Shown piece by piece: positions 1 through 64,000 of a DNA stretch of 64,000 bases. The DNA comes from Actinomycetes bacterium. GTDB lineage: Bacteria > Actinomycetota > Acidimicrobiia > Acidimicrobiales > Ilumatobacteraceae. The stretch spans positions 1 through 64,000 of the forward strand of contig JANYDH010000046.1 of assembly GCA_025359865.1 (NCBI GenBank). Reading direction: 5' to 3'. The first letter of the stretch is position 1; the number at the start of each line of letters is the position of its first letter. A program made the translations under genes and the position numbers. The notes under the pieces were generated by a model, which ran no database searches, was not told the origin of the DNA, and saw only the letters and a list, made by a program, of their open reading frames with translations.

Positions 1-308
1 GAAGGCTATGCGGGCAGGATCGCGTCGACTTACATGTCGCCAGCGCCGATAACTCGACGCGACTCCTCCCAGAACGGCGCAACGGGCAGGATCGCGTCGA
101 CTTTCATGTCGCCAGCGCCGATAACTCGACGCGACTTGGCACCGCAACAGCGGGTAGGCCCGGCGGGCGAGCTGTCAGTCGCCGACGTTGAGCCGACTTG
201 TGCGGCACAATCACGAGTTCAGCAACAACCATGACCCCGTTGCCGACAACACGACCAGACGGCCAACCTCACCCCCCACACCACCAAACAGCATTGTGCG
301 ACAGCCTG
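1..308. mobile_element. Right part of a MITE-like inverted-repeat element, copy 1
   Basis: This stretch aligns without gaps to 24855-25162, with about 15 mismatches by eye (roughly 95% identity). The left end lies outside the window. The right end is the terminal inverted repeat GCATTGTGCGACAGCCTG (291-308), whose reverse complement begins the other copy at 24728 with minor changes. No transposase is encoded, so the element must be moved by an enzyme in trans. It sits 34 bp beyond the 3' end of the large minus-strand surface cluster and does not break a gene here. The target duplication cannot be tested because the left flank is missing. Confidence 0.75.
11..136. repeat. Two 54-bp direct repeats inside the MITE, each a palindrome
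   Basis: Units at 11-64 and 83-136 start 72 bp apart and are almost identical. Each carries a 12-bp inverted repeat (TCGCGTCGACTT ... AACTCGACGCGA, one mismatch) around a loop of about 20 nt, so each could form a cruciform or an RNA hairpin. The same pair recurs at about 24865-24990 in the second copy. The function is unknown. Confidence 0.7.
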
Positions 309-342
309 TCAGCAACAACCAAACGCCAAACGTCGAGAGGCG

Positions 343-771
343 CTACCGATCCTGGAGCACGTACACACCCGCGATGGTGAAGTCACCGACCCACGGGTGG
401 TGGGCCAGCGCTCTCATCGTAGCGGCATCGATCGACCCGTTCGGGTGGACGTAGAACAGATCGTCACCGGGTCGAGGGGCGCACCCAGTGTTCGTCAACG
501 CTGCGAGAACATGGCCGCCATCATCCACGCGGACCAGTGCAGTTGCCGGTACTTGGAGCGTGATGTCTTGCTGCAACGCGCCAGTGGTCGACGCCTGTTC
601 AAAGTGGCCTGTGTCGTTCAAACCACTGCTACACCCGGGGCGTTCGACAAGCGGCCGCGACCGGGTTGTGTCGCTGCGGGCACCTGCATGACCAAGCGTT
701 CCGAACAGGAGTAGGCCGGCGCACATCGTCGCAGCGGCGGACCCGACCCGAGTCTTGGTAGAGAGTGCCAA
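343..771 (-). CDS. Hypothetical secreted protein, last gene of the Pst/WxL cluster
   Basis: This 142-aa protein is not recognised. Residues 1-31 look like a signal peptide: a basic start, a hydrophobic stretch around MCAGLLLFGTLG, and AGA before the mature part. The start is TTG at 771. It is chosen because a strong Shine-Dalgarno sequence (GAAAGGA) lies 4-5 nt upstream, and no ATG is similarly placed. Three cysteines occur in the mature part, two of them in CSS and TGCAP contexts. It lies 48 nt downstream of the preceding cluster gene on the same strand, so it is probably co-transcribed. An extracytoplasmic location is inferred; no function is proposed. Confidence 0.6.
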   Translation of the reverse strand: MALSTKTRVGSAAATMCAGLLLFGTLGHAGARSDTTRSRPLVERPGCSSGLNDTGHFEQASTTGALQQDITLQVPATALVRVDDGGHVLAALTNTGCAPRPGDDLFYVHPNGSIDAATMRALAHHPWVGDFTIAGVYVLQDR

Positions 772-819
772 CGGTTCCTTTCGGCCCGACCACGTTGGTC
801 TGCACCTCTACGTCGGCAC

Positions 820-1824
820 TCACGTCGTAGAAGTTGACCCGACCAACGATCTCTTGAGAGATTCGTGAGAGTCCAGGATCGGTGCCTCATCTGATGATGT
901 GGCGTCGATCACCGCACCGACCGGATCCGCGCTGGAGCGTTTGGCTTGACGCACGATGCGGCGCCGCACGACCCAGCGGAGGATGAGGAGGAAGACGTTG
1001 AAGACCACTACCAGAATCATCACGATCAGCAAGATAGGCCGGTGACGAGTGGTGCTCGTCGAGTTCACAGTGGGTCCGGCGCCAGAGACAGCGACCCTCC
1101 ATTCGACGCTGCCGAACAGTGGTGCCGGCACGACGGCGACAATGGTTTGCTGCCACGTTTGGCCGACCCCGAGCAGTTCCGGGTCGGCGAAGTCGAGGGT
1201 CACCAGGCTGTCATCGGCGGCGCGCCGGCCAGCCGAACCAGAAGCCTTCACCTGTTTGAGTGGCGTGGTCGATCGGTTCTTCACCGTCAACGTGACCTCG
1301 TAGCTGGTCGGCCCGCCAAGCGCGGAACGAACCGCTTTGACCAGGCCCTGCGGTGCTTCGCGGGCTCTGATCGACACGTCGAATAGCTCGCCGATGACTG
1401 CCGGATCGACCAATGGTCGAACCGGATGTCCGGTCACGACAAGTGGGGTGATCGCGACTTCACTGGTGTCGCTTCCGACGACCCTGATGACGCAGGGACA
1501 GTCCGCCGGTGGCGCTGCGACCGGCATCTCCAACACCAACGGACCATCGCCGCCGGGGATCTCGACACCCTCACTACCTGCCATGTTGCAGTCAGTCGAA
1601 CCACGTCGCGCCTCGTTACCGCAGATCGAGATCGTGACGTACGGCGAGGCGAACCCGTCGATGGTCAGCACCACGCTTCGACCTGGCTCTACCGATGCAC
1701 GGCTGGAACTCACCGCCGGTCCGCTGATGAGGGGGTCAGGCCCCGGTGGAGGCGCGACTACAAAGGCCATCGGTAGCGCAAACGCGAGCATCGTCCTCCG
1801 GGCCAGCCAGCGGTAGTGACCCAT
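820..1824 (-). CDS. Membrane-anchored Ig-like/beta surface protein
   Basis: A 334-aa protein with an N-terminal hydrophobic export signal (around MLAFALPMAFVVA) and an extracellular beta-rich region. A transmembrane segment near residues 250-275 (ILLIVMILVVVFNVFLLILR) is followed by a basic stop-transfer stretch and an approximately 50-aa cytoplasmic tail. The start at 1824 lies 2 nt after the stop of the DUF916-type gene, indicating translational coupling. The same frame stays open up to 2553, but that part is antisense-like noise over the upstream gene. The extracellular part contains repeated VTLTVKNRS-type strands resembling Ig or CARDB folds. The pairing with a WxL-interacting protein suggests a wall-surface role; this is inference from context. 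Confidence 0.7.
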   Translation of the reverse strand: MGHYRWLARRTMLAFALPMAFVVAPPPGPDPLISGPAVSSSRASVEPGRSVVLTIDGFASPYVTISICGNEARRGSTDCNMAGSEGVEIPGGDGPLVLEMPVAAPPADCPCVIRVVGSDTSEVAITPLVVTGHPVRPLVDPAVIGELFDVSIRAREAPQGLVKAVRSALGGPTSYEVTLTVKNRSTTPLKQVKASGSAGRRAADDSLVTLDFADPELLGVGQTWQQTIVAVVPAPLFGSVEWRVAVSGAGPTVNSTSTTRHRPILLIVMILVVVFNVFLLILRWVVRRRIVRQAKRSSADPVGAVIDATSSDEAPILDSHESLKRSLVGSTSTT

Positions 1825-1826
1825 GG

Positions 1827-2993
1827 CTACTGGTGCTGCGGCTCGAGAACCGGCAGCTCGTCCTGCGACTCGCCATCGGAGATGACGATCGCCGCCGCGA
1901 CCCCGGCCGAGGCCTCCTTGTGGCGACGGTACCTTCGCCGGGCCATCACACCGAGGAGCAGCACGATCAGCACCATCAGCACGGTGATCGGCGGGGCGAA
2001 CGTTCGATCGTCTCCGGTCGCGACATCTGCGCCGCCAGTGACACCCGGGCGGATGGACTCGATTCGTACGGTCGTCGAGACCAGCATCGTTGCAGGAACA
2101 TCGTTCAGCTTCGCCGTCACGGTGACGTCCTGGCCGGGGAGCAGTTCGGTCAACTTCGCCAGGGTGATGGTTCGCTCGCCGATCCCGAACGGCCCGGCGA
2201 CGGTCACGGTCGGAGTGCCGCCCAGGCGAACGTTGCCGCGGTTCTCGACGCGAAACGTGACGTCGGCAGATCCGGCAAGTGAGTTCAGGGCATGGTGGTA
2301 CGTGGTGTCCAATGCAGTGACGGCGAGGTCCGGCGTGAGCGGGCCGTCGACCTGGACGTACAAGCGGGTGCCGGTGCGACGGTCGACGTTGACGATCTTG
2401 CCGTCGCCGTTGTCGCTGACGGCGATGTTCGACGCCACCACCGCGCCAACGTGGTCGCCGGGTGTGGCATCGATCGGAACCGTGATCGTGATCGGGATGG
2501 TCGCCTGCTTGCCGGGCGGCAGGACGATGCCGGATTGTGCCACGTTCACCCAAGAGCCGGCATCGACGGGGACCTGGCCACCGGGGAGCAGGTCGAAATC
2601 ACCTTCGTCGTTGTTGAAGGCGTCGGTCGCATAGACCTTGAAGTCCATCGGCACGTTGCCGAGGTTGTAGACGATCACGGTGTCATTGACCACGGAGCCG
2701 GCCGCGACCTGGTACGACAGGTTCGGCCGACTGCCAGCTTGATCCCCGTTTGCGGAGCCACCCGGTGTCAGCGTCCAGCTCTGCACCAACTCGATCGGCG
2801 CCTCGCCGGCAGCCGGTGTCGCGTCTCCAGCGCCAAGGGTCGTGTCGCCTGTGGCCGGCGACGTCTCGGTAGGAGTTGGTGCCGGGGTCGTCGGTGGCGT
2901 ACCGGCGAACGCGGGGCCTGCAAAGGTACCCAACCACAACAGTGCGGCTGCTGTGCTGATGGACTGAAACCGGCGATGTCGTCTGGCGTTCAT
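1827..2993 (-). CDS. DUF916/WxLIP-like surface protein
   Basis: A 388-aa protein with a signal peptide ending AGPAFAG. An extracellular domain follows, with hallmarks of the DUF916 family (WxL-interacting protein, peptidoglycan-binding domain): NDTVIVYNLGNVPMDFKVYA, a GSWV motif, IVLPPGKQATIPITITVP and TPGDHVGAVVAS. A second beta domain (about 200-320) precedes a transmembrane helix (PPITVLMVLIVLLLGVMA) and a basic cytoplasmic tail. The start at ATG 2993 has an AGAAGG sequence upstream and directly begins the signal peptide; the frame remains open to 3158 but without a signal. In Firmicutes DUF916 proteins accompany WxL proteins. Here a WxL-like protein is encoded immediately upstream, so the pair is probably functional together. 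Confidence 0.75.
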   Translation of the reverse strand: MNARRHRRFQSISTAAALLWLGTFAGPAFAGTPPTTPAPTPTETSPATGDTTLGAGDATPAAGEAPIELVQSWTLTPGGSANGDQAGSRPNLSYQVAAGSVVNDTVIVYNLGNVPMDFKVYATDAFNNDEGDFDLLPGGQVPVDAGSWVNVAQSGIVLPPGKQATIPITITVPIDATPGDHVGAVVASNIAVSDNGDGKIVNVDRRTGTRLYVQVDGPLTPDLAVTALDTTYHHALNSLAGSADVTFRVENRGNVRLGGTPTVTVAGPFGIGERTITLAKLTELLPGQDVTVTAKLNDVPATMLVSTTVRIESIRPGVTGGADVATGDDRTFAPPITVLMVLIVLLLGVMARRRYRRHKEASAGVAAAIVISDGESQDELPVLEPQHQ

Positions 2994-3203
2994 GTGGTGT
3001 TCGCTGCCTTCTGAGCGTTTGAGCACGAGTGGTACTGAGTACGGCGGCGTACTGAACGGGAGCGTAACGACGGCGGCATGACTGCCGGATGGCGTCGAGG
3101 TGAACAGTTGTGGTCGGACAACGCCAACGGTGGTGCGAGGCGACCGAAGCCGTCTCACACCACCGACAAGGTGCGTTGGAATTTCTTCGTTACCGTTACC
3201 GAA

Positions 3204-5123
3204 TCACACGGTTGTGAAGGTCAACGTTCCGGTGTACGTACCGGAGTTGGCGCTCACCGGAATCAACAGCCGCAAGCGGGCGTCGATCACGGCCATGCCG
3301 AGGCTGCCGGTACCGCCTGGGGCGGTGCCGGCGAAGGCGGCCGATTTGGCCAACGACTGCGACTGAGTCGTGTTGACGTCGTTCGAGGCAGCACCGAGAC
3401 CGGTTGTCGAAGCAGTCGAGGTTGCCTCGCGGACACCACCGGGCAGGACCACCATGTCGTAGCCGTCCAGGTTGGGGGCTGAGTCGTAGGTGACCTCAGG
3501 GTTCCAGCCGAGCAGGTTGCCGCTGAACGAGTCGCCGCCACCAGTGCGGGTGAAGGTGCTCATCCGACCGTTGAGAGTCCAGCCACCATCGACGTCTTGG
3601 GTGTTGACGACGGTGATCTGGGCCATGCGACCCGTCGCCGTGAAGTACTGACCGGCCTTCGGACCACTGGTGATCAGCTTGCCCGTGCCAAGATCGATAC
3701 CACAACGCGTGGGGTAGCTCGGATTCGGCAACCCGGTAACTGCGTCAACGGGGTACGGATATCCGCCAAACACCGGGTCCCCGCTGCCACCAACGGTGAG
3801 CAACGGAGCCGAACCTGTAGGCAAGCCTCCGAAGGTGTAGCCGGTTGTGGCGTCCACCGGATCAGCAGTGGCCGGGCTAGCCAGCAACAAAGCCAGCGGG
3901 CCGAATACGTTGTCCGAGACAGCGGCCGCCGAACCGTAGACACCGCAGCGCTGTGTCAACACCAGTGCACCGGCCGGACGGACGACCATCAGGTCTTGAA
4001 TCAGGGTCTGTGCATTGTTCGATGACGCCGATGCAGCATTCGAGACTGCGCCCACGTAGATAACCGGCGTGTAGATGGCCTGCACCGTGAACGAGTACGA
4101 CCCGCCCGGGGCAGGCACGTTGAGGGTGTTAACGCCAGCAACTGCGGAGAAAGGCGAACCAGCCACCGTCGGAGTCGCGATGACCGTGTAGCCGCTCAGC
4201 GTGGCAGCGCCAGGAGCGACGGGCGTAGTCCAGCTCAAGACGACCTGACCGACACCGGACGTGGCAGTCAACACCGGTGCACCAATCACCGGCGGGCTCG
4301 GCGTACCGTTTACAGTATTCGAATTCACACTCGTGCCGACGCCATTGGCCCCGGTAACGGTCACGGCGTAGCTAGTGCCGTTGACGAGACCCGTCAGCGT
4401 GAATGCGCCAACAGCAGCAACCGGCACGGTCACCGTGGGTCCGCTCGCCGGAACGGCAGTCACCGTGTATCCGGTCGTGGTCGGCGTAGACAGTGCGGCC
4501 GTGAACGAGCCGCCCAACGTCTGGTCACCGGGAGTCAGTGTCCCGGCGAGTACCGGCGCCACCGGCGCTGCTCCGGCGCCAAGGGCGTAGGTAAACCCTG
4601 TCGCTGTGACGTTTCCGATCGTAATCGCCGTCTCCCAATACTTGCCGGCGTCCAAAGCTCCGGCTTGTGTGCACGCGAAGCCGATCTTGTACGCACCGTC
4701 GACGAGTCCGACGGCACCGATCAACGACGACAATGACATCGTCGGAATCCCCGAGATCAACCCGAGAGGGCTCGACGCAGGGTTTCTGTTGAGAATCGGG
4801 GTGCCAACACTGTCATACAACGGTGAGACGAACTGACCAGCTACTGCGTTCGGCCCGCTGGCGTAGGTCAACGTCGATGCATCGACGGCGGCCGACACGA
4901 AGAAGGTCTGCCAACGGTATGCAGGCACGCCCGAGCCGCTGCCGGTACACGATGCGCCGACGGGCGGGGTCAAGGTGAAGATCGTGTTGGCAGTTCCGGT
5001 AGAGGCCACCAACACGTTGGTTCCCAATGCCGGCGCTGCGGCGGCGTTGGTTGTGATCAGGCCTACCGTTGCAACGGCGAGCGCCGCTGCAACAGCTGCG
5101 AACCTGGTGAATTTTGTCTGCAT
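3204..5123 (-). CDS. Secreted WxL-like protein with Fn3 domains and the cluster-specific domain
   Basis: A 639-aa protein. The signal peptide (ATVGLITTNAAAA) is followed by a domain shared with the 557-aa protein downstream of the Pst genes (about 35-165; motifs PAYRWQTFFV, LTYASGPN, SPLGLISGIPTMS, YKIGFACTQAGALDAGKYWE). Two fibronectin-III-like repeats follow (about 170-255 and 260-360). The C-terminal region holds a WxL-type motif, DVDGGWTLNG near residue 510, followed by the usual F-x-G-L-G spacing, and ends in GTYTGTLTFTTV. The start at 5123 has GAAAGGAAACG upstream. WxL domains bind peptidoglycan non-covalently in Firmicutes. Its neighbour is a DUF916 protein, the usual WxL partner. A surface location is well supported; the ligand is unknown. 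Confidence 0.75.
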   Translation of the reverse strand: MQTKFTRFAAVAAALAVATVGLITTNAAAAPALGTNVLVASTGTANTIFTLTPPVGASCTGSGSGVPAYRWQTFFVSAAVDASTLTYASGPNAVAGQFVSPLYDSVGTPILNRNPASSPLGLISGIPTMSLSSLIGAVGLVDGAYKIGFACTQAGALDAGKYWETAITIGNVTATGFTYALGAGAAPVAPVLAGTLTPGDQTLGGSFTAALSTPTTTGYTVTAVPASGPTVTVPVAAVGAFTLTGLVNGTSYAVTVTGANGVGTSVNSNTVNGTPSPPVIGAPVLTATSGVGQVVLSWTTPVAPGAATLSGYTVIATPTVAGSPFSAVAGVNTLNVPAPGGSYSFTVQAIYTPVIYVGAVSNAASASSNNAQTLIQDLMVVRPAGALVLTQRCGVYGSAAAVSDNVFGPLALLLASPATADPVDATTGYTFGGLPTGSAPLLTVGGSGDPVFGGYPYPVDAVTGLPNPSYPTRCGIDLGTGKLITSGPKAGQYFTATGRMAQITVVNTQDVDGGWTLNGRMSTFTRTGGGDSFSGNLLGWNPEVTYDSAPNLDGYDMVVLPGGVREATSTASTTGLGAASNDVNTTQSQSLAKSAAFAGTAPGGTGSLGMAVIDARLRLLIPVSANSGTYTGTLTFTTV

Positions 5124-5182
5124 CGAAGATCGTTTCCTTTCAAGAGGTGAAGTGATGTGGTGACTGGACTTCTGCGACGGGA

Positions 5183-6409
5183 TCATGAGGCACCTGACGT
5201 CCAGGAGCCCTTGAGCGCTGTCGAACCGCAACTGGCGTTGGCAAGAAAGCCGAACTGATTGATCGTCGTGGTCGCGGAGCAGAGCGCCGAAGTAGCGCCC
5301 ACGAAGATCGCCTTGATCGCTGCATTGCCGGGGCCGGTAGCGACGGAGGTCGGGAGCACGTTGTAGACGTTGCGACCGAACACACTGTCGGCATAGAAGG
5401 CCGAGACGGGGGTGAGGGATGTCCCAGAGGCAGCAACCGGCGCGCCGAGGTTCACGGCTGAGCCGTTGTCACTGATTGCGCCGATTCCGACGTTGACCGA
5501 GGCGGGAACGGTGCCGGGAGCAACGCCGTTACCGACTGCGATGTACGATCCGGCCGAAAAGCCGATGATTACTTGGGCGCCGGCCGGGAGGCCAGCGGCA
5601 TCGCCGCGAAGCTTCAAGAGGAGGGCGTCGTTCTCCTGAGAGCGAACTCCTGTTCCGAGCAAGTTGTTGCAGGTCGTCGTCGCGGTGTTTTCCTGAGTCG
5701 TAGTCGCTGTCGTGACGGTGTTCCAAAACTTGTACGAGCCAGAGCCGGTCTGGATACCGCAGGGCACGATCAGGACTCCACCGATCGTCTGCGGTCCAGT
5801 GGTGAACAACGTCGTCAGCTGCGCTCGGGTCAGGGAAGTGACCGGGCTGCCTGCGGCACGGTAGTAGCCGAAGCTCATTGCATCACGGCCGAACGGGACG
5901 AAGGTCACATTGGTGCCGAGATCGCCCGATGCGGGGCCGGACGATGATCGCGCGAAGTCGACCTGTCCGGAGATGTCCACGGCAGTTGCGCAGATTGGCA
6001 ACGTCGAACTGCTGCCGACGATAGCGCTTCCAGTCCAACCAGTTACGGACAGGCCACTTGACGCGTACAGCGCCTTCTGCCCGGCACCGGAACCATTGGG
6101 ACGGGTGAAAGTCGGGCCGCCGAGCTTGGCGGTGATGCAAGTGTCGGCAAGTCCAGCCGGAACAGCAGCATCGAACGAGACGACCTGCTTGTTGCCCGTC
6201 GCTACACCGCTGTTCACCGGCGTGTAGTAGACGCCGTTGGTAAAGCCCGCAGCAGCGTTCATGATGTCTTGAACCGTGTCGGAACCTACACCAACGAATG
6301 CGTCGTATTGCTTGGGATCTGCATGCGCGGATTGCGCCAGTAGAGAGCCGCCCAAGGCGGCTGTGAGTGCGAGGCCAGTGGCCAATCGCTTTGTTCGTGT
6401 CGTCGACAT
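5183..6409 (-). CDS. PstS-like secreted substrate-binding protein (no anchor)
   Basis: A 408-aa protein with a signal peptide (residues 1-30, ending AQSAHA). The mature part has type-II periplasmic-binding features seen in PstS: FVGVGSDTVQDIMNA at the mature start, RSSSGPASG with a phosphate-loop-like Ser/Gly cluster, VPFGRDAMSFGYYR, and SLTRAQLTTLFTTG. The start at ATG 6409 begins the signal peptide; the frame is open to 6541 without one. Unlike the two upstream PstS-like proteins, it has no linker or C-terminal transmembrane segment. It lies after pstB across a 171-bp gap that may carry its own promoter. It may be a soluble ligand-binding partner of the anchored proteins. That phosphate is the ligand is not shown. 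Confidence 0.7.
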   Translation of the reverse strand: MSTTRTKRLATGLALTAALGGSLLAQSAHADPKQYDAFVGVGSDTVQDIMNAAAGFTNGVYYTPVNSGVATGNKQVVSFDAAVPAGLADTCITAKLGGPTFTRPNGSGAGQKALYASSGLSVTGWTGSAIVGSSSTLPICATAVDISGQVDFARSSSGPASGDLGTNVTFVPFGRDAMSFGYYRAAGSPVTSLTRAQLTTLFTTGPQTIGGVLIVPCGIQTGSGSYKFWNTVTTATTTQENTATTTCNNLLGTGVRSQENDALLLKLRGDAAGLPAGAQVIIGFSAGSYIAVGNGVAPGTVPASVNVGIGAISDNGSAVNLGAPVAASGTSLTPVSAFYADSVFGRNVYNVLPTSVATGPGNAAIKAIFVGATSALCSATTTINQFGFLANASCGSTALKGSWTSGAS

Positions 6410-6551
6410 GGTGATGTGGGGAGTCCCTTCGAGTGGCGGAGTTGCACCGACTTCCGATCGGTGCGTGGCAATCTTTACTCTGCCCAAACGAAGCCCAGAT
6501 GGCCTCGAGATGAACACTGAACGTGGTCGCCGAGTGTTCATCCGGCGGACA

Positions 6552-6567
6552 CCTGTGGTGCCACAGG
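6552..6567 (-). terminator. Short palindrome just after pstB
   Basis: A perfect 16-bp palindrome (CCTGTGG, TG, CCACAGG) lies 14-29 bp downstream of the pstB stop. It has no T-tract on the minus strand, so it could be a weak attenuator, an mRNA-stability hairpin or a protein-binding site. Confidence 0.3.
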
Positions 6568-6580
6568 CGGCAACCTGGAA

Positions 6581-7867
6581 TCAGCCGAAACGGCCATTCA
6601 CGTAGTCGTTGGTCCGCGAATCCTGCGGTGAGCCGAACATCGCCGATGTCGGACCATGCTCGACGATCACCCCGGGCGTGCCGTGCTCAGCCAAGAAGAA
6701 CGCACAACGATTCGACACGCGCACGGCCTGCTGCATGTTGTGGGTCACGATCACGATCGTCACTTCCGACACCAACTGCATCACGGTCTCTTCGATTCTT
6801 CGTGTCGACGTCGGATCGAGTGCCGAGCACGGTTCGTCCATCAGCAACACCCGTGGCCTGATAGCCAGCGCACGAGCGATACACAGGCGCTGCTGCTGCC
6901 CGCCAGAGAGTCCACCACCCGGCTGGCGGAGCCGGTCACGAACCTCGGTCCACAGTCCAGCCTTGGTGAGGCACGACTCGACGATCTCGTCCTTGACGTG
7001 GGCGCTGGCCTTGACCCCGGTGAGCCGCAGGCTGGCGAGCACGTTGTCGTAGATCGACATCGCCGGGAACGGATTCGGTTTCTGGAAGACCATCCCGATC
7101 TCACGACGCGCGTCGGTCAGCTTGCGGTTCGCGTCGTAGATGTCGTGGCCGTCGAGCAGTACCTCACCGGCCATCGCTGCCGACGGGATCATTTCATGCA
7201 TCCGGTTGAGAATCCGCAAGAACGTCGATTTACCGCATCCGGATGGTCCGATCAACGCCGTCACTTCGCCGGCAGCCATGTCCAGAGACACTCGGTCGAG
7301 CACTTGGTGTGTACCGAACCAGGCCGAGATGTCGCGGGCGTCGATCCCGGTGAGCGTCGACGTGACGTGCTCCGCCACTGCCGTGGGGTTCGTCGCTGTG
7401 ACCAGTAACGCTGGTGCGGCAAGTTCGGCTGGCGGCTCCATGACGAAGGCGGCTGACACGAAGGGATCCTGCTTCTCCGGGCGTTGCTGGTGACGCACTT
7501 CCCCGCCCGAAAGACGAGCCAACACACCGCGGAACTCGTCTACGCGCTCGACCGGCACAGTGACCCCGAAGTCGGAGATCCCGGGTGCCACGAATATCGT
7601 CCACGCCGCGTCAGCACCATGAATGACCATCGTGAGGTCGGCGACGAGCCACGACCACACGATGTCGCCTTCTGTGGCGACGATTCGGCTTTCGGTCACG
7701 GTCACGTCGGCTGGGTGCAACTCCGTCACCACTGCGTCCGGTCCGAGAACATCACCATCCACCAGTTGCACGACGGCCGAACGCGGAAATGAGGCCAGCT
7801 CCACATCGGGCCGGCGTACATTGACCAAAGCGGTGACCACGGACGTTTGGATCGATTCAAAGTTCAC
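6581..7867 (-). CDS. pstB: PstB-type ABC ATPase with an unusual N-terminal extension
   Basis: A 428-aa protein; PstB is normally about 250-270 aa. Residues 171-428 form a complete phosphate-type ATPase: Walker A GPSGCGKST (207-215), the PstB-typical ILNRMHEMIP, Q-loop VFQKPNPFP, signature LSGGQQQR, Walker B VLLMDEPCSALDP and H-loop THNMQQA. Residues 1-170 are an extra domain not recognised, with alternating hydrophobic strands and a segment DAAWTIFVAPGISDFGVTVP. The start is GTG 7867 with GAGGAGC upstream. It would energise the PstC/PstA pair encoded about 9 kb upstream in the same gene run. PstB is usually adjacent to pstA; here five surface genes and two PstS-like genes separate them. The extension could couple ATP hydrolysis to the cluster-specific partners. 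Confidence 0.85.
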   Translation of the reverse strand: MNFESIQTSVVTALVNVRRPDVELASFPRSAVVQLVDGDVLGPDAVVTELHPADVTVTESRIVATEGDIVWSWLVADLTMVIHGADAAWTIFVAPGISDFGVTVPVERVDEFRGVLARLSGGEVRHQQRPEKQDPFVSAAFVMEPPAELAAPALLVTATNPTAVAEHVTSTLTGIDARDISAWFGTHQVLDRVSLDMAAGEVTALIGPSGCGKSTFLRILNRMHEMIPSAAMAGEVLLDGHDIYDANRKLTDARREIGMVFQKPNPFPAMSIYDNVLASLRLTGVKASAHVKDEIVESCLTKAGLWTEVRDRLRQPGGGLSGGQQQRLCIARALAIRPRVLLMDEPCSALDPTSTRRIEETVMQLVSEVTIVIVTHNMQQAVRVSNRCAFFLAEHGTPGVIVEHGPTSAMFGSPQDSRTNDYVNGRFG

Positions 7868-7912
7868 TACGCAAGCTCCTCAACACAGGCACAACACTGG
7901 CAATGGATTCGT

Positions 7913-8875
7913 TCACAACAAGTTGGGCAAAAGCCGGGCAGCCTCACCCGACGCGGCCAGACCGACAAGCACCAGCGGGGGAAGGAACACCACCCAGGTT
8001 TGGGCGCGTCCCCAACGGTGCCAGGCCCACACGACACACAGCGACAACGCGATCAATGCCTGCATCCAGAGCGCAAGGGCCCACATGGTACGAGCATCGC
8101 CCGCCATCACCCGTTCCTCAGCTGGAAGTGCGGAAGTGCTCACGATCGGCGCAGCGCCAACGGCGGCAGCGCCGACGAGGTCGGCATCAACTCGCAGCAC
8201 GCCCGACGGCAGAAACGACGCGCCGGCGGTGGTAACGAGTAGCAACCGGCTCGCTCCAGAAGCAGGGGCGGCAGGAGCCAGCGAGCCCTCAGGCCGCACG
8301 CCGAGCACGCGGAACTCAAAGACACCTTGGCCGGTGGTGACCCTGATCAGCGCTCCGACAGCCAACTCGTTGATGTCGGCGAATGGACCACCGAATGCGG
8401 CTCGACGGCCATACACCACGCTGGTGCCGACCTGCCCCGGTAGGGGCGTATCGCGCCTGTGCCCTGGCCCATCAAACAACGCGCTCGACGTCGTGCCCTG
8501 CGCGACCACCTGCTGGAGCCCCAGGGAGGGGATCTCCAAGTAGGCGACCGATGTACCGATTGGGAGCTCGCGTCCCTCGTCGTCGGTAGGCCCGATCGGG
8601 GCGGTGCCCGTAGCGAGTTCAGCCCGGAAGCTGTCGAACGCTCGGCCTTGAGCCGCTGACTGCTGCAACGCGCTGACCAACACCAGTTGGAGCAGCAACG
8701 TTGTCGACAGCACGAAGACGAGCACAAGAGTCGCCCGGATGAGTTGCAGACGCGGACTCAGCGGCGGCGCGTCACCACGGGCCGCCGCCGGACCCGGCTC
8801 CGGCTTGCGTGGCCCTAGTTCCCAGCGTTGCGGCCATGATGCTCGTGTACGGCCCAGCATCACCGGCGCAGTCAT
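7913..8875 (-). CDS. Sortase-like membrane protein lacking catalytic His and Cys
   Basis: A 320-aa protein. One transmembrane helix (about 45-72), then a sortase class E/F-like domain (about 105-215), then two more hydrophobic segments (about 255-315). The fold markers are present: VAYLEIPSLGLQQVVAQGT, ALFDGPGHRRDTPLPGQ, AAFGGPF, and L-x-V-x-TG-x-G-x-F-x-F-x-V. The catalytic His of GHR is Arg (YGRRAAFG), and the Cys of LTTC is Ala (LLLVTTAGASF). An Arg remains in the following strand (GVLRVD). It is therefore probably not a transpeptidase. The start is ATG 8875, overlapping the upstream stop as ATGA. The upstream gene ends in a sorting-signal-like LVVTG tail, so the two may interact without cleavage. 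Domain assignment is good; inactivity is inferred from the missing residues. Confidence 0.75.
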   Translation of the reverse strand: MTAPVMLGRTRASWPQRWELGPRKPEPGPAAARGDAPPLSPRLQLIRATLVLVFVLSTTLLLQLVLVSALQQSAAQGRAFDSFRAELATGTAPIGPTDDEGRELPIGTSVAYLEIPSLGLQQVVAQGTTSSALFDGPGHRRDTPLPGQVGTSVVYGRRAAFGGPFADINELAVGALIRVTTGQGVFEFRVLGVRPEGSLAPAAPASGASRLLLVTTAGASFLPSGVLRVDADLVGAAAVGAAPIVSTSALPAEERVMAGDARTMWALALWMQALIALSLCVVWAWHRWGRAQTWVVFLPPLVLVGLAASGEAARLLPNLL

Positions 8876-10545
8876 CGGGTCTCGCGCTGGATCACCTTGA
8901 GCGGCCGCGACAACAACACGGCCATCCGACCGAACACGAGCAGGAGGAGCCCCCACACGATGAGCGGAACAGGTGATGATCCGGTGACGACAAGTGTGGT
9001 GTTGTTTCCCGATCCGGACGATGGGAATCCGGACGACGGGAATCCGCTCGGTGTCGCAGGTGTCGGACCCGGGTCGGAGCCGATCCCACCAACTGGGGAG
9101 GAGGCAAGCACCACCGTCGTGTTCACGCCGGTCGTGCTCACACCGGGTGCAGTCGCGACGATGGCAGGCGCGCCTGGATCGGTGGCAATTCCGAGTGTGG
9201 AGTTCGAGTCACCGCGCCCGTTATCACGGATCGTGACCGACAACGCGTTTGCAGCGATCTTGGCGCCGGTCTCACCATCCCAAGGGAACGGTTGCCATGC
9301 TCCACCGACCAGCTTGAAGTAGTCCGTGGCAACCTGCGGCAACGTCACGGTGAAGGTGACAAGCGCACCCGGGGCCGTTGTCGCCGAGAACGAGAGTTGA
9401 CCGAATGGGAAGCTCATCCCTGCTGGCGCAGGCACCTGGGGGGTCACGGTCGAAAATGCGGTCAGGGTTGCACCCGCCGATACCCCGATCGACGCGGCCC
9501 CAACCGGGGTGGTGATCTGTGTGGGCGCCGCTGCGCCCGGCACGCATGGCACCGTCGTGGTCGTTGTCGGCGTCGTGGTCGTGGTCGTCGAACCGGCAAC
9601 GGTCGTCGTCGAACCGGCAACGGTGGTCGTCGAAGCCGGTGCGGTCGTCGTCGAAGCCGGCGAAGTCGTCGTGCTCGCAGAAGCGGTTGTCGCACAGGCG
9701 ACCGTCGTAGTAGTTGCGGCCGATGTCGTCGTCGTGCTCTTCACCGTCGTCGTCGTAGCGGCCGCCGTTGTCGTCGTCGCAGCCGCCGTCGTCGTGGTGC
9801 TCTTCACCGTCGTCGTTGTGGCAGCCGCCGTCGTTGTGGCAGCCGCCGTCGTCGTGGCAGCCGCCGTCGTCGTCGACCCAGCCGCCGTCGTCGTCACCGC
9901 GGCCGTCGTCGTGGTGGTCGCCGCGGCCGTCGTCGTGGTCGCCGAACCTGTTGACGAGTCCGTCCAAGTGAAACCGGTCGGCTTGTTCGGGTCGGCAGCG
10001 ATGACAATTGATGCCTCCCAATACTTGCCGGCGTCGAGCGCTCCGGCCTGCGTGCAAGCAAACCCGATCTTGTAGCTGCCCGGAGGCGGGGCGAACCCGA
10101 TCAATGCGCCGAACGACATCGTCGGAATCCCCGAGATCAACCCGAGAGGGCTCGCCGAGGGGTTCTTGTTGATGATCGATGTGCCAACGTTGTCGTACAG
10201 GGACGAGACGAACGCACCGCTGACAACTTGGTTTGGTCCTGACGCGTAGGTGAGTGATGACGCGTCGACCGTAGCCGCCACGAAGTAGGTCTGCCAGCGA
10301 TATGCCGGCGTACCTGATCCACTGCCGGTGCACGATGATCCGGTCGGCGGGGTAAGAGTGAATTCGGTGCTTGCCACACCCGTCGATGGTGACAGCGTGT
10401 TCACGCCCGCTGGCCCCGCAGCCAAGACCGTGGCGTGCCGGTCACTTCCAGCGGTGATGCCGAGAACCAGCATGGTTGCCGAGAGAACGGCACCGGCTCG
10501 GGCGAAGTCGCGTCCGACACGACGCCATGAAGAGATGAGTTGCAT
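8872..10545 (-). CDS. Surface protein: cluster-specific domain, Thr linker, anchor-U domain, sorting-like tail
   Basis: A 557-aa protein. Order: signal sequence (about 15-43), the cluster-specific domain (about 45-185, PAYRWQTYFV, YKIGFACTQAGALDAGKYWE), a Thr/Ala/Val-rich linker (about 195-335, repeats of ATTTT), then a beta domain (about 340-470). The beta domain resembles the choice-of-anchor U domain (YFKLVGGAWQPFPWDGETG ... SVTIRDNGRGDSNSTLGIATDPGAPA, quoted in parts). The C-terminus has LVVTG followed by SSPVPLIVWGLLLLVFG and a basic tail, close to an LPxTG-type sorting signal with Pro replaced by Val. The ATG at 10545 overlaps the upstream TGA by 1 nt, and its own stop overlaps the sortase-like gene. 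It is probably wall-spanning, displayed by the long linker. Confidence 0.75.
   Translation of the reverse strand: MQLISSWRRVGRDFARAGAVLSATMLVLGITAGSDRHATVLAAGPAGVNTLSPSTGVASTEFTLTPPTGSSCTGSGSGTPAYRWQTYFVAATVDASSLTYASGPNQVVSGAFVSSLYDNVGTSIINKNPSASPLGLISGIPTMSFGALIGFAPPPGSYKIGFACTQAGALDAGKYWEASIVIAADPNKPTGFTWTDSSTGSATTTTAAATTTTTAAVTTTAAGSTTTAAATTTAAATTTAAATTTTVKSTTTTAAATTTTAAATTTTVKSTTTTSAATTTTVACATTASASTTTSPASTTTAPASTTTVAGSTTTVAGSTTTTTTPTTTTTVPCVPGAAAPTQITTPVGAASIGVSAGATLTAFSTVTPQVPAPAGMSFPFGQLSFSATTAPGALVTFTVTLPQVATDYFKLVGGAWQPFPWDGETGAKIAANALSVTIRDNGRGDSNSTLGIATDPGAPAIVATAPGVSTTGVNTTVVLASSPVGGIGSDPGPTPATPSGFPSSGFPSSGSGNNTTLVVTGSSPVPLIVWGLLLLVFGRMAVLLSRPLKVIQRETR
9545..9955 (-). repeat. Low-complexity Thr/Ala/Val codon repeat
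   Basis: About 410 bp of near-repeats of GCCGTCGTCGTG-type units (plus-strand view) encode the Thr-rich linker of the 557-aa surface protein. The repeats make long open frames on both strands, including an Arg-rich and a Val-rich one, which are artefacts. Slippage here would change linker length. Confidence 0.8.
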
Positions 10546-11300
10546 CAGTACGACTCCTTGTTAAGGGTGGTGGTTGGGCGACCGCGGCGACGCCAGAAAA
10601 AGACGCCCACAGTCGCGACGATCAAGCCGATACACGCAACGATGATCCAGCGGAAGGATCGGCTGTTCGAACGTTCTGCATGCTCGGGCGCGGACGTTAG
10701 ACGCCAAGAGAGATGGGATCCGTCGCCCGATCCGGAGATCACGACCTCCGTGTCCCAGTACAGCGCTGTACGACCAAAGTAGCTGCAGGCGACCCCGATG
10801 CGATACGAACCGTTAGGAATCCGCTCACCGGCGACGACAGCGAAGCTGAACGACGGCAGGGCGGGGATCTCCCCAGGTGCGCCCGGAACGGGATTCCGAA
10901 TCGTGAGCTTGTGTACAAATGGCACGGTGTCGACCCCAAAGAGCGCGTACCTTCCGTTCCCCACCGGGTCGGGCCCGATCGGACCGTACCGGATGTCAAC
11001 AGGATCGTCGATCGACGGGATCAGGAAGCTTTGGACTCTCCACTGATCGTTAGCACTGTCACCCGGGCAGCGGGCCCCGTCAGGCAATCGCACACTGAAC
11101 GCGGTCGCACTCTCACCGCGAACGATCTCCTTCGACCGATTGTCTGCGTTGACGACCGCTACATCGCCCGCGTCAACCGGCTTGTCCACCGCGGCCAGGC
11201 CGGGAGAGCCGGAGAGTGACCATGTGGCAGCTACGAACACGGCGCACGTCAGCACGCCGTGCCAGCGTCGTCGCACCGCCAGATTCGAGATTCGAGTCAT
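10545..11300 (-). CDS. Anchored surface protein with a divergent copy of the cluster-specific domain
   Basis: A 251-aa protein. An N-terminal signal/anchor (about 14-36) is followed by one extracellular domain (about 60-200), then a transmembrane helix (WIIVACIGLIVATVGVFFW) and a short basic tail. The extracellular domain matches the pattern of the N-terminal domain of its two larger neighbours: C-x-GDSA, WRVQSFLIPSIDDPVDIRYG, a Pro-rich turn before LPSFSFA, then GSYRIGVACSYFG and YWDTEVVIS. The shared Cys residues are kept. The start at 11300 lies 1 nt after the previous stop, and its stop overlaps the next ATG. It looks like the minimal member of the domain family. The function is unknown. 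Confidence 0.7.
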   Translation of the reverse strand: MTRISNLAVRRRWHGVLTCAVFVAATWSLSGSPGLAAVDKPVDAGDVAVVNADNRSKEIVRGESATAFSVRLPDGARCPGDSANDQWRVQSFLIPSIDDPVDIRYGPIGPDPVGNGRYALFGVDTVPFVHKLTIRNPVPGAPGEIPALPSFSFAVVAGERIPNGSYRIGVACSYFGRTALYWDTEVVISGSGDGSHLSWRLTSAPEHAERSNSRSFRWIIVACIGLIVATVGVFFWRRRGRPTTTLNKESY

Positions 11301-11301
11301 C

Positions 11302-14271
11302 TCAACCCTGCTCGATCTCATCGGGAACCGAACCAGTGTCCAGGGCTGTTTTGTGTCTGCGGCGTGGTCGTTTCGTGATCTCCAACGCACACAGAGCGGA
11401 CCCCAGAGCCATGACGCCGAGGCCTGGAACGGCATATCGATTTTTGGCTAGATCGGCGGTTGGCGTCGTCACCGAACGACTCGGCGAGGCGGGTACGCCT
11501 GCATCCACTGCCGAAGGCATAACGCTGATCGGCAACGTCGACGTGGCCGTTGGCACCCCACTGCTGGTCAACACATCGCTACTCGCTGACACGTCACTGC
11601 CCGTCGGCACGTCACTGCTCGCCGGCACGTCACTGCTCGTCGGCACGTCACTGCTCGGTACTACCGACGCCGGTATCACTCTGCGCGTCGTGTTGGACGG
11701 CGCGGCATTAGTGGACGAAATGGCGCCCGTGGGCGACGTTGGCGCTGCAGCCAATGTTGTCGTTGTCAACAACGCAACCGACGACGACGGGTTCGTTGCT
11801 CCGGGCATGGACGAGTGCGGCAGTGCCGTCGTGACCGTTGGCGGCGGAGGTGTATTGACCACGTTCGCCGTCGATGACTGGGGCGGTGCAGTGGACGTCG
11901 ACGTGGTTGACGTTGTCGACGTGGTCGAGCTGCTGGCTGGCTTAGCCGATTCGGCGACCATCGTGCGGATCAGGTTCGCTGACGTTGTTGCCTGATTCCG
12001 CAGGCTCTCCGACAGCGGCGCATATCCCCTTGGGAGCCGTCCAAGTTCGAGACCCGGTACCTGACCCGGGCCAGACGCGTAGTCGATGAACGCTGCGTAA
12101 TCGGCCCGCTCCTGTTCCTCAAGTGCAAGTGGAGCGATCGCTGCATACGTGATGGTGGTGAGCGGGTAGGCCGTCGGTGACGGTGAAGGTGATGGCTCGA
12201 GAACGGTCGCCTCGGCTCCTGCCGCCATCGATGCAACGCCGGAGATGAGTCCTGCGGTGTCCGGGGCCACGAATACTCGCCCGGTGCCGTTGTCACCCGC
12301 ACGACTGAGCCGGGCAGTCTGTAAACCGAACAGCGCTGCCGAGGGTGTGTCGGTGAGCGCGAGCATTCCCCGTCGACCGAGATACTGGGCAACGTCACGC
12401 GTCCATACCTCTGATGCCGACTGAGCGAACGGGTTCTCGACGATCTTTGCACCATCCGAGGCCGCCCGTGCAGCCTGGGCACTTTCGGCAAAACCTCTCC
12501 GATATGGCGCCCAGTCGGTACCGCACAGCGGCGGAGGAGAAATCGAATTGTTCGGCCCCCGCGGTAAAGCCTGGTAACAATATGGATCAGCCTTAGGAAA
12601 CGAATGCGGGGTTGGATCGCCGAACGCGACACCTGTCGAATTCGCGGCCGCTGAAGCGACATAAACCGGGTTGATTCTCATGCCCCATTCATCGGGCTCG
12701 CCGTTCAACCATGAGCGCGCCTCGGGGTCGGCGAACACCCACTCCCAGACTTGCCGCGCAGCGTCCGAGTTTCCCGCTGGGAGCAGGAGGCTGCTGAATG
12801 CTCGGCTGTCGGCAGTCTGGAGGAGTTCGAACTCCGGATTGAATTGGCGAAAGTCAGGGTCGAGGCCCATGTGGGCCGGGTTTCCGACCATCCATGCGTA
12901 GCTCGGCGCATTCACGATGCTGACAGCCTGGCGGTACGACTGAGTGAGAAGCTTTGCGACCAGTCGCGGGGTCAGGTTCAACTCGGCGATCCTCACCCCG
13001 GCAAGTTGTTGCTCGGCCGCTGGCGCATCATTGGTTGGGTTGCGCTCGACGTTGAAGCCGATGACCAGACCCGAAACGCTGACCGGGGCGTACACCACCG
13101 GGTTGTTGGGATCGGCAGCAGCCGTGGAGATCGCCCGCGACACAACTACCATTCCGGGTGCCCCGAGTTGTCCGGACAGCAGTTGCTGGCGAGCAGAGCT
13201 GTCACTGACCGGCGCGTACGAGAACGGTGGCAGCCCGGCACTGGCGCACAGCGAAGGCTGCCAACTTGCAACGGCTGGCAAAGCAAGTTCGGACCCTGAA
13301 ATCCGGCGCTCATCAGTGCCGAGCTTGCACGGCGAGTCCACCGAGTTGAACCCGACCGGAATGGCTATGCGATTCCGCCAGGCTGCAGGTGACACCGGCG
13401 AAGTAACGACGCCGTTTTGGTCGGCACCGACTTGGAACGGGGTGCCGATGTTCTCATCGATGGGCGTTCCCCGAGGCACGACAACGATCCAGCACGTAGG
13501 AATCTTCTTGGCAGCACCAGGTACGGGCTGAGTCCGCTGACCGCATCCGAGACCAGACGATTCGACACCGGTCAGCACCTGGAACAACTCGGCACCGCTA
13601 CCATCGGGTCCAGAGACTGCCGCTGCGATCTCGTTTGTCGTAATGATGTTGAAATAAGGGTTCAGCCAGAAGTTCCCGCCGACAATCGCCGGATTGAAAT
13701 TCGGGTCGGTCTGGATGTTGACGACAGTGCCGTCCACCGCCCGAAACGGTAACCATACATTGGTGGTGCGTTTGTCGAGGACTCCGACCAACTTGTCGAA
13801 GTTCGACCAGTCCGATCTAGAGATCACCCGGCTCAGTGCGAAGCCTGCCGGATACAGCGAGCCGGGAAGCCCGCCGAACTTGCCTGCGACCGCACCCTGC
13901 TCGCATTGTTCGGGAGGTGGGCCAGGATTGCCCGGCACGCTGCCGTCGTCGTCGCCCCAGCATTGCATGATTTGCAGGTATTGGCTGCCGAAGCGGCCGG
14001 GCCCCGACAAGGTCGGCTTTCCACCAGTCCAGGTGATCGACACGGCCTGGTTGGAAAGGTTCGTGGTCTGGTTGATGGTGATGGCCAGATCGGCGAAGGC
14101 GCCCCGGCCGTTCACCGTGACTTGTGAATTGGTTGCGGGCAGAGCTGTATCGGTGCCTTGGCTTCCTGCCACGGGAACGTCGGCGCGAGAGTCCGACGTT
14201 GTGAACGCCATCATCGCGACGATGGCAACGGGGCCGAGAAGCCAGGCTTGGCGGCGGCAGCGCATCCTCAT
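11302..14271 (-). CDS. Large PstS-like surface protein with Ser/Thr linker and C-terminal helix
   Basis: A 989-aa protein. The signal sequence ends near residue 31. A beta domain (to about 130, QAVSITWTGGKPTLSGPGRFG) is followed by a long region with PstS-like features: VVSRAISTAAADPNNPVVYAP, SGLVIGFNVER, LTPRLVAKLLTQSY. A second region (about 580-760) resembles a lobe of the same fold. From about 790 a Ser/Thr/Pro linker contains six-residue repeats (SSDVPT type), ending in a hydrophobic segment (VPGLGVMALGSALCALEI) and a basic tail. The start at 14271 overlaps the upstream stop (ATGA). Its length is about three times that of PstS. It is likely an outer-facing binding protein tethered through the wall; the ligand is unknown. 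Confidence 0.65.
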   Translation of the reverse strand: MRMRCRRQAWLLGPVAIVAMMAFTTSDSRADVPVAGSQGTDTALPATNSQVTVNGRGAFADLAITINQTTNLSNQAVSITWTGGKPTLSGPGRFGSQYLQIMQCWGDDDGSVPGNPGPPPEQCEQGAVAGKFGGLPGSLYPAGFALSRVISRSDWSNFDKLVGVLDKRTTNVWLPFRAVDGTVVNIQTDPNFNPAIVGGNFWLNPYFNIITTNEIAAAVSGPDGSGAELFQVLTGVESSGLGCGQRTQPVPGAAKKIPTCWIVVVPRGTPIDENIGTPFQVGADQNGVVTSPVSPAAWRNRIAIPVGFNSVDSPCKLGTDERRISGSELALPAVASWQPSLCASAGLPPFSYAPVSDSSARQQLLSGQLGAPGMVVVSRAISTAAADPNNPVVYAPVSVSGLVIGFNVERNPTNDAPAAEQQLAGVRIAELNLTPRLVAKLLTQSYRQAVSIVNAPSYAWMVGNPAHMGLDPDFRQFNPEFELLQTADSRAFSSLLLPAGNSDAARQVWEWVFADPEARSWLNGEPDEWGMRINPVYVASAAANSTGVAFGDPTPHSFPKADPYCYQALPRGPNNSISPPPLCGTDWAPYRRGFAESAQAARAASDGAKIVENPFAQSASEVWTRDVAQYLGRRGMLALTDTPSAALFGLQTARLSRAGDNGTGRVFVAPDTAGLISGVASMAAGAEATVLEPSPSPSPTAYPLTTITYAAIAPLALEEQERADYAAFIDYASGPGQVPGLELGRLPRGYAPLSESLRNQATTSANLIRTMVAESAKPASSSTTSTTSTTSTSTAPPQSSTANVVNTPPPPTVTTALPHSSMPGATNPSSSVALLTTTTLAAAPTSPTGAISSTNAAPSNTTRRVIPASVVPSSDVPTSSDVPASSDVPTGSDVSASSDVLTSSGVPTATSTLPISVMPSAVDAGVPASPSRSVTTPTADLAKNRYAVPGLGVMALGSALCALEITKRPRRRHKTALDTGSVPDEIEQG
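11585..11656 (-). repeat. 18-bp tandem repeats encoding SSDVPT-like units
   Basis: About four near-copies of an 18-bp unit (GGCACGTCACTGCTCGTC type, plus-strand view) lie in the linker of the 989-aa protein and encode six-residue repeats. This is a simple in-frame slippage repeat. Confidence 0.75.
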
Positions 14272-16415
14272 GTCGACCCTGCTTGCGAGAAGTACCGCCA
14301 GGCAAGGGCGGGTGCCAGTACGAGACCCAAGGTGAGTGCCACGATCAGGAGCATCAGTGGTACTGACGAGCCCGCTTCGCTCAGCGTCGTCGGTGTGATC
14401 GCACCCGCAACGAGGCCTGCAGCTACCGGGGCAGCGGCACCACCCGTGGCCGCCCCGCAGAGACCGGTGTCGACGTCACAATTGGCTGCAAGGGGTGGGG
14501 CGACAGCTCCAAGTGGGGCCTCCGGCGCTGCCGCGCCTTCCACGGGAACGAGACCTGTCGCCGAGCCGTCGGCCAAAGCGCCCGCATCGGGGGCGACGCC
14601 GTCTGCAGTTGGCGTTCCTCCGGCCGTGGCAGCGTCAACCGCAGGCGCACCACCGACCGCAGACGAGCCATCAACCGCAACGACGCCACCAACTGCGACG
14701 ACACCGCCAACTGCTGGCGAACTGGCCACCTGCGGAGCCCCGGCCGAGGCCGGCGCAAGAGCGCCAGGCGTCGCAGCACCAGCAGCCGGGGTCTTGGCAC
14801 CCGCAGCCGGTGTGCCAGTACCAGCAACCGGTGTGCCAGCAGCCGCAGCGGGCGTACCGGCAGCAGCAGCCGGCGTCGCACCGGCCGGCGTCGCACCAGC
14901 CGGCGTGCCAGCACCAGCAACCGGCGTGCCAGCACCAGCAACCGGCGTTGCGCCGGCTGGGGTCGTTGCAGCACCTGCAACCGGCGTCGCAGCACCCCCA
15001 GCCGGTGTCGCAGCACCCGCAGCCGGCGTCGCAGCGGCAGGGGTCGTCGCGGTCGGTGCGGGGGCGCCAGTGGCGGCCGCAAGCACGGCGGTCGGTACGT
15101 TCGACATCCCACCCGTCCCGTTGGCGCATTGGAGCGAGCCCTGCCGGTCACACTCCTGCGGCTTCGGCGCGTTGTCGGCAAGCAGGTTCGTTCCGTCGGC
15201 TGCGAACGTCGGGTTCTTGCACGCCGCGATGTTGATGTCCTGCGCGACGACACCGGGAATCTTGAGGATCTGGTCGAAACCCGCCTGCACCAAGTTGATC
15301 GGCATCGGCGAGTAGCCGAGCGACGCCGACTGCTGCTGGGCCTGACACATTGCGTAATAGGAGAACGCACCGAGCGTTGTGCCCTTGTCGAGGTTGAACT
15401 GACCAGCCACTTTCGTCGGAAGAATCAGGTACGAGTACGACGAGAGTTGGTAGCTCCGTGAGTCGGTGTCGGTATAGACCGCCGAGAGATCCTGGGTCAG
15501 GTACGTCGCTGGATTATTCTCGTCGCCGTTGATCTTGGCCTGGAGCAGCGAGACCGCGACGTTCTGAGGTGTCGGCTCGGTGTAGAAGCCGGCCGCGTTG
15601 AGCACCTTCACGACAGGGAACTGGGTCCCCAACGCATATGAGTAGTTCACGTAGCCGATCGCCCCTTCGGCGAATCCTTGGCTCACATACCCTGCGATTC
15701 CGAGGTCTCCGGACTGTGCGATCATCCCCGGAATGGTCGGGTAGAACGACGTCTCGCCGCATGCTGGTGCCCGCCCGGAGCGATTGCAGTAGTCGTTCCA
15801 GATGGCCGGCTGACGGTCGATCATCCATTTCGTGAACTGGGCGCTCGACCCCGAACCGTCAGACCTGACGACTGCTACCACGGTTCGTGCCGGCATCGTC
15901 AGGCCCGGGTTGTCAGCCTGGATCGCCGGATCGTTCCAGGTGCTGATCGCCCCTGTGAAGATCTTGGCAACGTTCTCACCGGAGAGCCGCAGGTTGGTGA
16001 CCCGCTTACCGTTGATCTGCAGGTTGTACATGAAGGCCGTGCCCCCGGCGGTCACGGGCATGTATGCATAGCTGTTGGGTGCCGGGTTCTCCGGCGCCGA
16101 ACCATCCTCCGGAGCGAGCTGGAACGGGATGTCCGAGGCGGCAAAGTCGACGGTGCCGTTCAGGAAGTTCTTGCGACCAGACGTCGAGCCGCTCGGGTTG
16201 AAGTCGACGGTGATGCCGAACTGTTTGACGTTCACACGCATCGCGTCGATGGCATTGGCCGCCCAGGACGATCCTTCACCCGAGATGCGCTGGTAGCTCA
16301 GAGCACGGGCCGTCTGCACCGCGCAACTACCGAAGGCCAATGCTGCCAGGCCAGCGAGGACAAGCACAGCCACGTGGGCCCAACTCGGTCGCGTTGAACG
16401 TGAATGTTGGTTCAT
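14268..16415 (-). CDS. pstS: PstS-like binding protein on a long Ala/Thr/Pro/Gly linker with C-terminal anchor
   Basis: A 715-aa protein; typical PstS is about 350-400 aa. An N-terminal hydrophobic export segment (13-38) is followed by a PstS domain (about 40-430): ISGEGSSWAANAIDAM, NPSGSTSGRKNFLNG, DFAASDIPFQ, SGENVAKIFTGAISTWNDP, RSDGSGSSAQFTKWM. Residues 450-670 are low-complexity (AGAATP/PAG repeats), then comes a C-terminal transmembrane segment preceded by TLSEAGSSVPLM. That tail has the spacing of a sorting signal but no LPxTG. It overlaps pstA and the 989-aa gene by 4 nt each (ATGA). The phosphate-binding SGSTS and SDGSGSS loops are retained, so phosphate or a similar oxyanion is plausible. 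The anchoring and linker are atypical. Confidence 0.85.
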   Translation of the reverse strand: MNQHSRSTRPSWAHVAVLVLAGLAALAFGSCAVQTARALSYQRISGEGSSWAANAIDAMRVNVKQFGITVDFNPSGSTSGRKNFLNGTVDFAASDIPFQLAPEDGSAPENPAPNSYAYMPVTAGGTAFMYNLQINGKRVTNLRLSGENVAKIFTGAISTWNDPAIQADNPGLTMPARTVVAVVRSDGSGSSAQFTKWMIDRQPAIWNDYCNRSGRAPACGETSFYPTIPGMIAQSGDLGIAGYVSQGFAEGAIGYVNYSYALGTQFPVVKVLNAAGFYTEPTPQNVAVSLLQAKINGDENNPATYLTQDLSAVYTDTDSRSYQLSSYSYLILPTKVAGQFNLDKGTTLGAFSYYAMCQAQQQSASLGYSPMPINLVQAGFDQILKIPGVVAQDINIAACKNPTFAADGTNLLADNAPKPQECDRQGSLQCANGTGGMSNVPTAVLAAATGAPAPTATTPAAATPAAGAATPAGGAATPVAGAATTPAGATPVAGAGTPVAGAGTPAGATPAGATPAAAAGTPAAAAGTPVAGTGTPAAGAKTPAAGAATPGALAPASAGAPQVASSPAVGGVVAVGGVVAVDGSSAVGGAPAVDAATAGGTPTADGVAPDAGALADGSATGLVPVEGAAAPEAPLGAVAPPLAANCDVDTGLCGAATGGAAAPVAAGLVAGAITPTTLSEAGSSVPLMLLIVALTLGLVLAPALAWRYFSQAGST
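14750..15060 (-). repeat. Degenerate GCC/ACC/GGC codon repeats encoding an A-G-T-P linker
   Basis: Imperfect short repeats (around ACCGGCGTGCCAGCACCAGC) cover about 310 bp and encode the linker of the PstS-like protein. They create long spurious frames on the plus strand. Confidence 0.8.
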
Positions 16416-17641
16416 CTGGCAACCTCGCAGTGTCGGGTCGTGGTCCGCTCCACATCGCGTGCTGAACGTGCTTCAGCACGTCGAGCTTGGCGCTTCGAGA
16501 GGTGGCCGGGTGGACGGCCGCCGAGGACCCGGGCAATGGTGAACAGGATGAGCACGAGGATCATCAACACCGCCGCCGTGGCGAATCCACGCGCGATTTG
16601 TGTGGGCTGGGGTGAACGCACAAGTACGAATGCTGCAAGCGGTAGCGAAACCATCGGGTTCTTTGACGGGTCGACGTTCATCGACGAGGTGAATCCGGCG
16701 GTGAGGAGAACCGGAGCCGTCTCCCCCACACCGCGCGCAACACCGAGGATCACCGCCGTGGTAAGACCCGAACGCGCCGTCGGGAGCACGACATGCCACA
16801 CCGTTCGCCACAGCGGTGCACCGAGCGCAGCCGAGGCCTCGCGTAGGCTGCCCGGTACCAGGCGCAGCACGACGTCGGCGGCGCGAATGATGATCGGCAG
16901 CATCATGATGCTGATCGCGATCGAAGCGGCGAGACCGGACCGCTCGAACCCAAGGATCAGGATCCACGTCGCGAAGATGAACAGACCCGCCAAGATCGAC
17001 GGCAGCGCCGTCATCGCCGTCACGACCGTTCGCACCAGCCCTGAGGCACGGCTACGAGATTCGTTCAGGAACACCGCACACGCGAGGGCAAGAGGGACCG
17101 TGATCACGAGTGAAATCGACGTCATGATCAACGTGCCGGCGATGGCGTGGGTAATACCACCGATTTCGAGCGGATCGAGCGGTCCCGCGACGCTCATGTC
17201 CTCGAGGTAGAAATTTGAATTGGCAAGCGCTTCCCGGCCCCGCCACAGCGTGTAGATGATCACCGAAGCAAGCGCCGACACTGCCACCACCGTCGCCGAT
17301 GTGAGCAGTACGTTCATCACCTTGTCGATCACGACCGGACGCGTCTCTGTGAGCGACGCAAGTACCGCATAGGTGGCAAGAAAGACGAGGAACGTCACCA
17401 CGACAAACCCGAGACGTCCCGACAGCGGCGTGAACCGACCGAAGAGCAACAGCGTCGTGGAAAGAGCGCTCACGCCGGCACCGATCATCAGCATGACGTC
17501 ATTGACAGACATCCGTCCGGTCGTTCGCGGCTGTTGCGGTGCCGTCAGCACTCCGGGGCGCTTGGGCAGGATCGTCGTTGGGATCGTCGTCGCTGTTGTT
17601 GTTGTTGTTGGGATCGACGCTTCAGTGATGGTGATGGTCAT
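16412..17641 (-). CDS. pstA: Phosphate-type ABC transporter permease PstA
   Basis: A 409-aa permease, longer than typical PstA (about 280-300 aa). The N-terminal 45 residues are a Thr/Pro-rich cytoplasmic stretch (TTTTTATTIPTTI), and two or three extra hydrophobic segments precede the canonical domain (about 165-375). Hallmarks: GGITHAIAGTLIMTSISLVI, SRASGLVRTVVTAMTALPSI, the EAA loop (REASAALGAPLWRTVWHVVLP), and GVARGVGETAPVLLTAG. It overlaps pstS by 4 nt (ATGA) and lies 2 nt after pstC. It forms the membrane channel with PstC. Confidence 0.9.
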   Translation of the reverse strand: MTITITEASIPTTTTTATTIPTTILPKRPGVLTAPQQPRTTGRMSVNDVMLMIGAGVSALSTTLLLFGRFTPLSGRLGFVVVTFLVFLATYAVLASLTETRPVVIDKVMNVLLTSATVVAVSALASVIIYTLWRGREALANSNFYLEDMSVAGPLDPLEIGGITHAIAGTLIMTSISLVITVPLALACAVFLNESRSRASGLVRTVVTAMTALPSILAGLFIFATWILILGFERSGLAASIAISIMMLPIIIRAADVVLRLVPGSLREASAALGAPLWRTVWHVVLPTARSGLTTAVILGVARGVGETAPVLLTAGFTSSMNVDPSKNPMVSLPLAAFVLVRSPQPTQIARGFATAAVLMILVLILFTIARVLGGRPPGHLSKRQARRAEARSARDVERTTTRHCEVAR

Positions 17642-17643
17642 GG

Positions 17644-18666
17644 TCAGCTACTCGCCCCCGAACGCGACCGGGCCACAAACCACGACGCCGTGAAGTTGAC
17701 GACAAGGGTGACTGCGAACAAGGCAAGCCCTGCGGCCATCAATGCCGACAACCCGAAACCCGAGGATTCGCTATACCGATTCGCGATCAGACTCGATACC
17801 GAGTTGCTGCCTGCTTCAAGGATGTGGAAGTTGACGTCGAACCGTGGGGAGATGATCAACACCACGGCGATCGTCTCTCCGAGGGCCCGACCGAGACCGA
17901 GCATCGTGCCGCCGATGATGCCTCCACGGCCGAACGGCAAGGCAACGACTCGGATCATCCCCCAGCGGGTCGAGCCGAGGGCGAACGCGCCCTCACGCTC
18001 TCCGATCGGGACTTGCGAGAACACTTCGCGCATCACCACGCACTGGATCGGCATGACCATCATTGCCACGACCATGCCCGCCACAAAGGTTGATGCGGTG
18101 TAGACGGTCATGCTTGATAGCGGGCTGCCGGGGTTGGCACCCGCCACGTCAAAAAAGGGGATCCACCCGAACCACCCGTTCAGCCAATGAGACAGGCCGA
18201 TGATCTGTCCCTGCAGCAGGAACAGGCCCCAGAGGCCGTACACGACGCTCGGCACGGCAGCCATGAGATCGACCACTGCAACGAGTGTCGACCGTAACCA
18301 GGTCGGCGCGACCTCGGTGATGAACAACGCGGCCCCGAGCGAGATCGGCAAGGCGATGACGACAGCGACGAGGGCGATCAAGACCGTCCCGACGAGCACG
18401 GCAGCGATGCCGAACTTGCCTCGATCGGGCTGCCATTCGGCTGTGGTGAGGAACGACAGGCCGGTGGATCGCAGGGCCTGCGTTGCCTGGATCGAGAGGA
18501 ACAACCCGACCGCACCCATGATCGCCAAGACGACAACACCGCTGAGCGAGGTCACACCATGAAACACACGGTCGCCGCGACCGCGGCGAGCATCGAGGCT
18601 CCTCGGCTGGGGTGTTCCGCTACCGACGTCGACAATGGCGGGGATGGTGGAGGTCATCATCTCCAT
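17644..18666 (-). CDS. pstC: Phosphate-type ABC transporter permease PstC
   Basis: A 340-aa permease with six predicted transmembrane helices. PstC hallmarks: FLTTAEWQPDRGKFGIAAVL, LVGTVLIALVAVVIALPIS, DLMAAVPSVVYGLWGLF, the EAA loop (GEREGAFALGSTRWGMIRVVALP) and GLGRALGETIAVVLI. The insertion WLNGWFGWIPFFD between helices is typical of PstC. The start is taken at 18666; Met 3 or 4 are alternatives. It follows three helical-protein genes with a 3-nt gap, which is not a usual pst context, and no phoU lies nearby. Confidence 0.9.
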   Translation of the reverse strand: MEMMTSTIPAIVDVGSGTPQPRSLDARRGRGDRVFHGVTSLSGVVVLAIMGAVGLFLSIQATQALRSTGLSFLTTAEWQPDRGKFGIAAVLVGTVLIALVAVVIALPISLGAALFITEVAPTWLRSTLVAVVDLMAAVPSVVYGLWGLFLLQGQIIGLSHWLNGWFGWIPFFDVAGANPGSPLSSMTVYTASTFVAGMVVAMMVMPIQCVVMREVFSQVPIGEREGAFALGSTRWGMIRVVALPFGRGGIIGGTMLGLGRALGETIAVVLIISPRFDVNFHILEAGSNSVSSLIANRYSESSGFGLSALMAAGLALFAVTLVVNFTASWFVARSRSGASS

Positions 18667-18669
18667 CGC

Positions 18670-19440
18670 CTATGCCAGCCACGCAGCGAGAACGACAAGC
18701 ACGATGACCATCGTGAGCCCCATCAGGATCACGTCGGGATGCCGGGCATGCGTCCAGAACGACTGCTTCACGGGCACAGGTACGGGCACGGGCAGCAGCG
18801 CTGGTGTGGGCGTGATGTACGCAGTAGGCATCGCAGAGCCCCATGCGAGCATTCGCTCGTCCAACAGGCTTGCGATCACTGTGGCGAACACGGTGGCGAA
18901 GCCTTCGGCGTCGATGACGACCGTGGTCGGCAGCGGTGCATGCCCGTACTGGCCCGGCTCAGCTGCGACGGGCAGCGCGACGGCCTCCGGTCGCGCCACC
19001 AGTTCGACAGTTGGCTCGACGGTTGGCTCGACGACGGGCTCGACAAATGGCTCGGGCAGAGACTCAGTAACTAATACCGGCGGCAAATCGACTCCTACCA
19101 CGGGTGCCAGAACCTTCTCGACCGGTGGCGCGACCTCGCTGATTCGTGCCGTCGCCTGCGCCACCATCACCGCTGCGGCCCGTTCAGCTGCGGCCACTTC
19201 GGCCGCCGCGTCGGCCCACGTCTGCGCTAGCGCAGCATCCAGCACACCGCGCCGCTCCTCCATCAGCGGCTCGAGCCGTGCCCGCAACTGCTCGCGCGCG
19301 GCCGAATGATCGGTGCTCACTGCATCGGTTTCGGCAGCGGCGGCTGTCTCCAGGGCGGCGCGGAGTTGCAGGGTCAGCAATGCGATCGCCGCCCGCGCAG
19401 GCAGTGCCGATCGAGCCGTCGAAGTCGCTTCACTCAGCAT
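18670..19440 (-). CDS. Helical protein with C-terminal membrane anchor (unknown)
   Basis: A 256-aa protein. Residues 1-105 are Ala/Glu/Arg-rich and predicted coiled coil (LRARLEPLMEERRGVLDAAL). A Pro/Val/Glu-rich linker follows (about 110-155, EPVVEPTVEPTVEL), then a short ordered part and a C-terminal transmembrane helix (LMGLTMVIVLVVLAAWLA) ending at the last residue. This is a tail-anchored layout with the bulk in the cytoplasm. It lies immediately upstream of pstC and overlaps the preceding small coiled-coil gene by 11 nt, so co-translation is likely. No family is recognised. Confidence 0.7.
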   Translation of the reverse strand: MLSEATSTARSALPARAAIALLTLQLRAALETAAAAETDAVSTDHSAAREQLRARLEPLMEERRGVLDAALAQTWADAAAEVAAAERAAAVMVAQATARISEVAPPVEKVLAPVVGVDLPPVLVTESLPEPFVEPVVEPTVEPTVELVARPEAVALPVAAEPGQYGHAPLPTTVVIDAEGFATVFATVIASLLDERMLAWGSAMPTAYITPTPALLPVPVPVPVKQSFWTHARHPDVILMGLTMVIVLVVLAAWLA

Positions 19441-19870
19441 CGTTCGCCCCCGCCGTCTCGGAATCGGTTAGTTCTCCGCTGCGGCTGGCAACCTGCTGGC
19501 GAGCCTCGGCCAGGATCCGTTCAACCTCGTCGCGCGCAGTCTCCCGGACCATCTCGACCGTCATGTCCTGCTCGCGTTCCATCTCGGCCAGACATTCCTG
19601 AGAGGCGGCGAGCTCGGCGCGTAGTGCTGCGTTCAGATCAACGTCACGCTGCTCTGAACGACGCCTTGCGACGGCGATGCGCTCGTTTGCGGCCTCTATC
19701 CCTGCTTCGAGTCGCAACCGTTCCGCCTCGAACTCATCCACCTCAGGCTTGTGCCACTCACCTGCGGCCGCAGAGGCCCACAAGGGCGCTTCTTGCTTCC
19801 ATCGGTCGTCGGGAGCGGTCGCGAGCCCCATTCGGAACCCGTTGATCGGCGTACCATTCAGTCCAGCCAT
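19430..19870 (-). CDS. Small soluble coiled-coil protein (unknown)
   Basis: A 146-aa protein. Residues 45-130 form one long acidic/basic heptad-like helix (EFEAERLRLEAGIEAANERI ... EVERILAEARQQVA), resembling flexible stalk or scaffold proteins. There is no signal peptide and no transmembrane helix. The last codons overlap the next gene by 11 nt. The N-terminus (NGTPINGFRMGLATAPDDRW) looks ordered and may be a docking segment. It is probably a cytoplasmic partner of the two anchored helical proteins on either side; this is inferred from context. Confidence 0.65.
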   Translation of the reverse strand: MAGLNGTPINGFRMGLATAPDDRWKQEAPLWASAAAGEWHKPEVDEFEAERLRLEAGIEAANERIAVARRRSEQRDVDLNAALRAELAASQECLAEMEREQDMTVEMVRETARDEVERILAEARQQVASRSGELTDSETAGANDAE

Positions 19871-19877
19871 GGTGTCA

Positions 19878-21044
19878 TCACCCGATCACTGCCATGGCAA
19901 GGGCAAACGCCGAGGTCGCCGCTGTCATCGGGAGCACGACGCGCATCGGGATCCAACCGAATCGGCGCTTCGAGTCGACAAGACCCGGACCCTTCGACCA
20001 GAACCGCAGAAATGCGGCCTCGGATTCGGATTCAACGGGCTCGACAGCTGGTGTCGTAGAGCCCGTCGTGGGACGTGCAGCCGAGGGCCGATCGAGCCGG
20101 ATAATCATGTCGTCGACGCGAGATGCCAATGCCCTCTCGTTCGGCTGGCGCTGAGGGCTCAGCGCGCATGGCGTGGTCAACGTTTCGGTGAGCATCATCA
20201 ACAACGACTGAAGCCCTGCCGAGTCGGCCTGCTCGAGTGCGGCCAGCATGTGCAGCGGTAGGAGTTGCGCCATTTCGCCGTGTGTCGGGAGAATTTCGAC
20301 CTGATCCTCGCCATCGCTGCCCGCGGCGACGATCTCTTCCGCTTCGACTCGTGCGAGATGTCCACGCATCGCCGCCCGGGCGTGTGCATCGTCGATCACA
20401 GCGAGGCCCTCCTGGTTCTCGGCGGACCACCAGCCATCGAGCATCGAAGCAAGTTGACGTTGCAACACAACACCGTCCGGTTCGCCTGGCTCGAATGCCT
20501 GATTGATCACCTGCGCCAACGCATCTGTATCCGTACCGGTGCGAATGATGGAGCCATCGGACGCACCAGCCGCCGGGTCGAAGGACACGTTCGCCGCCGT
20601 CAGATCACCGGGCACCGTACGTAGAACGGGAACCGAATGCTGACCGATCGTGGGCCGATGCGCGTCGCCGGCAGCGGCCCGAGCCCGAGCGGCGGCCACG
20701 ACTGCGAGGGCGCTCTGCTCGGCGACTCGCCCGATGTTCGTCACCTCAGCGTCGACTGCGGCGCGCCGTGTCATGATCGATCGCTGTGCATCGAAAAACT
20801 GTTGCGCCAACCGGGCATGAGTCGCGGCAACCTGGGCAAGTTGGCCCGAATCGCGAGGCAGGAGCGAACAGGCGTGTCGGATCGAACTCAGATGACGTGC
20901 GTGTTCTGCCTTCAGCGCGTCGAAGAATGCGCCGGCAGCGGCTGTCCGGTCGACGGACAGCCGTTTCACATCATCCAGCCGCGGTTTGGTCTCCATGCGG
21001 ACTGACGATAAATGCGACAGGTAACGAGCAGATGAACTCGACAT
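19878..21044 (-). CDS. Helical protein with C-terminal hydrophobic segment, first gene of the cluster
   Basis: A 388-aa protein, not recognised. Residues 20-130 are helical with a possible coiled coil (FFDALKAEHARHLSSIRHAC, AQQFFDAQRSIMTRRAAVDAE). A middle helical domain (about 180-290) contains LARVEAEEIVAAG and MAQLLPLHMLAALEQAD, then a linker. The C-terminus (MRVVLPMTAATSAFALAMAVIG) is a transmembrane segment ending at the last residue. It is the first gene of the minus-strand run; the 131-bp gap to the divergent mftE should hold the main promoter. The tail-anchored layout matches the 256-aa gene two positions downstream. Confidence 0.7.
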   Translation of the reverse strand: MSSSSARYLSHLSSVRMETKPRLDDVKRLSVDRTAAAGAFFDALKAEHARHLSSIRHACSLLPRDSGQLAQVAATHARLAQQFFDAQRSIMTRRAAVDAEVTNIGRVAEQSALAVVAAARARAAAGDAHRPTIGQHSVPVLRTVPGDLTAANVSFDPAAGASDGSIIRTGTDTDALAQVINQAFEPGEPDGVVLQRQLASMLDGWWSAENQEGLAVIDDAHARAAMRGHLARVEAEEIVAAGSDGEDQVEILPTHGEMAQLLPLHMLAALEQADSAGLQSLLMMLTETLTTPCALSPQRQPNERALASRVDDMIIRLDRPSAARPTTGSTTPAVEPVESESEAAFLRFWSKGPGLVDSKRRFGWIPMRVVLPMTAATSAFALAMAVIG

Positions 21045-21175
21045 GACGGCGCGGGGTAGTGCGGATGAAATCCGCCGCTGCCATCATGTCGAGGTCCACC
21101 TTCGACGCAGGGCAACACCCAGCGAAACGAGCCGTGTCCGCGGCACCGGCAGTGGACCCCTAGTGTGAAGAAGAC

Positions 21176-21874
21176 ATGACGGCAAAGGCAACCACGCAAC
21201 TCGGTGAGCTGGCGTGGCCCGAGTTGTACCAGGCCACGCGCCGCCCGCTGCTTGCCGTGCCGGTCGGTTCGTGCGAGCAGCATGGCCCGCACCTTCCGCT
21301 CGATACCGACACGCGCATCGCTGTGGCGCTCGCCAACGGACTCGGCCAATCGTTCGAACCGGGCGAGATCGCGGTGGCGCCGCCGATCACGATCTCGGCC
21401 AGCGGTGAGCACAGCGGATTCCCCGGCACCCTGTCGTTCGGTACCGAGGTGGTCGAGACGATGCTGGTCGAATTGGTACGCTCCGCCGACTGGAGCTCGG
21501 GCGTCGTATTCGTCAACGGACACGGCGGCAACGCCGAGGCGATGCGACGAGCAGTGAGCCGATTGACCTCCGAGAGCCGACGCGCTCTTGCCTGGTTCCC
21601 ACGGGTGCCGGGGGGCGATGCGCACGCCGGGCACACCGAGACGTCGATAATGCTCGCTCTCGCACCGGAACTCGTGGTTCGTCACCGGGTACAGGCCGGC
21701 CGAACCGAACCGATCAGCGAACTCATTGCCGACCTTCGCCTCGGGGGGGTCAAGGCAGTCAGCCCTAACGGGGTGCTCGGCGACCCGACCCAAGCCACCG
21801 CCGCGCACGGTCGATCCGTCATCACCCGGCTCACGATCGATCTGGTCAACGCTGTCGACGAGTGGTGGGTGTGA
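21176..21874 (+). CDS. mftE: Creatininase-family mycofactocin peptidase MftE
   Basis: A 232-aa creatininase-fold metallohydrolase. Metal-site motifs are clear: PVGSCEQHGPHLPLDTDT, ASGEHSGFPGTLSFG, VFVNGHGGNAEA and DAHAGHTETSIML. In mycofactocin biosynthesis MftE removes the modified C-terminal Val-Tyr dipeptide from the MftA peptide after MftC action. It overlaps mftF by 4 nt, which supports MftE over a generic creatininase. The usual mftA, mftB, mftC and mftD are not in the window, so this pair is detached from the rest of the cluster. The start at ATG 21176 is the only good one before the motifs. Confidence 0.85.
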   Translation: MTAKATTQLGELAWPELYQATRRPLLAVPVGSCEQHGPHLPLDTDTRIAVALANGLGQSFEPGEIAVAPPITISASGEHSGFPGTLSFGTEVVETMLVELVRSADWSSGVVFVNGHGGNAEAMRRAVSRLTSESRRALAWFPRVPGGDAHAGHTETSIMLALAPELVVRHRVQAGRTEPISELIADLRLGGVKAVSPNGVLGDPTQATAAHGRSVITRLTIDLVNAVDEWWV

Positions 21875-23322
21875 CCGGGCAACGATTCCGCCTCGACTCG
21901 TCGTACCGGCGGCCGGCGGGCGGCAGCACGGTGATCGCCGGTTCACCGCTGCGACTGTTCCGGCTCTCCCCCGGCGGTGTACGCGTGGCGGAGGCCATCG
22001 AACGCGGCGAGTCGCTCACCGGCAAGCACGCCTCGCTCACCGAACGGCTCGTCGATGCGGGGGCGATCCACCCCCTACCTCCGGCTCGCGACAGCGACCC
22101 GACAACATTGACGATCGTGATTCCCGCTCATCGTGAGTGGCCCCAGTTCCGACATCGGCAGTGTCGATTGATCGTGGTCGACGATGCCAGCCCTACGCCA
22201 CTAGCAGTCCCTTCCGATGCAGCCCTATCTGTTACACGAGGGGTGGAGGTGATCCGGCGCCCGGACAACGGTGGCCCGGGCGCGGCACGAAGCACCGGGC
22301 TCGCTGTCGTCGACACGCCGTTCGTTGCGTTTGTCGACAGCGATGTCGACGTCGACGAAGGCGACCTCTTGGCGCTGCTCGCCCACTTCGATGATCCACT
22401 GGTGGCGCTCGTCGCTCCGCGGGCGGCGAGCAGTGTTGGCACGGGCGCGGGTGCTGATCACCCGTCAATGCTGGCCCGCTACGAGGTCAGGCATTCGCCG
22501 CTCGACATGGGCGCGGAACCTGCCCGGATCGCTGCGGGAACCAGGGTCAGCTACGTTCCAGCTGCCGTTGTGGTTTGCAGGGTCGAGGCGCTGACCGCAG
22601 TCGGGGGTTTCGATCCCGGTCTGCGCTACGGAGAGGACGTCGATCTGGTCTGGCGGCTCGCCGCAGCAGGCTGGCGGTGTCGCTACGAACCGTCCGTCGT
22701 CGCGTACCACCGCACCAGGCGATCCTTGCCGGAATGGTGCATCCAACGCTTCCGGTACGGCACATCCGCGGCCCCGTTGGCCCGACGTCACCCCGGGGCG
22801 TTGGCCCCAGTACGAATGAGCGGCTGGAGCGCCGGCATGTGGATCGCCGTTGCAGCCGGGTGGCCGGTGGGCGGCGCTCTCACCGGCCTGGCGACGGCGT
22901 TGGCACTCGTGCGCAAACTGCATGATGTTCCCGCAGTCGAATCGCTTCGTCTCGCCGGACTCGGCCACCTCTGGGCAGGCCGGTTGTTGGCCGCGACGAT
23001 GACTCGCGTCTGGTGGCCGGTTGCGGTGTGCGCCGCCATGGTGTCACGAAGGGCGCGGGCGATCTTGGCGGTCTCGGTCGCAGTGACGTTGCTGACCGAC
23101 CGGCGAAGCAGCACATCCACTGCACCCGGCAACGGCCACCACAGTCCGCAACTCGATGTGGTTCGGGCCTGCGGATTGCGGCTACTCGACGACGTGGCCT
23201 ACGGGACCGGGGTCTGGGCCGGTATGGCCCACGAACGAACCCTCTCCCCAGTGCTGCCGGTATTCACCTCATGGCCCGGTCGGTCTCACAGCAAGCCGAC
23301 GCGTCGGGGTGTTCTGGCGTGA
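21871..23322 (+). CDS. mftF: Mycofactocin glycosyltransferase MftF
   Basis: A 483-aa protein starting at GTG 21871, which overlaps the mftE stop (GTGA); two more GTGs lie just upstream. The N-terminal part (GGSTVIAGSPLRLFRLSPGG) is the MftF-type PqqD-like segment. A GT2 glycosyltransferase domain follows, with VVDDASP, GGPGAARSTGLA, FVDSDVDVDEGDL, and FDPGLRYGEDVDLVWRLAAAGW. C-terminal hydrophobic segments (about 310-395) suggest membrane association. MftF builds the beta-1,4-glucan tail on premycofactocin. The segment between TIVIPAH and IVVDDA is short compared with typical GT2 proteins, so either a loop is trimmed or a small deletion is present. The C-terminal 90 residues are conserved in style. 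Confidence 0.88.
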   Translation: MTGQRFRLDSSYRRPAGGSTVIAGSPLRLFRLSPGGVRVAEAIERGESLTGKHASLTERLVDAGAIHPLPPARDSDPTTLTIVIPAHREWPQFRHRQCRLIVVDDASPTPLAVPSDAALSVTRGVEVIRRPDNGGPGAARSTGLAVVDTPFVAFVDSDVDVDEGDLLALLAHFDDPLVALVAPRAASSVGTGAGADHPSMLARYEVRHSPLDMGAEPARIAAGTRVSYVPAAVVVCRVEALTAVGGFDPGLRYGEDVDLVWRLAAAGWRCRYEPSVVAYHRTRRSLPEWCIQRFRYGTSAAPLARRHPGALAPVRMSGWSAGMWIAVAAGWPVGGALTGLATALALVRKLHDVPAVESLRLAGLGHLWAGRLLAATMTRVWWPVAVCAAMVSRRARAILAVSVAVTLLTDRRSSTSTAPGNGHHSPQLDVVRACGLRLLDDVAYGTGVWAGMAHERTLSPVLPVFTSWPGRSHSKPTRRGVLA

Positions 23323-23344
23323 CCGGTGGTAGGGGTCGTTCGCT

Positions 23345-23380
23345 TCACGAACAGAACGGCACATGTCGTTCTCTTCGTGA
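23345..23380. promoter_or_regulatory. 14-bp inverted repeat, operator- or hairpin-like
   Basis: TCACGAACAGAACG (23345-23358) and CGTTCTCTTCGTGA (23367-23380) are inverted with one mismatch and an 8-nt spacer. The site lies between mftF and a decayed antitoxin frame. It could be an operator of the lost toxin-antitoxin genes or a mobile-element end. Confidence 0.4.
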
Positions 23381-23392
23381 TCAGAACGAAAG

Positions 23393-23458
23393 AATCGCTC
23401 CCCACCGCATCAGCCGGGGGATCACGATACAACCGAGACACACAGCCAGACGCAGTTC
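23393..23458 (-). pseudogene. Fragment of a DUF4395 gene (3' part)
   Basis: The minus strand encodes LAVCLGCIVIPRLMRWGAIL, almost the same as LAVCLGCIVFARLMRWGVIP in the intact DUF4395 gene at 27461-27961. The DNA also matches, around ACCGAGACACACAGCCA. No upstream part of the gene remains. The two copies are in the same orientation about 4.1 kb apart and bracket the accessory segment. Confidence 0.65.
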
Positions 23459-23607
23459 TTCTCCCGTACGAGACGTTCGTACTCCTCCTGGACGTCGCCG
23501 AGGATCTCGTGATCGCCGAGCGGATCCGTGAGCGAGCAGCCAGTGACAACGGTCGGAGGACTTCACTGGGTGAGGTTGCCGCCGAGTTCGGTATCGATCT
23601 CGCCATG
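23455..23607 (+). pseudogene. Remnant of a Phd/YefM- or RelB-type antitoxin
   Basis: The plus frame reads VLLPYETFVLLLDVAEDLV, IAERIRERAASDN, and TSLGEVAAEFGIDL. This matches the C-terminal half of many antitoxins (V-P-x-E-x-Y/F, a helical toxin-binding part, then D/E-EVAAELGID). The DNA-binding N-terminus is missing; the frame runs directly out of the DUF4395 fragment. No toxin frame follows. It is probably dead. Confidence 0.5.
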
Positions 23608-23770
23608 CTGTTACTGGCAAGCCGACGAAGAAGCTGGCACCCCCGAGCTTTCCCATCCTCGGGGGTCGGCGCACACCACCCTCGACCCGGCGATCGTCAC
23701 ACGAGAACGGCACTACTCGCTGAGAACGTACAACGTCCCCACCTGCTGGTGGGGTCGATCGTTCTGACGA
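23608..23770. other. Gene-poor decayed DNA
   Basis: Part of a gap of about 450 bp after mftF. Apart from the inverted repeat, the DUF4395 fragment and the antitoxin remnant, the sequence shows only short frames without start signals or recognisable motifs. Confidence 0.5.
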
Positions 23771-23953
23771 TCAGGCCGTCATGCGGGAGCGGTACTCCTC
23801 GACAGCATCGGCGGGCACATGAGCGATGCCATCGATCATCACGTACCGGATCTGCCTCGTCTGTACCAGACGCAGCAACTCCTTCGTCGGCATCTGTAGC
23901 CGGCGTGCCGCCTCGGTGGCTCGTAGCGCAAGGTCAGGCATCTGCATCTCCAT
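23771..23953 (-). CDS. Small excisionase-type helix-turn-helix protein
   Basis: A 60-aa protein. LRATEAARRLQMPTKELLRL followed by VQTRQIRYVMIDGIAHVPADAVEEYR is the pattern of the helix_turn_helix_17/excisionase family: an HTH with a Leu-Arg-x-x-x-x-G-hydrophobic-x-x-Y wing. Here GLI/RVG is replaced by RQIRYVMIDG. Starts at 23953 or 23947 (MQMPDL) are both possible. It stands alone, with no integrase or phage gene, so it could be an antitoxin or local repressor left by a mobile element. The binding target is unknown. Confidence 0.5.
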   Translation of the reverse strand: MEMQMPDLALRATEAARRLQMPTKELLRLVQTRQIRYVMIDGIAHVPADAVEEYRSRMTA

Positions 23954-24321
23954 GCGGGTCGTCGAAGTCGAATCTACGGCTGAGCTCTCGGATCCGCACG
24001 AAGGCTGGGTGGTGAGCGGCGTCAGGTCAGTTCATGCCAACGTTGATGGCTCGCGCGTGTTTGGCGAGCTTCACAGCCTTCTCGCCGTCGTCTCCCAGCA
24101 GGGAGAGGAAAGCCGACTCGTCGTGTACACCTTTGATAGCGAACACGTGAAGGGCCGGTCCTTTCAAGAGTGCTGCGAAGGTCAGGAGTTGATATCCGAA
24201 CGCTGATGCCTCGGCCAAGGCCACCGGAATGAATGACGTTGTCGGGAGTGGACGGACCTCCGAGATGGCGGTGCGAAGGAACCTCATACAGATCGCCACC
24301 ACGGGCACGGCCACGCCGGCG

Positions 24322-24388
24322 GCGAAGAGCGAAGAGCGAAGAACGAAGAACGTGAGCGAAGAGCGAAGAGCGAAGAGCGAAGAGCGAG
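24322..24388. repeat. Heptanucleotide tandem repeat (GCGAAGA)n
   Basis: Seven-base units of GCGAAGA/GCGAAGAA, with one GTGA interruption, run for about 67 bp in the pseudogene. The length is not a multiple of three units overall, so expansion shifts the frame. Confidence 0.85.
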
Positions 24389-24474
24389 ATCGTGAGCGAC
24401 TGTCCGAAGGGGGCGGACATCCGATGCATCAGCAATACTGAGGTTGCCAGAAGCAGCGTGGCTGGCACCATGTA

Positions 24475-24519
24475 GCGCAGTGCGCAGTGCGCAGTGCGCA
24501 GTGCGCAGTGCGCAGTGCG
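24475..24519. repeat. Heptanucleotide tandem repeat (GCGCAGT)6
   Basis: Six perfect GCGCAGT units (24475-24516) plus GCG lie in the same transporter pseudogene, 87 bp from the other heptamer tract. On the minus strand they encode LRTAHCA-type repeats. Confidence 0.9.
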
Positions 24520-24727
24520 TCGAGCGTCGAGCCGTCGGCGTCGTCTTCGGTCGTGGCGGCGTCGGCCTCGTTGTGGCCTATCCGCTCAGCAAACGAGAAG
24601 GTAACGGCACCGACGACGACCAACAAGATTGCGCCGGTCGCTCCCAGTGTGACGCTGGCATCGTGCGTCGCCAGCCCGAGCAGCAGGCTGAACACGGGGA
24701 CCAACTGGAACAGAACAGCCGTAGAGA

Positions 24728-25162
24728 CAGGCTGTCGCAAAATGCGGGTGGGGTTGGCGGTACCGGGTCCCGATCCCGGCCGTGCGGTCGCGCTGCAGCG
24801 TGAACGTTCGGTGCATGACAGGCAGGCATGGTGAAAGTCTGCATCAGCGACCACGACGGCTGTGCGGGCAGAATCGCGTCGACTTACATGTCGCCAGCGC
24901 CGATAACTCGACGCGACTCCTCCCGGAAAGGCGTAACGGGCCGGATCGCGTCGACTTTCATGTCGCCAGCGCCGATAACTCGACGCGACTCGGCATCGCA
25001 ACAACGGGTAGGCCCGGCGGGTGGGCTGTCAGTCGCCGGCGTTGAGCCGACTTGTGCGGCACAATCACGAGTTCAGCAACAACCATGACCCCGTTGCCAA
25101 CAACACGACCAGACGGCCAACCTCACCCCCCACACCACCAAACTGCATTGTGCGACAGCCTG
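24728..25162. mobile_element. 435-bp MITE-like element, copy 2, complete with ends and target duplication
   Basis: The left end CAGGCTGTCGCAAAATGC (24728-24745) is the inverted complement of the right end GCATTGTGCGACAGCCTG (25145-25162), with one mismatch. Farther in, GGTGGGGTTGG on the left mirrors CCAACCTCACC on the right. GAGA is duplicated at 24724-24727 and 25163-25166. No transposase is encoded. The interior holds the same two 54-bp palindromic direct repeats as copy 1 at 1-308. It disrupts an EamA transporter gene, and removal restores the reading frame exactly. The transposon family is not assigned. Confidence 0.85.
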
Positions 25163-25486
25163 GAGAGTGCGGGGCATCGAAAAAGTGCCTTGAAGAACAG
25201 AAGCAGATGGAGCACGAAGCAGATTCCTGCTCCGGCGGCTGAGGCTACGTCGCCGCCGTCGAGGTGGGGTAGACCGACAACAGAAGCGAGCAGAAGCGCT
25301 GTGACGAGGTTGAACGATCCTGAGATCAGAAAGACTGCGTGAGGGCTCCACACGAAGTCGGCCAAGACGATCTTGTCGCAGTAGAGGGCGACCGACCCGA
25401 AGATCTGTGCCGAAATGGCCAGTATGAGCCAGCTACTCATACGTCATCGCGGCGTCTGCGTGAGGCTTGCTACGCCTCCGAAGTGC

Positions 25487-25513
25487 CACTTCGTCCCACC
25501 TTGCTGCCGAACT
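25487..25513. repeat. 27-bp direct repeat, left copy flanking fic
   Basis: It begins CACTTCGTCCCACCTTGCTG and is identical to 27078-27104. The two copies bracket the fic gene and its upstream operator region, about 1.6 kb apart. They may be attachment-like sites or a duplication from insertion. Confidence 0.75.
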
Positions 25514-25539
25514 CAGCTCAGGGTCGGTTCGGCAGCAAG
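25500..25539. terminator. 13-bp perfect inverted repeat overlapping the left direct repeat
   Basis: CTTGCTGCCGAAC (25500-25512) and GTTCGGCAGCAAG (25527-25539) form a perfect 13-bp stem with a 14-nt loop. It has no clear T-tract. It lies about 60 bp upstream of the DMT pseudogene start and about 180 bp beyond the fic stop, so it could terminate fic transcription or be a recombination site. The right direct repeat lacks the second arm. Confidence 0.5.
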
Positions 25540-25718
25540 AGGGGATTTCGGTGCATAATTCAGCAGCGCTCGGCTACGCGATGTAGTGGTTCGCGAGGTG
25601 TATGACGTTCCGAAACGCAACATTGTGTGGGTATTTACGCACACGCGTTCCTGTCTGGGTGCGGCCCTGTTCTCGTTCAGAACCGGGTCCCCGCAGCGCT
25701 GCCGGGTTCGATCTTCGT

Positions 25719-26885
25719 TCAGCCTTGCGTCGTGTCGGGCCCCGAGGCTGCCAACGCGTCGAACACGTCGACGTACTCGTCGTAGCGGAACAGCCGGTTG
25801 CGTTTGAAGCCGGTCGTCTCACGCAGGATGCCCGTGGCCTCCATGCGGGTGAGGAGCTTGTTGGCGGTGGCCTTGGCGACATCGAGTTCGCGTTCGACCC
25901 ATGCACTGTTGACGATCGGCTGCCTGTAGAGACGGTCGAGTAGGGCAAGTTCATGCTTGTGTCCGCCTGCATCGAGCAACCGTTGCCTGTCCTGCTCGCG
26001 AATCTGGTGGATGCGGGTCGCTGTGGCAGCCGCGTTGGTGGCAGAGTCCGAGACTCCGGCCAGGAAGAACTTGAGCCAGCCTTCCCAGTCGCCGTCTTCG
26101 CGGACGGCGGTGAGGCAACGGAAGTAGTCACGCTGATGCTGTTTCAGGTATGTGCTCAGATAGAGCACCGGTTTCGTCAGAGTCTTGCGCTCGTGAAGCA
26201 GAAGCGAGATGAGGAGGCGGCCGTTTCGTCCGTTGCCGTCGAGAAACGGGTGGATCGTCTCGAACTGAGCGTGCACGAGGCCGGCGACTACCAAGACTGG
26301 GAGATCGGTCGCGTGGAAGAACTTCTCCAGGTCGCCCAGGGAGTCGTTCATGACATGCACTGATGGCGGCACGAAGCTTGCCTCCGCAAGTGTGCAGCCC
26401 GGCCGCCCGATCCAGTTCTGGGTGCGCCGGAACACGCCGGGCGTCTGGTCCGAACCACGACCGGTGCGCAGAAGTACTTCATGCATCTCACGAAGCAGCC
26501 GGTTCGACAGCGGCAGCGTCGAGAGCCGAGCAATCCCATGGTCGAGCGCTGCAACGTAGTTCACGACTTCGCCAACATCGAGGCTGGTCGGGCTGGTGGG
26601 CGAGAGGTCAGATGCGATGATGTCGTCGAGCGTGCACTCGGTGCCCTCGATACGTGAGCTGAAGAGTGCCTCCTGGCGGACGTACATGGCGAGGAACAAG
26701 TCGGCGTCAGGCAGCGCATTGGCCAGGCCATCCAGGCGGCCGACGCGCTGGTCTGCCTCGGAAAGAAGACGAACCAACACGTCGTCGTAGGCGATCGGCG
26801 GCGCCGGCGGCAGCGATGCCGGTTCGAACGCCTTGTAGCCTTCGAGTTGGGTGACGAGATGTCCCGCCCGCGGGTGCGACTTCAT
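25719..26885 (-). CDS. fic: Fic family protein (AMP-transferase type) with C-terminal winged helix
   Basis: A 388-aa protein. Order: Fic N-terminal domain, then the inhibitory motif SSRIEGT (76-82; pattern S/T-x-x-x-E-G/N), then the Fic core with catalytic HPFLDGNGRNGR (212-223), then a C-terminal winged helix (about 310-375, AKATANKLLTRMEATGILRE). All catalytic residues (His212, Asp/Asn/Gly loop, two Arg) are present. Such proteins transfer AMP to a protein target and are autoinhibited by the Glu80 helix. The C-terminal helix-turn-helix suggests it may bind its own promoter, where an operator-like array lies. No separate antitoxin is seen; inhibition is intramolecular (class II layout). Confidence 0.9.
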   Translation of the reverse strand: MKSHPRAGHLVTQLEGYKAFEPASLPPAPPIAYDDVLVRLLSEADQRVGRLDGLANALPDADLFLAMYVRQEALFSSRIEGTECTLDDIIASDLSPTSPTSLDVGEVVNYVAALDHGIARLSTLPLSNRLLREMHEVLLRTGRGSDQTPGVFRRTQNWIGRPGCTLAEASFVPPSVHVMNDSLGDLEKFFHATDLPVLVVAGLVHAQFETIHPFLDGNGRNGRLLISLLLHERKTLTKPVLYLSTYLKQHQRDYFRCLTAVREDGDWEGWLKFFLAGVSDSATNAAATATRIHQIREQDRQRLLDAGGHKHELALLDRLYRQPIVNSAWVERELDVAKATANKLLTRMEATGILRETTGFKRNRLFRYDEYVDVFDALAASGPDTTQG

Positions 26886-26902
26886 GAGCCCGACCTTTCC
26901 GC

Positions 26903-27026
26903 ATAGTTCATGTTTCGAACTGTGTCTGAACTATGGGCCACGGCACTCGCTGCATGGTTCAGACCCCTGAACTATAGGACCCTCGATCTCTGCCATAGTG
27001 CAGCGCAGCACCAAAGTTTGAACTAT
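26903..27026. promoter_or_regulatory. Array of TGAACTAT sites upstream of fic
   Basis: TGAACTAT occurs at 26927-26934, 26968-26975 and 27019-27026, with an inverted copy (ATAGTTCA) at 26903-26910. Spacings between direct copies are 41 and 51 bp, near 4 and 5 helical turns. The second site is also a palindrome (TGGTTCAG, ACCC, CTGAACTA; 26955-26974). The array ends 18 bp from the fic start, so it is probably the binding site of a regulator, perhaps Fic's own winged helix. Confidence 0.55.
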
Positions 27027-27077
27027 GGGAGGGATAGACGTGGACTGAGCGCAGCAGACGGCCGTTACTTTTGAGCA

Positions 27078-27104
27078 CACTTCGTCCCACCTTGCTGCCG
27101 AACT
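27078..27104. repeat. 27-bp direct repeat, right copy flanking fic
   Basis: Identical to 25487-25513. It lies just beyond the operator array. It is followed by GAAGTTCAGATGAGTTCA rather than the second arm of the left-copy hairpin. Confidence 0.75.
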
Positions 27105-27460
27105 GAAGTTCAGATGAGTTCACGACCGAGGACGCTGAATGGCTCGACGAAGAACTCGACACCGCGTACGTCGGCGATGCATTCGTGTCTCATCTCGTCC
27201 CGGTGGGTGCAACTGCAGCACGATCGTCAATCAGCGCAACAGCACCAGATTTCGTGACCTGGGCGCGTGGAGTGCAGTCGGCACGACCAAGCCTGTTCCG
27301 GGATCGATCATCGGTCAGTCAGAGCGAGGCCGGGCCTGTCGGACCGAAGAGGGCGCCCACGTTCGGCCGTGTGGGCATTCGGAGTAAGGTGAACGACTTG
27401 CCGCCTGATGTCACCGACTGGATGGCTGACTCCCAGACCAGACGATGATCGAAACGAAAG
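27105..27460. other. Gene-poor stretch with a possible remnant frame
   Basis: About 355 bp without a convincing gene. One plus frame (27119-27448) starts inside with TEDAEWLDEELDTAYVGDAF, which looks like the N-terminus of a small antitoxin or regulator, then becomes compositionally random. It has no start codon with a ribosome site, so I do not call a gene. Confidence 0.4.
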
Positions 27461-27961
27461 TCAGGCGGTCGGTACCAACCGCGCGGTGATGTCGTTGCAC
27501 TCCACACAGACGTGCTCGGGAATCACTCCCCACCGCATGAGCCGGGCGAACACGATGCAACCGAGACACACAGCCAAAAACGCCTCGAGCGAAGCGGCCA
27601 CGACAAGACCGACGATCAATGCAAGGGAAACAGCATGCGCACCGAGACCCCATGCCACGAGTGCTCCGCCGCTGAACGCTAGCCCGACACCTTGAGCGAA
27701 CCGCTTCGGCGTTCCGGTAACAAACCGGTGCTCGACATGCACCCGGGGGGTCACCACCCGGGTCACGAACTGTCCGAGAGGGCTAAGCGTCGGTCCCGTC
27801 AACACCCGTGCCAAGAACCCGTAGGTGAGCGGCACGAGCACCCACCACTGCCGAACGATGAGAAACACCACGGCCTGGACCACGACCCCGGATGCGACGA
27901 GGCGTGCTGACGTCTCGTTGACCGGATTCGGGAAGCGAAAGAGCTCACGACGGTTCACCAC
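27461..27961 (-). CDS. DUF4395 membrane protein
   Basis: About 166 aa. It has the DUF4395 start (RFPNPVNETSARLVASGVVV) and four hydrophobic segments: around VVQAVVFLIV, VLVPLTYGFLARVL, FSGGALVAWGLGAHAV, and ALIVGLVVAASLEAFLAVCLGCIVFARL. A Cys-containing C-terminus (CVEC) follows. Start candidates are TTG 27979, GTG 27961 and GTG 27958; 27961 gives the family-like length. It is divergent from the alanine racemase family gene with almost no gap. Function of the family is unknown; some members are encoded near thioredoxin-like genes. A 3' fragment of a second copy lies at 23393. Confidence 0.75.
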   Translation of the reverse strand: MVNRRELFRFPNPVNETSARLVASGVVVQAVVFLIVRQWWVLVPLTYGFLARVLTGPTLSPLGQFVTRVVTPRVHVEHRFVTGTPKRFAQGVGLAFSGGALVAWGLGAHAVSLALIVGLVVAASLEAFLAVCLGCIVFARLMRWGVIPEHVCVECNDITARLVPTA

Positions 27962-28039
27962 GTGAGCATACCCCGACAAATCCGATCAACCGAGTCGGAA
28001 TTAGGTGGAGTGGGCGTCTCGGCCGACAGCGACCGGTTG

Positions 28040-29047
28040 ATGGAGGCTTCGACCGCTACCGTGGCGAGCGTGACAGTGAGGTTGATAGTCGACGAACGGG
28101 CATGGCGCGACCATGTCATGGGAGTGGTCGACCGCGTAAAAGGGCTCACCCCCGTGGTGAAGGGGAACGGCTACGGATTCGGCCGTTCCTGGCTTGCAGA
28201 GGAGGCCGCCGTCATCGCTCGCGAGATCGCGGTGGGAACGGTCCACGAGGCAGCAGGCGGGATGACGGGACCGCTCGATGCGTTGACGGTGCTCACCCCG
28301 GCAGGCGTGCTGCCGGCATTATGGCCGGAAGTGCTTCCGGCGGCGACGGTGCTCACCGTTGGCCATCCCAGGCATGTCGACGTACTTCGAGTCAACAACT
28401 GGAAGGGGCGGGTCTACATCAAACTCGCATCGTCGATGCAACGCTACGGCGTTTCCCCCGACCGCCTCGATGCACTACTCGCACACGTACACGACGCCGG
28501 TCTCGATGTGTACGGGTTCATGTTCCACCCGCCGCTCATTGGCGGCGAGCACACCGAGGCCGACACGCTCGACGAGATCACCACCTGGCTCGACCGGCTC
28601 GACCCGCAGCTACCGTTGTCGCTCAGCCACGTCTCGGTCAACGCGTACGAACGACTCCAGCGCGAGCATCCGCACCGCACCTTCCGGCTGCGGCTGGGTA
28701 CCGCCTTGTGGCATGGCGACAAATCGTTCCTGCGATTGTCGGCTGACGTACTCGACGTCCGTGACGTGCAGGGGCCAGCACTCGCGGGCTACCACCACAG
28801 TCGAATCGTCGACGGCGCCACGATCGTGATGATCGGCGCGGGCACGACGCACGGCGTCGCCCCGCTTGCCGACGGCCGCAGCCCGTTCCACTTCCAGCAC
28901 AAACGGTTGACGTTGCTCGAATCGCCGCACATGCACACCTCGATGGCGCTCGCCGGTCGTCACGAGGCCGCCCCGCAGATCGGCGACTGGGTCGATGTAC
29001 AGCGACCACTGATCACCACCACGGTCGACGAGATCGTGTGGGCATGA
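28040..29047 (+). CDS. Alanine racemase family PLP enzyme
   Basis: A 335-aa protein from ATG 28040 (GTG 28070 and GTG 27962 are alternatives). The PLP-lysine motif is VVKGNGYGFG. A TIM-barrel part follows (RVYIKLASSMQRYGV, YGFMFHPPL, LSHVSVNAYERL, FRLRLGTALWHGD), then a C-terminal beta domain (VMIGAGTTHGVAPL, QIGDWVDVQRPLITTTVDEI). This is the actinobacterial variant with VKGNGYGFG rather than VKANAYGHG. It would interconvert L- and D-alanine or another amino acid for peptidoglycan. It overlaps the following membrane-protein gene by 4 nt (ATGA), so the two are an operon. Whether it is the cell's main Alr is unknown. Confidence 0.75.
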   Translation: MEASTATVASVTVRLIVDERAWRDHVMGVVDRVKGLTPVVKGNGYGFGRSWLAEEAAVIAREIAVGTVHEAAGGMTGPLDALTVLTPAGVLPALWPEVLPAATVLTVGHPRHVDVLRVNNWKGRVYIKLASSMQRYGVSPDRLDALLAHVHDAGLDVYGFMFHPPLIGGEHTEADTLDEITTWLDRLDPQLPLSLSHVSVNAYERLQREHPHRTFRLRLGTALWHGDKSFLRLSADVLDVRDVQGPALAGYHHSRIVDGATIVMIGAGTTHGVAPLADGRSPFHFQHKRLTLLESPHMHTSMALAGRHEAAPQIGDWVDVQRPLITTTVDEIVWA

Positions 29048-30141
29048 CCCAGAAGGCTCGCTTGGTCGGGCCCGATGTCACCCGAGCGGTCGCACTCCTC
29101 GGAGTTGTGGTGATGAACTACCACGGTTACCTCAACGGTTCCAACGCGATCGCGCGGCCTCACTCCACGTGGGCGCAGTCACTCTTCGATCCGTGGACGG
29201 GAGTACTGGCCACCCGGTTCGCAGCGACGTTCGTCACGGTGGCCGGTATCGGGATCACGCTGCTCACCGAGCGCGGCAGGCTGGGCGGCAACCGCGAGGC
29301 GATTTCGGCAGACCGGTGGAGGCTGGCCCGCCGCGGCCTGCTGCTGTACGCAGGCGGGTTCATCCTCGATTGGATCTGGCCAGGAACAATCCTGTTCTAC
29401 TACGGGGCGTTCTTCCTGATCGGCGCGTTGTTGTTCACGCTGCGCGTGCGCTGGCTGGCTCTCATCGGCTCGACCGCTGCACTGGCATCGGCCGCGCTGC
29501 ACATATGGGCTGCGGCCGGCAAGCGTGACGGCCACGATGTTCGTTGGCTCGTGGCACCCGACACGCTCTCCCACAGGTCGCCCAGGGGGCTGCTGTTCGA
29601 CACGTTTTTTAATGGCACGCATCCGGTGCTCCCATGGATTGCGTTCCTGTGCGTCGGCATCGTGACGGGTCGGTCGGTTCGGCGTTTACCGCGACAGGTG
29701 CTGATCCCGGCTGGCATCGGCCTCACCGCGTTCAGCTATCTCCTGAACTACTTCGGTACGAGAGGAATCGTCGACCCGGTACGGCTCGTGGCGCTGTCCA
29801 CCCATCCGTTCGTCGGCGGACTGCTGTACACGGTGGGCGCAATTGGTACGTCGCTCGTGGCGTATTGCACCATCTCGTGGATCGCCGAGCGATTCGTCGA
29901 TGCCTTGGCTGTGCGCACGCTCGCCCTCGCCGGGCGAACCACGCTCAGCATCTACATTTTACATGTGCTCGTGTTCAACGAGGTGGTCCACCAACGGCAT
30001 TGGATCACCGCAAACGGCCTCGGCACTGCGCTGTTGTTCGCGCTGGTGTTCTGGATCAATGCGGTGCTGCTGGCAACGTGGTGGCAGACATTCCTGGGGC
30101 AGCCGCCACTCGAGCGGATCTACCGCCGGTTCGGCGGTTGA
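29044..30141 (+). CDS. Multi-pass membrane protein, DUF418/DUF1624-type acyltransferase-like
   Basis: A 365-aa protein with about 10 transmembrane helices. The N-terminus (GPDVTRAVALLGVVVMNYHG) matches the first helix of the DUF1624/DUF418 and acyltransferase-3-like families, with the conserved D-x-x-R. Later GRTTLSIYILHVLVF is the typical last-helix motif. ATG 29044 overlaps the stop of the preceding gene. Its partner suggests cell-wall or lipid acylation, but no substrate can be read from the sequence. Confidence 0.7.
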   Translation: MTQKARLVGPDVTRAVALLGVVVMNYHGYLNGSNAIARPHSTWAQSLFDPWTGVLATRFAATFVTVAGIGITLLTERGRLGGNREAISADRWRLARRGLLLYAGGFILDWIWPGTILFYYGAFFLIGALLFTLRVRWLALIGSTAALASAALHIWAAAGKRDGHDVRWLVAPDTLSHRSPRGLLFDTFFNGTHPVLPWIAFLCVGIVTGRSVRRLPRQVLIPAGIGLTAFSYLLNYFGTRGIVDPVRLVALSTHPFVGGLLYTVGAIGTSLVAYCTISWIAERFVDALAVRTLALAGRTTLSIYILHVLVFNEVVHQRHWITANGLGTALLFALVFWINAVLLATWWQTFLGQPPLERIYRRFGG

Positions 30142-30151
30142 TCTGCTCGAC

Positions 30152-31717
30152 TCAGATCGAGCGACCCGAGTCGACCCAGTAGGTTGCCCGCAACTCTCGC
30201 TTCAGCAGCTTTCCGGCCTCGCTGCGCGGCATCTCGTCGACCACGTCAAAGCTGCGCGGCACCTTGTATCCGGCCAACTTCTCACGCGCCAACTCGGTGA
30301 TCGACGCCTCGACCTCGGGCGACCAGATCACACCGGGCGCAAGCTGCAGCGCGGCCTTGACCTCCTCACCGAACTCGTCATTGGGAACGCCGAACACCGC
30401 TACGTCGACGACTGCTGGGTGACCAGCGAGCACGCCTTCAATCTCGGCCGGGTAGATGTTGACGCCGCCCGAGATGATCATGTCGATCTTGCGATCGGAC
30501 AGGTAGAGGTAACCGTCGTCGTCAAGATAGCCGATATCGCCGAGTGTGAACATGCCCGGCTCGCGGTGGGCCTCGGCGGTCTTACCCGGCTCGTTGAGGT
30601 ACTCGAAGTCGGATCCCATTGTGTTGCGGATGTGGATGACCCCTGTGGTGAACGGCGCGTCAAACGCAGCGGCCGCTAGGTGCATCTCGGCGGCACCATC
30701 AGCGTCATCGTTCTCCGGCACGATCTTGACCACCATGTTGGCCATCGGCTTGCCGACAGAGCCTGGTTTGTCCAACCACTCCTGCGCGCCGATGACCGAG
30801 ACGACGCCGCCCTCGGTCGCGCCGTAGTACTCGGTGATCTTCGGACCCCACCAGTCGATCATCTGCCGTTTCACGGTGGGCGAGCACGGTGCAGCACCGT
30901 GGAGCACGAATGAGAGCGACTCGCCCGTGAACGCTTCACGCACAGCCGGGTCGGCGCGCAGCAGCCGGACAAACTGGGTTGGCACCAGATGGACGTTGGT
31001 GATTCCATGCTCGTCGATGAGCCGCAAGGTCTGCTCGGGCTCGAACCGCCGCTGCAACACCACACTCGACCCACCGATGAGCGGGAAGAAGCTGAACGCC
31101 CACTGTGCCGAGTGATAGTGCGGACCACACAGCAGCGTGCGGCCGGCCGACGGGAAGCCGATGTTGACCATGCCGGCGGCCATTAGCTGGTACACCTCGG
31201 GCGGGACACCACCGGCGAACGCGGTGTTGCGAACCCCCTTCGGGCGGCCCGTTGTGCCCGACGTGTAGAACATCACGCCGCCCATGGTCTGATCCGCGGG
31301 TTCGCCAGGGTCTGCCGCATCGAGCGCAGCCTCGTACTGCTCACCGAACATCAAACACGCAACGTCGACGCCGGCTGCTGCGGGACCGTACTCGGGGTCG
31401 ACGATCAACACACGGGCCCCCGAATCAGAGACCACGTAGTCCACCTCATCTGGCGCAAAGTGCCAATTGATGGGGACGACCATGATGCCCATGTGCGCAG
31501 CAGCAAGCAGAACCTCGAACACCTCGCGGCGGTTACCAGAAAGCAGCGCGATGCGGTCGCCGGCCGATATTCCGGCGACTCCGCGCAGATGGTGGATGAG
31601 GCGGTTGACGCGTTCGTCGAGCTCTGCCCAACTGGTCACGCCGACGTCGTCGGTCAGCGCGGGTTCATGAGCGGAACCAGGCGTCTGACCGAGCAGCGCA
31701 GCTAAAAGAGTAGCCAT
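30152..31717 (-). CDS. AMP-dependent acyl-CoA synthetase
   Basis: A 521-aa member of the adenylate-forming (ANL) family, length normal. Motifs: phosphate loop YTSGTTGRPKG (151-161), TEYYGATEGG (A5-type), GDIGYLDDDGYLYLSDRKID (A7/A8) and the C-terminal catalytic PRSEAGKLLKRELR with Lys. It would activate a fatty or aromatic acid to acyl-CoA through an acyl-AMP. It resembles FadD-type enzymes of actinobacteria. It is convergent with the membrane-protein gene, 10 bp apart, and 13 bp downstream of the ROK gene. The chain specificity cannot be read. Confidence 0.88.
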   Translation of the reverse strand: MATLLAALLGQTPGSAHEPALTDDVGVTSWAELDERVNRLIHHLRGVAGISAGDRIALLSGNRREVFEVLLAAAHMGIMVVPINWHFAPDEVDYVVSDSGARVLIVDPEYGPAAAGVDVACLMFGEQYEAALDAADPGEPADQTMGGVMFYTSGTTGRPKGVRNTAFAGGVPPEVYQLMAAGMVNIGFPSAGRTLLCGPHYHSAQWAFSFFPLIGGSSVVLQRRFEPEQTLRLIDEHGITNVHLVPTQFVRLLRADPAVREAFTGESLSFVLHGAAPCSPTVKRQMIDWWGPKITEYYGATEGGVVSVIGAQEWLDKPGSVGKPMANMVVKIVPENDDADGAAEMHLAAAAFDAPFTTGVIHIRNTMGSDFEYLNEPGKTAEAHREPGMFTLGDIGYLDDDGYLYLSDRKIDMIISGGVNIYPAEIEGVLAGHPAVVDVAVFGVPNDEFGEEVKAALQLAPGVIWSPEVEASITELAREKLAGYKVPRSFDVVDEMPRSEAGKLLKRELRATYWVDSGRSI

Positions 31718-31730
31718 CAGGCGATGCTAG

Positions 31731-32636
31731 TCAACGGGCGCCGCGAGCGGCCCGACGCAACCCGCGAAGGCCGACTGCCCCGGCACCGATCAGCGGACCT
31801 CGATCACCGAGGCGGGCCGGAGTGATGCGCGCACCGCGGCTGAAATCGAGGCAGCTATGCCGATCGAGTGCCTCTTGTGCGGAATTGAAGAACGTCGCAC
31901 CGAAGCCGAGCGCTACCGAACCGCCCACAACGGCGAGATCGAGATCGAGCAGGTTGCACACCGAGGCAACAGCGCGACCGACCAGTTCACCGGTGCGCTG
32001 CATGATCTCGTAGGTGGGCTCGGTCGGCGGCCGACCCGTGATCACCTCGATCGCTCGGCCCGATGCTTCAGCCTCGAGACAACCACGTGACCCGCACGCG
32101 CAACGGCGACCATTCGGTTCGACGATGAGATGGCCGATGTGTCCGGCATTACCCGTGGCCCCATCGAGCAATTGACCGTTGAGCACCACGCCCCCGCCGA
32201 CCCCGGTGGACACCACCATCGCAATGAAGTTCTGATGGCCCTGAGCTGCGCCGAGCCACCCTTCGGCCAGAGCGAGCGACTTCGCATCGAGATCGCCGTA
32301 TACCGGCAGCCCGGTGATCGCCTGCAACCGCGCCCTCAACGGAAACTCCCGCCACGCCAGGATGTTGAGCGGTGACACTGTCTGCACGTTCGGTTCCAGC
32401 GGTCCGGCACTGCCGACGCCGACCACGACCGGCTTCTTGTCGTGATGCTCCTCGGCGCGATCCAGCATGTGGCGCACGATGCTCGCAAGCGATTCGAAAA
32501 GGTCGACAGCCGTGAGTGAGTTGTCGACCGGCACCTGAACGCGGTCGATCAGTTCGCCTTGCAAGGTCATCAGACCGGCCGCAAATTTCGTGCCGCCGAT
32601 ATCGACAGCAAGGACGACATCACGCTCGAGTTCCAT
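31731..32636 (-). CDS. ROK family sugar kinase (glucokinase-like)
   Basis: A 301-aa protein. ATP motif DIGGTK (12-17), catalytic region around GPLEPNVQTVSPLNI, STGVGGGVVLNGQLLDGATG, then the zinc motif GHIGH (165-169) and CACGSRGCLEAEASG (179-193). These fit ROK glucokinases or N-acyl-hexosamine kinases; no N-terminal HTH is present, so it is an enzyme rather than a NagC/XylR-type repressor. It may be co-transcribed with the acyl-CoA synthetase, 13 bp downstream. The sugar is not determined. Confidence 0.85.
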   Translation of the reverse strand: MELERDVVLAVDIGGTKFAAGLMTLQGELIDRVQVPVDNSLTAVDLFESLASIVRHMLDRAEEHHDKKPVVVGVGSAGPLEPNVQTVSPLNILAWREFPLRARLQAITGLPVYGDLDAKSLALAEGWLGAAQGHQNFIAMVVSTGVGGGVVLNGQLLDGATGNAGHIGHLIVEPNGRRCACGSRGCLEAEASGRAIEVITGRPPTEPTYEIMQRTGELVGRAVASVCNLLDLDLAVVGGSVALGFGATFFNSAQEALDRHSCLDFSRGARITPARLGDRGPLIGAGAVGLRGLRRAARGAR

Positions 32637-32795
32637 CGGGCAGACACGCTAACTCCCCTACGGGTGTGAGGGTCGGGTCAACGAGATACCGTCGTCAGTA
32701 CCAATCGCCAGTACCACCAGGCCAGTTCTGCCCTTTCCAACCAAACCTCATGAGCAGCTCTGACGTGTCACGAGGCGGTGCAAGCTGCAATTTCC

Positions 32796-33323
32796 ATGAA
32801 CGACGTGACCGAGGTCGCCGTAGTCGAGAGCATCGACACGCTCTTCCGGCTGCACTACAGCCGTCTCGTTCGCGCGCTCACCGTCGTATGCGGCGACCGC
32901 GAACAGGCCGCCGACGCTGTGCAAGAAGCGTTCGTCAAGGCCCACCTCCGGTGGCGGCGCCTTGAACGATACGACGACCCGGTCGGCTGGATCCGACGAG
33001 TGGCCATCAACAGCCTCCACGATCACCATCGCCGCTCGACGCGAAAAGACGCAGCGATCGAGCGACTCAGCCGTACTACTCCGATGTCGGTCGAAGCCGA
33101 TCACCAGGAGCACCCGACCGCAGACGGTGGAGTGATGCAGATGCTGAGCGGGCTTCCGCGCCAACAGCGCCTGTGTCTCGCGTTGTTCTATGTCGACGGA
33201 CTGTCCGTTGCCGAGACCGCCAACACACTGAGGATCAGTGAGGGTGCGGTGAAGTTTCATCTCCATCAAGGCCGCGAACGTCTCCGTGGCCAGCTGTCGA
33301 GCATTCGCGAGGAGCAATCGTGA
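32796..33323 (+). CDS. ECF-type RNA polymerase sigma factor
   Basis: A 175-aa protein. Region 2 (LFRLHYSRLVRALTVVCGD, AADAVQEAFVKAHLRW, YDDPVGWIRRVAINSLHDHH) and region 4 (LSGLPRQQRLCLALFYVDGL, SVAETANTLRISEGAVKFHL) are intact. This is SigE/SigM-like organisation. The start at ATG 32796 lies inside a frame open from 32778. The next gene overlaps by 4 nt (GTGA) and encodes a membrane protein with a short cytoplasmic N-terminus, expected to be its anti-sigma partner. Confidence 0.9.
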   Translation: MNDVTEVAVVESIDTLFRLHYSRLVRALTVVCGDREQAADAVQEAFVKAHLRWRRLERYDDPVGWIRRVAINSLHDHHRRSTRKDAAIERLSRTTPMSVEADHQEHPTADGGVMQMLSGLPRQQRLCLALFYVDGLSVAETANTLRISEGAVKFHLHQGRERLRGQLSSIREEQS

Positions 33324-34306
33324 GCGGGTTCGACGATCTTGAGCGACGGCTGAACGACGCCTCTGGTTTCGACCCCGACGTGTTCGCCGCACACGAACTG
33401 GTGTTGGGCCGCGTCGGCGACATTCGCCGGCGTCGTCGCACGGCGGCCACGACCGGCTTAGCGATGTGTGTGCTGTTGCTCGGTACAGCCTTCGCGATGA
33501 CTATCGCCAACCGCGGCAACGGCAATCTGCGCTCAGCGGCAACGGAGCCAACCGAGGCAACAGCGCTGGTGGGCACCTCCAGCAGCAGCACCTCGCCGAC
33601 CTCCCCCACGACGAGCTCGTCCACGTCGTCCACTACTGAACCGGTCTCGACGACGTCGTCGCCGGCCACATCAGAGGCCACCACCACCAGCACGGCCACC
33701 ACATCGGCTCCCGAAAACGAGACGACAACGCCCACCACGAGCACACGCTCGCCGGTGATCGAACCCAACAACGGCTCACATGTTCCGGCACCTGCCACCA
33801 CCGCAGTGCACCGCCGGCCACCGGCCACGCCGTCACCGGCCACCACCCTGCCGCCCGCCACCGCCGAGCCCGCCACCACGTTGCCCGAGACCACCGAGTC
33901 AACGACCACCGGGCCAACGACCACCGGGCCAACGACCACCGGGCCAACGACCACCGGGCCAACGACCACTGCCGAAGTGCACGACGACGACCAGGCAGGG
34001 TCCGGGACCACCGTTGCGGGCACGTCGACGCCCGGCAACGCGACCACAACCACCGCCGCTACTCCACCTGCTGATCAGGCCGCCACGGTGTTCAGTTCAC
34101 TGCCCGATGGCAACTCGATCACGGTCAAGCTCCAGGCAGGCTCGCTGGTGCTGCTGGTGTCGACTCCGGCTGGTGGCTTTGCCGAGCACGGCGTCGAGAC
34201 GTCCGGCGACCGAGTCAGCGTGCGCTTCGAGGGGCAGTCCTCGGAGGTCACCATCACCGTGCGAATCGTGGGCGGCCACATGTCGCCGCAGTACGAGACG
34301 AACTAG
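33320..34306 (+). CDS. Putative anti-sigma factor with Thr-rich extracellular region
   Basis: A 328-aa protein. A short cytoplasmic part (1-42, ERRLNDASGFDPDVFAAHEL) is followed by one transmembrane helix (about 44-66, LAMCVLLLGTAFAMTIA), then a Ser/Thr/Pro-rich linker (about 75-260, including four TTTGP repeats), and a small beta domain (about 260-328, DGNSITVKLQAGSLVLLVST). The GTG start overlaps the sigma stop. No ZAS zinc motif (HxxxCxxC) is present, so the sigma-binding mode would be unusual. The assignment rests on gene order. The linker may report wall stress. Confidence 0.6.
   Translation: MSGFDDLERRLNDASGFDPDVFAAHELVLGRVGDIRRRRRTAATTGLAMCVLLLGTAFAMTIANRGNGNLRSAATEPTEATALVGTSSSSTSPTSPTTSSSTSSTTEPVSTTSSPATSEATTTSTATTSAPENETTTPTTSTRSPVIEPNNGSHVPAPATTAVHRRPPATPSPATTLPPATAEPATTLPETTESTTTGPTTTGPTTTGPTTTGPTTTAEVHDDDQAGSGTTVAGTSTPGNATTTTAATPPADQAATVFSSLPDGNSITVKLQAGSLVLLVSTPAGGFAEHGVETSGDRVSVRFEGQSSEVTITVRIVGGHMSPQYETN
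33901..33960 (+). repeat. 15-bp tandem repeat (AACGACCACCGGGCC)4
   Basis: Four perfect units encode TTTGP repeats in the anti-sigma-like protein's extracellular linker. In frame, so copy-number change would only alter linker length. Confidence 0.9.
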
Positions 34307-34327
34307 CGACTCGCCGTACTTCCCGTC

Positions 34328-34374
34328 GACCTTTGGCGGTGGGTTGCTGTCAGTGACAGCCCTACGCCAAGGTC
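34328..34374. repeat. Palindromic intergenic repeat, copy 1
   Basis: GACCTTTGGCG and CGCCAAGGTC form an outer stem, and GCTGT and ACAGC an inner stem. The sequence is nearly the same as 54892-54939. It lies between the anti-sigma-like gene and ung. It may act as a terminator or as a REP-like element. Confidence 0.75.
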
Positions 34375-34392
34375 GGATAGTGACGCCAGACT

Positions 34393-35061
34393 GTGGCGGT
34401 GATCACCGACTGGAACCCGGTCCTGAGCGACGAGTTCAGGCAGCCGTACTGGGCCGGTTTGCAGCACTTCATCGCCGACCAGCGGGCGAAGTTCGAGGTG
34501 TTTCCGCCTCACGATGAGGTGTTCGCGGCGCTACACCTCACCCCATTCGCGTCGACACGTGTGGTGATCCTCGGCCAAGACCCGTACCACGGGCCCGGCC
34601 AAGCACACGGGTTGTGCTTTTCGGTTCGGCGCGGGGTACGCGTTCCGCCCTCACTCACCAACGTCTTCGCCGAACTCGGCAACGATCTCGGTATCACACC
34701 ACCAAAACATGGCAACCTCGAGGCGTGGGCCCGTCAAGGCGTGTTGTTACTGAACACCTGCCTCACCGTGCGCTCTGGTGCAGCGGGCTCCCACCACGGC
34801 CAAGGGTGGGAGTTGTTCACCGATCAGGTGATCCGAGCGGTGAACGCCAAACTCCATCGGGTCGTGTTCATCCTGTGGGGTGCGGCTGCGCGGCGAAAAA
34901 AGGCGTTGCTCGACCTCGACCGTCATGTGGTGATCGAGTCTGCGCACCCATCACCGTTGAGTGCCCATCAAGGATTTCTCGGCAGTCGGCCGTTCAGCCG
35001 AACCAATGATGCACTCGTCGCAGCCGGGTTGACGCCCATCGACTGGCGTCTTCCCGGCTGA
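34393..35061 (+). CDS. ung: Uracil-DNA glycosylase, family 1
   Basis: A 222-aa protein of normal length. Motif A is GQDPYHGPGQAHGLCFS (Asp63 and Tyr65 at 61-66), with catalytic and binding loops NTCLTVRSGAAGSHHGQGW and HPSPLSAHQGF (His185). It removes uracil from DNA in base-excision repair. The start is GTG 34393; the palindromic repeat lies just upstream. It is convergent with the next gene (28 bp). Confidence 0.95.
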   Translation: MAVITDWNPVLSDEFRQPYWAGLQHFIADQRAKFEVFPPHDEVFAALHLTPFASTRVVILGQDPYHGPGQAHGLCFSVRRGVRVPPSLTNVFAELGNDLGITPPKHGNLEAWARQGVLLLNTCLTVRSGAAGSHHGQGWELFTDQVIRAVNAKLHRVVFILWGAAARRKKALLDLDRHVVIESAHPSPLSAHQGFLGSRPFSRTNDALVAAGLTPIDWRLPG

Positions 35062-35089
35062 GTTCGAGTCGTGCCGGAACAGAGCCGGT

Positions 35090-36940
35090 TCAGCCAGCCG
35101 GGCTGGGATAGTCGCCTGGTTCTTCGCCAGGCGGCGGGGTGAGATAGATGTCGACGGCGCCGTTCGGATCGAAGGCTTTATCCACGGTGGGCCATTCGCC
35201 GGGCAGGTAGCACTTGCCGCCATCGACGTACTCGTACATGCCGGTGCCGTCGCGACGGATCTCGTCGGCACCGGTAGCGGTCGGGTTCCACCAGAACGCG
35301 GTGGCATCGTCAACACCTTGATAGTCAGGCTCTGGCCAGAGGCCCTTGTCGCCGTACGACAGGTACGGCTGGCTGATCGCGGCCTTCGTACCATCAGCGG
35401 CGAACAGCGCGTCGCGAAACGTCTCCGGCGTAAGGACCGGGCCGACACCTTGCAGCACCGCGAACAACAACGCCGGGTTCGGTGCGATCACGCCGATGGT
35501 GTCCTTGGCGGGCGGCGGCGTTCCGTTGAACCACTGATACAGCGCGTACGCGCCGACCTTCTGCGGGTCGGTACGAGCAGGCAGCTGGGTGACACCGAAC
35601 GCATGCTTCCATTGATCCTGGTCGTACGTGCGGGCAAAGGCGGTCACATCCACCAGAACGCTGGCCGCAACGACCCATTCCGGGAAGTACTCCTGTGCGG
35701 TGGCCTCCTTCGTGAAGTCCCGCGGCGCCACCGGATCGCCGCTGAAAATGATCGTGGTGATTCCGTCGGCCTTCATCTTCGAGATCACCTGCGACGCAGT
35801 GGCCTGGATGGTTGCCGGGTCGAGGGCATACGCCACAACGTCGGCGAGTGGCGTTCCGGCCGCCTCCATCTCCGACGCGAAGTGATCGGCCAGATCCTTG
35901 GAAGCACCGCTACTTTCGAGGTACAGCAAGCCAAACTTGCGCGGCGAGTTCACAAACGCATCTCCGGCGTGGATTGCGTTCTTGCCGGCGAGCTGCTTGG
36001 TGATGAACTCGATCACGTGCGCCTGCTTCTGCAGGGCGCTTCCGTCGAGGCCCCAGACGTAGGGATCGCGTTCCTGGTAGAACGCCGGCGGCTGGCCCGG
36101 CGTGCAGCCGATGCACATGATCTTGCGGGCCGCCAGTTCGTCGGCGAACGCACTCGTGAGCGCCGGGCCACCCAGCACCACGAACGGTTTGAACTCTTCG
36201 GCAATGCGGGCCGCATCGGCGCGGGCTGCTACTTCGTCGGTCGTGATCCCGGTTCCTTCGAACGTGATCAGCTTGATCTTGCGACCATAGAGCTCGTAGT
36301 AGGTCTCGTAGTAGCGGACGATGTTCTTCATCGTCTCGGCCCCCTGGGCGTTGGTGTCTTCCACCTTGATCGCGTCGGTGACGTAGGCGATGATCGGGTC
36401 GTTCGCAATGCCCTGGTACTGCACCACGGTGATCTCGTCACCGGTGACACCGGGGGTAGTCGCCCCGCCGTTGTCTCCTTGGAACGGGGCGTAGCACTCG
36501 GACGCGAAGAAGTCGGGCACAGCGATGAAGCCCTTTGCCACGTCGCATCGCGAGCCCCAGTCGATCTGGCCGTCGAGGCCGGCCTTGACGGCCTGCGAGT
36601 AGCTCATCGGGAACGTGATCTCCGCTGGGGCTTCGGTGCCGGGAACCTCGGTCGCCAGCACGTCGGTGCCTGCGGCCGAACCCGAGTCCGGGGTCGTTGC
36701 TGCGACCGTCGTCGCAGCAGCCGCTGTTGTGGCCGGCGCAGCTGTGGTGGGCACTGCCGTGGCCACGGTCGCAGGCACAGTCGACGGGGCTGACGTCGCG
36801 TCGTCGCCGCGTGTGGCGAGGATGACGCCGCCGCCGATCGCAACTACGGCAACGACACCGATGATCGGCCCCCACCGCTTCAGCTGACGATTGCCGGAGC
36901 CCCCGCTGCCGGATCCGGCGCTTCCCTGTGCTGGTTGCAT
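35090..36940 (-). CDS. Membrane-anchored LivK-type ABC substrate-binding protein
   Basis: A 616-aa protein; typical LivK is about 370-400 aa. A cytoplasmic Gly/Ser-rich N-terminus precedes a transmembrane anchor (RWGPIIGVVAVVAIGGGVIL), then an Ala/Thr/Pro linker (about 50-110). A type-I periplasmic-binding domain follows: TGDEITVVQYQG, YELYGRKIKLITFEGTG, FVVLGGPALTSAFADEL, FGLLYLESSGAS, ITTIIFSGDPVAP. The start at 36940 has a GGGGG-containing ribosome site; the longer frame to 37030 does not. It probably works with the two following fusion genes as an amino-acid or amide importer. The uncleaved anchor replaces a lipid or signal peptide. Confidence 0.82.
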   Translation of the reverse strand: MQPAQGSAGSGSGGSGNRQLKRWGPIIGVVAVVAIGGGVILATRGDDATSAPSTVPATVATAVPTTAAPATTAAAATTVAATTPDSGSAAGTDVLATEVPGTEAPAEITFPMSYSQAVKAGLDGQIDWGSRCDVAKGFIAVPDFFASECYAPFQGDNGGATTPGVTGDEITVVQYQGIANDPIIAYVTDAIKVEDTNAQGAETMKNIVRYYETYYELYGRKIKLITFEGTGITTDEVAARADAARIAEEFKPFVVLGGPALTSAFADELAARKIMCIGCTPGQPPAFYQERDPYVWGLDGSALQKQAHVIEFITKQLAGKNAIHAGDAFVNSPRKFGLLYLESSGASKDLADHFASEMEAAGTPLADVVAYALDPATIQATASQVISKMKADGITTIIFSGDPVAPRDFTKEATAQEYFPEWVVAASVLVDVTAFARTYDQDQWKHAFGVTQLPARTDPQKVGAYALYQWFNGTPPPAKDTIGVIAPNPALLFAVLQGVGPVLTPETFRDALFAADGTKAAISQPYLSYGDKGLWPEPDYQGVDDATAFWWNPTATGADEIRRDGTGMYEYVDGGKCYLPGEWPTVDKAFDPNGAVDIYLTPPPGEEPGDYPSPAG

Positions 36941-36965
36941 GCCTGTCCCCCTCTGTCGTTTGTTC

Positions 36966-39929
36966 TCATGTTGCTGTGGATGGTGATGTTGATGTGGTTC
37001 CGGTTCCGCTGCGGGCCACTGCGCTGGCATCGGTACCGAGATAGCTCTGCACGACGTCGGGGTGCAGGAGCACCTCGGACGGGCGGCCAGTGGTGACGAT
37101 GCGGCCCTGATCGAGCGCGATGAGGCGGTCGGAAATGGTGGAGATCAGCGGCATATCGTGTTCGATCACCACGAGCGCGGCACCCATCTCGTCGCGCAGT
37201 CGCAGTAGCACCGGCGACAATGCCTCGACCTCGCGCTGGGCGATGCCACTCGATGGTTCATCCAACAAGATCACGGTGGGGCGATGGGCGACCTGGCATG
37301 CGAGATCGACGATCCGGCGGGTACCCGTGGACAGTTCGCGAATGAACGAGTTGCGGTAGTCACCGAGGTTCATCAGTTCGATCAGTTCGTCGACACGGAG
37401 CCGTGAGCGCTCCTCGTCGTCGAACACCATCGGCAGCCGCAGTGCGGCCGCCAGGGCGCTTCGGCTATGCACCCATCGTTCGAGTGACACCGCCAACGTC
37501 TCGGCGACAGTCATGTCGGGAAACAACCGCGCGTCTTGGAAGCTGCGGCCAAGGCCAGCCGAGGCGCGTCCCGAGGGGCCGAGCCCGGTGATGTCGTCGC
37601 CGCCGAGCGATACATGGCCTGACGCGAGCGGAGTGAACCCGCTGATGAGATCGAACATCGTTGTCTTGCCAGCCCCATTAGGCCCGATGACACCGACGAT
37701 CTCCCGTGCCGCCACCTCGAACGTGACGCGGTCGACCGCCTGGATCCCACCGAACGAGCAACTCAGCTCTGCGACGGCCAACGCCGCCGGACCGGAACTG
37801 TCGACTGCAACCCGCGCACCATCGTGTTGCCGTCCGACAGAAGCATCGGACAGGAACACCGAGCGGAGGAGGTCGGGCCTCGCGAGCAGTTCGGCTGTCG
37901 GCCCGCTGAAACGGATTCGGCCACGCTCCATGAAGTAGGCGCGCTCTGCCAAGGTGAGCGCAACGTTGACGCTCTGTTCGACAAGGATCACCGCAACGCC
38001 GTCGGCAGCGAGTCGGCGCACGATCGGTAGCAATTGCCCGACGATCACGGGAGCAAGACCAAGTGAAAGCTCATCGATCAGCAACACCTTGGGGCGGGCG
38101 ACGAACGCCATACCGAGCGCGAGCATCTGCTGTTGCCCACCCGACAGATCGGCCGCCGACGCGGTGCGGCGCTGGTCGAGAACGGGGAACATCTCGTACA
38201 CCTCGGCCGTTGCGGCAGCCACCGTTGCCGGATCGCGGCGACGGGTCCACCCGGCAAGCTGCAGGTTCTCCTCGACCGTCAGCGACCCGAACACTCCCTG
38301 CCCACCGGGCATCTGGCTGATGCCCAGACCTGCGATCTCGTCGGGTGGCGCATGAGTGACATCTCGGCCATCCAAGATGACCGCACCCCGATCGGCTTCG
38401 ACAATGCCGCTGATCACCTTCAACAGCGTGCTCTTGCCGGCACCGTTGGTGCCTAGCAGGGCGACGATCTCGCCCTCCTTCACGTCGATGTCCACCTCGA
38501 ACAACACCTGCCGCTGGTCGTACCCAGCGTTCACGGCCCGCACCAACAACAGATCGGCGAGTCCCTGACGCCGCTGGTAGAGCGCCTCGCTGCGTGCCGC
38601 CTGAGCGCGCCAGACCTGGCCGACGTCGGCATCGATGACGTCACCGACAGATCCCAAGATGACCGCACCGATCACGAACAGCGGTACAAGTACGAGCATG
38701 CCGACCCTGATCCCGAGATGGCTCGAGATCCAGCCGATGACGGGCAGGATCAGCAGGCCTGGGATCACCCACAGCGACGCGACCGAAAATCCTGTTGCCC
38801 GAGCACGCGCCGGGATGGCGAGCGACAGCGACACCAAAATGCTCGGACCGATGATGGCAAGAGCCGCTGAGATGAAGCAGTTCATCGCAACCGCCACCAC
38901 CACGTTCGGCGCCAGTGCAAAGCCGACCGAGAGCACCGACGTGCCAGCCGCCACCTTGGCGCCGAACCGGATGACGCCGCGCATGTTGCCGGCGTAACGT
39001 TTGGTGACGATTCGTACACCCACGACGAGACCGAGCAGTTGGAACGGCTCCGCTATTGCAGCGGCGATACCACGGGCTCGTTCGTCGAGATGGAACTCTT
39101 GCTCGTACATCAAGGCGGCGAGAGTGACGAACCCGATGAGCGACGTGGCGAGGAACGGCAGGCTCCACCACAGGCGCTTCAAGCTCTCGACCTTGTGCAC
39201 TGTGCGCCAACTCTCGGCAAACGACGGAACGGTCTCTTCGGTGTTGATCACGTCGTCGGTAGCGCCGGTTGCCTTGCGCTCCCATCGGCCACGGATCGGT
39301 TCTCTCAGCCGCAATGCCATCACCGCAAACACCACCGTCGGGATGACGAACACCACGAACGGCACCCGCCACGTAAACGCGTATGCCAGAAGGCCGGCCG
39401 TCAACGGTCCGATGAACGAACCCACCGCATTCGCGGCGCGATGCGTGCTGTACACCTTGGCTCGCGCCTCGATCGGGTAGTAGTCGGCAAGGAGCGAGTT
39501 GTGGGTCGGGTCGATCACTGCCTTACCGAGCGAGCTTCCGCTACGCGCAATCGCCAACACCACGAGACCGGTGGCGAGACCGGTCATCCCGCTGAACACA
39601 CCCCACATCAATGCACCGACGATGGCGAGTGGCACTCGCTTTGAGCGGTCGGCATACTGCGCGATCGGAACCTGCAACGCGAGCGCACCCAACGAGACGA
39701 GCGCCACGAATCCGAGCACCTTGGTGTTGTCGAGGTGAAACTCATCACGAATGTTCGGGAGCAGGATGCCGAATGCAGTGCGATCGAGTTCGTCGACCGC
39801 GTTGAGCCCGAACAGCACGATCAACGGATACGGCGATTCCCCCCCGCACAGGTTGCGTAGCCAGGTCATCGGATGCGTCATGCCGTACCCGAACGCTCGT
39901 GCGCCGCTTCGAAAACTGCCGCTGCTCAT
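36966..39929 (-). CDS. MFS-LivF-LivG triple fusion
   Basis: A 987-aa protein. Residues 1-430 are an MFS-type 12-helix region (FGLNAVDELDRTAFGILLPN, ADRSKRVPLAIVGALMWG, THRAANAVGSFIGPLTAG). Residues about 455-690 form a LivF-type ATPase (LLGTNGAGKSTLLKVISG, ADLSGGQQQMLALGMAF, VLLIDELSLGLAP). Residues about 715-960 form a LivG-type ATPase (VIGPNGAGKTTMFDLISGF, LGRSFQDARLFPDMTVAE, LSTGTRRIVDLACQ, VILLDEPSSGIA). Signature LSTGTRR in the second ATPase is LivG-typical. It overlaps the LivHM gene by 4 nt. The MFS part may be a transporter or a membrane anchor; its role with an importer is unexplained. Confidence 0.9.
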   Translation of the reverse strand: MSSGSFRSGARAFGYGMTHPMTWLRNLCGGESPYPLIVLFGLNAVDELDRTAFGILLPNIRDEFHLDNTKVLGFVALVSLGALALQVPIAQYADRSKRVPLAIVGALMWGVFSGMTGLATGLVVLAIARSGSSLGKAVIDPTHNSLLADYYPIEARAKVYSTHRAANAVGSFIGPLTAGLLAYAFTWRVPFVVFVIPTVVFAVMALRLREPIRGRWERKATGATDDVINTEETVPSFAESWRTVHKVESLKRLWWSLPFLATSLIGFVTLAALMYEQEFHLDERARGIAAAIAEPFQLLGLVVGVRIVTKRYAGNMRGVIRFGAKVAAGTSVLSVGFALAPNVVVAVAMNCFISAALAIIGPSILVSLSLAIPARARATGFSVASLWVIPGLLILPVIGWISSHLGIRVGMLVLVPLFVIGAVILGSVGDVIDADVGQVWRAQAARSEALYQRRQGLADLLLVRAVNAGYDQRQVLFEVDIDVKEGEIVALLGTNGAGKSTLLKVISGIVEADRGAVILDGRDVTHAPPDEIAGLGISQMPGGQGVFGSLTVEENLQLAGWTRRRDPATVAAATAEVYEMFPVLDQRRTASAADLSGGQQQMLALGMAFVARPKVLLIDELSLGLAPVIVGQLLPIVRRLAADGVAVILVEQSVNVALTLAERAYFMERGRIRFSGPTAELLARPDLLRSVFLSDASVGRQHDGARVAVDSSGPAALAVAELSCSFGGIQAVDRVTFEVAAREIVGVIGPNGAGKTTMFDLISGFTPLASGHVSLGGDDITGLGPSGRASAGLGRSFQDARLFPDMTVAETLAVSLERWVHSRSALAAALRLPMVFDDEERSRLRVDELIELMNLGDYRNSFIRELSTGTRRIVDLACQVAHRPTVILLDEPSSGIAQREVEALSPVLLRLRDEMGAALVVIEHDMPLISTISDRLIALDQGRIVTTGRPSEVLLHPDVVQSYLGTDASAVARSGTGTTSTSPSTAT

Positions 39930-41974
39930 ACCGGTTCGGCAACACTGGTGCGGGTGACGAGTTTCACGACGATGTCACGCAGACGGACCCACAGGCTGCC
40001 AAGGCCACCCGGCAACACGAGGAGCACGAGGAGCACGCCCACGCCAGACGACAGGATCTGCCACTCCGGTGCAGTGATGAACCACCGCGTGCCGCGTAGG
40101 TACAACGCCCCGAGCAACGCGCCGCCGAGTGAGCCGAGGCCGCCGATGACCGCCGCCGTGAACACCTGGAAGCTTTCTCCGGTGCCGTAGCTGGCAACGA
40201 CGAAGGACTGGTTGAGGTGCGCATAGAGCGCGCCGCCGATTCCGGCGATCACACCGGAGATGACGAATGCGGTCAGTTTGGCCCGCACGGCCGGAACCGC
40301 AAAACTCTGCGCTGCTCGCTCGTTTTCACGCAACGCCACGATCACTCGGCCAGTGCGTGAGCGGCGGATGCCGCGTACCGCAAGGAAGATCAGCGCGAGC
40401 ACGACCACCGAGTAGGCGTAGTACCGGGTCGGTGTGCTGACGTTAATCCGACCGAACAGCGGCAATCTGGGGAAACGACTCTCACCTTTCGGGAACCAGC
40501 CGAAGAACCGGTCGTTCAACAGCCATGTACTGACAGCGAGCCCGAACGCAAACGTGGTGACCGCCAGATACAGACCACGAAGCCGCAGCGCTGGAATACC
40601 AACCGCGAATGCCGCGACACCGCCTGCGAGGCCGCCGATCAGCAGCGTGAGTGTGAGATCGACGTTCCACCGTGTCGTACACGTGGCGCTCACCGCCGCG
40701 CCGATAGCGACGATGCCCATCTGGCCGAGAGAGATCTGACCGGCCCATCCCGTGAGGACGACCAGCGACATCCCGATGATCGCAAAGGCGATCACTGCGG
40801 AAGCCTTGAGCACATAGTCCACCGGCAGCAGCACGGGGAACAGCACCACGCCCATTGCCGCTGCAGCGAGCAGCGTCCACCGGATGGTGCTGACCCACGG
40901 GTTGGCGGCCACGTCAGCAGCGAGCGGTCGCACCTCTTCTGCCCCACGCCAACTCGACGTGGCGTCGTTGTCCCGTCGGCTCGTACTCGACCGCTGCACG
41001 AGGAGCACGACGAACATCACCGCTGCCATGATCGGGTACGCAAGGAACGGCGACTGGGAGTTCCATTGCACCCCAGCCTCGAGCAGGCTGAGCGCGATGG
41101 CCATCGCGATCACCGTGGGCAACCGCTCGAGTCGGGCGATCACGAGAGCGGCCAGCGCAAGCAACAGCGTGGGCAGCGCAACCGCAAACCCGAGCGGCAC
41201 TCCGGTGATGCCGCTCTTCAGGAACAACGCGAGAAACGCAAGCACGGTCGCCAGCGTCCAGACGACGGTGTTGATCCGAGCGACGGGAATGCCGAGCATG
41301 GCGGCGCGGTCGGTGCGTTCGGCACTTGCCCGCACCGCCAGGCCGAGCCGGCTGCGGGTGAGGAACCAGGCGACGGCCAGCATGGACAGCGGCGCCACGA
41401 TGAGAGCGATCAGGTCGTTCGCGTTGAGGATGAAGGTACCGATCGTGAGCTTCCAGTCGAGCGGAGGCTTGATCCGCTCGCTTGCAAGGTTGTGCCCCCA
41501 CCACCGGGGCACCAAGATGCCGAGCACCACCATCAGTTGGGTGATGCCCAATGTGGCAACGGTGAGCACCAATCGTGGTGCATTGCGGAAGCGACGCACG
41601 ATGGCCATTTCCACCACGACGCCGAGCACGAGTGCAGCGACGAGGCCAGCACCGAGGCCGAGCACGTACGGCCATCCCGAAAACAGGATCAATGCTGCGG
41701 CGAATGCCGACGGCACCGCGCCAAGGTCGGCCTGTGCGAAGTTGACCACCCGGTTGGCCCGGTAAATCAGTGCCATCCCCATCGCCAACATCGCGTTGAG
41801 CAGCCCGAGCACACAACTGCGCACCCAGTTGCCGAGCGGCATCGGAAAAAAGATGAGCTGGATCGCGAGTACCAAAACCACAGACGCGACAGCAACGGCA
41901 CGCAGACGATCCGAGTTGCCGAGCACCCCCAAGCGCCGCACCGGGCGAACCGTAGCCGGTTTCGCCGCCCACAC
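39926..41974 (-). CDS. LivH-LivM permease fusion
   Basis: A 682-aa protein. Residues about 25-315 are LivH-type (LGLLNAMLAMGMALIYRANRVVNFAQAD), and about 380-660 LivM-type (IIGMSLVVLTGWAGQISLGQMG, VIVALRENERAAQSFAVPA, GVIAGIGGALYAHLNQ, AAVIGGLGSLGGALLGALYL). Fusion supplies both permease halves in one chain. The start is GTG 41974. The stop overlaps the ATG of the MFS-LivFG gene (ATGA). With the LivK-like gene it gives a complete importer. Confidence 0.9.
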   Translation of the reverse strand: MWAAKPATVRPVRRLGVLGNSDRLRAVAVASVVLVLAIQLIFFPMPLGNWVRSCVLGLLNAMLAMGMALIYRANRVVNFAQADLGAVPSAFAAALILFSGWPYVLGLGAGLVAALVLGVVVEMAIVRRFRNAPRLVLTVATLGITQLMVVLGILVPRWWGHNLASERIKPPLDWKLTIGTFILNANDLIALIVAPLSMLAVAWFLTRSRLGLAVRASAERTDRAAMLGIPVARINTVVWTLATVLAFLALFLKSGITGVPLGFAVALPTLLLALAALVIARLERLPTVIAMAIALSLLEAGVQWNSQSPFLAYPIMAAVMFVVLLVQRSSTSRRDNDATSSWRGAEEVRPLAADVAANPWVSTIRWTLLAAAAMGVVLFPVLLPVDYVLKASAVIAFAIIGMSLVVLTGWAGQISLGQMGIVAIGAAVSATCTTRWNVDLTLTLLIGGLAGGVAAFAVGIPALRLRGLYLAVTTFAFGLAVSTWLLNDRFFGWFPKGESRFPRLPLFGRINVSTPTRYYAYSVVVLALIFLAVRGIRRSRTGRVIVALRENERAAQSFAVPAVRAKLTAFVISGVIAGIGGALYAHLNQSFVVASYGTGESFQVFTAAVIGGLGSLGGALLGALYLRGTRWFITAPEWQILSSGVGVLLVLLVLPGGLGSLWVRLRDIVVKLVTRTSVAEPV

Positions 41975-42010
41975 CCTGACCGGATGGGAGAAGCCTCGAG
42001 TTGTGGTTGG

Positions 42011-44413
42011 TCAGCGCAGCGTGATTGGCAGCACGGTGATGATCGACCGCGACGAAGCACCGACCTCGATGCCGTACGTGCCAGGAGGCACGACCCAGTC
42101 GTGCTGGTCGACCGACCAGATCGCGAACGACCGCTCGGGCAACCACACCACCGCATCGACGGTTTCGCCGGGTGCTGCCGACACCTTGGCGAATCCGCGA
42201 AGTTCGCGAATCGCGCGACGGGGTGTCTCCGAGGGTGCGCCGGGGGGCGCCGCGACATACACCTGCACCACCGTGCTGCCAAGGCGCCCGCCGGTGTTGG
42301 TGGCCGGCACCGTTACCGTGAACCCGTCGCCGATGCTGCCGACGACCGTCGGTTCACCGAACTGCCAGTCGGTGTATCCGAGCCCGTGTCCGAACGGGAA
42401 CATCGGCTCGATCGTCCGCGCGTCGTACCAGCGGTAGCCGATGAACAGCCCCTCGTCGTAGCGGGCGAAACCCCCCTCACCGGGATGGGACAAATACGCC
42501 GGGGTGTCTTCCATCCGCTTCGGGATTGTGACCGGGAGCCGACCACCGGGTTCTTCCACGCCGAGCAACACGTCGGCGACCGAGTTGCCGACTTCCTCGC
42601 CCGGGAACCAGATCTGCATGACGGCGGCTACGTCGTCGATCCATGGCATTGCCACCGGTGACCCGGCGTTGATCACGACCACCGTGCGCGGATTCGCCGC
42701 AGCGACCCGGGCGACGAGTTCGTCCTGGCGCCCTGGCAACGCCATGCTGGAGCGGTCTTCGCCTTCGGTCTCCCAGTCATCATTCGTCCCGATGACCACC
42801 ACTGCGATGTCGGCGGCGGCGGCGGCGGCAACGGCTCGCGCGACGCTGTCGCCGGTTTCGGGTGCTACGGCCCCGACGACGAGACCGCGCAGCATCGGAT
42901 AGTGCATGTGGGCGTAGTCGACCTCGATCGCGGCAGTCACGCCAGCCTCGAGCGGCATCATCCCACGGACCTCGGCGCTGCCCTGGCCGAAGAACGCGCC
43001 ACCTGTCTGCGGCGTCGACAGATCGGCCACCACCACGCCATTCACACGTAACACCGCAGCACCGACCGAGGTGAGCCCGAACCACCAGTCGCCGGTCTCA
43101 TTCGGCACGAAACTGCCCGAAATCCGCGCACCAAAGCTGTTCTTGTCGACGCCGGGTGCCGGCGAGTCCATCCAGATCCACTGCAGGCGCTCGGTTGCCA
43201 CGGTTGCGATGACGACACCTTCCGCGTCGAGGTACTCCGTCTCGAATGCACCGAGCAGCGCTGGCAGGCGCTTCGCGATCGAACACCCGGCCTCGTGGGT
43301 GACGGCGAGGCCGCGCTCTCGCAACGCGGCGAGCAGCGCTACAGGCCGGTTGGCGCGCACTCGGGCGCTGCCGCCGCCTTGGATGTGGCCTCGTTCGGCG
43401 TTGGGGCCGAGCAATGCAATGGGCAGACCCCCTGTGAGCGGCAGCACTCCGCCTTCGTTCTTCAGTAACACGGTTCCGGCGATTGCGGCGCGGCGGATGA
43501 CCGACCGCGTCTCGTCGCTGTCATCGGTGCACTCCTCGCTCGACACTGCACCGACTCCGGACCACTCGAACAAGCGCAGCAGGCGCCCGACGGACTCGTC
43601 GACACGTTCGGTCGAGACCGATCCCGAACGCAACGCTTCGAGCAACGCTTCGCCTCGTTGCAAGGGCGGCCCGGGCATCTCGAGGTCGAGACCGGCCTCG
43701 AGTGCTGCAGCGGCGCTATGCGTGCCGTACCAGTCGCTGATCACCACCCCGTCGAAGCCCCATTCGTCGCGCAACACCCCGCGCAGCAAGGGCCCGTGCT
43801 CGCCGGCAAACGTGCCGTTGACCTTGTTGTAGCTGCTCATCAACGCGCGGACATCGGCGCCGCCCTCGTCGACCGAACGCACCGCCGCCTCGAACGGCAC
43901 CAGGTACAACTCACGCAGTGTTCGTTCGTCGACCTCGCTGGAGATCGACATCCGTTCGAACTCGGTGTCGTTGGCGATGAAGTGTTTGATGCACGCCGCC
44001 ACGCCGAGGGACTGAACGCCCTTCACGTAGCCGACTGCGATGTGTGCGGTGAGCGTCGGATCTTCGCTCATGCATTCGAAGTTGCGTCCACCGATCGGGG
44101 TGCGGTGCAGGTTGACGGTGGGTGCAAGCAGCACGTGGGCGCCCTTCGAACGTGCTTCGCGTCCCAACGCCCGGCCGACCTCTTCCACCAACGCCGGGTC
44201 GAACGTGGCGCCGAGGGCCGTCCCACACGGGAACGACGCCGACGGGGGGCCGTTCCACGAAGTACCGCGTACACCCGCAGGCCCATCGCTGCATCGCAAC
44301 GCAGGAACACCTGGCAGTTCGACCGTGTGCCACGCGTCGGAGCCGGCGAGTAGCGACACTTTCTGTTCGAGGGTGAGCGTTGCTAGAACAGCGTCAGGAT
44401 CGATCGTCATCAC
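42011..44413 (-). CDS. GH3 family beta-glucosidase
   Basis: An 800-aa protein with the order GH3 N-terminal barrel (to about 290), C-terminal alpha/beta domain with a PA14 insertion (about 390-530, FGARISGSFVPNETGDWWFGL), then a Fn3-like domain (about 690-780). The nucleophile Asp227 lies in GFDGVVISDWYG, with substrate-binding KHF and the RGTSW loop near the N-terminus. No signal peptide is present, so it is cytoplasmic or released. It would hydrolyse beta-linked glucosides. It is 36 bp upstream of the LivHM gene on the same strand. The start is GTG 44413 or ATG 44410. Confidence 0.92.
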   Translation of the reverse strand: MMTIDPDAVLATLTLEQKVSLLAGSDAWHTVELPGVPALRCSDGPAGVRGTSWNGPPSASFPCGTALGATFDPALVEEVGRALGREARSKGAHVLLAPTVNLHRTPIGGRNFECMSEDPTLTAHIAVGYVKGVQSLGVAACIKHFIANDTEFERMSISSEVDERTLRELYLVPFEAAVRSVDEGGADVRALMSSYNKVNGTFAGEHGPLLRGVLRDEWGFDGVVISDWYGTHSAAAALEAGLDLEMPGPPLQRGEALLEALRSGSVSTERVDESVGRLLRLFEWSGVGAVSSEECTDDSDETRSVIRRAAIAGTVLLKNEGGVLPLTGGLPIALLGPNAERGHIQGGGSARVRANRPVALLAALRERGLAVTHEAGCSIAKRLPALLGAFETEYLDAEGVVIATVATERLQWIWMDSPAPGVDKNSFGARISGSFVPNETGDWWFGLTSVGAAVLRVNGVVVADLSTPQTGGAFFGQGSAEVRGMMPLEAGVTAAIEVDYAHMHYPMLRGLVVGAVAPETGDSVARAVAAAAAADIAVVVIGTNDDWETEGEDRSSMALPGRQDELVARVAAANPRTVVVINAGSPVAMPWIDDVAAVMQIWFPGEEVGNSVADVLLGVEEPGGRLPVTIPKRMEDTPAYLSHPGEGGFARYDEGLFIGYRWYDARTIEPMFPFGHGLGYTDWQFGEPTVVGSIGDGFTVTVPATNTGGRLGSTVVQVYVAAPPGAPSETPRRAIRELRGFAKVSAAPGETVDAVVWLPERSFAIWSVDQHDWVVPPGTYGIEVGASSRSIITVLPITLR

Positions 44414-44492
44414 CGCTGAGTCTGACAGATGACCCCGTCGACCACGATCTTCGGCGGCAGGCGGCGGGTCATTAGCGGCTTGCGCTCAGGGC

Positions 44493-45827
44493 TCAGGTGG
44501 CGACCGGAAGTGCGAAACCGATCACGCTGCCGCCGCCTGGACGGTTGGCAGCGTGTACCGACCCACTATGGACCTCGACAACGTCACGCACGATCGATAA
44601 CCCGAGCCCGCTTCCGGGGAGTGCCCGGGCCTGCAACGACCGGTAGAAGCGGTCGAACAATCTCGGCAGATCTGCCGGCTCGATGCCCGGGCCGCGATCG
44701 AGCACGTCGAACCGGCCACGGTGCACGCGGACCTCGATGGGGGCATCACTGAACTTGAGCGCGTTGCCGATCACGTTGGTCATCGCCCTCTCCAGCGCTT
44801 GCGGACGCACCACCACGACCGCCTCGTCGGCATCGAGGATGATCTCACGCCCGGAACGCCGTGCTGAGCGTTCGGCCACATGACGGGCGATGTCTCCCAT
44901 CACCACCGACGACGGCACTTCTTCGTCGCGGCTGTCGGTAGCGAGCTGGACCAACTCATTGACCAACTCAGTGAGCTCACGCGTCTCACTCTCCACATCA
45001 GCCAACAGTTGTTGACGCGACCTCGGTGACAGTTCATCGAACCGTTGCATCACCGACACGTTGGTCCGCAGGCTGGTGAGCGGCGTTCGCAACTCGTGCC
45101 CGGCGTCTTGCACCAACTGGTATTGCGACTGCTTCGATCGGGCGAGCGAGGCGAGCATCTCACTGAACGCCTGCCCCAGCCGACCCGTCTCGTCACGCCC
45201 ATCGACTGGCACATCCACATCAAGATCGCCCGACGCGGCGACATCGGTGGCCACCTCGGTGAGGCGGACCAGCCGCCGCGTGACCTGCTGGGCCACGATG
45301 AGACCGATCAGCAACGCAAGCACCGACATACCGGCCATGGTGACCAACGTGCGGTTGCGGATGCTGTCGAGCACGTGTTCGGTTTCTTGCAGCGACCGCG
45401 CCAACTGCAACGCACCACCACGTACGGCGACCGTGAGCATCCGGTACGACTCGCCATCGAGCACCACATCGCTGCTCGCGCTCGCCGGGCCGACCGCCGC
45501 CGCGATCGAGCGGTCGAGATCGGTCACCGGCAATCTGCCGGTGCGCGGATAGCGCGTCACCCGGCCATTGGCCCGCACCGCCTGAACCAGAATCTGTGTG
45601 AAGCTGCGCGGGCGTTCGTCGCCGTCGCCATCGGCTGGTGTAGCGGGTGGATCGAGCACCGTTCCAGGCGGGCGGCCCTGGTAGAACTGGGCGGCACCGG
45701 CCAACGATGTATCGATCTGCCCACGAAGCTCGTGCTCGGTGGAGAGATACGAAATCGACCCGACGGAAATGGTGGCGCCAGCGGTCAATGTGACCAGCGC
45801 GATTGCGAGCTTGACGCGCAAGCTCAC
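44493..45827 (-). CDS. Sensor histidine kinase, OmpR-system type
   Basis: A 444-aa protein. Transmembrane helix 1 (about 8-28), an extracellular part (about 30-160), helix 2 (MAGMSVLALLIGLIVAQQVT), HAMP (to about 225), then the H-box QDAGHELRTPLTSLRTNV, N-box TNVIGNALKFS and G-boxes DRGPGIEPADL and GSGLGLSIVRDVVEVH. It resembles MprB-type kinases. The GTG start overlaps the regulator stop (GTGA). It phosphorylates the response regulator encoded immediately upstream. Confidence 0.92.
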   Translation of the reverse strand: MSLRVKLAIALVTLTAGATISVGSISYLSTEHELRGQIDTSLAGAAQFYQGRPPGTVLDPPATPADGDGDERPRSFTQILVQAVRANGRVTRYPRTGRLPVTDLDRSIAAAVGPASASSDVVLDGESYRMLTVAVRGGALQLARSLQETEHVLDSIRNRTLVTMAGMSVLALLIGLIVAQQVTRRLVRLTEVATDVAASGDLDVDVPVDGRDETGRLGQAFSEMLASLARSKQSQYQLVQDAGHELRTPLTSLRTNVSVMQRFDELSPRSRQQLLADVESETRELTELVNELVQLATDSRDEEVPSSVVMGDIARHVAERSARRSGREIILDADEAVVVVRPQALERAMTNVIGNALKFSDAPIEVRVHRGRFDVLDRGPGIEPADLPRLFDRFYRSLQARALPGSGLGLSIVRDVVEVHSGSVHAANRPGGGSVIGFALPVAT

Positions 45828-46513
45828 GACGAACGCACCGTGTAGCCCACACCGCGGACGGTGTGGATCAGCTTCGCAAGGTCGCCGGTGTCGATTTTGC
45901 GACGGAGATAGCTGATGTAGACCGCCAGATTCTTGGAGTCAGGCCCGAAGTCGTAGTTCCAGATCCGCTCGTAGATCAGGGAATGATCGAGCACGATGCC
46001 GGCATTGCGAACCAGCAGTTCGAGCAGGTCGAACTCGGTCTTGGACAGCTCGATCTCGTCGTCACCGCGCCACGCGCGGCGCGACGTGGGATCGACACGC
46101 AGGTCGGCAACCTGCAACACCGATGAGGGCTCATCGCGATCACCAGCGCGGCTGCGGCGAAGCAACGCACGCAGCCGGGCCATCAACTCCGCTAGATCGA
46201 ACGGCTTCGAGAGATAGTCGTCGGCGCCGGCATCAAGACCCGCCACACGATCCGATGTCTCGGTACGCGCCGTGAGCATCAGGATCGGCAACCGGTCCTT
46301 CTCGGCGCGCAGTACCCGGCAGAACGTGAGGCCATCGATGTTCGGCATCATCACGTCGACAATCGCCACATCGGGGCGGGAATCTCGAATCGTCGTGAGA
46401 GCCGCAGCCCCATCCGAAGCAAGATCGACCTCGTACCCGTCGAGTTCGAGCGCGCGCGCCAACGCATCACGAATCGCTCGATCATCGTCGACCACCAACA
46501 CACGTGCGTTCAT
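45824..46513 (-). CDS. OmpR/PhoB-type response regulator
   Basis: A 229-aa protein. Receiver domain: ARVLVVDDDRAIRDAL, phosphorylated Asp in VAIVDVMMPNIDG, LMLTARTETSDRVAGLDAGADDYLSKPF. The C-terminal winged helix has LSKTEFDLLELLVRNAG and VRGVGYTVR. The start at ATG 46513 is preferred because AAGGA lies 8 nt upstream; ATG 46522 has no spacing from it. MprA-like. It precedes the kinase by a 4-nt overlap and is downstream of a secreted-protein gene. Confidence 0.92.
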   Translation of the reverse strand: MNARVLVVDDDRAIRDALARALELDGYEVDLASDGAAALTTIRDSRPDVAIVDVMMPNIDGLTFCRVLRAEKDRLPILMLTARTETSDRVAGLDAGADDYLSKPFDLAELMARLRALLRRSRAGDRDEPSSVLQVADLRVDPTSRRAWRGDDEIELSKTEFDLLELLVRNAGIVLDHSLIYERIWNYDFGPDSKNLAVYISYLRRKIDTGDLAKLIHTVRGVGYTVRSS

Positions 46514-46544
46514 CACCACCATCCTTGCATCCTTGCTCGCGCAG

Positions 46545-46577
46545 ATGGCCTCTCCGAGGTTCGCCCGGAGAGGCCAT
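46545..46577 (-). terminator. 12-bp inverted repeat after the secreted Gly/His-rich protein gene
   Basis: ATGGCCTCTCCG (46545-46556) and CGGAGAGGCCAT (46566-46577) are perfectly inverted with a 9-nt loop. It lies between the stop of the 234-aa gene and the regulator start on the same strand. No T-tract follows, so it may be a weak terminator or an operator. Confidence 0.5.
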
Positions 46578-46616
46578 CACGATGTTGATTCAGTGGTGAT
46601 TCAGTGGTGGTCTGAA

Positions 46617-47321
46617 TCAGCCGGCAGTCGTCGGCGTTACATCGCCGGCGGGTTGGCCCGGACCACCCAGCGGGCCGGCGGTGCTCACCCGTTCGGTGAT
46701 GCGGGTGGTGATCTCGGCCAACTTGGAGTCGGCCTCGGCCTGGGTCAGGTCGCCCGATGCAACCTCGGCGTCGACGTGTGCCTTGGCATCGGTGACGAAC
46801 GCGTCGATCACGGTCTGCACCGCAACACCGTGTGCGGTTGCAACATCGGCGATCGAGCTACCCGACTGCAACTCGGTCCGAAGTTCGTCGACCGTCAGGC
46901 CCAGCGCGGTCGCTGCTACTTCGAGGCCGGGGCCACGATGCCCACCGGGGCCACCGCGGCCGCCGTGATCACCACGACCGCCATGATCTCCGCCACCCTC
47001 ACCTCTCGGAGGCCGAGCGGCGTCAAGTGCCGTGATGATCTTGTCGAGTTGTTCCTGAGTGATCGTGCCATCGGCGACGAGCGGTTGCAGCGCGTCACTG
47101 ACGTGCGACTCGAACCCGCCAGCCGGATCGTCGCCGACATCGCCGCCAGCCGCGACCACGACCGGATCGGCCGGATCGACGGGGACCGTTGCGACGGTCA
47201 CGACCTGGGCTGCGTTGGATGCGCCTGCGGCACCACTTTGTTCCAGGATGAAGCCGGCACCAGCGCCGGCCGTGAGGCCAGCCAAGAGACCGGCTGCGAT
47301 GTACTTCTTGTTGTACTTCAT
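46617..47321 (-). CDS. Secreted/anchored helical protein with Gly/His/Arg-rich insert
   Basis: A 234-aa protein. The N-terminal hydrophobic segment (AAGLLAGLTAGAGAGFILEQ) is an anchor or signal. Then come a short region (about 70-95, QPLVADGTITQEQLDKIITA), an insert of GGDHGGRGDHGGRGGPGGHRG (in parts, about 105-128), and a helical part (VAATALGLTVDELRTELQSG and IADVATAHGV). The two LGxTxxELxxxLxxGxxLxxxA-like motifs resemble repeats in actinobacterial surface proteins with similar tails. The His/Gly stretch could bind metal. The start at ATG 47321 has GGAGGG upstream. It precedes the two-component genes. Confidence 0.65.
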   Translation of the reverse strand: MKYNKKYIAAGLLAGLTAGAGAGFILEQSGAAGASNAAQVVTVATVPVDPADPVVVAAGGDVGDDPAGGFESHVSDALQPLVADGTITQEQLDKIITALDAARPPRGEGGGDHGGRGDHGGRGGPGGHRGPGLEVAATALGLTVDELRTELQSGSSIADVATAHGVAVQTVIDAFVTDAKAHVDAEVASGDLTQAEADSKLAEITTRITERVSTAGPLGGPGQPAGDVTPTTAG

Positions 47322-47492
47322 GATTTCCCTCCGAGGGACTGGGGTGTGTCCACGTGAACCATGGTGACAAGCAATTGTGAAGAAGATGCGAACCCCGGGT
47401 GAGAACCGGGTAAGAGCCGGTTCGGTCAAGTCTCGGTAGCCTCCTCGGGGAAATTCTGTAACAATGCTGTAATACCCGAACGCTGGAGACCC

Positions 47493-48179
47493 ATGACCCA
47501 CGCTGCCACTGCTGGCCGAAGACGTCTGCTCACCACGACCGCCGCGTTCGCGTGCGTCGCACTGACCTGCGTGTCGTTCGGCTTGGGTGGTTGGCAACCG
47601 GCCAGTGCTGGCAGCACCAGCACCAGCACCAGCACCAGCACCAGCACCAGCACCATTGCGCCGGGGCCGCCGAAGACCGAGGCCCTCATCGTCGCCCGCG
47701 CCGCCACGGTCACCAAACCGGCAAAGCGTCTTCGGCAGTCAGGTCTGATGATGTTCCCGATGGACCCCGAACCGACGTGCACCGTGCTCGACAACTTCGG
47801 CGACGCCCGTGGCTCCGGGCGACGTCACCAGGGCATCGACATTCTTGCGACCCTCGGTCAACAGGTGTTCGCTGTAGCCGATGGCACGCTCACCATTCGG
47901 TATGTCGATGGCGCATCCGACGCACAACTCTCCGGCAATGCGTGGACGCTCACCTTGCCCGACAAGACCTATTACTTCTACGCACACCTGTCGAGGTTCG
48001 CCGATGGGCTCAGTGTGGGATCAACGGTCAGCAAGGGGCAACTGATCGGCTACGTCGGCGACACGGGCGACCCCGGGCCTGGTAACTACCACCTCCATTT
48101 CGAGGTACACCCCGGTGGCGGCTCTGCGGTCAACGGGCTACCGCTGCTCGAGGTCCCGACGAGCTGCATCGTCTACTGA
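47493..48179 (+). CDS. M23 (LytM-type) peptidase, secreted
   Basis: A 228-aa protein. An export signal (residues about 10-38, ending PASAG) is followed by a Ser-Thr dipeptide run and then the M23 domain. Zinc and catalytic residues: HQGIDI (His and Asp), and HLHFEVH (His-x-His), plus YAHLSRF. All Zn ligands are present, so it is likely an active glycyl or D-Ala-m-DAP endopeptidase acting on peptidoglycan. It is divergent from the 234-aa gene with a 171-bp shared promoter region. Confidence 0.9.
   Translation: MTHAATAGRRRLLTTTAAFACVALTCVSFGLGGWQPASAGSTSTSTSTSTSTSTIAPGPPKTEALIVARAATVTKPAKRLRQSGLMMFPMDPEPTCTVLDNFGDARGSGRRHQGIDILATLGQQVFAVADGTLTIRYVDGASDAQLSGNAWTLTLPDKTYYFYAHLSRFADGLSVGSTVSKGQLIGYVGDTGDPGPGNYHLHFEVHPGGGSAVNGLPLLEVPTSCIVY
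47613..47654 (+). repeat. Hexanucleotide tandem repeat (AGCACC)7
   Basis: Seven perfect AGCACC units encode (Ser-Thr)7 between the signal peptide and the M23 domain. In frame, so slippage alters linker length only. Confidence 0.95.
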
Positions 48180-48220
48180 CGCTACGACCGGATGACCAGT
48201 CTGCGGCCGAGCGCGATGTG

Positions 48221-49246
48221 TCAAACCACATCCTTGCGTTCGCCAGCAGTGTCGACTGCGGTGCTGACCGTCATCGTCCGCGGTCCCATCACTTTGGCAA
48301 TCAGGTGCTCACCAGCCACCACGGTCGGATACTTCGCCGGTCGGTCGACCGAGCGGCACGTAGGCACGCAACTGATCACCGCATCGTGATTCGCGTCGAA
48401 GAAGAACGCCGCCGACCTGCGTACCGCTGCACCCTGAGAGTCCGCCGGAGGTGGCACCACTCGGTGCAGCGTCGAGCGCCAACGGTCGTTGGTCCACTGC
48501 GCCGTCAGGTCTCCAAGGTTGACTAGCAATGCACCTGGAACGGGTACCACGTCGTGCCAGAACCCGTCCGGCCCCACGATCTGTAGGCCAGGCACCGGGT
48601 CGGCATACAGCACCGTCACCATGCCATAATCGGTGTGGGCACCCATCCTCATCTGTACGGGCGCGGGGTCGACGTCGCCATGACGGCGCTCATACCGGAT
48701 CGTGCGCATCGTGACCGTCGACCGATCCACGAACGGCGCGAACCACCCATCCGGCAATCCGAGCGCTACCGAGAAGATGTCGGTCAGCATCACTGCGACC
48801 CGCTGGGCTTCGTCGAAGTACGCCGAGATCGCCGACCGCATCGAAGCCGGGCGAGCGGGCCACACGTTGGGGGCGAAGAACTGGTGCGGATCGGCCACCA
48901 CCACGGGATCCGACCGATCAACATGCTCAGGGCCAACGTTGAAGGCTTCGAACAGATCGGGCAGCGACGGTGCGACGCCCAAGCTGTAGGACAGCGCTTC
49001 GGCACCCAGCGCTGCATAGCCACGATTGATCCCGGGGTGCGGCGGAACAGCGAGCAGCTTCTCTGCCAGGGGCAACACGAAGAACTCATCTGAGGCCGCA
49101 AGCATTGTCTGGATCACGTCGGGAGCGACCCCGTGGCCGATGATCTGCATGAACCCGACCGTGCTGCACGCCTGGTCGACCGCCTCGGCGACCGCAACGT
49201 TGCGCGATGTCACCCATTCGTCGAGGTCGATGATCGGCACCTGCAT
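48221..49246 (-). CDS. Isopenicillin-N-synthase-like 2-oxoglutarate/Fe(II) oxygenase
   Basis: A 341-aa protein of normal length. DIOX_N part (VPIIDLDEW, GFMQIIGHGV), then the 2OG-Fe(II) core: HTDYGMVTVLYAD (His-x-Asp), WTNDRWRSTLHRVV (distal His), and RRSAAFFFDAN (Arg-x-Ser for 2-oxoglutarate). All iron ligands are present. The substrate is unknown; such proteins occur in secondary metabolism and nucleotide metabolism. It stands alone, divergent from the lipoprotein gene. Confidence 0.88.
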   Translation of the reverse strand: MQVPIIDLDEWVTSRNVAVAEAVDQACSTVGFMQIIGHGVAPDVIQTMLAASDEFFVLPLAEKLLAVPPHPGINRGYAALGAEALSYSLGVAPSLPDLFEAFNVGPEHVDRSDPVVVADPHQFFAPNVWPARPASMRSAISAYFDEAQRVAVMLTDIFSVALGLPDGWFAPFVDRSTVTMRTIRYERRHGDVDPAPVQMRMGAHTDYGMVTVLYADPVPGLQIVGPDGFWHDVVPVPGALLVNLGDLTAQWTNDRWRSTLHRVVPPPADSQGAAVRRSAAFFFDANHDAVISCVPTCRSVDRPAKYPTVVAGEHLIAKVMGPRTMTVSTAVDTAGERKDVV

Positions 49247-49424
49247 AGGCGCAGGCTACGCGAACGCAGCGTGTGCACTGGCCCGCTGGAGTAGTGCCGT
49301 CGGTGGCACTACGTGGCGACTTGACCGAATTGAGTAGTCGTTACTCATCCGGAGGTTCCCACCCAGGACGAGACTGGTCGTATTGGAACGGCACGGGTCG
49401 TTCCTGAGGGAGAGGAAACCCACC

Positions 49425-49784
49425 ATGATTGCATCGAAGAAAGTACTGAGCTGGATGCTCGTCGCAACAGTGTTCGCCAGCACCGGCGCCGCATGTAGCA
49501 GCGACGCCAAGAAGTCGACCACGACGGCCCCCGCGGGCACCGCGGCGCCTGGTGGCGGCAGCGCGAACGCTGATGTGACCGCGTTCTGCGCCGCAGCCGA
49601 CAAGTTGGCCGCCGACTTCAAGAAGGTCATGGCCGATCCGGCCAGCGGCGACATTACGGCCCTCACGGCCAGCGCCGCCGACTTGAGCAAGAAGGCCGCA
49701 GCACTGATTTCGGCTACACCCGCCGAAGCTGCTTCCGTGAATGCATGCACCACGAAGATGTCTACGGCGATGGCCGGCGGCTGA
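49425..49784 (+). CDS. Small lipoprotein with one helical repeat domain
   Basis: A 119-aa protein. Signal peptide with lipobox TGAACSS (Cys about residue 24), a Thr/Ala/Gly linker, then one helical domain: ADVTAFCAAADKLAADFKKV, DITALTASAADLSKKAAALI, ATPAEAASVNACTTKM. The Cys pair suggests a disulfide. The start has AGAGGAAACC upstream. A strong terminator follows. The domain recurs three times in the next gene. Confidence 0.8.
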   Translation: MIASKKVLSWMLVATVFASTGAACSSDAKKSTTTAPAGTAAPGGGSANADVTAFCAAADKLAADFKKVMADPASGDITALTASAADLSKKAAALISATPAEAASVNACTTKMSTAMAGG

Positions 49785-49796
49785 ACAAGCGTTGCC

Positions 49797-49843
49797 CGAA
49801 ACGGCGGTCACCCAGTGGGTGGCCGCCGTTTCGCAGTTTTTCG
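49797..49843 (+). terminator. Strong Rho-independent terminator
   Basis: CGAAACGGCGG (49797-49807) pairs with CCGCCGTTTCG (49823-49833), with further pairing of ACCC and GGGT inside, followed by TTTTT (49837-49841). It lies 13 bp after the small lipoprotein gene. Confidence 0.9.
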
Positions 49844-49880
49844 ATCGACCCAAGCACAACCCAACAACTCCAGCACCACC

Positions 49881-49910
49881 CAGCACAACCCAGCACAACC
49901 CAGCACAACC
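49881..49910 (+). repeat. 10-bp tandem repeat (CAGCACAACC)3
   Basis: Three perfect 10-bp units lie 20 bp upstream of the three-domain lipoprotein gene, between the terminator and its start. They could influence the leader of that gene or be neutral. Confidence 0.85.
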
Positions 49911-49929
49911 CAAGAACAGGACCACTCCG

Positions 49930-50859
49930 ATGAAGACCACCCCGACACCACTTCGCAGGGTCCTGTTGGCCATAGCACTGGCCGCCACCCTGGCCGCGTG
50001 CAGCAACAGCAGCGAGTCGTCCACTACCGTCGCCGATGACACGCCCACTGCCGATGTCACAACCTTTTGCACATCGGCATCCACCGTGGCCGGGCAGATC
50101 GCCGAACTGATGGCCAACCCCGCCGCAGGCGATCTCGCCGCACTCAACGCCCAAGCTCAGGCAATCGGTGCCACCGCAACCAAGCTGGCAAAGGCCCATC
50201 CGGGTCAAACCGCTGCGATCAGCGCGTGTTTCGCCACGGTCACCGCTGCGATCAGCGGCGGCGTCACTGTCGGAGAACCCGGGCTGTCCACCACCGTCCC
50301 GGGTGGGGATACCACCAGCAGCAACCCTGCCGTTCAGGCGTTCTGTGCGTCGGCAGATGTCCTGGCGGCGCAAGTACAGGCCACGCTCGCCGACCCGGCC
50401 AAGGCCGGTGACATGGCCACCCTGACCGCACAGGTACAGGATCTCGCTACACAGGCTGCGGCGATCATCAGCGGTAGCCCAGCCGATGCGCAGGCAGTCA
50501 CCGCCTGCACGCAGAAGATGGCCGACGCGCTGATTCCCGGCGCTGCGACCCCTACCGAAACCGTTGCCCCGCTGGCCACGGTCGCGCCTGACGCGACAGT
50601 CGCACCCGGCACCACCGCCGGTGCGACCAGCAGCAACCCGGACGTTGCCGCGTACTGCGCAGCCGCCGATGCGGTTGCTGCACAACTGACCATCGTCATG
50701 GCCGATCCCGCGAAGGCCGGCGATATGGCCGCGCTGACCACCCAGATGCAAGACCTGTCCACCAAGGCTGCCGCACTCGGGTCGACGAGTCCTGCAGATG
50801 TCGCTGCTGTGCAGGCCTGTACCGACCGGATGGTTGCCGCGCTCACACCCGGGACCTGA
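49930..50859 (+). CDS. Lipoprotein with three tandem copies of the same helical domain
   Basis: A 309-aa protein. Lipobox near LAACSNS. Three repeats of about 70 aa (about 40-110, 130-200, 235-305), each with DV/AV-x-x-FC/YC, LA-x-Q/L and (A/C)-x-AC-x-x-x-M/V, share the domain of the 119-aa protein. Examples: VQAFCASADVLAAQVQATLA, DVAAYCAAADAVAAQLTIVM, PADAQAVTACTQKMADAL. Linkers are Thr/Ala/Pro-rich. The shared Cys pair suggests each repeat is a disulfide-stapled helical hairpin. It probably faces the wall; no function known. Confidence 0.8.
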   Translation: MKTTPTPLRRVLLAIALAATLAACSNSSESSTTVADDTPTADVTTFCTSASTVAGQIAELMANPAAGDLAALNAQAQAIGATATKLAKAHPGQTAAISACFATVTAAISGGVTVGEPGLSTTVPGGDTTSSNPAVQAFCASADVLAAQVQATLADPAKAGDMATLTAQVQDLATQAAAIISGSPADAQAVTACTQKMADALIPGAATPTETVAPLATVAPDATVAPGTTAGATSSNPDVAAYCAAADAVAAQLTIVMADPAKAGDMAALTTQMQDLSTKAAALGSTSPADVAAVQACTDRMVAALTPGT

Positions 50860-50923
50860 CCAGTCACAATGGAGGTGGGCCACAGTCGCTGTGCCCTTCA
50901 CCTCACCCGATGGACGTACACCA

Positions 50924-52105
50924 ATGCGCACCTCTCGAACGTTCGCGGCCTCTCGCCAGGTATCGGCATGTGTTGCCGCAATCCTTCTCGGTGCCGGTGC
51001 CGCGGCGTGCAGCACTGAGCCCTCGGCTTCGCCGTCGACCACCGCAGGCCAGTCCGTCACCACCATTCCTGCTGACATTCCTGAGCCGGCAACTGAGCCG
51101 GTAACTGAACCCCTCACGACGGCTAGCACCATCGCCACCACGCAGAGCACCACGCTGATCGATGCGCCCAGCAAGACCACGCCGACCACTTCGGCTCCGG
51201 CAACCACCACCACCGAGCCTGGCCCACCCACCTGGCCTCTGACGGGCGTGTTTTTGGACGATGCGTTCACTGCTGGGCGCCCTGCACTAGTCGTCAAGAT
51301 CGACAACGCCTCCGGGGCGCGCCCTCAGACAGGCTTCAACGAGGCCGACATCGTGTTCGAAGAGATCGTCAACGACAGCCTCAGCCGGTTCGCGATGGTG
51401 TTCCACAGCCACGGCAGTGATCCCGTCGGCCCGATTCGCTCTGGCCGAATCCAAGACATCGACCTCTTCGGCTCGTTCCAACACCCGCTGTTCGCCTGGA
51501 GCGGCGGCAACGCCACCGTCACTGCGGCGATCCGGGCCAGCGACCTGGTCGACATCGGCCCTGCTCGGGTGAACGTCTACTTTCGCGCTTCGGATCGCAA
51601 GGTTCCGCACAACCTGTACTCCAATACCACTGCACTGTGGACGAAGGCCCCGATCGACTCCCAGCCGCCGATCCCACAATTCATCTACCGCTCCGCCGAT
51701 GCAACCGTTGTCGGCTCCCCCAGCCAAGGCGTGACCCTGTCGCTCGACAGCGTCGATTCGCGATGGGACTGGGATCCGGCTTCCGGGCTGTACCTGCGAA
51801 CGATGGAAGGCAAGAAGCACATGGACCGTGCAGGCGGTCAGGTATCGACCAACAACGTCGTCGTGCTGGTGATGAACTACCTGCCGGGCATCTCCGGCAG
51901 TCCCGATGCCCAGACCCTGGGAACAGGCGAAACGTTCGTGTTCACGGGCGGCAACGCGGTGCACGGCACGTGGACGCGCACCGACCGGTTACTGCCGTTC
52001 ACCCTTACTGCTGACAACGGCACACCGATCACGCTTACCCCGGGACGCACGTTCGTCGAGCTGCCCCGGTCCGGAACCACAACGCCGCTCGGCCCCGCCG
52101 GCTGA
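50924..52105 (+). CDS. DUF3048 (YerB-like) lipoprotein
   Basis: A 393-aa protein. Lipobox GAAACST (around residue 30) is followed by a Thr/Pro linker. The DUF3048 part (about 110-390): PALVVKIDNASGARPQTGF, NEADIVFEEIVNDSLSRFAM, GPIRSGRIQDIDLF, PHNLYSNT, and the C-terminal TWTRTDRLLPFTLTADNG, GRTFVELPRSG. Family function is unknown. The start at ATG 50924 begins the signal peptide. Confidence 0.88.
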   Translation: MRTSRTFAASRQVSACVAAILLGAGAAACSTEPSASPSTTAGQSVTTIPADIPEPATEPVTEPLTTASTIATTQSTTLIDAPSKTTPTTSAPATTTTEPGPPTWPLTGVFLDDAFTAGRPALVVKIDNASGARPQTGFNEADIVFEEIVNDSLSRFAMVFHSHGSDPVGPIRSGRIQDIDLFGSFQHPLFAWSGGNATVTAAIRASDLVDIGPARVNVYFRASDRKVPHNLYSNTTALWTKAPIDSQPPIPQFIYRSADATVVGSPSQGVTLSLDSVDSRWDWDPASGLYLRTMEGKKHMDRAGGQVSTNNVVVLVMNYLPGISGSPDAQTLGTGETFVFTGGNAVHGTWTRTDRLLPFTLTADNGTPITLTPGRTFVELPRSGTTTPLGPAG

Positions 52106-52162
52106 CCCGCCCTCCCCCTGTCTCACCCGGCTCCAGCGCTCTCCGGCAGCGCGTCCCCCCGT

Positions 52163-52212
52163 TGCGTTTGGTAGGTCGGGCCCCTCCCAGGGGGCCGTAC
52201 CTACCAAACGCA
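52163..52212. terminator. Long bidirectional hairpin
   Basis: TGCGTTTGGTAGGT (52163-52176) pairs perfectly with ACCTACCAAACGCA (52199-52212), and GGCCCCT with AGGGGGCC inside. It lies between the convergent DUF3048 and GNAT-synthetase genes, so it likely terminates both. Confidence 0.85.
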
Positions 52213-52215
52213 GTC

Positions 52216-52263
52216 GGGGTGAGGGTCGGGGTGAGGGTCGGGGTGAGGGTCAGGGTGAGGGTC
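52216..52263. repeat. 12-bp G-rich tandem repeat (GGGGTGAGGGTC)3 plus one variant
   Basis: Four near-perfect 12-bp units, ending in the stop codon of the GNAT-synthetase gene. The plus strand has eight GGG runs with short spacers, a classic G-quadruplex pattern. It adjoins the terminator hairpin. Confidence 0.85.
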
Positions 52264-54808
52264 AGGTGAGGCGCCGGGCGAGCAGATCGGGGTGCTCACG
52301 GGAGCCGAGTTCGATGCGCACGTCGGTGAGATGACACCCGGCTGCGCTGACGATGGCCGGGTTGATGTCGACCACCCAGATCTCGGGGTTGTCGAAGACC
52401 AGCTGCGAGACCCGCTGGATTGCATCGACGAGCGGCGTGCTGGCCAGGCCGGCCGCGCGCAGCGTGGGGCCGACGAGCGAATCGCGCACAAGGGCTTCGG
52501 CACCTGCGCGAGACATCGGCACTAGCCGACTCATGCTGCCCGGCAGGTCCCCCTGCAGACTTCCGAGACCGACCGTGATCACCGGGCCCAGGCGATCGTC
52601 GGTAGTGCACCGAATCTGAACGTCGACGCCTGGAGTAACCATCTGCTGCACGAGGATTGTGTGGGCATCGGCACCGAGTGCGGCTCGAATGACAGTGATC
52701 GCGTCTCGGACCGCCTCGTCGTCGGCCAGGTCGAGCGCTACTCCGGCCTGCGCCGAACGACCAACCCGGCGCTGGGCCGACTTGACCGCCACCGGATGGC
52801 CGATCGAATGCGCGGCGCTCACTACTTCATCGGTCGAGGCTTCGTGGAGCACCACCGACCGAGGCATGTCCAAGCCGTATGACGTCACGACCAGGCGGGT
52901 GTCGGCCAAGTGCAGGATCGTGTCGTGGCGTTCGACGGCCTCGACTAACACCGCCCGAGCCCTGTCTTGATCGACGCCATCGACCGGTTCGATAGCCGCG
53001 TCGGCTTCGCTGGACAGCCACCGGCTGTAGGCAGCCATCCGCCCGAGCACGTCGGCTGCAGGTTCAGGAAACGAAAACGCCGGAACCGAGGAACCCTCAC
53101 GTAACGGGCCATCGGGTCGGCCCAGCATGACGGCCACGACCGGCTTCGTGGCGCCCATGGCCGCCTCGTCGATCGCGTCAATCGGCGGAGTCGAACTCGC
53201 GAGTGGCGGTGCGTGGATGACCATCACCGCGTGGATGTCCGGATCGACCAACGCGGCTCGCAGCGCGTTACCGAAGTCTTCGGGCGTCGAGCGCCAGCCG
53301 AGCCCGATCGGCGGATCGACCGGCACGAGCCCAGCGCCGACCAACGCTGCCTTGGTGAGCACGCCGGGACTGCGCGCGTTGGTGAGAATCGCCACGCCAG
53401 ACCCGGTAGGCACCGGTTGTGTGGCGAGAACCCGGGCGACATCGAGCATTGCCCGTACCGAAGGCACCTCGATCAAGCCAGCCTGTTGGTACAACGCGTT
53501 GTTGGCCAGGCCCACAGCCGCCGGGCCGGTTCGCACAGCCACGATCGGACGGGTGCGGCCGACCCGGCGGGCGATTCGGGCGAACTTACGCGGGTTGCCG
53601 AACGTCTCGGTGTACAACGCGATCACCCGGGTGCGCTCGTCGTCCTCCCAGAACTGCAACAGGTCGTTGGCCGACACATCGGCCTTGTCGCCGAGCGAGA
53701 CGAACCACGACAGCCCGAGGGATAATTGAGCCGCCTGTTGCAGCACCGAGGCACCAAGCGATCCGGACTGCATCGAGATGGCTACGCCGCCGTGAGGCAC
53801 GGTAACCTGCACGAGCGCAGCCTGCAATCCACCGGAGGTTCGCGGCGCAGCGATGCCCATGCTGGTCGGGCCGATGATCCGCAATCCGTTGCGTCGCGCG
53901 TGGGCGACGAGCGCGGGAAGGTCGATTTCCGAACCGTCGATCGACGTGACTACTACGGCACCACGGACGCGCTTGGCAATACATGAGTCGATGGTGACTG
54001 CGAGCGCTTCGACGGGAACGGCAACAATCGCAAGCCACACATCGTCGGCGATATCGGTCACTGCCGGGTAGGCGGGTTGTCCGCCCACCGACCGATGCGC
54101 GGGATTCACCGCAAAGACAGGGCCATCGAAGCTGCCGACGATGTTGTTCCACAGCTCGTGACCGATCGTGCCCGGCCGGTCGGATGCCCCGATCACCGCG
54201 ATCGAACGAGGCAGCAGCAGGCGGGCGATCGCGCGGCTGTCGGCACGCTGCTCGCGGGTGGACACGGAGTCGAGAAACTGCTCCGTGTCGAGCAACGGCC
54301 ATTCGAGTTCGGTGACCCCACTGTCGTAGTGGCGCTCGACGGGCCAGCCCGCTCGGCTGAACACGCGCAACATGGGCCGATTGTCGGAGAGCACCTCTGC
54401 GGTGAACCGGCCGATGCCGTTGGCGCGGGCGATGACCGCCAGATGCTCGAGCAGGAGGGTGGCGATCCCTTTGCCCTGGAGATCGGCATCGACCATGAAC
54501 GCGACATCGGCATCATCACGGTCCTGCCAGCGCTCGTAGCTGGCCCACGCCTTGAACTCGCCGTGGTACTCCAAGACGAGTGCCACGCGATCACGGAAAT
54601 CGACGACGGTGAAATGCTCGAGTTCACGTTCGGACAGCGATGGTTTCGCGGAAAAGAACCGCCGGTACAGGTTCTCACGAGGTTGGCGTTCGTGGAACGC
54701 TAGGAGCGCGGGAGCATCGTCAGGAGTGATCGGTCGGATGAAGGCGGCCTCGCCGTCACCGAGCACCACAGTGGCCGCCCACAGATCACGGTCGTCGATG
54801 TCGCTCAC
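52262..54808 (-). CDS. GNAT-NDP-forming acyl-CoA synthetase fusion (Pat-like protein acetyltransferase)
   Basis: An 848-aa protein. GNAT domain (about 20-170): VAFMVDADLQGKGIATLLLE and the R-x-x-G-x-G/A-like QGKGIA. Then the CoA-binding domain (SIAVIGASDRPGTIGHELWNN), ligase domains, and an ATP-grasp at the C-terminus (about 650-848, GHPVAVKSAQRRVGRSAQAG). The GNAT is N-terminal, as in actinobacterial Pat enzymes; in E. coli PatZ it is C-terminal. It probably acetylates metabolic enzymes (such as acetyl-CoA synthetases) and senses acyl-CoA. The start is GTG 54808 (VSDIDDRD). Confidence 0.85.
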   Translation of the reverse strand: MSDIDDRDLWAATVVLGDGEAAFIRPITPDDAPALLAFHERQPRENLYRRFFSAKPSLSERELEHFTVVDFRDRVALVLEYHGEFKAWASYERWQDRDDADVAFMVDADLQGKGIATLLLEHLAVIARANGIGRFTAEVLSDNRPMLRVFSRAGWPVERHYDSGVTELEWPLLDTEQFLDSVSTREQRADSRAIARLLLPRSIAVIGASDRPGTIGHELWNNIVGSFDGPVFAVNPAHRSVGGQPAYPAVTDIADDVWLAIVAVPVEALAVTIDSCIAKRVRGAVVVTSIDGSEIDLPALVAHARRNGLRIIGPTSMGIAAPRTSGGLQAALVQVTVPHGGVAISMQSGSLGASVLQQAAQLSLGLSWFVSLGDKADVSANDLLQFWEDDERTRVIALYTETFGNPRKFARIARRVGRTRPIVAVRTGPAAVGLANNALYQQAGLIEVPSVRAMLDVARVLATQPVPTGSGVAILTNARSPGVLTKAALVGAGLVPVDPPIGLGWRSTPEDFGNALRAALVDPDIHAVMVIHAPPLASSTPPIDAIDEAAMGATKPVVAVMLGRPDGPLREGSSVPAFSFPEPAADVLGRMAAYSRWLSSEADAAIEPVDGVDQDRARAVLVEAVERHDTILHLADTRLVVTSYGLDMPRSVVLHEASTDEVVSAAHSIGHPVAVKSAQRRVGRSAQAGVALDLADDEAVRDAITVIRAALGADAHTILVQQMVTPGVDVQIRCTTDDRLGPVITVGLGSLQGDLPGSMSRLVPMSRAGAEALVRDSLVGPTLRAAGLASTPLVDAIQRVSQLVFDNPEIWVVDINPAIVSAAGCHLTDVRIELGSREHPDLLARRLT

Positions 54809-54890
54809 CGTACCAGCATGCCGCACCCCAGGCCTGCTCGACCGAGGCGTCGGACACACACACCCGATCCAACTCGGAATCCTCAGTGGC

Positions 54891-54940
54891 TGACCTTTGG
54901 CGTTGAGCTGTTGTCAATGACAGCCATACGCCAAAAGTCA
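54891..54940. repeat. Palindromic intergenic repeat, copy 2
   Basis: GACCTTTGGCG / CGCCAAAAGTC outer stem and GCTGT / ACAGC inner stem. It is nearly the same as 34328-34374. It lies at the 3' end of the DUF2127 gene, where it may act as a terminator. Confidence 0.75.
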
Positions 54941-55765
54941 GGGTTTACCAGCCGCGGGGGTCGGGGCCGCCAGAACCGCGTTCCAGTCGATGTCACCCTC
55001 GGCGTGTAGCGACGCGGGGCCACCTCGGGCACCGAACAGATGCTTGGCCCACACCAACCAGATGATCAGCGCGACGTTGATGATGAGGGCGCCAATGCGC
55101 ACGATCGTCACACGATCGATCAACTCGTGGATCTCGAGGGGAAGAAATCCGGCGGTCGCCAGGACCGTCAGGTATTCGGCCCACCGCTTCTCCTTCCACA
55201 GTCCAACAGCTTCGGTCCACTCGATCGCTGCGTAGACAATCGCAAGACCGAGCAAGACACGCAGCGTGTCGGGCTTCAGATCGAACACACGCTGCACCTG
55301 CCTGCTGAGCCAGCTCTGGCTGGCGCCCTGACCCGTATCACTCACCGGACGTGCCAACGCGTCGACCACGCTGCCGGCCCAGTGATGCAACCGGTCGAGG
55401 TTCGTCTCGAGCAAGACCAGGGTCACAGCCAACAGAGTGAACACTGAGGCATGGACAGCTTTGTTGATCGCGATGAGTCGCATCAAGATCGCCTCGTGGA
55501 GCAGCTTGCCTCGGCGCGGCAACGAGAGGTCGATGATCGGCGGCAAACAAGGCCACCGAGCCGTCGCCGGGTCGGGCGCCTGGTGCTCGACCCACGTGTC
55601 GCAGCGCAGGCATCGGGCCAGCCGCCGCCCATCGGCGAGTTCTGCACCGAGCGCAGCATCATTCGGCCCGACGGATACCGCTTGGGCGGCCGGCGCCGCA
55701 TGGCCACGCATCGAACACACCCACGTCTCGGGATGCCAGTGCTTCGGCCAGAGTCGCATGTCCAT
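54938..55765 (-). CDS. DUF2127 membrane protein with zinc-ribbon-like N-terminus
   Basis: A 275-aa protein. The N-terminus (WHPETWVCSMRGHAAP, ARCLRCDTWVEHQAP) has Cys and His spaced like a small zinc ribbon. Then come four hydrophobic helices with DUF2127 motifs (VFTLLAVTLVLLETNLDRLH, LAIVYAAIEWTEAVGLWKEK, WAEYLTVLATAGFLPLEIHE, ALIINVALIIWLVWAKHLFG). The start at ATG 55765 is the first Met before the ribbon; the frame continues to 56002 as noise. The stop overlaps the palindromic repeat. Family function is unknown. Confidence 0.75.
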   Translation of the reverse strand: MDMRLWPKHWHPETWVCSMRGHAAPAAQAVSVGPNDAALGAELADGRRLARCLRCDTWVEHQAPDPATARWPCLPPIIDLSLPRRGKLLHEAILMRLIAINKAVHASVFTLLAVTLVLLETNLDRLHHWAGSVVDALARPVSDTGQGASQSWLSRQVQRVFDLKPDTLRVLLGLAIVYAAIEWTEAVGLWKEKRWAEYLTVLATAGFLPLEIHELIDRVTIVRIGALIINVALIIWLVWAKHLFGARGGPASLHAEGDIDWNAVLAAPTPAAGKP

Positions 55766-55830
55766 ACTGTGCCATTGTTCGCACGAGTTCACCCGACACT
55801 TCGGCAACCAACCCCAGGAGGCACCCGGGC

Positions 55831-56334
55831 ATGGACCTGGACCACGATCTCGAACGCATCGCCGAGCAGGAACGGCGGTTGCGGTTCGCCAGCTTCGACG
55901 AAGACACCGCCTGGGGTCTCTGCTCGGTACTGCGCGCCCGGGCCGAGGCCAGAGGAGCGTCCGTGACCATCGAGGTGCGTCTCGCTGGCGCCACCGTCGC
56001 ATTCACTGCGATGCCTGGTACCGCACCCGCCAACGCCGATTGGGCCCGGCGTAAGCGCAACGTCGTGGAAACACTTCGGCGCAGTTCGTACGCGGTCGGG
56101 TTGGCCGCTGCTCGTCACGGCGGCGCGACCGAGACCCAGCTGATGAACCTCCCTGACCGCGACCACGCATGCCACGGCGGCTGCTTCCCGATCGTGGTCA
56201 ACGGCGTCGGTTTCGTCGGTGCTGTAACGGTCTCAGGGCTACCTCAACGCGAGGACCACAACCTTGTGGTCGAGGTACTTGCCGACATCTTGAGCGTGCC
56301 GCTGGAGGAGGTAGCACTCAGCTCGCGCGAGTGA
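55831..56334 (+). CDS. UPF0303/HbpS-like heme-degrading-domain protein
   Basis: A 167-aa protein of the UPF0303 (YBR137W/HbpS-GlcG) fold: RLRFASFDEDTAWGLCSVLR, VTIEVRLAGATVAFTAMPGT, WARRKRNVVETLRRSSYAVG, GCFPIVVNGVGFVGAVTVSG, LPQREDHNLVVEVLADIL. Some members bind or degrade heme; the function of most is unknown. It is divergent from DUF2127 and overlaps the 3' end of the convergent kinase gene by 17 nt. Confidence 0.8.
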   Translation: MDLDHDLERIAEQERRLRFASFDEDTAWGLCSVLRARAEARGASVTIEVRLAGATVAFTAMPGTAPANADWARRKRNVVETLRRSSYAVGLAAARHGGATETQLMNLPDRDHACHGGCFPIVVNGVGFVGAVTVSGLPQREDHNLVVEVLADILSVPLEEVALSSRE

Positions 56335-57262
56335 ATTCCAACAGCAACTTCTTCAACCGTGCGTCGGGCTCGGGCCGAGCACCGAGGTGCTCGATCACCC
56401 AGGCGGAGATACTGGTCGCGAACTTCGCCGCATCGACAGCTGATCCGTGCTTCAAGTAGTGGGCGAGGAACGAGCCAGCGAACGAGTCACCGGCACCGGT
56501 CGCATCGACCAGGTTGTTCGTGGCGGGAGGGACGTGAGTACTGATGCCGTGCTGATGCACGAACGAACCATCGGCATCCAGTTTCAGCAGCACCAGCGCT
56601 TCGGGAAACATCTCGGTGAGCCGCTCGGCGATCTGGTCGGGCTCATCCAGCCCGGTCAGCACCTTGCCCTCTTCGTAGTTCGGCAACAAGATGTCGATCC
56701 CGAGATCCTGGGTGTGCGACAGGAACGAGTCGAGGCCCATCTCCTGGATCATCTGGAACGAGCCGGGGTCGAACGACAGCGTGGCACCCGCGCCACGGGC
56801 GAGGTGCGCCGCTACTCGCGCCGCTGACCGGGGCGGGTCGATGAAGAACGACCACGCAGTCAAGTGGAGGTGCCGCGCCGCGCGAATCACGTCCTTGGGT
56901 ACTTCCGACGACAGCAGGTAGAAGTCGGCACCATGGCCGGAAACCATCGACCGTTCACCCGTGTGATCGACGAACACCGCAACAGAACCGGTGAGATGCG
57001 CCTCGGTCTCGACGAAGTGAGCGATGACTCCTTCTCGGGCAAGGTCCTCCTGGGCCAGTTGCCCCATCCGATCCCGACCGATCTTGCCGACGAAGTGGGC
57101 GGTAAGACCACACCGACTGGCCCACACCGCCACGTTCGCGGCGCTTCCCCCTGGGGTGAGCATCACCTCACCAAACGTGTCACCACCCTTCAACAGTTCG
57201 GAGTTGGTCCGGATCAGGACGTCCCAGGCGAAGTCGCCCAGTACACAAAGAGGTGTCGACAC
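56318..57262 (-). CDS. PfkB-family carbohydrate kinase
   Basis: A 314-aa protein (GTG 57262; ATG 57307 possible). Motifs: GGSAANVAVWASRCGL (first PfkB signature), FVGKIGRDRMG, and the catalytic DATGAGDSFAGSFLAHYL (second signature, with the Asp base). It resembles ribokinase or 2-keto-3-deoxygluconate kinase. It may act with the adjacent beta-hydroxyacid dehydrogenase-like gene on a sugar acid; the substrate is unknown. It ends inside the UPF0303 gene. Confidence 0.85.
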   Translation of the reverse strand: MSTPLCVLGDFAWDVLIRTNSELLKGGDTFGEVMLTPGGSAANVAVWASRCGLTAHFVGKIGRDRMGQLAQEDLAREGVIAHFVETEAHLTGSVAVFVDHTGERSMVSGHGADFYLLSSEVPKDVIRAARHLHLTAWSFFIDPPRSAARVAAHLARGAGATLSFDPGSFQMIQEMGLDSFLSHTQDLGIDILLPNYEEGKVLTGLDEPDQIAERLTEMFPEALVLLKLDADGSFVHQHGISTHVPPATNNLVDATGAGDSFAGSFLAHYLKHGSAVDAAKFATSISAWVIEHLGARPEPDARLKKLLLEFTRAS

Positions 57263-57316
57263 CCGGCCACCGTAGGACACAGGGTCGACATGCCTCTGGG
57301 TCGACACGTCACGGTG

Positions 57317-58282
57317 TCAGTCGGTATCCGGGCTGGATGTTCGTTCTGCGCGCGGCATCGTCGCCAGATAGTCCTCTAGCGTTTCCGGAAACCCCTCCGC
57401 GCGCAGGTCGGTGCCACATACCTCCTCCAGGAGCTTGGCGACCATCGGCGAGCCGGCGCCGCCTCCGTAGCGCGCCCGTCCCCGGATGTTGAGTTGCTCG
57501 ACCATGCCCGCGATGTCGAGCGGCACGTCGAGCTCACGGCCGAGTTGCAGCGCAAACCCGAGGTCTTTGCACGACAGATCCATGGTGAAGCCGATGTCGT
57601 AGCTGCCGCTGAGGATCGTGGTGGCCTCGGTCTCGTGGATGAAGCTGTTGCCGGAACTGGCCCGGATGACCTCCCATGCGAGACGCAAATCGATTCCGCC
57701 GCGTTTGGCGAGCATGAAGGCTTCCGCGGAGGCGGCCATGTGAATGAACGCGAGCATGTTGGTGATCACCTTGATGATCGCGGCCTTGCCCAACGATCCG
57801 ATGTAGAACACCGTCCCGCCGACCGCTTGAAAAACCGCGCGATGTCGCTCGAACGTGGCTTCATCTCCGCCGACCAACACCGTAATCGTGCCCGACGAGG
57901 CGTTGTGAACACCACCGGTGACCGGGGCCTCCAACGTCTCCACACCGATGTCGGCGAGAAGCCCCGCCAGCCGCTGCAGTTCGTGCAGGTCGTTGGTGCT
58001 CATTTCGATCCAGGTACTTCCTGGCGTGAACCCGTGCAGCAGCCCGTTCTCACCGGCGACCACCTGCGTGACCGCTTTCACCGAGGGCAGGCATGTGATG
58101 ACGGCGTCGCAACCGCGTGCCAACGCTGCCGGAGAGGTCGCCCACAGCGCACCGCTCGCGACCAGATCATCCGCCGCTGCCCGGTCGAGGTCATAGACGG
58201 TGACCGCGAACCCGGCAGCCAGAAGGTTCGCGGCGAGGTGGCGTCCGATGTTGCCCAGCCCTACGCATCCAATTCTCATCAC
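57317..58282 (-). CDS. 3-hydroxyisobutyrate dehydrogenase-like NAD(P) oxidoreductase
   Basis: A 321-aa protein. Rossmann motif GCVGLGNIGRHLAANLLAAG, EMSTNDLHELQRLA, substrate-binding EAPVTGGVHNASSGTITVLVG, catalytic Lys in GKAAIIKVITNML, and CKDLGFALQLGRELDVPLDIA. These fit the beta-hydroxyacid dehydrogenase family (3-hydroxyisobutyrate, tartronate semialdehyde and relatives). It overlaps the luciferase-like gene upstream by 4 nt. The true substrate is unknown. Confidence 0.88.
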   Translation of the reverse strand: MMRIGCVGLGNIGRHLAANLLAAGFAVTVYDLDRAAADDLVASGALWATSPAALARGCDAVITCLPSVKAVTQVVAGENGLLHGFTPGSTWIEMSTNDLHELQRLAGLLADIGVETLEAPVTGGVHNASSGTITVLVGGDEATFERHRAVFQAVGGTVFYIGSLGKAAIIKVITNMLAFIHMAASAEAFMLAKRGGIDLRLAWEVIRASSGNSFIHETEATTILSGSYDIGFTMDLSCKDLGFALQLGRELDVPLDIAGMVEQLNIRGRARYGGGAGSPMVAKLLEEVCGTDLRAEGFPETLEDYLATMPRAERTSSPDTD

Positions 58283-59121
58283 GTTGCAACCGTACTCAGC
58301 AGTGTCGCCAGCCGACCGACATCATCGGGGTCGTGCGGAGAGGGCAACGAGACGAGGCACAACGTGACACCCAGCTCTGAGAATCGTTCGATGTCGGCCA
58401 ACACTGCATCCGTGCCGTCATAGCGCAGCAGGTTCGACACGGTGATCGCACCAGGGTCTCGCCCGATGTCGGCGCAGTGACGGTGCAAGACGTCGAGCTT
58501 GCGCGAAAACGCTTCCGCGTCAAGTGCAGGGGCATTCCAGTGATCGGCCCAACGAGCAACAGCCCGTAGCGTGCGCTGCTCACCCTGTCCGCCGATGCAG
58601 ATCGGCGGACGCGGCGTCTGCACAGCCTTCGGAACCAGCAACGCGTCCACGAGTTGGTAGTAGAGACCGGAGAAGTTTGTGCGCTCGGAGGTGAGTAGTG
58701 CATGGATCACGGCAAGACCCTCGTCGAGACGATCGAAACGCTCGCGTAACGAGCCGAGCGTGATTCCGTACGCGTCGCACTCGGCTTGGAACCACCCCGC
58801 GCCGAGCCCGATCTCCAGCCGTCCGGCCGCCGCGATGTCGATCGTGGCGATCATGTTCGCCAGCAACGCGGGATGACGATATGGCATCGCCGAGACGAGC
58901 AGCCCACCGCGAATCCGAGTGGTCCTCGCAAGCAGCATCGACAGGGCGGTCCATCCCTCCAGGCATGGCCCGGTCGGCTCGGTGAACAGCGGATAGAAGT
59001 GATCGAACAGCCAGCCCGACTCGAAGATCGGCAGTTGGTCGGCCGCCTGCCAGCAGGCATCCAATCGGTCCCAGGTCGTCTTGTGCTGTGCTGTCGAGAG
59101 GGCGAATCGCATGACCCGCAC
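58279..59121 (-). CDS. Luciferase-like monooxygenase, F420-dependent type
   Basis: A 280-aa protein with LLM-class signatures: ALSTAQHKTTWDRLDACWQA, SGWLFDHFYP, ARTTRIRGGLLVSAMPYRHP, IDIAAAGRLEIGLGAGWFQAE, and KAVQTPRPPICIGGQGEQRT. Many actinobacterial members use F420. The start may be 59121 or Met at 59112. It shares a 4-nt overlap with the downstream dehydrogenase, suggesting a linked reaction. Confidence 0.85.
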   Translation of the reverse strand: MRVMRFALSTAQHKTTWDRLDACWQAADQLPIFESGWLFDHFYPLFTEPTGPCLEGWTALSMLLARTTRIRGGLLVSAMPYRHPALLANMIATIDIAAAGRLEIGLGAGWFQAECDAYGITLGSLRERFDRLDEGLAVIHALLTSERTNFSGLYYQLVDALLVPKAVQTPRPPICIGGQGEQRTLRAVARWADHWNAPALDAEAFSRKLDVLHRHCADIGRDPGAITVSNLLRYDGTDAVLADIERFSELGVTLCLVSLPSPHDPDDVGRLATLLSTVAT

Positions 59122-59169
59122 CGTAGAGCTCGTGACCGAGCAGCCCAGCCGCTCAAGACCTAGCGCCGG

Positions 59170-60384
59170 TCAGCGAAACGGCTCGCCTCCGACGATGGTG
59201 GCGTGAATGAGCGGCACACCCGGACGGTAGACGAGGTCGATCGGGTTCGTCGTCTCGAGTACCGCGAGATCGCCTCGGGCGCCTACTACGAGGCGGCCGA
59301 TGTCGCTGCGCCGAAGTGCTGCAGCACCACCCGCAGTGGCCGACCAGATCGCCTCGTCGATCGTCATCCGCATCTCACGCACTGCGAGCGCGATGCAGAA
59401 CGACATCGAGGTGGTAAAGCTGGAACCAGGGTTGCAGTTGGTGGCTAGTGCGGCCACCCCGCCGGCATCGAGCAGTCGTCGGGCATCCGGATAGGGCTGG
59501 CGGGTGGAGAAGTCGGTAGCGGGCAGGAACGTCGCCACCGTCGCGCCCCCGACCAACGCTTCGATGTCGACATCGCTCAGGTAGGTGCAGTGATCGGCCG
59601 ACGCGCAGCCGAGTTCGACAGCGAGCTTCACCCCAGGGCCGTGACCGAGCTGATTGGCGTGCAGCCGCATCCCGAGACCTGCATCACGGCCGGCTAGCAA
59701 GACGGCGCGGCATTGATCGGCGTCGAATGCGCCCTGTTCACAGAACGCGTCGATCCAGCGCGCATGCGGAGCCGCTGCCGCGAGCATCTCGGTACAGACC
59801 AGTTCGACGTAGTGATCGGCTCGGCCGTCGAACTCTGGCGGCACGACGTGTGCACCGAGGAACGTGGTTTCGGTCGTGAGTTCGGCGGCGACGCCAAGCA
59901 GGCGGGCCTCGTCGGTGGAGGTGAGCCCATAGCCGGATTTGATCTCGATAGTCGTGGTGCCGGCTCGGTATACCTCGGCCAGCAACGCTGCACTCCGACT
60001 GCGCAGATCGGCCGTCGAGGCGGCCCCGGTGGCGGCGACCGTCGTACGGATGCCGCCTGCAGCGTAGGGGCTTCCGGCCATCCGGGCGGCGAACTCGTCG
60101 GCACGATCACCAGCGAACACCAGATGGCTATGGCTGTCGACGAAACCGGGCAACACGCAGCGACCCGCTACGTCGATCCGTCGGTCGGCCGATGGCGCTG
60201 TCCCCGTCCCCACGGCCTCAACGCTCCCGGCGCGCACGACCACCCACGCGTTGCCCAGTACCCCTAACAGTCCGGTCCCCAACGTGGGATCGTTGGTGAC
60301 GAGTCGTCCAATCCCGTCGATCAGCACGGCAGCCTGGTCACCCCCGTCAGCCTGGTCACCCCCGTCACCCTGGTCGGCCGTCAT
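59170..60384 (-). CDS. hutI: Imidazolonepropionase HutI
   Basis: A 404-aa amidohydrolase. The N-terminus holds an 18-bp-repeat-encoded GDQADG tract. Motifs: [17 protein letters not shown] (metal HxH), [55 protein letters not shown], and [13 protein letters not shown]. It converts 4-imidazolone-5-propionate to N-formimino-glutamate. ATG 60384 overlaps the hutF stop (ATGA). Confidence 0.93.
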
Positions 60385-61772
60385 GGCCATACCTGACGTA
60401 TCGACCGGCGCAGGTCGCGGGCCAGGTCGATCCGCTGATGCATCCGGTCGGAGACGACGACCTGTCCCCCGACGACGACGTGGTGGACATCGTCGCTCGT
60501 GGCCGCGTATACGACTGCCGCTGCCGCGTGCAACGCGTCGGTGCCCGCCAAGCGCGACGATGACAGGCCGACCGTGACCAGATCGGCGAGCGCGCCGATC
60601 GCGAGACGGCCTGCGTCGTGCCAACCCAGGCTGCGGTGGCCGACCGCCGTTCCAGCCGCGAACAAGTCGCCCGGCCGATGGGTGCCGCGGCGCAGCGTGG
60701 CCAGACGTTCATCCAGTTCGACGGCACGGATCTCTTCGAACGGATCGATCACCGCGTGCGAGTCGGTGCCGACGCACATTGCGACCGCCGCCGCGCGTAG
60801 CGCACCACTCGGTCCGATGCCATCGGCCAGATCGCGTTCGGTGGTGGGACACAGGCAACAGATCGACCCGGATGATCCGTACAGAGCAACGTCATGGCCG
60901 GTCAGGTGGGTGGCATGTACGGCGGTGAACCGAGGGCCGAGCGCACCGCAGTCGGCCAACACTTCCGTCGGTGTTCGACCATAGGCGGCGAGACATTGAT
61001 CGTTCTCCGCCGGTTGCTCGCTGACGTGCGCGTGCAACGGTGCCGACCGGTTGGCAGCCCATTCGGCAATCGTGGAGATCGACTTGGGATCCACGGCCCG
61101 CACGGAATGGACCGCCCCGCCGACGCGCACCGTGTCGCTCCCCACCAGCGTGTCACTCCCCACCAGCGCGTCGACGCGTTCGGCCCACATACCGACATCG
61201 CCGTCGCTGAACCTTCGCTGAACCGGGCTCAACTCGCCGCCACCGATTCCGCCACTCAGGTAGCAGGTGTCAAGGAGGGTCAGCCGGATTCCTGCCGCCT
61301 GGGCTGCGCCGATCAGTGCATCACCCATCTCATTCGCGTTCGTGTACGGGCGGCCGAGGCGATCGTGGTGCAGATAATGGAACTCGCCGACGCACGTGAA
61401 TCCGGCGCGCACCATCTCGGCAAACGTGGCGGTGGCGAGCGCACGGTAGCTGTCGGGATCGAGCGTTGCCGCGAGCTCGTACATCCGTTCACGCCATGTC
61501 CAAAATGAGCCTGCGTCTGCGTGGGTACGGCCGCGCAACGCACGGTGAAACGCATGACTGTGGGCATTGGCGAAGCCCGGCAAGGTAAGCCCCTCGAGAC
61601 GAACAGCGCCCGGCGGCGGCGCGGCCACCTCGGTGTCGATGGCGGCGATCCGGTCGCCGACAACCGTGATGGAGACGCCCGCATGAACCGCGCCGGCGGC
61701 GTCGTCGCCACTGCCGGCGGCATCAGCATCACCGGTTCCGAGCCATGCCAGTTCGCACCAGTAGACGGTCAC
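60381..61772 (-). CDS. hutF: Formimidoylglutamate deiminase HutF
   Basis: A 463-aa amidohydrolase. [19 protein letters not shown] (metal HxH), [59 protein letters not shown] and [20 protein letters not shown] are HutF-typical. It deiminates N-formimino-glutamate to N-formylglutamate, which defines the two-step (HutF/HutG) branch. The GTG start at 61772 overlaps the stop of the deformylase homologue upstream (GTGA). Confidence 0.93.
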
Positions 61773-62371
61773 GAGCCGACCCTCGCGACGAACGCCGTGA
61801 TCCGCTCGATGAACGCCGCACGATGGAACCGTTCGAACTGCTCCCACGTGGTGAACGTGCGCGGGTCGGTCACGCGGTCGAGGAACAGCACACCGTCAAG
61901 ATGGTCGCATTCGTGTTGGAACGTGCCCGCCGTCAACCCCCGCTTGCGTTCGTCGTGCGCCGCTCCGCCGCGGTCGAGATGGCGGACGCGCACGTTCACG
62001 TGGCGCATCACCGAGCCGCGTAAGTTCGGAACCGACAAACATCCCTCGTTGATCTCGACCATCTCGTCGGTGCCATCATCGGTGCCATCATCGGCCGCCA
62101 CCGGTTCGATGACCGGGTTGACGATCACCGTGAGCGGGATGCGCGGCTTGTAGGGGTAGCGCGGGTTGTCGTTGACCTCGATGACGGCGATACGCAGCGG
62201 CACCCCGATCTGGTTGGCTGCAATGCCTGCGCCGTTAGCGTGGCGCATGGTGTCGATCAGGTCGTCGATGAGTTGTTGCACCTCAACGGACGCGAGCTCG
62301 TCTACCGTGACCTCGCGGGCGCGTTCACGCAACACCGGGTGACCGACGGTGACGATCTCGCGCACGGTCAT
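61769..62371 (-). CDS. Peptide deformylase homologue in the hut operon
   Basis: A 200-aa protein with intact deformylase motifs: GAGIAANQIG (47-56; normally GxGLAAxQxG), EGCLSVP (109-115) and QHECDHLDG (152-160; HExxH metal site). An acidic insertion (DDGTDDGTDE) lies before motif 2. It overlaps hutF and the PhyH gene by 4 nt each. No hutG gene is seen in the window. It may deformylate N-formylglutamate instead of, or as well as, peptides. Alternatively it is an ordinary Def that sits in this operon by chance. The GAGIA variant is one small difference from house-keeping Def. Confidence 0.9.
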   Translation of the reverse strand: MTVREIVTVGHPVLRERAREVTVDELASVEVQQLIDDLIDTMRHANGAGIAANQIGVPLRIAVIEVNDNPRYPYKPRIPLTVIVNPVIEPVAADDGTDDGTDEMVEINEGCLSVPNLRGSVMRHVNVRVRHLDRGGAAHDERKRGLTAGTFQHECDHLDGVLFLDRVTDPRTFTTWEQFERFHRAAFIERITAFVARVGS

Positions 62372-63162
62372 GCGGCACGCTCATACAGCACGGGGAACAG
62401 CGGGTGATCCATCGGTGCGCCTGCGGCGAGTTCGGCATCGAGGCCAGGAAACGGCGGCGAGGTGACCCAACGGCGCGGCGCGTGCACCATGTCGTCGCCG
62501 AGGAAGCGAACCGACAGCACGCGCCGCCGGTTCGGCCCATCCACCCCTCCGGCACCATGGAGAGCGAGCATGTGGAAGAACACCGCATCACCGGGTTCCA
62601 ATTCCCACCCGATCACCTTGTAGCGAACAGGGTCGGCGTCGATGTCGGGCAGCTCCGCGAGTGCGCCCTCCGGAAACCACTTTGCCTGGCCGTCGAGGAA
62701 CGTACGCGGCATGTACCACGGGCCAGCGTGCGAGCCGGCGACGAACTCGAGCGTCGACGCTCTCGAAACCGGATCGACGGGAAACCACATACTGGCATTC
62801 TGCTGGCCGGCGACGTTGTAGTACGGCAGGTCCTGATGCCATGGCGTGCGTTGCCGCGTGCCGGGCTCTTTCACCAACACATGATCGTGATACAGCCGAA
62901 TGACGTGGGACCCCGTGACCTGTGCGGCGACCCTCGCCGCCGGTGATGTGCGAATGAACTGCTCCATTTCCGGGATGCGCCGCCATGAGCAGAAGTCTTC
63001 GATGAACGCACCATCGCCCGCGTCGCTGGCCCGCTTCGCATTCGGTGACAGATGGGCAAGGTTGGCGTCGATCGCCCGTCGGGCAAGGTCGACTTGATCG
63101 ACCGAAAACGCTCCGCGCACGCAGATCGCTCCATCTCGCGCGTAGTCGCCCTCGATCATCAC
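62368..63162 (-). CDS. PhyH-type 2-oxoglutarate/Fe(II) dioxygenase
   Basis: A 264-aa protein. [30 protein letters not shown] (His-x-Asp), and [20 protein letters not shown] (distal His then Arg for 2-oxoglutarate) match phytanoyl-CoA dioxygenase-like enzymes. Iron ligands are complete. It sits between hutU and the deformylase homologue with 4-nt overlaps. An oxygenase has no known role in histidine breakdown; it may act on a histidine-derived compound such as ergothioneine or hydroxy-histidine. Inference only. Confidence 0.88.
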
Positions 63163-64000
63163 GGGTGATCCCTCATCGGCACACGCACCCCGCGTTCGGC
63201 GGCAACCTCGATGGCACGTTCGTACCCCGCATCAGCATGACGAATGACACCCATTCCCGGGTCGGCGGTCAGCACCCGCGCCAGCTTCTGCGCGGCGAGT
63301 TCGGTGCCGTCGGCGACGCAGACCATGCCCGCGTGGATCGAGCGGCCGATGCCGACGCCGCCGCCGTGATGGATGCTCACCCATGTCGCGCCGCACGAGG
63401 TGTTGACCAACGCGTTCAACAGCGGCCAATCGGCGATCGCGTCGGATCCGTCGGCCATCGCCTCGGTTTCGCGATACGGCGACGCGACCGAGCCGGAGTC
63501 GAGATGATCACGGCCGATCACGATCGGTGCCGAGACCTGGCCAGTGCGGACCATCTCGTTGAACCGTAGGCCTAGTCGGTGACGTTCGCCGTACCCGAGC
63601 CAGCAGATCCGCGCAGGCAGTCCCTGAAACGCGACCTGTTCGCTGGCGAGCTTGATCCAGCGGTGCAGGTTCTCGTCGTCGGGAAACTCTTCGAGTACCG
63701 CCTGGTCGGTTGCGGCAATGTCGGCCGGATCACCGGACAGCGCGACCCACCGGAACGGGCCCTTGCCCTCGCAGAACAACGGGCGAATGTACGCCGGCAG
63801 GAAGCCTGGGTAGTCGAACGCGCGCTCGAATCCACCGAGCTTGGCCTCGGTACGCAAGCTGTTGCCGTAGTCGAACACCTCTGCTCCACGGTCGAGGTAG
63901 CCGACCATCGCCGCGCAGTGCGCGGCCATCGACATACGTGCCCGGCGGATCAGTTCGGCCGGGTCGGTGCGGGCCAGTTCGGCCATCGCGTCGTGCGAGA
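63159..64000 (-). CDS. hutU: Urocanate hydratase HutU, C-terminal part
   Basis: The gene runs off the window end; about 280 C-terminal residues are seen. [38 protein letters not shown] (PGFLP variant), [40 protein letters not shown] and [20 protein letters not shown]-like motifs fit urocanase (the last reads [16 protein letters not shown] here). It hydrates urocanate to imidazolonepropionate using NAD+. It is the first hut gene seen and overlaps the PhyH gene by 4 nt. Confidence 0.92.

Follow-up and report, generated by a model that had tools for sequence, protein, structure and literature searches.

A peptide deformylase homologue encoded beside hutF as a probable N-formylglutamate deformylase of bacterial histidine degradation

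The final step of the histidine-degradation pathway that runs through HutF is the deformylation of N-formylglutamate by HutG, an amidohydrolase unrelated to the peptide deformylases (PDFs). As an alternative, the COG0624 family was predicted to supply the N-formylglutamate deformylase in the histidine-degradation subsystem of SEED (PMC3223725). In the entry for the Streptomyces avermitilis member of that family, deformylase activity is given as not detected (PMC3223725, Table 3, case 20), and such predictions can mislead, as this failed case illustrates (PMC3223725). Because the published COG0624 candidate tested negative, the question of an alternative enzyme was open (PMC3223725). Within the library of papers searched, we found no work linking a PDF to formylglutamate.

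Here we describe a hut operon at the end of a 64,000-nucleotide stretch, henceforth the window, of contig JANYDH010000046.1 from an Actinomycetes bacterium of the Ilumatobacteraceae (GCA_025359865.1), in which a protein of the PDF family is encoded immediately before hutF (Table 1). From upstream to downstream the genes run hutU-phyH-PDF-hutF-hutI, and we confirmed the earlier observation that all four junctions are 4-nt overlaps (GTGA for hutU/phyH, ATGA for phyH/PDF, GTGA for PDF/hutF, and ATGA for hutF/hutI). The PDF frame runs from 62371 down to 61769, the plus-strand reading of the same interval being interrupted by a stop, and HutH, HutU, HutF and HutI all pass their NCBIfam equivalog cut-offs. 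After hutI, the same strand codes for an F420-type LLM oxidoreductase, a hydroxyisobutyrate-dehydrogenase-like protein and a PfkB kinase (56318-59121). On the basis of sequence comparison and gene context, we posit with a probability of roughly 0.8 that the PDF-family protein is the N-formylglutamate deformylase of this operon, i.e. a type of HutG unrelated to the N-formylglutamate amidohydrolase (FGase) and catalyzing the last step of the histidine pathway.

Table 1. Features of the hut locus and of its PDF-family protein
Feature	Position	Strand	Basis or remark
hutI, imidazolonepropionase	59170..60384	-	TIGR01224 340.4 bits, cut-off 298.15
hutF, formimidoylglutamate deiminase, makes N-formylglutamate	60381..61772	-	NF006681 603.2 bits, cut-off 362
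PDF-family protein, 200 aa, proposed N-formylglutamate deformylase	61769..62371	-	PF01327, TIGR00079, AlphaFold model
Motif 3 HECDH, residues 153-157; AGTFQ with Thr150 just before	61901..61915	-	Alignment
Motif 2 EGCLS, residues 109-113	62033..62047	-	Alignment
Acidic insert, residues 92-100	62072..62098	-	Gap in 97-98% of 83 hut-linked rows
Loop NPRYPYKP, residues 69-76	62144..62167	-	Alignment
Motif 1 GAGIAANQ, residues 47-54	62210..62233	-	Second residue Ala, Val in most canonical rows
PhyH-type dioxygenase, between hutU and PDF	62368..63162	-	PF05721 84.5 bits
hutU, urocanate hydratase, continues past window end to 64742	63159..64000	-	TIGR01228 464.8 bits on in-window part, cut-off 375
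hutH	64862-66382		Beyond window, same contig
IclR-like regulator, divergent	66403-67140		Beyond window, same contig; IclR-family model matches, all below cut-offs

Profile searches place the window protein in the PDF family, with 154.6 bits against PF01327 (curated cut-off 22.8) and 119.1 against TIGR00079 (peptide deformylase; cut-off 103.95). At E 0.001 no Pfam family besides PF01327 was detected in it, homology to PF05013 being absent, and the NF006770 profile for the M20 hydrolase of hut operons did not match it. Its AlphaFold model (pLDDT 92.3) displays the PDF fold, with 1sv2_B as the best PDB match (E 1.3e-21). The sequence-only reading had described complete deformylase motifs, and GAGIAANQ, EGCLS and HECDH are indeed all present; in an alignment with 83 hut-linked rows, Q54, C111, H153, E154 and H157 are conserved in 100% of them. 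That reading had also pointed to an altered motif 1 and to an acidic insert. The former stands for residue 48, the second of the motif, which is Ala in 93% and Gly in 4% of the hut-linked rows as against Val in 83%, Ala in 11% and Ile in 5% of 18 canonical rows, which comprise the next-best matches of the order and the genome's own def and, with five clustering apart from the rest, are no neutral sample. It does not stand for the fourth residue of the motif, Ile in the window protein, where the 83 rows vary between Ile (55%) and Leu (44%). The insert is likewise present and nearly private to the window protein; because almost all hut-linked rows have a gap there, it falls outside any shared mechanism and is ruled out as a specificity element. 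Outside the motifs, residue 150 is Thr in 100% of the 83 hut-linked rows and of the sister rows and Ala, Val, Ile or Cys in most of the 18 canonical rows; N69, R71, Y72, P73, Y74 and K75 show no variation among either the hut-linked rows or their non-hut sisters; and Arg71, Lys75 and Arg118 are invariant among the hut-linked rows. Positions that differ between the hut-linked and non-hut rows include, for example, 56, 107, 108, 126, 130, 131 and 139.

The source assembly (4.99 Mb, 219 contigs, 96.6% complete) contains two PF01327 proteins by profile search, so that the window protein is not its sole PDF. The other def overlaps fmt by 4 nt (C136:9308-10734), and the window gene is not beside fmt; this fmt scores 188.7 bits, slightly below the TIGR00460 cut-off of 201.5, TIGR00460 being its best match. 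PF05013, the FGase or HutG family, had no match in the 96.6% complete assembly, in line with the earlier remark that hutG is missing: no FGase-type hutG lies just past the window or elsewhere in the assembly. An arginase-type HutG was rejected as a candidate, the only arginase-family protein of the genome resembling agmatinase (208.8 bits, above the cut-off of 174.3) rather than formimidoylglutamase (173.4 bits, below the cut-off of 229.15). The window protein is thus encoded with hutF in a genome that has no other known HutG.

To place this arrangement in its lineage we drew 148 genomes from the order, 143 of which had some PDF match. Slots beside hutF were counted by tblastn because our home-made gene finder missed some PDFs. 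The window subtype was found in 13 of the 148, the source genome included, with scores of at least 230 bits, whereas the best-scoring gene outside it reaches 108 bits; the other 12 carriers have versions 64-78% identical to the window protein, and in one of the 13 (G052) the gene is broken by Ns and yields two pieces. In all 13 carriers the subtype gene lies in the hut operon. HutF scores above its cut-off in 22 of the 148 genomes, among them every one of the 13 carriers, a co-occurrence with a hypergeometric probability of 3e-13 if relatedness is ignored. The slot beside hutF in these 22 is occupied by the PDF in 13, by an M20 protein matching NF006770 above its cut-off in five (L074, L075, L078, L079 and L082), by neither in four and by both in none; such exclusion would arise by chance with a probability of about 0.005, again ignoring relatedness. 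We take the M20 protein of these operons to belong to the COG0624 group. PF05013 had no match in any of the nine hutF genomes of the order that lack the PDF. Among the 13 genomes with the PDF, three have a PF05013 protein elsewhere, but all of these proteins score below the HutG cut-off. The four operons with neither enzyme (L076, L077, L080 and L081, from G017, G009, G137 and G031), three of whose genomes have M20 homologues below the cut-off elsewhere, count against our proposal, as there is neither a PF05013 protein nor a visible candidate in them.

A scan of named genomes recovered 476 relatives, and among the best 80 of these, 71 are in hut operons and nine are not. HutF was found in 68 of these 80 loci and is the next downstream hut gene in 67. 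Hut-linked PDFs occur, among others, in Desertimonas flava, Candidatus Microthrix, Ilumatobacter, Conexibacter and members of the Solirubrobacterales. In a sample of 396 genomes of the phylum, 12 match at 1e-40 or better, 10 of them in hut operons and two (G303, 54% identity; G356, 42%) outside them. These counts overlap, in that five of the 71 loci are contigs of the order genomes and three (L116, L129 and L138) recur in the phylum search. The hut linkage is maintained across 55-83% identity and through rearrangement, e.g. hutF-PDF-hutI in L234 and L282 and hutI-PDF in L138. No hutF was found within 5 kb downstream of the PDF in L098, nor any hutU within 6 kb upstream of it in L099 and L131. 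Between hutU and the PDF, three loci (L085, 6539-7978; L132, 4607-5845; L153, 4592-5836) contain an additional histidine-ammonia-lyase-like gene that is only distantly related (29-31% identity). One of the two unlinked phylum matches (L280, G303:C6, 3397-3981) is flanked by Ppx/GppA-like and PLP-enzyme-like genes, with isopropylmalate-dehydratase-like genes further out (neighbours named by eye from sequence), and this PDF perhaps serves another formyl-amino-acid pathway. Separately, L150, labelled Myxococcales, and L154, labelled Phycisphaerales, have an almost identical succession of genes along 12.5 kb, suggesting that an assembly is mislabelled or contaminated.

We examined 41 of the 71 genomes with hut-linked PDFs, taking alternate numbers plus five. 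At least two PF01327 matches are present in 39 of the 41, the additional ones in G161, G186 and G163 being fragments at contig ends, and PF05013 is absent from 38, the other three matching at 54-87 bits. Of the six PF05013 proteins of hut-PDF genomes (three among these 41 and three among the 13 of the order), the four that were scanned (G102, G100, G052 and G170) score 26-65 bits against TIGR02017 (cut-off 278.75). The canonical PDF is paired with fmt in 19 of 19 canonical loci of such genomes (among L175-L204) and in six of six further regions fetched, at least one contig of which is counted also among the 19.

Relatives outside hut operons include proteins of the Myxococcota that are 53-64% identical to the window protein and possess the same Ala48, Thr150 and NPRYPYKP features. 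A match of 1e-40 or better was obtained in 88 of 282 genomes from the phylum to which the Polyangium genome belongs; none of the 30 loci listed has hut genes within the flanks of 1.5 kb or less that were available on each side. Crude gene calls revealed no family besides the PDF itself in more than five of 36 such loci. The nine genomes of the non-hut loci among the best 80 all have at least two PF01327 matches, and eight of them have PF05013; the FGase of the Polyangium genome scores 125 bits against TIGR02017 (cut-off 278.75). In the same nine, HutF as modeled by TIGR02022 is above the cut-off of 413 in G192 and reaches 381-393 bits, below that cut-off, in four. A hut-specific signature made up of Ala48, Thr150 and the NPRYPYKP loop is therefore not upheld, and these features are no proven mark of formylglutamate hydrolysis, because the non-hut Myxococcota relatives possess them too. 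A pocket common to the non-hut relatives implies either that the same activity exists there or that these residues are not decisive.

Such relatives without hut linkage are the kind of evidence that might be read as favoring an ordinary second peptide deformylase which landed in the hut operon by chance, another enzyme handling the formylglutamate. The window protein does pass the general PDF models, and its modeled fold is very near that of a Leptospira PDF. We nevertheless consider this improbable: chance insertion sits poorly with a linkage that survives 55-83% identity and rearrangement and with the presence of hutF in all 13 carriers of the order, and the housekeeping role is already covered by the def-fmt pair in the 19 canonical loci and the six fetched regions.

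A second reading retains the hut context and changes the substrate to another small formyl compound of the operon, e.g. a product of the PhyH dioxygenase or a compound derived from a histidine analogue. The PhyH-type gene lies upstream of the PDF in the window and in 15 of the best 80 loci of the 476 relatives; against this, it was not seen in 56 of the 71 hut-linked loci, some of which are cut by contig ends, and the steady partner is hutF (68 of the same 80 loci), whose product is N-formylglutamate. We hence regard a different formyl substrate as unlikely. Least probable is that the PDF is an accessory and that an M20 hydrolase or another unlinked enzyme performs the real deformylation. Of the 13 order genomes with the PDF, 12 do contain M20 homologues below the NF006770 cut-off, but the subtype that adjoins hutF, scoring above that cut-off, is missing from all 13.

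Phylogenetic analysis bears on how the PDF entered these operons. Forty-eight hut-linked rows were chosen by hand, L154 and every second Myxococcota locus were omitted, and near-copies (L243, L229, L230, L034, L029 and L141) and long branches (L196 and L180) were further dropped. The resulting tree comprises 93 rows and unites 45 of the 46 hut-linked PDFs in a single group with a support of 97/96. The exception, L234, is from the window's own family and has the order hutU-hutF-PDF-hutI; it sits among Myxococcota proteins (66% identity to L157) on a long branch (0.55) whose exact placement is poorly supported. A single clade of all 46 hut-linked PDFs is rejected with an AU p of 0.018; the group tested was defined by operon context, but the test was chosen after inspection of the tree. 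These data suggest, without proving, two separate recruitments of a PDF into hut operons. Somewhat speculatively, one could imagine that this whole accessory branch of PDFs acts on free formyl amino acids instead of nascent proteins, that the activity predates the hut link and exists in Myxococcota too, and that hut operons recruited the branch on two or more occasions to serve as a new kind of HutG.

Returning to the N-formylglutamate deformylase that we favor, the sequence-only reading had proposed that this Def paralogue may hydrolyze N-formylglutamate; its position was right and the function probably so, the inferred substrate being supported by the conserved hut linkage, the exclusion with the M20 protein beside hutF and the apparent second recruitment. 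The enzyme would split the N-formyl-L-glutamate that HutF produces into L-glutamate and formate by ordinary PDF chemistry: Cys111, His153 and His157 would hold the metal, Glu154 would activate the water, and Gln54 together with the Leu112 backbone would stabilize the tetrahedral intermediate. These roles, including that of Cys111 as a metal ligand, follow those of the PDF family in general. A shift in specificity from formyl-Met peptides towards a small di-acid might have come about as the S1' pocket became less hydrophobic (Ala48, Gly149 and Thr150), with Arg71, Lys75 and Arg118 as candidate basic contacts for the two carboxylates. The comparison is with plant PDF1B, in which Ile42 and Ile130 are described as shaping a hydrophobic S1' pocket (PMC3101196). 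Counting from the motifs, we equate these two residues with Ala48 and Thr150, on the assumption, in the case of Ile130, that His137 of the plant enzyme is the second His of HExxH. A pocket that is less hydrophobic would suit the side chain of glutamate more than that of methionine, though the non-hut relatives have it too.

If the proposal is true, many Acidimicrobiia and Thermoleophilia would have an enzyme for the last step of histidine breakdown that they seemed to lack, and the peptide deformylase family would acquire a role in metabolism. A recurring mis-annotation would also come to light, since a protein of this kind is labeled as peptide deformylase by the general models.

Among known proteins, the Leptospira interrogans PDF (1sv2, 1y6h) is structurally very close to the window protein: the model superimposes on 1sv2_B with a TM-score of 0.97 by target length and an rmsd of 1.0 A, and the two share 42% identity over the structural alignment, the same three motifs and the RYP of the loop. 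The Leptospira enzyme differs in having Val at both 48 and 150, Ile at 149 and no YK in the loop. The Myxococcota accessory PDFs resemble the window protein in the loop and in the Ala/Thr signature and differ in not being beside hut genes in the 30 loci. The M20 allantoate-amidohydrolase-like protein (NF006770) adjoins hutF as the PDF does, in five of the 22 operons, but is of another family and in these genomes never appears above its cut-off together with a hut PDF. With HutG itself (PF05013, TIGR02017), the window protein shares the proposed reaction and the place in the pathway, though the two come from different protein families.
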